Virus record (IMG/VR): IMGVR_UViG_3300009285_011817
Location: 1 to 21,335 of that record
From: a virus
Direction: 5' to 3' (one strand)
Length of the DNA stretch: 21,335 nucleotides
The first letter of the stretch is position 1. Every line of letters starts with the position of its first letter. The translations under genes were made by a program, and so were the position numbers. The notes beneath the pieces were generated by a model. It was not told the origin of the DNA. It saw nothing but the letters and a program-made list of their open reading frames with translations, and made no database searches. This document shows positions 1 through 21,335 of this stretch, piece after piece.

Positions 1-413
1 TCGGAGATCTCGCCCTGGTCCTGGGACTCGGTCGCTTCAACGGGGAGCAGCCCCACCGCCTTGTCCCAATCAGGCCAATCGGGGCGCGTTTCAGCAATGA
101 CTCGACCATCGGACAACGTGGTGCTGGCCCTGGGCCGCAGTGGGGCTCGAATGTAAACGTCGCAGTACTGCGAGAGGTTAGAGCTGGGCTTAGTGGGCGC
201 TGGCGCAGCAGTCTCTCTGGCCACCGCCAGTTCCTGCGCCTCACACCGCCAGCAAACCAACAGCGCCAGTAGGACAGTCGCGATCACCATCGCCCAAATC
301 GCCATGGCGGTCTCGCGCTGTACCCTGCAGCGCTTGGCAAGCTCGGTTTCCACGCCCTGCAGGTCATGGTGCTCCACCGCGTGGCGCTTTTTATCGGTCG
401 TCGCAGCCGTCAT
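1..413 (-). CDS. Membrane-anchored phage protein, partial (C-terminus beyond left edge)
   Basis: An open frame begins with ATG at 413 and runs off the window after about 137 residues with no stop. The start overlaps the stop of the upstream 403-residue gene in an ATGA arrangement, so translation is probably coupled. Residues 1-37 are charged (MTAATTDKKRHAVEHHDLQ...). Residues about 37-56 form one hydrophobic segment (AMAIWAMVIATVLLALLVCW). A proline/alanine-rich linker and a region with YCDVYIRAPLRP and PDWPDWDKAV follow. This looks like a single-pass inner-membrane protein with a cytoplasmic N-terminus and an exported C-terminal part. Function is unknown. A spanin or host-envelope protein is possible but unsupported. 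The gene belongs to the GC-rich left end of the late operon. Confidence 0.65.
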   Translation of the reverse strand, partial: MTAATTDKKRHAVEHHDLQGVETELAKRCRVQRETAMAIWAMVIATVLLALLVCWRCEAQELAVARETAAPAPTKPSSNLSQYCDVYIRAPLRPRASTTLSDGRVIAETRPDWPDWDKAVGLLPVEATESQDQGEIS

Positions 414-1621
414 CGCGTCCACACCTCCAGACCCCCGACGTACCCATCAAACTGGTCCGCCCCTGCGGCCGTGGTACCACGCCCAGTCGTGGCATGCAGC
501 ACTGCGGAAGCCATCACCCCAGCGCTGTATGCCGGAGCCCCGCCATCCACGGAGATCGAGATTTTGTGCCCGTCCTGCCAGGTCACCTCCATTGCGATGG
601 TGGTCTCCCTCGCGTGGGCGGACACGGCGGAGGATATCGTCTGGCCTCCTGCCCGCCATCGCCACGTCGAAGCGGCTTGGTTATAGTCGAGCCAGAGATC
701 ATCTGCTGTACCCGATACCGCGTCGGCTCCGAGGTTATGCAGCACGGTGCGGCTGATTCCGGGCTCGGAGGCGGCCCAGAAGGGTTTTACACTGATGCGG
801 AGGCGGCCCCGGCTCGGAGGGAGTTGGGTGGTGGAAAGGGCATAGGTGGCTAGCTCGGCTGAGCAGGTGGTTGGATTCGCGGCGCCGTTGCAGTAGGGAG
901 ACGGATAGAGGGTCGAATCCTCAGATTGAAAAGCGTCAGCGCAGTAGTAGCCAGACGCAACCATTCCTCCTAGCGCGAACTGTGTTCCAAACTGAGGAAG
1001 GAATATCGCGCTCCCCGTCGAGCTATCGGTATCGCTGACTCTCGCCCAGGAGGCGTTGCCGGCGCCTGGGGCCCACGTCCACAGTACCGGTCCCGTGTTA
1101 TGATACCCTAGCAGGATGTTGCCAGCTACACCGTTCGTTTTGGTGACATACCCGGACACGGTACGCACAGCTGCAAGGGTGCCTGCGTTTTGGTAGGTGA
1201 CCTGATTCGCTGTCGCGTTTTCCGTGTAGCAAATGCTTAGCGTGCCATGATAGCCGCCCGCCGTAACCACGGGCCCCGTAATGGGAGACCAGGAGGTCGG
1301 AGTCCCGGCAACTACCCCCGCCATAGTGCCGTTGATTACCCGCGTCGTGGCGGCATCGGCCGCCCGTAACCACCCCGTGACCGGGTCGTAGCACTGCACA
1401 TCCACCCCCACATCGGCCAGCGAGACACCCGTGGGGCAGGTGCGGGCCGTGGAGGCGGTGAAGGTGGCGGCGGAGCCGGTGGGGTCGGAGAAGATCAGAC
1501 GCGGTGCCGTGCTAGCCATGTTGATATTCGGCCCAGCAGGCAAACTGCCATAGCCGAAACCGAGCAGTGCGGCCAGCAGGAGAGGCGCAATAAGGGCAAG
1601 GCGTTTCAGGATGCGTTTCAT
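410..1621 (-). CDS. Secreted or anchored protein with C-terminal lectin (LamG/ConA-like) domain
   Basis: This 403-residue protein starts at ATG 1621, one base after the previous stop, with GAGG 7 bases upstream. The N-terminus is a signal sequence: KRILKR, then the hydrophobic LALIAPLLLAALLGFGYG, then a small-residue region. The middle is rich in Thr, Ser, Ala and Gly with scattered cysteine pairs. Residues about 275-403 alternate beta-strands in the manner of a concanavalin A-like/LamG jelly roll. Examples are LRISVKPFWAAS, LWLDYNQAASTWRWRAGG, TTIAMEVTWQDGHKISISVDG and the closing FDGYVGGLEVW, typical of the last strand of this fold. In phages such domains bind glycans in tail fibres or spikes. 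A Sec-type signal on such a protein is odd and suggests export into the host envelope rather than, or before, virion assembly. The fold assignment is by eye. Confidence 0.75.
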   Translation of the reverse strand: MKRILKRLALIAPLLLAALLGFGYGSLPAGPNINMASTAPRLIFSDPTGSAATFTASTARTCPTGVSLADVGVDVQCYDPVTGWLRAADAATTRVINGTMAGVVAGTPTSWSPITGPVVTAGGYHGTLSICYTENATANQVTYQNAGTLAAVRTVSGYVTKTNGVAGNILLGYHNTGPVLWTWAPGAGNASWARVSDTDSSTGSAIFLPQFGTQFALGGMVASGYYCADAFQSEDSTLYPSPYCNGAANPTTCSAELATYALSTTQLPPSRGRLRISVKPFWAASEPGISRTVLHNLGADAVSGTADDLWLDYNQAASTWRWRAGGQTISSAVSAHARETTIAMEVTWQDGHKISISVDGGAPAYSAGVMASAVLHATTGRGTTAAGADQFDGYVGGLEVWTR

Positions 1622-1622
1622 A

Positions 1623-2279
1623 CTACTGCCTCACGCATGGAATGGCGCAAAACAGCGACGTGGTTCCGACCGCAGTATCCCCGCTCACCACGGCATCGGC
1701 AAGGGTAAGGTAGGCCGCAAACTGGTCGCTCATTACAACATTGGTGCCCCATGTTGCATCGGGAGCTGCACCAGTGAGCACAGAAACAGCCGCGCCGTAG
1801 TTACTCACGAGGAAGAGATCGTCGGCAGACGCGGCGAGGGCAAGATCCTGCTCATTTTCGTCCATAGTAACACAACAGGTTATGCAGGACCAGTCGCAGA
1901 TGGGGACAGCAGGGGCGGCAGCGACGGTTACGGAACCCGCGGAAGTGAGGGAGCCGGAAATTGGCAGTGCTGGAAACGCAGCCCCCAACTCCTCTAACGA
2001 GACAGGGAAGCTGCCCGCCACAGTAGGGGCCGGGTCAACTATCTCTACCTGAACGCCATTAGCTGCCCCTATAGGAGAGGTGATACCAACGTCACCTAAA
2101 CTCAGTGCGCCTATTACTCCCTCTAGATAAACTCGAACCAGGTTGCCGGCCGTAAATTTGGCGGACTCTTTAGCCCGGAGCTCTGGATCGAACTGGGCCT
2201 GTACTAAACGAATACTTGGCTGCAGAAAAAAATAAGCCATTATTGTACAGCATAGAGCCAGAAGCCAACGTATCTTCAT
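1623..2279 (-). CDS. Signal-peptide-bearing phage protein of unknown function
   Basis: I chose ATG 2279 (218 residues) because GGAGG lies 7 bases upstream and the codon overlaps the previous stop as TGATG. A GTG one codon earlier is the alternative. The N-terminus, MKIRWLLALCCTIMAYFFL followed by QPSIRLVQAQ, is a classic signal peptide or anchor with a plausible cleavage after AQA or VQA. The mature part is Ala/Val/Thr/Gly-rich with a cysteine cluster (VPICDWSCITCCV) near residue 120 and a cysteine pair near the C-terminus (FCAIPC), so disulphides in an oxidising compartment are plausible. It is the second of three consecutive genes with export or membrane signals downstream of the connector genes. 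No family was recognised. Confidence 0.65.
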   Translation of the reverse strand: MKIRWLLALCCTIMAYFFLQPSIRLVQAQFDPELRAKESAKFTAGNLVRVYLEGVIGALSLGDVGITSPIGAANGVQVEIVDPAPTVAGSFPVSLEELGAAFPALPISGSLTSAGSVTVAAAPAVPICDWSCITCCVTMDENEQDLALAASADDLFLVSNYGAAVSVLTGAAPDATWGTNVVMSDQFAAYLTLADAVVSGDTAVGTTSLFCAIPCVRQ

Positions 2280-2563
2280 CACCAGGCCTCCACATAAACT
2301 GTCGCCCCGCCAGCGGCGACAGACATATACTGGATCCGCTCAATAGGGAAACTAAGGTTACTCAGTTGACGTGAGCTTTTCCCGCTAGCCAGCAAAATAC
2401 CCGTGTCGGTGTTGTCGGCTATCCGAATGTAAACGTCGTCAACGGCAGGCGTCTCATTTATTAAAATTAAATTTGTGGCCCGAAACCCCCATCGGACTTC
2501 CTGCCAGTCTGTAGTAGTGGTCAGCGTGTTATGGTAGGGCCGAGTGACCATACGAAAGGGCAT
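2279..2563 (-). CDS. Small beta-rich virion protein (hypothetical)
   Basis: The product has 94 residues. ATG 2563 is preceded by AAGGA with a 6-base spacer and lies 10 bases after the stop of the connector gene. It is short, without cysteines or charged clusters, and appears to be all beta, for example NLILINETPAVDDVYIRIAD and AAGGATVYVEAW. This size and composition, and the place just after the connector, fit a small decoration, head-fibre or tail-completion protein. Nothing specific identifies it. The stop overlaps the start of the next gene. Confidence 0.6.
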   Translation of the reverse strand: MPFRMVTRPYHNTLTTTTDWQEVRWGFRATNLILINETPAVDDVYIRIADNTDTGILLASGKSSRQLSNLSFPIERIQYMSVAAGGATVYVEAW

Positions 2564-2572
2564 GTTAGTTCC

Positions 2573-3493
2573 TTATACTATGCCTGCATTAGCCGGCGCT
2601 GTAAAAGAGTCCAGGATCGAGTCCATGAGGGGATCACCTGTAACATCCCCGGTATAAGCGTTTTCCGAGGGGCCATAGAGCTCATAAAAATAACTGTCCG
2701 TGGACTCTTTCTTGAGGCGACCAACAGGAATTGGAGAAGAGAGCCCAAGTTGAGCTAAAAGTATGTTGTACGACCAAACGGCTAGTACTCTCTCAATCTC
2801 AGAAGGCACTTGACCCCAGGTACTAACAGTTGATCCTAATGGTACAGTGATAGGGTCTGAGACGACATCCACAGTAAATTTATTTGTAGTGTAATTAACT
2901 GACTCGATAATAGCCCGCAAAGGCGTTGAACCCGTAGGTCCCGCTAAATCAATTACATCCCGTGCGAAAAAAGTACTGGCGTCAGCCACAGTAATAGTGG
3001 TGTCATTTGTTTTTACGTCAACCGTGGTTGTGGTAGTTACCAGACCTCGGCTATTTTCCACCCAGCCAAATACCCCGCTGACCTTAAGGTTCAAAAAACC
3101 CTGGCCGAAAAAACGATCTGACAAATAGACAGACCGCCCCCCGACTTCCCAGAAAGCATTTGGAAGGGTAGACCAACCTGAATTCTGACCTAGGATAGGA
3201 TCATAAGGATAGTAAGGAGCCATCTCCCGGCTAAACTCCTCCTCTACTAAAGTTATATTCAGTATGGGGAGCTGCTGGGGGTGGTAAACGTCATAGCCAC
3301 ACCGTCCTCGCCGAACGAACGTCACCGTCAAGGGCCAGAATGATTGGTCCGTGATCTTGTCTATCCTTTTAGATAGCCAAGCAATCGTTTGTCGGAGCAT
3401 GGCATCAGTCACCCCAGCTGGATACGTCCTAATCAGACGCAACAAGGCCGGAGTGGAATACCACCGCTCATCAGCAAGAGAACGGTGTGACAT
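2573..3493 (-). CDS. Head-tail connector / adaptor protein (gp6-like)
   Basis: This 306-residue protein starts at ATG 3493, 3 bases after the previous stop. The N-terminal 60 residues are helical with the pattern of phage head-tail adaptors: a short helix (ALLRLIRTYP), then MLRQTIAWLSKRIDKITDQSF. That is the helix with the I-x3-ID-x-xT-x-x-F signature seen in HK97 gp6-like connectors. Residues about 155-215 look like an inserted beta domain (VDVKTNDTTITVADASTFF, then DVIDLAG and IESVNYTTNKFTVD). The C-terminal part returns to helices (ERVLAVWSYNILLAQL). Its place two genes after the capsid protein agrees with a role on the portal ring, joining head to neck. Confidence 0.65.
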   Translation of the reverse strand: MSHRSLADERWYSTPALLRLIRTYPAGVTDAMLRQTIAWLSKRIDKITDQSFWPLTVTFVRRGRCGYDVYHPQQLPILNITLVEEEFSREMAPYYPYDPILGQNSGWSTLPNAFWEVGGRSVYLSDRFFGQGFLNLKVSGVFGWVENSRGLVTTTTTVDVKTNDTTITVADASTFFARDVIDLAGPTGSTPLRAIIESVNYTTNKFTVDVVSDPITVPLGSTVSTWGQVPSEIERVLAVWSYNILLAQLGLSSPIPVGRLKKESTDSYFYELYGPSENAYTGDVTGDPLMDSILDSFTAPANAGIV

Positions 3494-3496
3494 CTC

Positions 3497-3916
3497 TTAC
3501 CCCAAAGCCGCCAAGTTGGTAGGATCTTCAGCCAACTTGAGGGCCTCTGCCGGGCTCTTTGCGTTAAGGGCCGGGGAGCTAGCGCGACTAGCAATCAGCC
3601 GAGCGCGAAACTCAGCGTTTTTCTCATACATCTTCAGCCGAGTCTCACCCTGAGCCTTAAGGGTCTGAACACTGGGTCCCCTAGGGGGAGTGAGCTCCTT
3701 GACGGTCTTACGATCTATGGGCTGAACTTTACGGACAGCTGAAGCCATAGGCGTTTTTTCCTCGAAAACCTCAAAGCGGTTGGGCTGCGATAGAAAATAA
3801 GGGGCGTCCGCAGGATCTACTTGAGTACGTACTCCTTTTCGGAAAGTATACAGCGTCCTAGTGACTGGACCCTTAGTACGAAAGCTGATGGCATTCTTCA
3901 AGCTAACGTAAAACAT
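3497..3916 (-). CDS. Hypothetical head-region protein, 139 aa
   Basis: ATG 3916 has AGGAG six bases upstream and lies 29 bases after the capsid gene stop. The N-terminal 50 residues are beta-like and compact (RTLYTFRKGVRTQVDPADA, then PYFLSQPNRFEVFEE). This resembles the small domains found next to capsid genes that read as a strand, a KG turn, then a short helix before a hydrophobic strand. The C-terminal part (about 55-139) is basic and helical (TLKAQGETRLKMYEKNAEF, then RARLIASRAS) and ends in LNAKSPAEALKLAEDPTNLAALG. No enzymatic motif is visible. Position suggests a head-completion or capsid-associated protein. Confidence 0.55.
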   Translation of the reverse strand: MFYVSLKNAISFRTKGPVTRTLYTFRKGVRTQVDPADAPYFLSQPNRFEVFEEKTPMASAVRKVQPIDRKTVKELTPPRGPSVQTLKAQGETRLKMYEKNAEFRARLIASRASSPALNAKSPAEALKLAEDPTNLAALG

Positions 3917-3945
3917 AAAAAACTCCTCACCCCCTTAGCTTTGGT

Positions 3946-5406
3946 TTACGGGCTCAGCGTGGAAACCCGGACGTCCTCAGCGCGAACCATTGCATCCAGG
4001 TTCTCAATCTGCACGTCCACCTGGCTATAGATGAATAGCTCAGTGGTGTCATACTGAGGCTCGAAGCGTTGAAACACCCGAACCCCATCTGCACCTTGTC
4101 CACCATTAGGTCCGGTGTAAATTCCAAGGACCATATTCTTAGCCGGGGTCAGGAGAATATAGCTGCCCTCATTGACGGAACCAGCACCAGCGAGGGCACC
4201 GCTGTAGGTAGCAGCAGTAAAGCCCAAAGTTGCCCAACAGGGATTAGCGGGGTTAATGATCTGTACCGAAGAAGCGCCGCCAGTAGTGGGGCTTATAATC
4301 TGTATGTGATTGAAGGCATCTACCCGTGCGCAGTGGGTATAAGCAGCGCCACTACCAGGTATAAGCGCCTCATACGTAGTAAACAGATCTGCATTGATCA
4401 CTTCAGCCAGTACAGAAGGCTCGTGAACACCAGCAGAGAAAGTGCCACTCACAACACCAGCGGCGTCAACGTTCAGGCTATAGCCATCATTGCTTCCAGC
4501 CGTGATCTTGTAGGGCCCTATACTGGTACCCGCCACAGACCCGGCAGTCGCCACGGACACAGAAAGAGTCAGATTGGTGGGGATATAAGGCACGCCGTAG
4601 CGTACAGAGGTTCCACCGGGCTTCTTGAAGATGGGAATACCGAAGGGGGCGCCCATCCAGCCACCCTCAACAGCCTTATCACCACCACCGGTCTGGCGCT
4701 CGGCCAGAGTAGCCTGCCAATCGAGAGCCACAAAGGGGCTCATCCAAAACAATAGGTCATCCCGGTTAATATAATGTGCAGGGAGACTCCTGATCATGGC
4801 GAGGAAAACGTCTTGAGTCGCTGAAGAACCCTCGGCGTCCACGATCCTGGAAGACTGACTTAGCACACCAATACCGTTGAGCACCCTCAACAAGGTACCC
4901 TCATCGGTATTAACTGCAGCATAAGTAGCAGCGTCACCGTTCCAGACAAGATTCTCGACGTCATCAACATTCTTTCGGAATGCGCCTTCGGCCACAACCT
5001 TCTGGAAGCGGGGACCCTGCTCGATGGCGGCCTGCGTGGCCTCTGTCGAGATGGGACAGTAGGTGATGAGCTTCTGCCCGGTGACATCCAGACGAATGGC
5101 ACTAAACAGCGGGGCTCGGCGGTAGGTAACACCAGCTGCTACCACGTCAACTTGCTCGGTCACGCCACGGGTCATCGGGGGGCCGATAAACATTTTGGGG
5201 ATGTCCAGTTGGAGTCGAGTCATACGCTCCGTTCGGATAGATCCCAGAGTGGCGGTGTTGTCCTGGATGATCTTCATGTACTCTTTGAGCTGCTCCGGCT
5301 GAAGGGAGGAGCCCGTGACAGTGAAGCTGGTGCTGGCAATGCCAGGCTCAGCCTTGCGAACTTCCTGAAGGATTTGTTCCTTCAGAGCTGCGAGATCCCT
5401 GTCCAT
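3946..5406 (-). CDS. Major capsid protein, HK97 fold, with inserted domain
   Basis: This 486-residue protein starts at ATG 5406, 18 bases after the protease-scaffold stop. The N-terminal 60 residues are helical and charged. Then comes a core typical of HK97-type capsid proteins: an extended loop and P-domain spine with RAPLFSAIRLDVTGQKLITY, FRKNVDDVENLVWNGDA and VLNGIGVL, then INRDDLLFWMSPFVALDWQA and a C-terminal strand pair NMVLGIYTGP ... VRVFQRFEPQYDTTELFIYS. Between residues about 280 and 410 there is an extra beta-rich block (KITAGSNDGYSLNVDAAGVV, EVINADLF, then IQIISPTTGGASSVQI and ATLGFTAATY). It has the pattern of a small insertion domain that would face the capsid exterior. The position directly downstream of protease and scaffold is the standard one. 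Confidence 0.82.
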   Translation of the reverse strand: MDRDLAALKEQILQEVRKAEPGIASTSFTVTGSSLQPEQLKEYMKIIQDNTATLGSIRTERMTRLQLDIPKMFIGPPMTRGVTEQVDVVAAGVTYRRAPLFSAIRLDVTGQKLITYCPISTEATQAAIEQGPRFQKVVAEGAFRKNVDDVENLVWNGDAATYAAVNTDEGTLLRVLNGIGVLSQSSRIVDAEGSSATQDVFLAMIRSLPAHYINRDDLLFWMSPFVALDWQATLAERQTGGGDKAVEGGWMGAPFGIPIFKKPGGTSVRYGVPYIPTNLTLSVSVATAGSVAGTSIGPYKITAGSNDGYSLNVDAAGVVSGTFSAGVHEPSVLAEVINADLFTTYEALIPGSGAAYTHCARVDAFNHIQIISPTTGGASSVQIINPANPCWATLGFTAATYSGALAGAGSVNEGSYILLTPAKNMVLGIYTGPNGGQGADGVRVFQRFEPQYDTTELFIYSQVDVQIENLDAMVRAEDVRVSTLSP

Positions 5407-5424
5407 CCTCTTTTACCTTTCTTT

Positions 5425-6168
5425 CTAGCCCCGCTGGGGACGAAAACCCGTGGGGTTGATAAACATATAACCATCGTGACACCAGGGATTACTCGCATCC
5501 TCGGAGTCCACGGTATCCGACTTACGTGTGGGCGAAGCTACGCCAGGGTCACCGCGCTGCACACTTTGAAACCGATCTACCTTACTGGACAGATCTTGAA
5601 CCTGTGCAGCTAGGGGAGCGAGGCTTTCCAGACGGGAAGTCAAAGGAGCCAAAAGCTCCTTCATGCTCTTCAACACATCCGGCTGACCATCCTCTGGCCT
5701 GACAAGATTTTTCGCTAAGGCCTGCTGAACCGGCGCCCCAAGCTTCCCAAAGGACTGCACCAGTTCCTCGGCGGTGCTGAGCATGCCCTTGCGGATAATG
5801 GGGTCTAGACCGGCCACGTTTTTGGTGAGCGCCAGGGCAATGATCTTAAAAGCGCGTTTCAGAGCCTTCATGGGATCATTTGCCTTACCTGGAGGTGCAG
5901 GATACTCATCCTCTTCCTCATTCAGCACAGGAGGCTCAGCCTGAACGCTGGGCTCGGGTTTATTTGCCTTATCTTCTGGCTTAACCTCAGGAGGCATACA
6001 CCCGCCTTTGTCTTCAGGCTTGATCTCAGGCGGCTTTACAGCGCCCTTGTCCTCCGGCTTAACCTCAGGGGGTTTATCGGCAGGGAGAAACTGAGCCTTG
6101 AGGGCATCGAGCTCGGCCTGCTTTGCCTTGATCTGCTCCTCAAGAGCCTTCTTCTGATCTTCGTTCAT
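5425..6168 (-). CDS. Nested scaffolding protein from internal start
   Basis: Inside the protease gene, in the same frame, an ATG at 6168 is preceded by AAGGAG (6180-6175) with an ideal 6-base spacer. The product would be 247 residues. It begins MNEDQKKALEEQIKAKQAEL, a coiled coil, continues through the PPEVKPEDK repeats and ends in the helical C-terminus. This is the lambda C/Nu3 layout, in which free scaffold is made in excess over protease-scaffold from an internal ribosome site. The site is seen in the sequence; its use is inference. Confidence 0.55.
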   Translation of the reverse strand: MNEDQKKALEEQIKAKQAELDALKAQFLPADKPPEVKPEDKGAVKPPEIKPEDKGGCMPPEVKPEDKANKPEPSVQAEPPVLNEEEDEYPAPPGKANDPMKALKRAFKIIALALTKNVAGLDPIIRKGMLSTAEELVQSFGKLGAPVQQALAKNLVRPEDGQPDVLKSMKELLAPLTSRLESLAPLAAQVQDLSSKVDRFQSVQRGDPGVASPTRKSDTVDSEDASNPWCHDGYMFINPTGFRPQRG

Positions 6169-7128
6169 ATCTAGCTCCTTGGTAAGAAACCATACCCCTT
6201 TGGGTAAATATCCTATGGGTTTTCCACCGGCCTTGAGCAAGCTGCCCCGGATAAAAAGCTTACCGAGCTTTTCGATAGTGGGGGCCGTTGAGGCCAAGCG
6301 GACCTTAACGTAAATTTTATCATCACCTATGAGAGCCTGCTCTTCCACCACCCCCACTGGCTCATCCATAGAATTTTGACAGACGGTCGGACTTCGCCTC
6401 ATTCCGTCAATAACGTCCTCAGTAAACGCACCAACAGTGGCCGTACCAAGAACATACCGAGGATCTTGCGAGCGGACTAAGTCTACAGGAATGAGAACTG
6501 AGGACTCATTAGGTTGATAACTAGCCTTAAAGAGTTTAGACACGTACCAACTGGTGAGCTCTGCTCCAGGATTAGCGGGCAAAGGGACTAAAGAACCTTC
6601 CCCAAGGTCTAGGCGGGCTAGAAGATTAGCCAGGCGGTTTTTGACGTAAACTTTGCCACTCACCCAACCATTACCAGAAATAGAAAACCGGCTAACAATG
6701 CCCTCTTTTACCCATTGCCAGATTGTATTAACTGACGGGTAGCGCACGTCATCGACCTCACCCTTGTCATTGCGACGAGCATCGTCAGGTACTTGAGCCA
6801 CCTTATCTAGAACTGCTTTGATCCAGATACCTTTGTCACGGACTACGGCTTTCAAAATCGTGCCTATCCGATATTTTGGTTGGTGATTCCAAAGCAACCG
6901 CTGAGAAGAACTTAAACTCTTGGCCCCAGATTGAAGGCCCTGAGGTGTGATGATGTCATCTTGCAGATCCAGCCCAGAGGTAGCTACGTAGCCCTCGATG
7001 GTCCAGCTCCCCTCTGTCTCATCTGCCTTAGTGATCTGGGCGCTGTAAGGTAGCGCTATAGGAAAAAGTTCATCTGTTTGTAGGTGCGCATAAGCACCTA
7101 CATCGGGGGCTGAAAAAAGTTCAGGCAT
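5425..7128 (-). CDS. Prohead maturation protease fused to scaffolding domain
   Basis: I start it at ATG 7128 (567 residues), not the upstream in-frame codon, because AGGAGGG lies just upstream and the start overlaps the stop of the polyprotein gene (ATGCCTGA). The first half resembles phage head proteases of the S78/U35 type. It has the strand GYVATSGLDLQDDIITPQGL, the catalytic-type histidine in LLWNHQP (about residue 82), and the serine motif EGIVSRFSISG (about 146-151). LGEGSLVPLPANPGA follows. Residues about 215-315 look like a second, weaker copy without the histidine. An acidic coiled helix then leads to a linker with three PPE(V/I)KPEDK units and a helical scaffold tail. The likely role is to guide shell assembly, then cut scaffold and capsid termini. 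Confidence 0.78.
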   Translation of the reverse strand: MPELFSAPDVGAYAHLQTDELFPIALPYSAQITKADETEGSWTIEGYVATSGLDLQDDIITPQGLQSGAKSLSSSQRLLWNHQPKYRIGTILKAVVRDKGIWIKAVLDKVAQVPDDARRNDKGEVDDVRYPSVNTIWQWVKEGIVSRFSISGNGWVSGKVYVKNRLANLLARLDLGEGSLVPLPANPGAELTSWYVSKLFKASYQPNESSVLIPVDLVRSQDPRYVLGTATVGAFTEDVIDGMRRSPTVCQNSMDEPVGVVEEQALIGDDKIYVKVRLASTAPTIEKLGKLFIRGSLLKAGGKPIGYLPKGVWFLTKELDMNEDQKKALEEQIKAKQAELDALKAQFLPADKPPEVKPEDKGAVKPPEIKPEDKGGCMPPEVKPEDKANKPEPSVQAEPPVLNEEEDEYPAPPGKANDPMKALKRAFKIIALALTKNVAGLDPIIRKGMLSTAEELVQSFGKLGAPVQQALAKNLVRPEDGQPDVLKSMKELLAPLTSRLESLAPLAAQVQDLSSKVDRFQSVQRGDPGVASPTRKSDTVDSEDASNPWCHDGYMFINPTGFRPQRG

Positions 7129-10100
7129 TATCCCTCCTGATCCGCCAGGTTCCGGCGTCAGTGCGAGCAAGGTCAAAGACCCCGTTTATACTCTCACCAT
7201 CGAGACGGATTTTTTTATGCTCGGATCCGTCCTCGATCCACTCGCCGTGCCCGTGGTCCCAAAGTCTAATCAACGATCGCGTCTCCTTGGTATCATTTAG
7301 CTCCGAACCAGGAGGGGCTACACCCTCAAAGAACATTTTGTCCCAGGGGTAGTCATCTGTCAATATGAGACTGCCCTCAATGGATTTAAATGGGTTAGGC
7401 CCTTCACCCACAAAGTGTTCTTTGCGTCCGTTCTGCAACGACAAGTGCCACTGCGTTAAAGTAGGCCCCTCACGAACAGACAGCGAACCCTGATAAATTT
7501 GTCGCTGTACACTCCAGCGAAATTCATGTTCTTTCTGGCCCTTAGTAAATTCAAGGTTCTGCTCTCGAAGAGCGTCCCGCATCTCACGAGCCTTCTCAGG
7601 GTTAGCTTCCTCCCAATACCTAAGATCATCGGGCACTCGTTCTTTTACCCATGGAGGAAGAGCAGAAACACCTTGGGGAGGCATCCATTTCTGATTTATC
7701 GCTCGAGCAGATAGTACATAAGGCTCCTGATCCTCGGGTTGGATACAAAGCCAGGCCAGCTCCGAACGAAAATCAGCGTCTGCGGCAGGCACAATACGTT
7801 TAATAGCGTCGGTGGCTAACTGCCTAAAGATGAGTCGACCCTGAAGTTTTCCCGTAAGAAAGTACTCATGAAAGTCAGCTTTTTGCGCCCCGAATGAAGC
7901 CTCACCTTTATCCGCGATAAGATAAACGCCTGGGTACTCCTTGGTGGCACCAGGAGAGTCTGGATCCTCTTTACGTGGGGGCACCACACCCTCATACTCT
8001 AGCCAATGCGGCGGAATGGCTTTTTTACGACGGGCAATGATTTCCGCCCGAACCCCTTCGTCATGTCCAGGCTGTGGGGGTCGAGTCACAAACTCACCTG
8101 AGCCAAGGTCTACCTTAAAGGCATTCTGAGAAACGCGTCGGGCGGCGTCAAGGGTAAGAATAGGCTCAGCAATAGCACCTTGTATAAGGTCAGCTATAGT
8201 CCAACCTATGAGATAGTTTTGCCCGTGCTCCATCCGTAAGTCCATGTGCTCAGTTTTTCCCCTAAAATGCCGCTGAATAACGTAGCGGTAAACCTTATCA
8301 TCAGAGGGATTACTAAGATAAAGGTCCGTCTCGTCAGCCTTTGAACGCGGAAGCTTGTTATCGGCTACACCGTGCTCTTTTAGCCAGTCTGACACCCATT
8401 GCGAAGGCTCTTCATTTTCTTGATACCCTTGACTCGGCTGAAGTGCTGCGCCCTCTGGAAAAGAGCTGCTGGTTATACCATCCGATTTACCTACGGGAAG
8501 CTCACAGATAGCGCCAGCATCTTTAAAGCTTTGACATAACGCCACAGCATCAACGGCGGGGGCCAGGGAGAAAATCTCATCTGATAACTGAAGGTAAGAG
8601 CCACTGGATATTTGGGGTAAACTCTTGAGGGCAGGAGTTAGCGCCAGATCAAGATCTGCTCGATCTTCTGCAGAGCCACCTGACAATACACCGATTGACT
8701 CAGCTATTTTCATTGCTGCGCCTACACTGTCCGGCGCATCCTTAGGCGCAATATTTTTTACAGGCCGTGGGGCCCAGAGACTGGCCTCCACACCCTGGTC
8801 AGTCTCTACGTAATTAAGCGTCTCAAACTCCAGCGTGAATAGACTGCCTGGGGTCATTTTCTCTTTAGAGGCAAAAGTACGACCAAGTTCATAAACCGAA
8901 TAAGCCCCTGCTTTAACAGGCTGATTCATCATCTTCTTGCCGCCGCGAACTAAACCATAACGATGCGTAAAGGCGCCATTTTTAGTGGGTATGGCCTCAA
9001 TAACCACGGCCGTTACCCAAGCTGCCTTATGGTATTTAACCCAGTCATTCGTTTCGTTTCCCTCCGGGAAAACTGAGGACATTAGTTTAGCTACAACGCC
9101 CTCGGAGCCTGGCATACGGCTAATTTGTTTTGTGTTCTTCCCTAGTTCCTCTGCGCCAGATACATTAATAACAGGAGCAAGGTTAACTCCTGCAGAGGGG
9201 ATGCCCATGGTAGACTGAGGCCAAGGGCGGGTTGCAAGGATTTGTCGCCGATCTGATAGGGGAAGTCCCGTCACATCTTTTTGGCCGTCATGCATAATAT
9301 CAAAAACTGTAACCACCACCCGACTATCATCGACCGCTTTGGAGGAAAGATAGCCAGCAACCTGAACCCGAGGAAGATGAGTCCGACCCGTCCACATCTC
9401 AATCTCTACATCTAAAATGGCTCCAGGAAACACATCCTCAAATGTCTTCATTATACTAGGAAGCTTGGCAGTGATGTCCCGGCCCTCTTCGGTGTATATT
9501 TTTTTCCCTACGTGTATTTGCCCATGAACGCCGTCATATTTTTTGGTTATTTCCCAGGGGCCTTGTTTTCCTTGAAAGTATTGGACGAAGGAATCCATGG
9601 TCTGAGCCTCGCTTTCCTTAGAAGGACGGAGCGGTTTAGCCATGCGAAAAAACACGCCGGGGCTGGCCGACTTATTTAATGACATCTGGATCTGCTCTGG
9701 GGGAATAGGCTCCAGAGCCAACGAATACAACGGAACGTGTGGACCTATTGGGCCATGGTCCTCACCGTCGTGTATAAAATGCACCTTTTTCGCAATGTCT
9801 GGAGGCAGTGCTCGTAGGAGGCGCCACTTCAAAAGATAATCAAGACGGTCCCCCAGCTCATCGGCGTTATAGTTAAGATGAATGTCCACGTCCCCCTTGG
9901 TGGTTTTTCTGTTCACCACACCGCCTGTAAGAGATACCAGAGGGCGGCGAAGCAGCGCCTGCTTTCCGCTAAAAGCGTTGAGCACTTGATCAACGGCTAC
10001 CTCATCTTCAGACATCTCCACCCCCGAAGAGCCAATAGACAAAAAGCCGCCCTTTTCCACCCATAAAAGATCCAGCGATTTATCTACGTCTTCACCTGGG

Positions 10101-11236
10101 TGCTCTAAGCCTAGTGTGAGCAGCCCCTCAACAGCCTTAGCATGAAGGGTCTCGTCAGATCGCGTGTGCGCCTCTATATGCTGCTGAAGGTAAAAGGCTG
10201 GAAGTGGTAGCCCTTTAAGTGGCGAAGTATGCTTGATTTGCCGTCGCTCGAACTCCGCCGCCACCTTATCGTGGTAACCTTCTATATCTTCAGAGCTCCA
10301 GTCACCGAAACATTCCCCCGAAGCCAGGCGATTATGTGCTGAGTGGGCATAAAAATGTGCTCCAACCAGATCCTCCATGGAGAGTTTAGTCAGATCCTCA
10401 TCGCGTTGGAACTTAGCCAGTTTTCTTGTAAAAGGAACCAACGGAAGTTCTACAAGAGGGGGCTCAAAAGCTGTTATATTTCTAGCTGGAATAAACTCTA
10501 AACCTAAATTTTCAGCAAACCACGCATCAGTATCTTTATCACCTGCAAAGAACGAATGTACCAATGAGATCTGGTACTGCTCTGCCAACTCCCAACCAAG
10601 AGTAGGATGAGGTTTTCGCTCTAAAGAATGAACATCCCCCGTGGCAACTCTTACATCATCAAGAGCGCCCGCGCCTAACTGCTCCTGCATAGCCCGATAG
10701 CCGTCCCAAAACTGCTCCTCGGTTATGGTCCCCAGGGCAATACCTGACTGATTGGTCACGCCCAAGAGGGCATATCCACGGTCTCGCCAAAATTTAAGGG
10801 CCGCTGCTACCCCAGGCAGTATCTGGACCTCGCTGGCAGAACGAGGAAAAGGTAGATCACCCGTTGAACGACGAAGCGTTCCGTCTAAATCTACGAATAG
10901 CGCGGCATGCTGAGGGGCATAGGCCATATAATCGACTAAATCGCCAGCCCCCTGACTTGCCACTAACTGATCTTCCAGACCGCTGGCAGCTTTAATGGCA
11001 TAGACAAAGATAGACCGACCCTTAAAAATCTCGTCAGTCAGACCAACCTCTGCTTTGAGCTTTTTTATCTGACTCTTGGAGAGCTGACGCCCTGGGCCTA
11101 ACTCAACCTCAGCCCGTACAACCCCCTCGTTAATCAGGCCATAAACTCCGGGCTCTAGATCTTTATGAAAAGGTAGCAAGGGCTGCCCGTCTAAAATAGC
11201 GTCTATTATCGACTGAGGTAAGATTATTCCTCTCAT
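7121..11236 (-). CDS. Multi-domain DNA end-repair polyprotein: HAD phosphatase, NTase-like, ATP-dependent ligase, two LigD phosphoesterase-like domains
   Basis: The protein has 1371 residues; ATG 11236 has GGAG five bases upstream. Domains in order: about 1-95 is unassigned. About 110-260 is a HAD phosphatase like polynucleotide 3'-phosphatase/HisB-N (FVDLDGT at 114-120, TNQSG at 161-165, GDKDTD at 232-237). About 285-340 is a helical unit shared with the neighbouring 133-aa protein. About 412-510 is nucleotidyltransferase-like (GGVVNRKTTKGDVDI, paired Asp 449/451). About 545-830 is an ATP-dependent DNA ligase with K566 in KYDG, LDVEIEMW, VFDIMH, EGVVAK and WVKYHK, followed by an OB-like part. 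About 980-1140 is LigD 3'-phosphoesterase-like (H990, H997, D999, R1001, E1003; YEGVVP). About 1235-1371 is a second such fold lacking those residues. It probably heals 3' ends and seals breaks. Its place between portal and protease suggests co-production with, or packaging in, the head. Confidence 0.85.
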   Translation of the reverse strand: MRGIILPQSIIDAILDGQPLLPFHKDLEPGVYGLINEGVVRAEVELGPGRQLSKSQIKKLKAEVGLTDEIFKGRSIFVYAIKAASGLEDQLVASQGAGDLVDYMAYAPQHAALFVDLDGTLRRSTGDLPFPRSASEVQILPGVAAALKFWRDRGYALLGVTNQSGIALGTITEEQFWDGYRAMQEQLGAGALDDVRVATGDVHSLERKPHPTLGWELAEQYQISLVHSFFAGDKDTDAWFAENLGLEFIPARNITAFEPPLVELPLVPFTRKLAKFQRDEDLTKLSMEDLVGAHFYAHSAHNRLASGECFGDWSSEDIEGYHDKVAAEFERRQIKHTSPLKGLPLPAFYLQQHIEAHTRSDETLHAKAVEGLLTLGLEHPGEDVDKSLDLLWVEKGGFLSIGSSGVEMSEDEVAVDQVLNAFSGKQALLRRPLVSLTGGVVNRKTTKGDVDIHLNYNADELGDRLDYLLKWRLLRALPPDIAKKVHFIHDGEDHGPIGPHVPLYSLALEPIPPEQIQMSLNKSASPGVFFRMAKPLRPSKESEAQTMDSFVQYFQGKQGPWEITKKYDGVHGQIHVGKKIYTEEGRDITAKLPSIMKTFEDVFPGAILDVEIEMWTGRTHLPRVQVAGYLSSKAVDDSRVVVTVFDIMHDGQKDVTGLPLSDRRQILATRPWPQSTMGIPSAGVNLAPVINVSGAEELGKNTKQISRMPGSEGVVAKLMSSVFPEGNETNDWVKYHKAAWVTAVVIEAIPTKNGAFTHRYGLVRGGKKMMNQPVKAGAYSVYELGRTFASKEKMTPGSLFTLEFETLNYVETDQGVEASLWAPRPVKNIAPKDAPDSVGAAMKIAESIGVLSGGSAEDRADLDLALTPALKSLPQISSGSYLQLSDEIFSLAPAVDAVALCQSFKDAGAICELPVGKSDGITSSSFPEGAALQPSQGYQENEEPSQWVSDWLKEHGVADNKLPRSKADETDLYLSNPSDDKVYRYVIQRHFRGKTEHMDLRMEHGQNYLIGWTIADLIQGAIAEPILTLDAARRVSQNAFKVDLGSGEFVTRPPQPGHDEGVRAEIIARRKKAIPPHWLEYEGVVPPRKEDPDSPGATKEYPGVYLIADKGEASFGAQKADFHEYFLTGKLQGRLIFRQLATDAIKRIVPAADADFRSELAWLCIQPEDQEPYVLSARAINQKWMPPQGVSALPPWVKERVPDDLRYWEEANPEKAREMRDALREQNLEFTKGQKEHEFRWSVQRQIYQGSLSVREGPTLTQWHLSLQNGRKEHFVGEGPNPFKSIEGSLILTDDYPWDKMFFEGVAPPGSELNDTKETRSLIRLWDHGHGEWIEDGSEHKKIRLDGESINGVFDLARTDAGTWRIRRDNA

Positions 11237-11238
11237 AA

Positions 11239-11640
11239 CTACTCCATCGGTGACTCGTGCTCCATGCCTCGGCCGGTCATCTGCGCCACCACATCATCAT
11301 GCTCGGTGATCAGCTGATCGATCGTCCACCCTGTACCCACTAGACCAGCGGACAATTTAGAGTAGAGGCTATGAAGATTTGAATGTAGATGCAAAAGCTC
11401 GCTGTCGTTCAACCCCTCTATATCAAAGCGAGTATGGCTGCTCTTATCTGGCCGGCCCGTCTCAATAGGCGACTCGTGTTTAACTCCTTGGCGCAGGAGG
11501 GCAGCGGCCGTTTTCTCATGCTCACGCTTGATCTTTTCTTCAGTCCAGTCAGCCTGCTTAAGGCCCTGCTGCAGCCGCCCATAAATTGTGTGCAGCACGG
11601 CGTGATACCGCGCCAAGTCTGAGCTAGCCTTCCAAATCAT
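11239..11640 (-). CDS. Small protein of two tandem helical repeats
   Basis: The product has 133 residues. ATG 11640 overlaps the portal gene end by 17 bases, with GGAGG nine bases upstream. It consists of two copies of one helical unit, residues about 8-60 and 78-133. Each reads roughly L-x2-H-x2-LH-x2-Y-x2-L, then a W(T)-x-(E/D) turn, then I-x3-H(E/D)-x2, and ends in VKHESPIE or MEHESPME. The adjacent polyprotein contains a third copy at its residues about 286-340, ending in IKHTSPL. The function is unknown. The shared module suggests that this protein and the polyprotein bind each other or the same partner, perhaps portal or internal head surface. Confidence 0.65.
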   Translation of the reverse strand: MIWKASSDLARYHAVLHTIYGRLQQGLKQADWTEEKIKREHEKTAAALLRQGVKHESPIETGRPDKSSHTRFDIEGLNDSELLHLHSNLHSLYSKLSAGLVGTGWTIDQLITEHDDVVAQMTGRGMEHESPME

Positions 11641-13132
11641 CAGCTCGATCCTCCGCGTCCTCTAAGAATTGCGTTAGTTCCTGCAACGAACTATTAACAT
11701 CCTCAACAAGTTGCGGGCCCAGCTGGACAGCTTTAGTACGAATCAGAGTTTGCAACAGACTGAAGGGCACAGAGGCCCAGGCCTCACCCTCATAGGGAGG
11801 CATGTCAAAGCCCAGCGTTTTTTCCAGCCAGCGTCTAAGATCCAGCGGGCTTAAAGCGCCACCGGGCATCATCCTCTGGAGGATCTTGGCGTCATCTAAT
11901 GGGTCAGTTACCTTGGGTCGAATAAGTTCTAGAACCGCATGCTGCGCACCCAAGTCTCGTGTAATAGTAGAATTGATTCTGTGCTCAAGAGACTGAATAG
12001 ACGGGCCAAACTCTTGCTGGCTAACCAATCGCAAAAGAATAGCCGCACTAGCACGGTTAGCGCTTCCTTCTGTACCTAAGTGAAGTTCAGATAAACCAAA
12101 CGCCTCCCTCAACTCCTGATTATTGGCGTCAGTATATTTAGTAAACGAAGCGTCGTCTGTTGACCCTACCGTCAGAGGCTCCAAAGTAATAGTGGGGGGT
12201 TTTCCAACCGCCTGACCAGCCTTCGCCTGCAGAACAACGACTCGATGGCTTAGTGCTGAACCTTTAGCCGAGGCAGAGAAAATCTCAGTTAGGCGATCAA
12301 CACTTGCTTGATTCAAATAACCGCCACCCGAGATGATAACGGCCATTCGAGGTACGGCGTCATTTTTGAAAAACGCCACGTTTCGTTGAGCAGCAGCCCT
12401 ATTACCAGCTACTGCACACTCCGAGGCGAATATTTTGGGGTAGCCATAATAGGTCCCTGTAGGGTTATAATCAGCGAAATGAATCACCTCGCTGGCATGG
12501 TCACCAAGTTTAAGTGATTTAAGTTTACGTCCACTTACAAACTCTCCGCTGCGGCAGTCCATAATTCTCGGATCACCATAACGCTTGAAGTAGACGTAAT
12601 CGTTCTGACCAAGAGAACGCTGCACAAATCCTTGAAGATCTGAGCGTAAGCGCATGGTAATACCAGGTAGATGCCAGAGGCCATTAGGCGACCCCTTCAT
12701 ATCTCGCTGCACCTCGAGGTATCCATTACCAATAGTGTCGTGATCAATCCACATCTTAACGAGTATCTCAGGGAGGGATTCTTCCACGAAGAGCTTAGAC
12801 TGAACACGCATGTGGGGGTGTCCGTAAAAGTCTTTTAATAACTCAACCTCCCGACGCACTTCTCGTTTAAGGCTCTCTGGAGTTTTTTTATCCAGCTGGA
12901 TAGTCGACATAATTTTCCAGCCCTGACCAGCCACGTTTCTGGCATATGTGCGGGCGAGCTGGCTATATCGCGTTGAGTACAGCACCATATCTGCCCAGAG
13001 ATAGATATCAAAGGCAGGCTCCATAACAAGCCCGCCCTTATATAATTCATCAAACGGATCTTGAAGTTGACGAGAGCCACTAATCCGCTCGGTAGGGGTC
13101 TGCTCCCCCACCAACACTGCCTCGACATCCAT
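11624..13132 (-). CDS. Portal protein
   Basis: The frame is open from 13195. I place the start at ATG 13132 (502 residues) because AAGGAG lies 7 bases upstream there and the upstream extension has no ribosome site. Features of phage portals are visible: an N-terminal region with DPFDELYKGGLVMEPAFDIY, a wing and stem section with basic and aromatic strands (DLQGFVQRSLGQNDYVYFKR), then SEVIHFADYNPTGTYYGYPK, and a long helical region NNQELREAFGLSELHLGTEG with SANRASAAILLRLVSQQEFGP. That last stretch is the characteristic crown-proximal segment with an (A/S)-x-A-x3-R/L pattern. It forms the dodecameric DNA gate to which the terminase docks. The gene lies next to the terminase, as usual. Confidence 0.8.
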   Translation of the reverse strand: MDVEAVLVGEQTPTERISGSRQLQDPFDELYKGGLVMEPAFDIYLWADMVLYSTRYSQLARTYARNVAGQGWKIMSTIQLDKKTPESLKREVRREVELLKDFYGHPHMRVQSKLFVEESLPEILVKMWIDHDTIGNGYLEVQRDMKGSPNGLWHLPGITMRLRSDLQGFVQRSLGQNDYVYFKRYGDPRIMDCRSGEFVSGRKLKSLKLGDHASEVIHFADYNPTGTYYGYPKIFASECAVAGNRAAAQRNVAFFKNDAVPRMAVIISGGGYLNQASVDRLTEIFSASAKGSALSHRVVVLQAKAGQAVGKPPTITLEPLTVGSTDDASFTKYTDANNQELREAFGLSELHLGTEGSANRASAAILLRLVSQQEFGPSIQSLEHRINSTITRDLGAQHAVLELIRPKVTDPLDDAKILQRMMPGGALSPLDLRRWLEKTLGFDMPPYEGEAWASVPFSLLQTLIRTKAVQLGPQLVEDVNSSLQELTQFLEDAEDRADDLEG

Positions 13133-13316
13133 AGCACAACTCCTTAGAGGGAACCTCTCTGGGTCCTCCACATTGGGCACACAGCGTCGCCACAAAAGGG
13201 CTTAACCAAGGTGGCCTCTCCCAGCCAGTGAAGTCTGGTGGGGAACAATAGGTGCGGGCGCAGTCATCGGGTTTTCGATACCGGCACGTTAGGCACCGAA
13301 AAGACGAGGCACTCAA
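13080..13316 (-). CDS. Small zinc-ribbon protein overlapping terminase and portal genes
   Basis: The product has 78 residues. It starts at TTG 13316 with a good GGAGGT five bases upstream, and overlaps the terminase end by 53 bases and the portal start by 53 bases. The protein has regularly spaced cysteines: CLTC-x7-C-x4-C near the N-terminus, and LCAQCGGPREVPSKELCYGC, a CxxC-x10-CxxC zinc-ribbon pattern. Random overlap frames seldom give such spacing together with a ribosome site. It would fill the otherwise empty gap between the two packaging genes. The function is unknown; metal-binding, perhaps nucleic-acid binding. The main doubt is that it uses a rare start codon and half of it lies over neighbouring genes. 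Confidence 0.55.
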   Translation of the reverse strand: MSASSFRCLTCRYRKPDDCARTYCSPPDFTGWERPPWLSPFVATLCAQCGGPREVPSKELCYGCRGSVGGGADPYRAD

Positions 13317-15063
13317 GCTCCACCTCCGGTTCCATAATCTCTATCTCTCCCAGCTCGTTATGACAGGTCCAGGCCACCCCAGCCGTTGTATCCGCCAGAT
13401 CTTTGGTACCTGGTTTACCCTCATCATCCACTTTGGGGTGATCTACCTTCCCAGTGCCGGGATTAATAACTAAATTAAACAACTCATTCAAAAGAACTGG
13501 ACAGTACGGAACGTCCATTCGACTGGTGGCAAACAACTGGCGCAAATAATTGTGCGCATCGCCTGTCCGATCAACAGACTGCCGTTCTGCCCGGACACCA
13601 TTCTTACTACACAGTTGAATCATGTACGCCGATTGAAAACCGTCAAACGTTACTATATGGACCTGACGCTCCTGGGCAACCTGATAAATCACCTCCATGA
13701 CTCGATCAAGTTCCAGCTCTTCACCGCGCATCTCTGCTCGCATTCTGATGGCAAAATCCAAGGCAACGAGGGGGATTTTCTCCATAACTCCGTCAGCCGT
13801 CTCCTGCATCTCCACCCCTCTTGGAAAACCGCAGGCAATAGAGGCCCAGTCCCCAGTCCGTTTCTCGGTAGTCTTACCTAAACCTAGATCTACGTGAAGA
13901 ACACGAGGGTTTTCATCTGGCAGAAGCTTCATCTCTGGGGTTTTGTCTTTCCCCAGGCGGAGCTCTTCGGGATTAAGACTGTCTCGGCAGGGATAACGAT
14001 TGATCCAGGGGCCATAGAGACGGAGCTGATCAGATACGGCGATACCTACCCAATCCTGTAAAAAACCCTTAATGTCTCCCTGTGCTTCTTCAAGATAGGA
14101 GAGCTTGTCAGGTTCTTGAATATTTGGCACAGAGACAATACGATGGCCTTTAACTCTAGGAAGAATAGTTTCTCGCATCCTCTGAGGAACGAGTAATACG
14201 CGCTCGTGGCCGGGAACATTCTCGTCCAGCTTACTGACGATCTTTGGCTGCACACTCTTTGTGCCTACATCAATAAAGAACCAATACTTGGCCGATTGCT
14301 TACGGATACTCCAGCGCGTCCTATCAATTACAAGGTCGGCCTCAGCGGCCATCCTTTCGGTATAACTATTCCAAGTCGTAGCAGAGGACGCCAGCACTAC
14401 TTGGTAGCAGTCCTCGATACCTATTCTGGACTTCATACGACGAATGGCCTCAGCCACCACGTCGTCCACCGAGTCTACGTCCTTACCACCCCAGAAATTG
14501 ACCTCATCAAAGTAAGCCTGCCAAAAATCCTCACTGATGGCAGCATCAACAGTAGAAGGAAGCGGAGTAATAACAAACGAGCCAGTAGCACCAAAAACTA
14601 GTTTATTATTGATGCGATCATTAGGTGGATGCTTCTCTCTAAACCAGGGGGAGGACATTATGTTTCGACGTAACCTCTGATATCCCACGTCCTTTGCTTT
14701 GGACAGTTTGGATGAGAAAAACCCGATTACGATAGTAGAGGTCTCAGGTAAACCAAAAGAACGGGGGGGAGAGGCATAGCGAAGGCGGTCATAAGCTCTG
14801 TAACAGCACAAACCCTCAAAGGTTGCTGTCTTTCCGGTACCTGTGCCACCTTTTATAACGATAATCTTAGGGTGCGGCTTGTGGTTAACGATCCGGGTAA
14901 TGTCCTCTTTTACCCCAGGCCACAGGGAGCTAGCGAGATATCCAGAGTAATAAGGATCCTCAAGCCACTGCTCGACAGGAACCTTCTCTTCTAACTCTGT
15001 TGAGGTGTCTAGCCACTGTGAAAACTGGCTAAAGACTTCCTCTGCTGTCTTAGGTTTTCTCAT
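13264..15063 (-). CDS. terL: Terminase large subunit (packaging ATPase and nuclease)
   Basis: The product has 599 residues. ATG 15063 overlaps the preceding gene by 14 bases. The ATPase domain has Walker A GGTGTGKT (about 72-79) and Walker B AYFDEVNF (about 183-190) with the catalytic Glu next to the Asp. A coupling-type SSAT (about 226-229) follows. The RNase H-fold nuclease domain has HVDLGLGK (Asp about 392), VTFDGFQS (Asp about 474), and a late acidic KDLADTTAG (about 554-562). It then continues DHPKVDDEGKPGTKDL, as in many terminases. The protein pumps DNA into the prohead through the portal and cuts the concatemer. A C-terminal tail of about 30 residues is unassigned. Confidence 0.88.
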   Translation of the reverse strand: MRKPKTAEEVFSQFSQWLDTSTELEEKVPVEQWLEDPYYSGYLASSLWPGVKEDITRIVNHKPHPKIIVIKGGTGTGKTATFEGLCCYRAYDRLRYASPPRSFGLPETSTIVIGFFSSKLSKAKDVGYQRLRRNIMSSPWFREKHPPNDRINNKLVFGATGSFVITPLPSTVDAAISEDFWQAYFDEVNFWGGKDVDSVDDVVAEAIRRMKSRIGIEDCYQVVLASSATTWNSYTERMAAEADLVIDRTRWSIRKQSAKYWFFIDVGTKSVQPKIVSKLDENVPGHERVLLVPQRMRETILPRVKGHRIVSVPNIQEPDKLSYLEEAQGDIKGFLQDWVGIAVSDQLRLYGPWINRYPCRDSLNPEELRLGKDKTPEMKLLPDENPRVLHVDLGLGKTTEKRTGDWASIACGFPRGVEMQETADGVMEKIPLVALDFAIRMRAEMRGEELELDRVMEVIYQVAQERQVHIVTFDGFQSAYMIQLCSKNGVRAERQSVDRTGDAHNYLRQLFATSRMDVPYCPVLLNELFNLVINPGTGKVDHPKVDDEGKPGTKDLADTTAGVAWTCHNELGEIEIMEPEVELECLVFSVPNVPVSKTR

Positions 15064-15415
15064 TAGATACCGTCGAAATCAGCACTGGCAATTCGTATTC
15101 CTTCAGAAGGAGGGCAACGGACGTAGATATCTCTTTAATGACCTTAGGATCCTTGATGTGCATTCGTAAAGCCATAGTCAACTTGTAGAGGAAGGAGCCC
15201 AGCCGCTCGACGGTGAACTGACCCGCACGATCCTTCTTGCCTTGTATTGCGGTCCGACTCGCCTCTATCATAATCTTGAGGCGCTGACGTAAATCCAGCT
15301 CCTCCCGATCTGCGTCAAAGGCCTCTTCGATCACCTGAGCCATAAGCCGGATCTCCGGATCTAAGGACATGTCGATATCCACAGGGACTCGATGATACCA
15401 GTTCGGTGTAGCCAT
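15050..15415 (-). CDS. Probable terminase small subunit (by position)
   Basis: The product has 121 residues and is the first gene of the leftward operon. It starts at ATG 15415, about 55 bases downstream of the consensus-like promoter. The protein is mainly helical with charged heptad-like stretches (IRLMAQVIEEAFDADREEL, RQRLKIMIEAS, then RLGSFLYKLTMALRMHI). I cannot see a clear helix-turn-helix. Its size and its place immediately before the large terminase, with overlapping stop and start, are typical of the small terminase subunit that recognises the packaging site. It could instead be an unrelated regulatory or accessory protein. Confidence 0.4.
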   Translation of the reverse strand: MATPNWYHRVPVDIDMSLDPEIRLMAQVIEEAFDADREELDLRQRLKIMIEASRTAIQGKKDRAGQFTVERLGSFLYKLTMALRMHIKDPKVIKEISTSVALLLKEYELPVLISTVSNEKT

Positions 15416-15470
15416 TCTGAAATTAGCCGCCCTTTCTAAAGCTGACGTGCGTTTTTCTCCTACTTGTCCT

Positions 15471-15499
15471 ACAATAGCTGACCAAGGTACCTATGTCAA
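15471..15499 (-). promoter_or_regulatory. Sigma70-like promoter for the leftward head/packaging operon
   Basis: On the minus strand, TTGACA (15499-15494) and TATTGT (15476-15471) are separated by exactly 17 bases. The expected start is near 15464, giving a leader of about 50 bases before the first gene. It lies in the only gap between the divergent gene blocks. No comparable plus-strand match was seen in this gap, so I do not assign a promoter to the SEC-C gene. Confidence 0.65.
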
Positions 15500-15523
15500 C
15501 CACTGTAAATAAGGAAGTGATAA

Positions 15524-15775
15524 ATGAACCCAGATATCGACCTGTCCCGCGTGCCCCCCGAGGCTATGGATGCCCTCACAAAGAGCCTGCAACAGCAGCG
15601 CTCTCCCTGGCTGATTAACATAGATAAAGGTAAAGCTTATTTAGTCCATAAAGAGAATAAGGACGCGCCACGTATCCTACTAAGTCGTAATCGGCCGTGC
15701 CCCCTCTGTGAGTCGGGAAAGAAATTCAAGGACTGTTGTGTAAGTCGTCTTGGTCTACCTTCCAGAAAGTCTTGA
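15524..15775 (+). CDS. SEC-C zinc-motif small protein
   Basis: The product has 83 residues. ATG 15524 is preceded by AAGGAAGT. The C-terminal third is RNRPCPLCESGKKFKDCC, a close match to the SEC-C metal-binding motif first known from the SecA C-terminus (C-x-C-x-SGKK-x-x-x-CC; here the first pair is CPLC). The N-terminal part has a short helix (PEAMDALTKSLQQQ) and a strand (PWLINIDKGKAYLVHKEN). SEC-C tails bind zinc and often mediate protein or ribosome contact. What this small phage version binds cannot be read from the sequence. It is the first plus-strand gene. Confidence 0.7.
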   Translation: MNPDIDLSRVPPEAMDALTKSLQQQRSPWLINIDKGKAYLVHKENKDAPRILLSRNRPCPLCESGKKFKDCCVSRLGLPSRKS

Positions 15776-15800
15776 CAACTATCAACGGTCGATCTATCTT
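15772..15800 (+). promoter_or_regulatory. Sigma70-like promoter for the rightward gene block, with palindrome over the -10
   Basis: TTGACA (15772-15777) and TATCTT (15795-15800) are 17 bases apart. The -35 box overlaps the stop codon of the SEC-C gene. An inverted repeat, TCTATC (15793-15798) with GATAGA (15805-15810), covers the -10 box and start region and could be a repressor site. It would serve the genes from 15856 onward. Confidence 0.6.
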
Positions 15801-15855
15801 CTAGGATAGAAGGCGGCCGAATAAATCCCCGCCAAAAACTATCAGGAGAATAGCC

Positions 15856-16068
15856 GTGTCACCATTAGTTACAGATCTTACCATTCAGCCTTTGACTGAC
15901 CAACTGTCCCCTCATGCATGGATCCGCAAGGTAGCGAGGCTCATGTTAGCAGGCGTCCTTACCAACGACGACGATATTACTGTAAAGCATGAAAAGGGCT
16001 GCCCGATGGTATGTGGCGGATTCTGCAGCTGCAACCCCACCATAACTAAGGATGGAGAAATAAACTGA
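15856..16068 (+). CDS. Small cysteine-containing hypothetical protein
   Basis: The product has 70 residues and starts at GTG 15856, with AGGAG eight bases upstream. The N-terminal half is helical (LSPHAWIRKVARLMLAGVL). The C-terminal half has four cysteines in HEKGCPMVCGGFCSCNP. That spacing suggests a metal-binding knuckle. The stop overlaps the start of the next gene by one base (TGATG). It is the first gene after the 15772 promoter. No family was recognised. Confidence 0.55.
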   Translation: MSPLVTDLTIQPLTDQLSPHAWIRKVARLMLAGVLTNDDDITVKHEKGCPMVCGGFCSCNPTITKDGEIN

Positions 16069-16655
16069 TGAATAGAACAAGACTGATGAGCGAGGCCGAT
16101 GAAAAAAGGTTAGCGGAGGATGCAGAAAAACTCACGGCTCCGCAGCTTGCTGAAAAATATGCCTGTGGACTTAGCACGGTGTACCGCATTTTCCGACAGC
16201 ATGGGATAGGCCATCGGCACCGAGGGGGCGAGCGTAAGCCCATTGATGTTGAGAAAGCGCTAGCCCTTCGGGCGAAAGGGTTAGACGCCACAAAAATTGC
16301 CAAAAAGCTGGGGGTCTGGGTACAGAGCGTTCAACGAGTTTTTCAAAAAGTCGATGGGCAGGAGCACCAAAGAAAAAGAAAAAAGACACGGCTTCCTATA
16401 GGTGAGATCCAAAATGATAGGTATAAAGGCCTAACAACTCTGGAGCTAGCAGAAAAATATAAAGCAAGTCAGTCAGGTATCAAAGCGCTGCTTAGGAGGG
16501 AAAATTGTTATATAGACTATGGCTGCCCTGATGCAGAAGACGTTTGGCGCCTCCGAGCCGAAGGGCTAACCCGTATAAAAATTGCTGAGCAGCTGGGCTG
16601 CTCTTTATCCACAGTTGACCGCCGTCTCAGGGAAAAGAAAAAGAAAGAGAAATAG
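16068..16655 (+). CDS. DNA-binding protein with four helix-turn-helix units
   Basis: This 195-residue protein carries four helix-turn-helix segments of the homeodomain/resolvase-tail type. Residues 22-46 hold LTAPQLAEKYACGLSTVYRI. Residues 63-94 hold ALRAKGLDATKIAKKLGV, then VQSVQRVF. Residues 119-146 hold YKGLTTLELAEKYKASQSGI. Residues 158-188 hold WRLRAEGLTRIKIAEQLGC, then SLSTVDRRL. Units 1 and 3 resemble each other, as do 2 and 4, which points to internal duplication of a two-unit block. A basic patch QRKRKKTR lies in the middle and the tail is KKKKEK. It has no catalytic domain, so it is probably a sequence-specific DNA binder. The repeat clusters at 18261-18352 and 18525-18664 are candidate targets (inference). 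Confidence 0.75.
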   Translation: MNRTRLMSEADEKRLAEDAEKLTAPQLAEKYACGLSTVYRIFRQHGIGHRHRGGERKPIDVEKALALRAKGLDATKIAKKLGVWVQSVQRVFQKVDGQEHQRKRKKTRLPIGEIQNDRYKGLTTLELAEKYKASQSGIKALLRRENCYIDYGCPDAEDVWRLRAEGLTRIKIAEQLGCSLSTVDRRLREKKKKEK

Positions 16656-16679
16656 CTCTAAGGCTCTACGAGGTAAGAG

Positions 16680-16964
16680 ATGTTGTGTTGTACCCGCTGT
16701 GGCACTCATGCAGTAACCTCAGCATGTGATTGCCGGCCATTTTGGTGTACGATCAATGAAGGCGTGGGGTTAAAAGTTTGGGCGCGGTCACCCTCTGAGG
16801 CAGCAGAGGCAGCTGCCAATAAACACTTCACCCAGCTTCAAGCTAAAGAACTTGAGCCGTATATAATGGTCACACATGACATAACGGCGGATATTTTCTG
16901 GAACGTTTATATCCTGCCGAGAGTAAAAATAAGTTACCACGTCGAAGGCTGCACGGAGGTTTAA
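16680..16964 (+). CDS. Small protein with N-terminal zinc-ribbon-like cysteines
   Basis: The product has 94 residues. ATG 16680 is preceded by GAGGT seven bases upstream, and the stop overlaps the next start (TAATG). The first 25 residues contain CCTRCGTHAVTSACDCRPFWC, two closely spaced cysteine groups that could bind one zinc ion. The rest is an alpha/beta region (SPSEAAEAAANKHFTQLQA, then a beta-strand VYILPRVKISYHVEG). A short metal-binding accessory protein of early phage regions is a reasonable description. The function is unknown. Confidence 0.6.
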   Translation: MLCCTRCGTHAVTSACDCRPFWCTINEGVGLKVWARSPSEAAEAAANKHFTQLQAKELEPYIMVTHDITADIFWNVYILPRVKISYHVEGCTEV

Positions 16965-17215
16965 TGTTTTACGTTTTATACTGTGACGACGGGCCCAAAG
17001 GTATTGTTCCTCAGAGCGTGGAAATCACCGGGCACGCCGAGGAGCTCTGGATAATTGAAGACTGGGAGGGCGTTGAAGAATTTCAACGGTTAGCCGTGGA
17101 CGAATGTCAGTCCAGACGACATCCACGAATAACCCGCATCTGGCAGGACCTTACCTCAAAAGAAGAACGAGATATTTACTCTGCGGTAAAATACTGGCCG
17201 AGTATACGCCAATGA
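16964..17215 (+). CDS. Hypothetical acidic protein, 83 aa
   Basis: ATG 16964 has GGAGG five bases upstream. The protein begins with a strand (MFYVLYCDDGPKGIV), is rich in Glu, Asp and Trp (HAEELWIIEDWEGVEEF), and ends with a basic helix. The stop overlaps the methyltransferase start as ATGA, so the two are probably translated together. The N-terminal pattern (strand, then EELWIIEDW) is reminiscent of small phage proteins that sit beside modification genes, but I do not recognise a family. Confidence 0.55.
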   Translation: MFYVLYCDDGPKGIVPQSVEITGHAEELWIIEDWEGVEEFQRLAVDECQSRRHPRITRIWQDLTSKEERDIYSAVKYWPSIRQ

Positions 17216-17817
17216 CAATTCAACTTATTTACGGCCACGCTCTAGATCTATTGGAGGAGTATAATCCCCATCCAGATCTTATTGCCACGGACCCTCCCTA
17301 TGCTTTTGGAGGAACTGGTGACGAGCACGCCATCACCGCCACGGTCGCTACAGTACTTAGAGAAAGCGCCAGGCGGCTAAAAAAGGGCGGGTGGATGTTA
17401 ATTATGTGCGCTGCCTCTTGGCGCAGCACTATCTATATGGTGGAGTCGGTCCGAGGATTAGTGGAGCCCGTTAGAATTGCCACCTGGTGTAAACCCAAAA
17501 CGAGAACTAAAGTAAAGACAACCGGCTGGCAGTGGGCGTCAGTAAATATAGTTGCCCTCCGTAAGGGCAAGTCACAAATACTTCCGCCAAGCGGGTATTT
17601 AGATCATATTCTGGTCGAGCCAATAAAAGTAGGTCGGCGGGCAGAGTTACCTCCAGCAGTCGCAGATTGGATGGTATCACCATATGCGGTAGCTGGTGGC
17701 GTAATGTTAGATCCATTTGCTGGCTCAGGGGCTTTAGTGCAGGCCGCCTCTCGCTGCGGCATGATATCCATCGGGTATGAAATTAATAAAGGAGGCATAG
17801 ATGGGCTGTCTACGTAA
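17212..17817 (+). CDS. DNA adenine or cytosine-N4 methyltransferase, beta-class motif order
   Basis: I place the start at ATG 17212 (201 residues), which overlaps the previous stop as ATGA; the open frame upstream has no ribosome site. The catalytic motif DPPY (ATDPPYAF, about residues 25-32) comes before the AdoMet-binding LDPFAGSGALVQAA (about 168-181). That is the order of beta-class N6-adenine or N4-cytosine methyltransferases. Other family segments are RLKKGGWMLIMCA and an HILVEPIKVGR leading to the conserved PPAVADWMVSPYA. At 201 residues it is shorter than most and has no obvious separate target-recognition domain. No partner endonuclease gene is visible, so it is likely an orphan enzyme shielding phage DNA from host restriction. 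Confidence 0.78.
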   Translation: MTIQLIYGHALDLLEEYNPHPDLIATDPPYAFGGTGDEHAITATVATVLRESARRLKKGGWMLIMCAASWRSTIYMVESVRGLVEPVRIATWCKPKTRTKVKTTGWQWASVNIVALRKGKSQILPPSGYLDHILVEPIKVGRRAELPPAVADWMVSPYAVAGGVMLDPFAGSGALVQAASRCGMISIGYEINKGGIDGLST

Positions 17818-18082
17818 GCACACTAAATACCAGCCAACGGATAATGAGTGGCCCTCCTGCCCAAAGTGTGGCGGGCGAGTAATACTCAACTCTGATTTTA
17901 TGGACCTAACCGATGACTGTGATTTACTTCATGTGGACGACGATATTATATGTGAGGAATGTGAATACGGCCTCGGGTCAGGTAGATCTTTTGCCAATAA
18001 ACTCCAGAAGCAGAAACACTTGATTCCCTGCCCCCACTGTAATGGGACTGGCCTTATTAAAGATACTCTCGAAAAAGTCTAA
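17801..18082 (+). CDS. Small zinc-ribbon protein with DnaJ-type CxxCxGxG-like motif
   Basis: The product has 93 residues. ATG 17801 has AAAGGAGG five bases upstream and overlaps the methyltransferase end by 17 bases. It has three cysteine pairs: CPKCGG (about 20-25), CEEC (about 50-53), and CPHCNGTG (about 77-84). The last matches the repeat of the DnaJ cysteine-rich domain. A four-cysteine ribbon plus an extra knuckle is plausible. Function is unknown. It is the last gene before the long hairpin-rich non-coding stretch. Confidence 0.65.
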   Translation: MGCLRKHTKYQPTDNEWPSCPKCGGRVILNSDFMDLTDDCDLLHVDDDIICEECEYGLGSGRSFANKLQKQKHLIPCPHCNGTGLIKDTLEKV

Positions 18083-18260
18083 AAATACCCCCAATTTTAG
18101 CGGCAAGATAGACCTTGACCTTGCGCATAAAAAGGTATTTTGACATAACTTCCCTAAGGTAATAAGACTATCACCAGTAGTAACTAGACGACTAGACTCA
18201 GACCCCTAACACCTAGTGACCCTCCGTGTAATTATACTTGCACTAGCTCTATAAAAATTA

Positions 18261-18352
18261 CTAAAAATATCAAAGTATGCCCCGGATTGCCCTCGCTCAC
18301 ATAATTATCAGCTACTAGAAAGAAAATACCTAAAAATATCAAAGTATGCCCC
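18261..18352. repeat. Pair of 23-bp direct repeats
   Basis: Positions 18261-18283 and 18330-18352 are identical over 23 bases (both start CTAAAAATATC and end GTATGCCCC), with start points 69 bp apart. Similarity stops soon after each copy. A shorter relative, CTAAAAATACC, lies at 18079-18089. They are non-palindromic, so they look like operator or iteron sites for a DNA-binding protein. Confidence 0.7.
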
Positions 18353-18477
18353 AGATCACCGCCTGAAGCAGGTAAGCAACCTCAATTCCAACATATAAAA
18401 AAGGGAATAACTAACTTTTAGGTTTCCTAGAATGACATTCGGAAATCCTGATAGTGTCAATGGGATATCTTTCAATC

Positions 18478-18489
18478 CAGCAATTGCTG
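18478..18489. promoter_or_regulatory. Perfect 12-bp palindrome
   Basis: CAGCAATTGCTG is its own reverse complement. It lies just before the iteron-like units and could be a dimer-binding site. There is no direct evidence for the binder. Confidence 0.4.
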
Positions 18490-18524
18490 AAAGTGCAACA
18501 AAATCATGGGTGTATATATCGGTG

Positions 18525-18664
18525 GTGCACTATCAGATTGATGATAAATAGCCCCATGGTAGACTCAAAATACTGTCGTGATGCACTATCAGATTGTTGA
18601 CAAATAGACCATCGACATGGTGCACTATTTGCGTGATAAACTGTTTGTGTGGCAAATAGACCAT
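18525..18664. repeat. Three degenerate iteron-like units with alternative stems
   Basis: TGCACTATCAGATTG occurs exactly at 18525-18539 and 18582-18596, each followed after a few bases by (A/C)AAATAG(C/A)CC. A third, diverged unit starts with TGCACTATTTG at 18621. CAAATAGACCAT occurs exactly at 18601-18612 and 18653-18664. The core CTATTTG (18625-18631) can pair with CAAATAG upstream (18601-18607, extended by ACCAT-CGAC-ATGGT) or with GCAAATAG downstream (18652-18659), but not both. An inverse copy CTGATAGTG lies at 18448-18456. This suits origin iterons, operators or a switchable leader. Confidence 0.55.
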
Positions 18665-18737
18665 AGACCAGCTGCAATAAGCCCCGTCATTTTCACCATA
18701 GTGGGCAGTAGATCTGGGATCGCGATCGATGCCGTCC

Positions 18738-18784
18738 GAGTATTTTTCCAGCCCTCGAGCGCACGAGCTCTCCAAAAAATACTC
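18738..18784. repeat. 10-bp inverted repeat
   Basis: GAGTATTTTT (18738-18747) is perfectly complementary to AAAAATACTC (18775-18784), with a 27-base GC-rich interior. It is the leftmost of the strong stems that continue to the right edge. It lacks the terminal U-tract placement of an intrinsic terminator on either strand. Confidence 0.5.
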
Positions 18785-18832
18785 AATCAACTAATGCGTG
18801 ACGTTTCTAGGCTATTTTTGCTGTTTCTGGGA

Positions 18833-18838
18833 TATAAT
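18833..18838 (+). promoter_or_regulatory. Perfect TATAAT box upstream of the hairpin region
   Basis: TATAAT is exact, but no good TTGACA lies 16-18 bases upstream, so it may need an activator. The expected start near 18845 coincides with the first base of the palindrome at 18844-18861, so the transcript would begin with a hairpin. This is the best candidate promoter for the hairpin region, but it is weakly supported. Confidence 0.35.
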
Positions 18839-18843
18839 AACAT

Positions 18844-18968
18844 ATGGCGTTTGAACGCCATGAAACGACTTACCACTATTTTTAGGTATATTCTCCTAAA
18901 TGACCAAGGTGAAAGATAGCCTTTCTGATTGTTGTTATCCCCTTATGATGGTTGGCGTTCAAACGCCA
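18844..18968. repeat. Twin palindromes that are inverted copies of each other
   Basis: TGGCGTTTGAACGCCA (18845-18860) and TGGCGTTCAAACGCCA (18953-18968) share identical arms. Their two-base centres are TG and CA, so each is the exact reverse complement of the other. Between them lies a third small stem, TTTAGG/CCTAAA (18881-18900). Right after them is CCATC-TGAT-GATGG (18966-18979). Confidence 0.65.
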
Positions 18969-19105
18969 TCTGATGATGGTGGGTCTACTTTTGGCCCTAG
19001 GGGGACTTCCGCCCTGAGACGAGCTGCAGGAGTTGCCTTCTATCCAACCGGGGTGTTAGGGAGGAAAAGCGTTGTGGCGGGCAGTATTTAATAGACCAGG
19101 AGCAG

Positions 19106-19189
19106 CTAGGACCCATCGCCAGATAGGCCGAGCATGGGCCCTAGCTCGTGCCACAGATACTCCATGGGCTCATGCCTAGACCGAGTATC
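19106..19189 (+). ncRNA. Structured segment with two imperfect or wide stems
   Basis: CTAGGACCCAT (19106-19116) pairs with ATGGGCCCTAG (19134-19144) with one mismatch. GATACTC (19156-19162) pairs with GAGTATC (19183-19189). They mark the start of the continuous hairpin chain. I give it as possible structured RNA only. Confidence 0.35.
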
Positions 19190-19216
19190 CCTCAGGGCTT
19201 CATCCTCCCCTAGGCC

Positions 19217-19257
19217 AGGGCGTGATCATCTAAATCAGATCTAGATGATCACGCCCT
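19217..19257 (+). repeat. 16-bp perfect hairpin, 9-base loop
   Basis: AGGGCGTGATCATCTA (19217-19232) is perfectly complementary to TAGATGATCACGCCCT (19242-19257). No T-tract follows, so it is not a standard terminator. Confidence 0.7.
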
Positions 19258-19342
19258 CCGCGCGTAGCAAGGGCTATGCCAAGATGGGAGATAACCTAGT
19301 GGCTAAGCCAGCGAAACTCAGAAATACTCTAAGCCCTTGAAA

Positions 19343-19387
19343 TCAATGGCTTATCTTTTTACTATGTGGTCAAAGATAAGCCATTGA
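19343..19387 (+). repeat. 16-bp perfect hairpin, 13-base loop
   Basis: TCAATGGCTTATCTTT (19343-19358) pairs with AAAGATAAGCCATTGA (19372-19387). It sits inside a wider closing stem region: CAAGGGCT at 19268-19275 can pair with AGCCCTTG at 19332-19339 just upstream. No T-tract follows. Confidence 0.7.
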
Positions 19388-19427
19388 CGGCCAGCCAGTC
19401 CCAGGCTATCTATGGAGAGACGAGAAA

Positions 19428-19439
19428 GTTCTTTGAAAA
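19428..19439 (+). promoter_or_regulatory. boxA-like antitermination motif, copy 1
   Basis: GTTCTTTGAAAA resembles the boxA element (core GCTCTTTAA) of rRNA leaders and phage nut sites, bound as RNA by NusB/NusE. Downstream, after 17 bases, comes AGGGAC-GAAA-GTCCCT (19457-19472), a tight GNRA-tetraloop hairpin in the place of a boxB. The motif is seen; its function is inference. Confidence 0.35.
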
Positions 19440-19494
19440 AATTCGCGCGCTACCCCAGGGACGAAAGTCCCTTCTGAGGGAGGGCACGTGTGAT

Positions 19495-19557
19495 CGTGCC
19501 ATGGTCAAGGGCGATACGCCCCCTTGATGGTCCTATTGTGGATCAGACCATGGCACG
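19495..19557 (+). repeat. 12-bp closing stem around an inner hairpin
   Basis: CGTGCCATGGTC (19495-19506) is the exact complement of GACCATGGCACG (19546-19557). Inside, CAAGGGCG-ATAC-GCCCCCTTG (19506-19525) forms a second, imperfect stem. The left arm's CGTGCC can alternatively pair with GGCACG at 19483-19488, so two folds compete. Confidence 0.6.
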
Positions 19558-19574
19558 GTGGACAGGGCCACGAT

Positions 19575-19620
19575 GCCCCTTCATGGGGGCAAATAACCCC
19601 TTGACCTTCTGGTCAAGGGG
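19575..19620 (+). repeat. Two adjacent hairpins
   Basis: GCCCC/GGGGC (19575-19579 with 19586-19590), then CCCCTTGACC-TTCT-GGTCAAGGGG (19597-19620), a 10-bp perfect stem with a 4-base loop. The second arm is followed by GAGTATATC, not a T-tract. Confidence 0.65.
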
Positions 19621-19660
19621 GAGTATATCTAGATCATCTGGTGAGGGAAACAGTCCCTCG

Positions 19661-19672
19661 GTTCTTTGAAAA
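19661..19672 (+). promoter_or_regulatory. boxA-like antitermination motif, copy 2
   Basis: This is an exact second copy of GTTCTTTGAAAA, 233 bases after the first. It lies directly after the hairpin GAGGGA-AACAG-TCCCTC (19643-19659). The flanks of the two copies differ, so the 12 bases appear to be kept for a reason. Downstream is a broad stem between TCCCTC (19680-19685) and GAGGGA (19737-19742). Confidence 0.35.
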
Positions 19673-19770
19673 GGCAAGCCTCCCTCCCACCCCCGGACAA
19701 GCACGGTTTTTACCGACTGCTAGGACGGGGAGGAACGAGGGAACCTAGGCCGGAAGCGAGTAAAAAGAAA

Positions 19771-19794
19771 AAATAGCCCCCTAACTAGGGGCAT
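19771..19794 (+). repeat. ATAGCC-type hairpin, member of a repeated leader family
   Basis: AAATAGCCCC-CTAACTA-GGGGCAT forms a 5-bp stem. It shares the frame (A)ATAGCC-stem-loop-GGC(A)T with 19829-19851, 20281-20308 and 20544-20574. In the last two the element sits directly in front of a ribosome site. Confidence 0.5.
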
Positions 19795-19915
19795 GAAAAA
19801 TAACCCCATCATGGATGTGGTGGGGAGAGATAGAGCCTCTAACCGAGGCTATTGAGGTCGAGGGTCATCATGAGGCTAGTCGCCTAGATGGCCATTTTTG
19901 ATTTTTGTCCTTTTG

Positions 19916-19934
19916 CCCTCCCTAGATGGGAGGG
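19916..19934 (+). repeat. Hairpin just upstream of the first array gene
   Basis: CCCTCCC (19916-19922), loop TAGAT, GGGAGGG (19928-19934). The right arm ends 3 bases before GGAG of the ribosome site used by the gene at 19950. Confidence 0.6.
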
Positions 19935-19949
19935 AATGGAGAGAGTAAA

Positions 19950-20213
19950 ATGAAAGTAACACAGTGGTCATTTTCACAATTAATTGGGATCAGCGTCACA
20001 GACGCTGATCCCACAGTTATAGAAAATGTCCTTACCGCCAAGTGCGGTAAGGACGATTTTGATCCCGATGTTCTAATTGAACATCGGGATCAGCGAGTTT
20101 TCGGCCTTACCCCCATGTGGCGAGCATGGGGAGTTTCTGACGGCTCACGTCGAGAGCCATCGGAAACTGAAGTAGCGAAATTTATAGAAGCTCTCGAGGC
20201 CACCATGGCTTAG
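19950..20213 (+). CDS. Small hypothetical protein encoded through six hairpins
   Basis: The product has 87 residues. I chose ATG 19950 because GGAG lies 8 bases upstream; the earlier in-frame ATG at 19926 lies inside the loop and arm of a hairpin and has no ribosome site. The protein reads MKVTQWSFSQLIGISVTDA and continues with helices (DPTVIENVLTAKCG, EVAKFIEALEATMA). It has balanced composition and no recognised domain. What is odd is the DNA: almost the whole gene is built of inverted repeats. These are 13 bp at 19985-20013, 11 bp at 20028-20054, 13 bp at 20061-20091, 7 bp at 20111-20131, a 15-bp stem with one mismatch at 20132-20168, and a stem spanning the TAG stop at 20187-20221. The frame stays open through all of them. 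Confidence 0.65.
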   Translation: MKVTQWSFSQLIGISVTDADPTVIENVLTAKCGKDDFDPDVLIEHRDQRVFGLTPMWRAWGVSDGSRREPSETEVAKFIEALEATMA

Positions 20214-20254
20214 AGAGCTTCCGCTCTCGAGGGATGAAATACTCCCTCGAGAGC
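19985..20254 (+). repeat. Dense hairpin array, part 1 (inside and just after the 87-aa gene)
   Basis: Arms seen: 19985-19997/20001-20013 (13 bp, loop 3); 20028-20038/20044-20054 (11 bp, loop 5); 20061-20073/20079-20091 (13 bp, loop 5); 20111-20117/20125-20131 (7 bp); 20132-20146/20154-20168 (one mismatch, one G-T); 20187-20195/20213-20221 (9 bp, extendable inward); 20223-20234/20243-20254 (12 bp, loop 8). The arm sequences differ from hairpin to hairpin, so this is not a repeat family in the usual sense. The shared trait is the shape. Confidence 0.85.
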
Positions 20255-20258
20255 TTTT
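20223..20258 (+). terminator. Possible terminator or regulatory hairpin after the 87-aa gene
   Basis: A 12-bp stem (GCTCTCGAGGGA with TCCCTCGAGAGC) is followed by only four T bases. It could be a weak intrinsic terminator. Because its arms can also pair with the preceding hairpin's arms, a switch is possible. The loop TGAAATAC recurs at 20801-20808. Confidence 0.35.
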
Positions 20259-20308
20259 CGGCCTGCGAGGCCATGATGAGAGATAGCCTCCTGATAGGGG
20301 AGGCATAA
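20234..20308 (+). CDS. Possible micro-ORF, 24 aa, start codon in a hairpin loop
   Basis: ATG 20234 lies at the loop edge of the 12-bp hairpin. The frame reads MKYSLESFSACEAMMRDSLL, then IGEA, and ends with TAA right against the AAGGAG of the next gene. GAGGG sits inside the stem immediately before the ATG, too close for an ordinary ribosome site. The first eleven bases (GATGAAATACT, shared with positions 20799-20809 and 20318-20328) are the reason to list it. Coding is unproven. Confidence 0.25.
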   Translation: MKYSLESFSACEAMMRDSLLIGEA

Positions 20309-20318
20309 GGAGAAAGAG
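20281..20318 (+). promoter_or_regulatory. Hairpin plus ribosome site, leader copy A
   Basis: ATA, then GCCTCC-TGATAGG-GGAGGC (20286-20304), then AT-AAGGAG (20307-20312), 6 bases before ATG 20319. The ribosome site begins two bases after the stem. Copy B at 20544-20585 has the same flanks but the reverse complement of this hairpin. Confidence 0.6.
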
Positions 20319-20471
20319 ATGAAATACTACATTTTAGCAGTGTACGAAAATAATGAAATAGTCTCTGTGCCCGGAACAGAGACTATTTTTCTGGACATAG
20401 CTGAAAGGAATTTACATCTTTGCGAGGCCTGTTGCCTCGCAAGAGTGAGCTATTTTATAGCTCACAAATAA
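20319..20471 (+). CDS. 50-aa hypothetical protein in the hairpin array
   Basis: ATG 20319 has AAGGAG 6 bases upstream. The product starts MKYYILAVYENNEIVSVPG and ends FIAHK. The pattern Y-x-hydrophobic-AV near the N-terminus, followed by a strand and a helix (TIFLDIAERNLHL), is also seen in the next gene (MSYQVMAVT... SIVFDNLKRAIEVM), so the two may be distant paralogs. The cysteine group CEACC is encoded by a hairpin. Inverted repeats inside the gene: 20356-20368/20376-20388 (13 bp), 20420-20428/20434-20442 (9 bp), 20445-20452/20458-20465 (8 bp, ending just before the stop). The function is unknown. Confidence 0.6.
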   Translation: MKYYILAVYENNEIVSVPGTETIFLDIAERNLHLCEACCLARVSYFIAHK

Positions 20472-20585
20472 CCCCCAATACCTCCCATAGGTTGAAACAG
20501 CACCAAGGAGGTTTTTAGGACCCTGGATAGGGTCATGTAAAGAGAAATAGCCTCCCCTATCAGGGAGGCATAAAGGAGAAAAAAG
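20472..20585 (+). promoter_or_regulatory. Intergenic leader with hairpins and ribosome site, leader copy B
   Basis: The stretch contains ACCTCC/GGAGGT (20480-20485 with 20507-20512), GACCCT-GGAT-AGGGTC (20519-20534), and then ATA plus GCCTCCC-CTATCA-GGGAGGC (20550-20569), followed by ATA-AAGGAG and ATG 20586. Copy A's hairpin and this one are reverse complements of each other apart from one extra G, while the flanking bases keep the same orientation. Confidence 0.6.
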
Positions 20586-20780
20586 ATGAGTTATCAGGTA
20601 ATGGCTGTGACGATAAAAAAGCAAGGGAGCACCGTGCTCCCTCGCTCTATAGTATTCGACAACCTAAAAAGGGCTATCGAAGTGATGCGGCGATACCATG
20701 CTGAAGAAACAGCATGGTGGGAAGAAATCGGAGAGAGAAATCTCTCCGAAAAAGAATTTTTTTATGTGAAAAAAATCTAG
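20586..20780 (+). CDS. 64-aa hypothetical protein in the hairpin array
   Basis: ATG 20586 has AGGAG seven bases upstream. The protein reads MSYQVMAVTIKKQGSTVLPR, a beta start, then a helix (NLKRAIEVMRRYHAEETAWW) and a charged end (EKEFFYVKKI). It could be a diverged relative of the preceding 50-aa protein: both start with a Y-x-x-x-AV strand and have a hydrophobic-F-hydrophobic-helix pattern after a turn. Internal inverted repeats are AGGGAGCAC/GTGCTCCCT (20624-20642), ACCATGCTG/CAGCATGGT (20695-20718), TCGGAGAGA-GAAA-TCTCTCCGA (20728-20749) and an A/T-only stem ATTTTTTT/AAAAAAAT (20756-20776). No known family. Confidence 0.6.
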   Translation: MSYQVMAVTIKKQGSTVLPRSIVFDNLKRAIEVMRRYHAEETAWWEEIGERNLSEKEFFYVKKI

Positions 20781-20799
20781 ATCAGAAAAAATCCATGGG

Positions 20800-20895
20800 A
20801 TGAAATACTCCATGGTCAAATTTTGTGACCCCATCCGGGGTCAAAGGCTACCATCCAATGGCGCTAGGATGGTAGCTGAGTTTATAACTGGTTAA
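20800..20895 (+). CDS. Possible micro-ORF, 31 aa, start codon in a hairpin loop
   Basis: ATG 20800 lies between CCATGG arms (20793-20798 and 20810-20815). The frame reads MKYSMVKFCDPIRGQRLPSN and ends VAEFITG with TAA at 20893. It shares its first four residues (MKYS), and GGGATGAAATACTCC at DNA level, with the micro-ORF at 20234. It would end just upstream of the ribosome site of the next gene, so it could act as a leader peptide. No separate ribosome site is visible. Coding is unproven. Confidence 0.3.
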   Translation: MKYSMVKFCDPIRGQRLPSNGARMVAEFITG

Positions 20896-20914
20896 AAAAT
20901 CAGCGCCAAGGAGG
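20847..20914 (+). promoter_or_regulatory. Possible pseudoknot leader next to a ribosome site
   Basis: GCTACCATCC (20847-20856) pairs with GGATGGTAGC (20867-20876), leaving loop AATGGCGCTA. The loop bases TGGCGCT (20859-20865) are perfectly complementary to AGCGCCA (20902-20908), which touches the AGGAGG ribosome site (from 20909) of the gene at 20920. An H-type pseudoknot would place structure against the Shine-Dalgarno. The complementarity is seen; control of translation is inference. Confidence 0.45.
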
Positions 20915-20919
20915 ATGAA

Positions 20920-21335
20920 ATGGATATTACAGCGGCAGTCCATCTTCTGGCCAGTGCTGGCCAGAAGATGGAACGTGAGCAAATATTACTACTCGAATCC
21001 TACCAGGTTGTGTCGCTTGAAAGTTACCGCCTGCAGCCAGGCGGTAACTTCAGCTGGGGAAAAACTTTTCCCCAACTAAAGGGAGCGCAGATAATCGGGA
21101 CAACATTGTCCCGATTTAGAAGTTACGTAAAGTCCCATGAGGGCAAAGTCCCATCATGGGAAGAGCTGAAAAAGTGGGAAACCGCCAAGCGGTTTCCCAA
21201 GGCTGACGGCGGAGAGGCTATCTCCGCCAAGCCAAAGAACAAGTCAAGGCCCGCGGAAATGTCCACAAACCAGATCAATAACTCCTGCGACGGGGCCAAC
21301 CGGGATAATTTCCCGGTTGTGCCTCTAAAGGCACA
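20920..21335 (+). CDS. Hypothetical protein in the hairpin array, partial at right edge
   Basis: ATG 20920 has AAGGAGG five bases upstream. The frame stays open to the window end, giving 138 residues (MDITAAVHLLASAGQKMERE ...). The N-terminus is helical; then come YQVVSLESYRLQPGGNFSWG, TLSRFRSYVKSHEGKVPSW and a basic, low-complexity region (KPKNKSRPAEM). It may be a DNA- or RNA-binding protein by its charge, but no motif is recognised. Inverted repeats fill the gene: 20939-20954/20957-20972 (16 bp, loop 2), 21021-21033/21038-21050 (13 bp), 21055-21063/21066-21074, 21093-21103/21106-21116, 21133-21140/21154-21161, 21175-21185/21189-21199, 21208-21215/21221-21228, 21297-21305/21311-21319 and 21318-21323/21330-21335. 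None breaks the frame. Confidence 0.65.
   Translation, partial: MDITAAVHLLASAGQKMEREQILLLESYQVVSLESYRLQPGGNFSWGKTFPQLKGAQIIGTTLSRFRSYVKSHEGKVPSWEELKKWETAKRFPKADGGEAISAKPKNKSRPAEMSTNQINNSCDGANRDNFPVVPLKA

Follow-up and report, generated by a model that had tools for sequence, protein, structure and literature searches.

The window considered here is a 21,335-bp fragment of an unclassified tailed phage, and the record IMGVR_UViG_3300009285_011817 holds this piece only. At one end of the fragment, about 30 near-perfect DNA hairpins of differing sequences run through non-coding DNA and small genes. The sequence-only reading had placed the start of this chain at about 18.7 kb; few hairpins lie in 18,738–19,200, and the dense part begins only near 19.2 kb. 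The contig breaks off within the chain, precisely where the hairpin 21,318–21,335 ends. On the left, the region is adjoined by an AT-rich stretch (18,254–18,679) with three families of imperfect 30–34-nt direct repeats, which is possibly an origin or control region; DnaA-box-like sites occur at chance frequency (2, with 1.0 expected).

The palindrome TGGCGTT-(TG/CA)-AACGCCA is present in two 17-bp copies starting at 18,844 and 18,953 (18,844–18,968), the second of which is inverted. Strict examples in the non-coding DNA of 19,217–19,620 include the hairpins 19,217–19,257 (16 bp perfect, or 19 bp with one A-C pair), 19,343–19,387 (16 bp), and 19,597–19,620 (10 bp), as well as a nested structure at 19,495–19,557, in which 12-bp outer arms enclose a 7-bp hairpin (19,505–19,527). 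The 12-bp hairpin GCTCTCGAGGGA-tgaaatac-TCCCTCGAGAGC (20,223–20,254) has an ATG at the arm/loop edge, and its loop motif recurs at 20,799. Two leader hairpins are encoded on the plus strand: ATAGCCTCC-TGATAGG-GGAGGCATAA (20,283–20,308) lies upstream of the Shine-Dalgarno site of ORF2, and a second copy (20,547–20,573) has the same flanks and arms and an inverted loop, CCTATCAG (reverse complement CTGATAGG).

Four small ORFs on the plus strand carry Shine-Dalgarno-like sites, and in the hairpin-bearing ORFs the codon score is best in their own frame. ORF1 (19,950–20,213, 87 aa; own-frame score 0.20 against −0.24 to −0.75 in the other frames) contains the hairpins 19,985–20,013 (13 bp), 20,028–20,054 (11 bp), 20,060–20,092 (14 bp), 20,111–20,131 (7 bp), and 20,132–20,168 (15 bp, two mismatches), and its stop codon is spanned by the hairpin 20,187–20,221 (16 bp, two mismatches). 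ORF2 (20,319–20,471, 50 aa), preceded by AAGGAG, carries 20,356–20,388 (13 bp), 20,420–20,442 (9 bp), and 20,445–20,465 (9 bp). ORF3 (20,586–20,780, 64 aa), preceded by AAAGGAG, carries 20,620–20,646 (12 bp, one mismatch), 20,695–20,718 (9 bp), 20,728–20,749 (9 bp, GAAA loop), and 20,756–20,776 (8 bp). A paralogy of ORF2 and ORF3 had been suspected by eye, but the two gave no alignment and the idea was abandoned. A possible plus-strand ORF of 31 codons (20,800–20,895, MKYSMVKF...), which lies in the frame with the best codon score and is without a clear Shine-Dalgarno site, includes the hairpins 20,826–20,843 (7 bp) and 20,847–20,876 (10 bp). ORF4 (20,920–21,335, at least 138 aa), preceded by AAGGAGG and open at the contig end, carries 20,939–20,972 (16 bp), 21,021–21,050 (13 bp), 21,055–21,074 (9 bp), 21,093–21,116 (11 bp), 21,133–21,161 (11 bp, one mismatch), 21,175–21,199 (11 bp), 21,208–21,228 (8 bp), 21,297–21,319 (9 bp), and 21,318–21,335 (7 bp). 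Thus, hairpins do occur in coding and non-coding DNA alike, as had been noted from the sequence. The starts of ORF2–ORF4 fall in hairpin-poor gaps. Single-sequence structure predictions of the proteins were uninformative (pLDDT 46 for ORF1 and 43 for ORF4).

The density of hairpins is far beyond chance. With arms of at least 7 bp and loops of 2–10 bases, 29 perfect hairpins were counted in 18,738–21,335, whereas 100 dinucleotide shuffles gave 1.4 on average and 5 at most; the corresponding numbers are 22 against 0.34 for arms of at least 8 bp, 18 against 0.07 for at least 9 bp, and 12 against 0.0 for at least 10 bp. The remaining 18,737 bases are at chance (8 hairpins, 8.0 expected, arms of at least 7 bp and loops of 2–10 bases). 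The earlier figure of more than 40 inverted repeats is reached only under looser rules that tolerate some mismatches, loops of up to 40 bases, and scores as low as 6; these yield 44 non-overlapping stems. Codon usage does not account for the excess either: in the four ORFs, 18 hairpins with arms of at least 7 bp compare with 1.8 in synonymous shuffles (at most 7 in 500), 14 with 0.3 (at most 2) for arms of at least 9 bp, and 8 with 0.16 for at least 10 bp. The proposed codon-preserving control gave no similar density and does not refute the observation. The suggestion that the codons on either side of a stem have to satisfy both the protein and the pairing is supported. In other viral contigs, 1.76 Mb in total, no stretch of 2.5 kb held more than 6 hairpins with arms of at least 9 bp, compared with 18 here. 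These counts confirm a dense chain of differing short hairpins that exceeds both chance and codon usage.

Searches for relatives returned only near-identical (~100%) copies of the phage that end before most of the hairpins; a diverged version of the region was not found. The IMG/VR contig L010 ends at 19,559, and the hairpin part up to that point is 100% identical in it; another (L009) ends at 18,651, so that all three assemblies, including the present one at 21,335, end in or beside the hairpin region. Relatives of the hairpin-bearing ORFs were found neither in the viral_contigs, genome_contigs, and phages sets nor by Pfam or PHROGs, and at the DNA level the region had no relatives in phages and a single 26-base match in plasmids. 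The methyltransferase of the phage had no relatives in genomes and 27–28% identity to those of Burkholderia phages. Seven further viral contigs with related terminases (25–27% identity), five of them read whole or nearly so, contained no hairpin array, with at most 3 hairpins with arms of at least 9 bp per 2.5 kb. Scanning viral_contigs for the loop motif, which amounts to a blind sample, revealed no comparable array, and nothing similar was present in the literature searched on phage hairpin arrays.

The stems consist almost entirely of Watson-Crick pairs: 334 of 341, the others being 2 G-T, 3 A-C, and 2 further mismatches. Under looser scoring, 5 G-T and 8 A-C are among 36 mismatches, so the G-U pair, which RNA tolerates, is not favoured; since mismatches are few, this argument rests on the perfection of the stems rather than on a large count. 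Arm identity is nearly all-or-none, with 27 perfect stems, 3 with one mismatch, and 2 with two at a mismatch cost of 2, where chance predicts 1.8 perfect and 0.5 imperfect ones, so that a modest excess of imperfect stems (5) remains. Folding is strong along the whole hairpin region and alike on both strands (z-scores −5.3 and −5.4; 0.0 and −0.4 in the remaining contig). Coding stems use the codon phases evenly and without preference. In phase-3 stems, most mismatches lie at wobble-wobble pairs that a synonymous change could mend, unlike what strict selection for pairing would predict. GC content is 0.56 in stems, 0.43 outside them, and 0.45 in chance stems, while the sense strand of the coding part has linkers rich in A (0.38, with T at 0.22). 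Two hairpins have a GAAA loop.

The arms mostly differ in sequence, as the sequence-only reading had stated, but not entirely. After the removal of one arm per stem, shared 9-mers form 37 clusters compared with 12.3 in shuffles (at most 25), and shared 10-mers form 13 compared with 2.9; shared leader and start motifs partly contribute to this excess. No single repeat family covers the hairpins and no common motif runs across them; there are only short two-copy families, which bears out the view that this is not one mobile palindrome copied many times. Two hairpins with different arms share the loop motif GGGATGAAATACTCC. The leaders at 20,283 and 20,547 match in flanks and arms, and their loops align with a score of 6 when one is inverted and 0 directly, a score reached by 0.4% of shuffled loop pairs, in this one case. 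Template switching has been documented to invert spacers (PMC8604942).

Taken together, the Watson-Crick stems, folding on both strands, absence of phase preference, shared arm pieces, and inverted loop point to a process at the DNA level. Among the roles listed at the outset, a record of template-switching events fits best, and we give a probability of roughly one half to the region being a hotspot of short-range template switching during phage DNA replication. The growing strand would fold back on itself, or hop to the other parental strand, copy 7–16 bases in reverse complement, and then return, so that one switch could make a perfect hairpin in a single step. Such events would also re-perfect existing hairpins, copy arm pieces nearby, and sometimes turn a loop round. 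Those that hit the small genes would survive only if the protein still worked, and both arms would therefore stay coding. The confinement of the excess to one stretch and its robustness to synonymous shuffles support template switching, as do the near all-or-none arm identity, the inverted leader loop, and the unmended wobble-wobble mismatches. Against it count the GC-rich stems, A-rich linkers, and GAAA loops, as in structured RNA, and the position of the ORF2–ORF4 starts in hairpin-poor gaps; moreover, no diverged relative was found from which an event could be reconstructed, and no reason is apparent why this phage and this stretch should be special. We infer not only that template switching is the cause but also that it still acts and is connected with the neighbouring direct repeats, the possible origin.

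The serious rival, if a rather unlikely one, is that a structured plus-strand mRNA resists host or defence ribonucleases or binds a structure-reading protein, with selection keeping the stems paired. The same composition of stems and linkers, the strong folding across the whole region, the open starts of ORF2–ORF4, and the recurrence of loop motifs, both the one on different arms and the two GAAA tetraloops, would suit it. It sits poorly with the near-absence of G-U pairs (2 of 341), with an antisense strand that folds as well as the sense strand, and with wobble-wobble mismatches left unmended despite a possible synonymous fix; in Rfam 15, no family matched at the gathering score, and weak matches were at chance level only. 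Doubtful to a slightly greater degree is a combination in which the folded DNA or transcript itself protects or regulates the region and template switching keeps it perfect; this would be a shape-coded element undescribed in phages.

A function of the DNA itself, in which cruciforms, or hairpins on single-stranded replication intermediates, serve replication initiation, pausing, or packaging, is improbable: the perfect arms, the strand symmetry, and the adjoining direct repeats would agree with it, but the hairpins have no common motif, DnaA-box-like sites are at chance, and no known origin or packaging mechanism was found that places unrelated hairpins by the dozen within genes. An artefact of library amplification or assembly, with chimeric inverted copies, is very unlikely. 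Template-switch chimeras are known from strand-displacement amplification (PMC9484634) and three contigs end in or next to the hairpin region; however, L010 repeats the hairpins up to its end without a difference, the ORFs stay open through the arms and keep both the expected codon bias and their ribosome sites, and artefacts would not pick coding arms. T4-type phages have intrinsic terminators and promoter/stem-loop cassettes, which the two similar leader hairpins between short genes resemble. An unusually dense set of ordinary control hairpins, such as terminators or processing sites, is just as implausible. Terminator-like sites are in excess (19, with 3.8 expected) and the two leaders stand just before ribosome-binding sites, but most hairpins lie inside ORFs, differ in sequence, and are without sense-strand U tracts. 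Only 5 of the 19 sites have the stem and following T tract of an intrinsic terminator on the sense strand, the other 14 being antisense because the sense linkers are A-rich.

The earlier statement that no named system has this layout was too strong. The closest case comes from hairworms (Nematomorpha), whose mitochondrial genes contain coding palindromes (Mikhailov et al. 2019, PMC6649704). There, as here, many perfect inverted repeats of unrelated sequences lie in protein-coding genes with both arms coding, imperfect repeats are few, read coverage and assembly are troubled, and template switching has been proposed. Those authors take the "binary" arm identity as a sign of active homogenisation. 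The hairworm repeats belong to animal mtDNA, have arms of 15–142 bp (43 bp on average), and avoid phase 3 when long; in contrast, those of this tailed dsDNA phage have arms of 7–16 bp, show no phase preference, and occupy one stretch of coding and non-coding DNA. Template switching is the mechanism discussed in PMC6649704, PMC8794818, and PMC8604942. The quasi-palindrome mutations of the latter two share with our hairpins their short perfect form, homogenised arms, inverted spacer, and location in coding genes, but they are scattered single events from strain comparison, whereas about 30 hairpins stand together here, without reconstructed events. Rickettsia palindromic elements also lie within open reading frames; they are copies of repeat families that lose identity over time (per PMC6649704), unlike the present hairpins, which have no covering family and near-perfect arms.

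The perfect palindromes that crowd working genes of hairworm mitochondria were reported without a known cause (PMC6649704). If the phage could be recovered with a host, it would be a tractable model for telling palindromes as a side-effect of replication from selected structure, and for seeing how far proteins bend to accommodate them. The region is also relevant to the origin of perfect RNA stems and to what keeps them perfect.

The sequence-only reading had described a dense series of hairpins at 18738-21335, and this was borne out: 29 perfect hairpins (arms of at least 7 bp, loops of 2-10 bases) were counted there, versus 1.4 expected from 100 dinucleotide shuffles. Twelve have arms of at least 10 bp, a length reached by none in the 100 shuffles. 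By the same count rule, the remaining 18.7 kb of the window holds 8 hairpins, with 8 expected, and the 6 kb further left, taken from a second contig, contains just three, each of 7 bp. The chain is a real and unusual feature. Other viral contigs (1.76 Mb) carry 0.085 hairpins per kb with arms of at least 9 bp, versus 18 in the 2.6 kb of the hairpin region; their densest 2.5-kb stretch, in an AT-rich phage (L147 and the near-identical L130), has 6. In that unrelated phage, about 280 non-coding bases upstream of the packaging genes (L147 1208-1487, L130 827-1106) contain seven perfect hairpins with differing arms of 8-10 bp, a comparable array on a smaller scale. Under the criteria of a published survey covering 118,019 genomes (arms of at least 10, spacers up to 8; PMC13155455), the hairpin region, as one chosen stretch, reaches a density of 112 inverted-repeat bases per kb. 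Among viruses the survey's mean was 1.93, and its highest value for any genome, computed genome-wide, was 180.

Hairpins also occupy four small plus-strand frames: ORF1 (19950-20213), ORF2 (20319-20471), ORF3 (20586-20780), and ORF4 (20920-21335, open at the contig end). Together they contain 14 hairpins with arms of at least 9 bp, versus 0.3 in synonymous shuffles; preserving the codons did not reproduce the density. Shine-Dalgarno-like sequences precede all four starts, and each frame scores highest in its own register under the phage codon usage; judged from sequence, they are probably genuine genes. No relatives of these ORFs were detectable, and searches of viral contigs, species genomes, phages, and plasmids yielded no diverged relative of the hairpin region. 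Coding palindromes are already known from the mitochondrial genes of hairworms (Nematomorpha; PMC6649704); the phage palindromes are a variation on that phenomenon, for which the papers searched gave no phage example.

The most likely cause, to which we assign a probability of about 0.5, is template switching, in which a DNA copying process would write reverse complements and so create hairpins. If hairpins arise in this way, their arms should be perfect, the two strands should be equivalent, pieces of arm should recur among stems, and loops should be found inverted. Published work describes template switching as making and mending hairpins (PMC8794818) and, inside genes, as homogenizing arms and inverting spacers (PMC8604942); the hairworm authors argued likewise from the perfection of arms (PMC6649704). 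Adjacent stems are often separated by few bases, and 32 stems comprise 334 Watson-Crick pairs, 2 G-T, 3 A-C, and 2 other mismatches. With all mismatches costed evenly, 27 perfect stems were found versus 1.8 by chance, and 5 imperfect versus 0.5. With one arm per stem removed, 37 clusters of shared 9-mers remain versus 12.3, a threefold excess; shared arm pieces include GGTCAAGGG (19503 and 19598) and GCTCTCGAG (20190 and 20223). The hairpins leading ORF2 (20283-20308) and ORF3 (20547-20573) match in flanks and arms, while their loops, TGATAGG and CCTATCAG, are mutually reverse complementary. As a side observation, three copies of GATGAAATACT fall within 600 bases (20233, 20318, 20799), whereas 0.01 would be expected across the window; two sit at hairpin loops and the third at the ORF2 start.

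A tentative alternative is that folded mRNA is useful to the phage and that selection keeps the stems. Several properties expected of useful structured mRNA give it weight: stems are GC-rich (0.56 versus 0.43 outside, and above the 0.45 of chance stems), the sense strand of the coding part has A-rich linkers, the starts of ORF2-ORF4 fall in hairpin-poor gaps, and the loop-side motif GGGATGAAATACTCC is common to two hairpins with otherwise different arms. However, selection at the RNA level alone predicts G-U tolerance and a sense-strand preference, and neither is seen, since G-T pairs are nearly absent and mean fold z-scores are -5.3 (sense) and -5.4 (antisense), versus 0.0 and -0.4 elsewhere. 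Coding hairpins use the three codon phases about equally. Imperfection among coding stems is almost confined to phase 3, with third codon positions opposed: 3 of 5 such stems are imperfect, compared with 0 of 14 in the other phases (Fisher p = 0.01; 5 of 6 versus 1 of 13 under looser scoring, p = 0.003). Their mismatches, small in number, are mostly wobble-wobble and could be repaired by synonymous change; these few cases suggest that stems drift where the protein is indifferent and are not policed for pairing. The two readings are compatible, as stems produced by template switching could afterwards be retained by selection. Terminator-like sites in the region lie mostly on the antisense strand (14 of 19) because A-rich runs precede stems on the sense strand, and they may limit antisense transcription.

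Adjoining the region, 18254-18679 is AT-rich with imperfect direct repeats of 30-34 nt, a possible origin or control region; as an origin, it would expose single strands to template switching. Its repeats form three families with a spacing of 52-69 nt, and nowhere in the window is AT content higher.

This 21,335-base IMG/VR virus fragment derives from a tailed phage, as its leftward genes include those for a terminase large subunit (about 25-27% identity to the closest relatives), portal, head protease, and head protein; rightward genes include a DNA methyltransferase and a helix-turn-helix protein. The same phage occurs in two further IMG/VR contigs (about 100% identity), ending at window positions 19559 (L010) and 18651 (L009). 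The window's last base, 21335, is also the last base of a hairpin, up to which the chain is known. All three assemblies thus terminate in or beside the hairpin region; in two cases the end coincides with a stem boundary or lies at most 2 bases from one, a pattern suggesting that coverage drops or k-mers break at hairpins. Within the structural operon, a 1371-aa protein (7121-11236, minus strand) combines PNK 3'-phosphatase and ATP-dependent DNA ligase domains, with a nucleotidyltransferase-like GDVDIHL motif noted by eye, and is a possible end-repair fusion. A small protein (15524-15775, plus strand) carries a C-terminal SEC-C-like zinc motif, a weak match under the Pfam cut-off.
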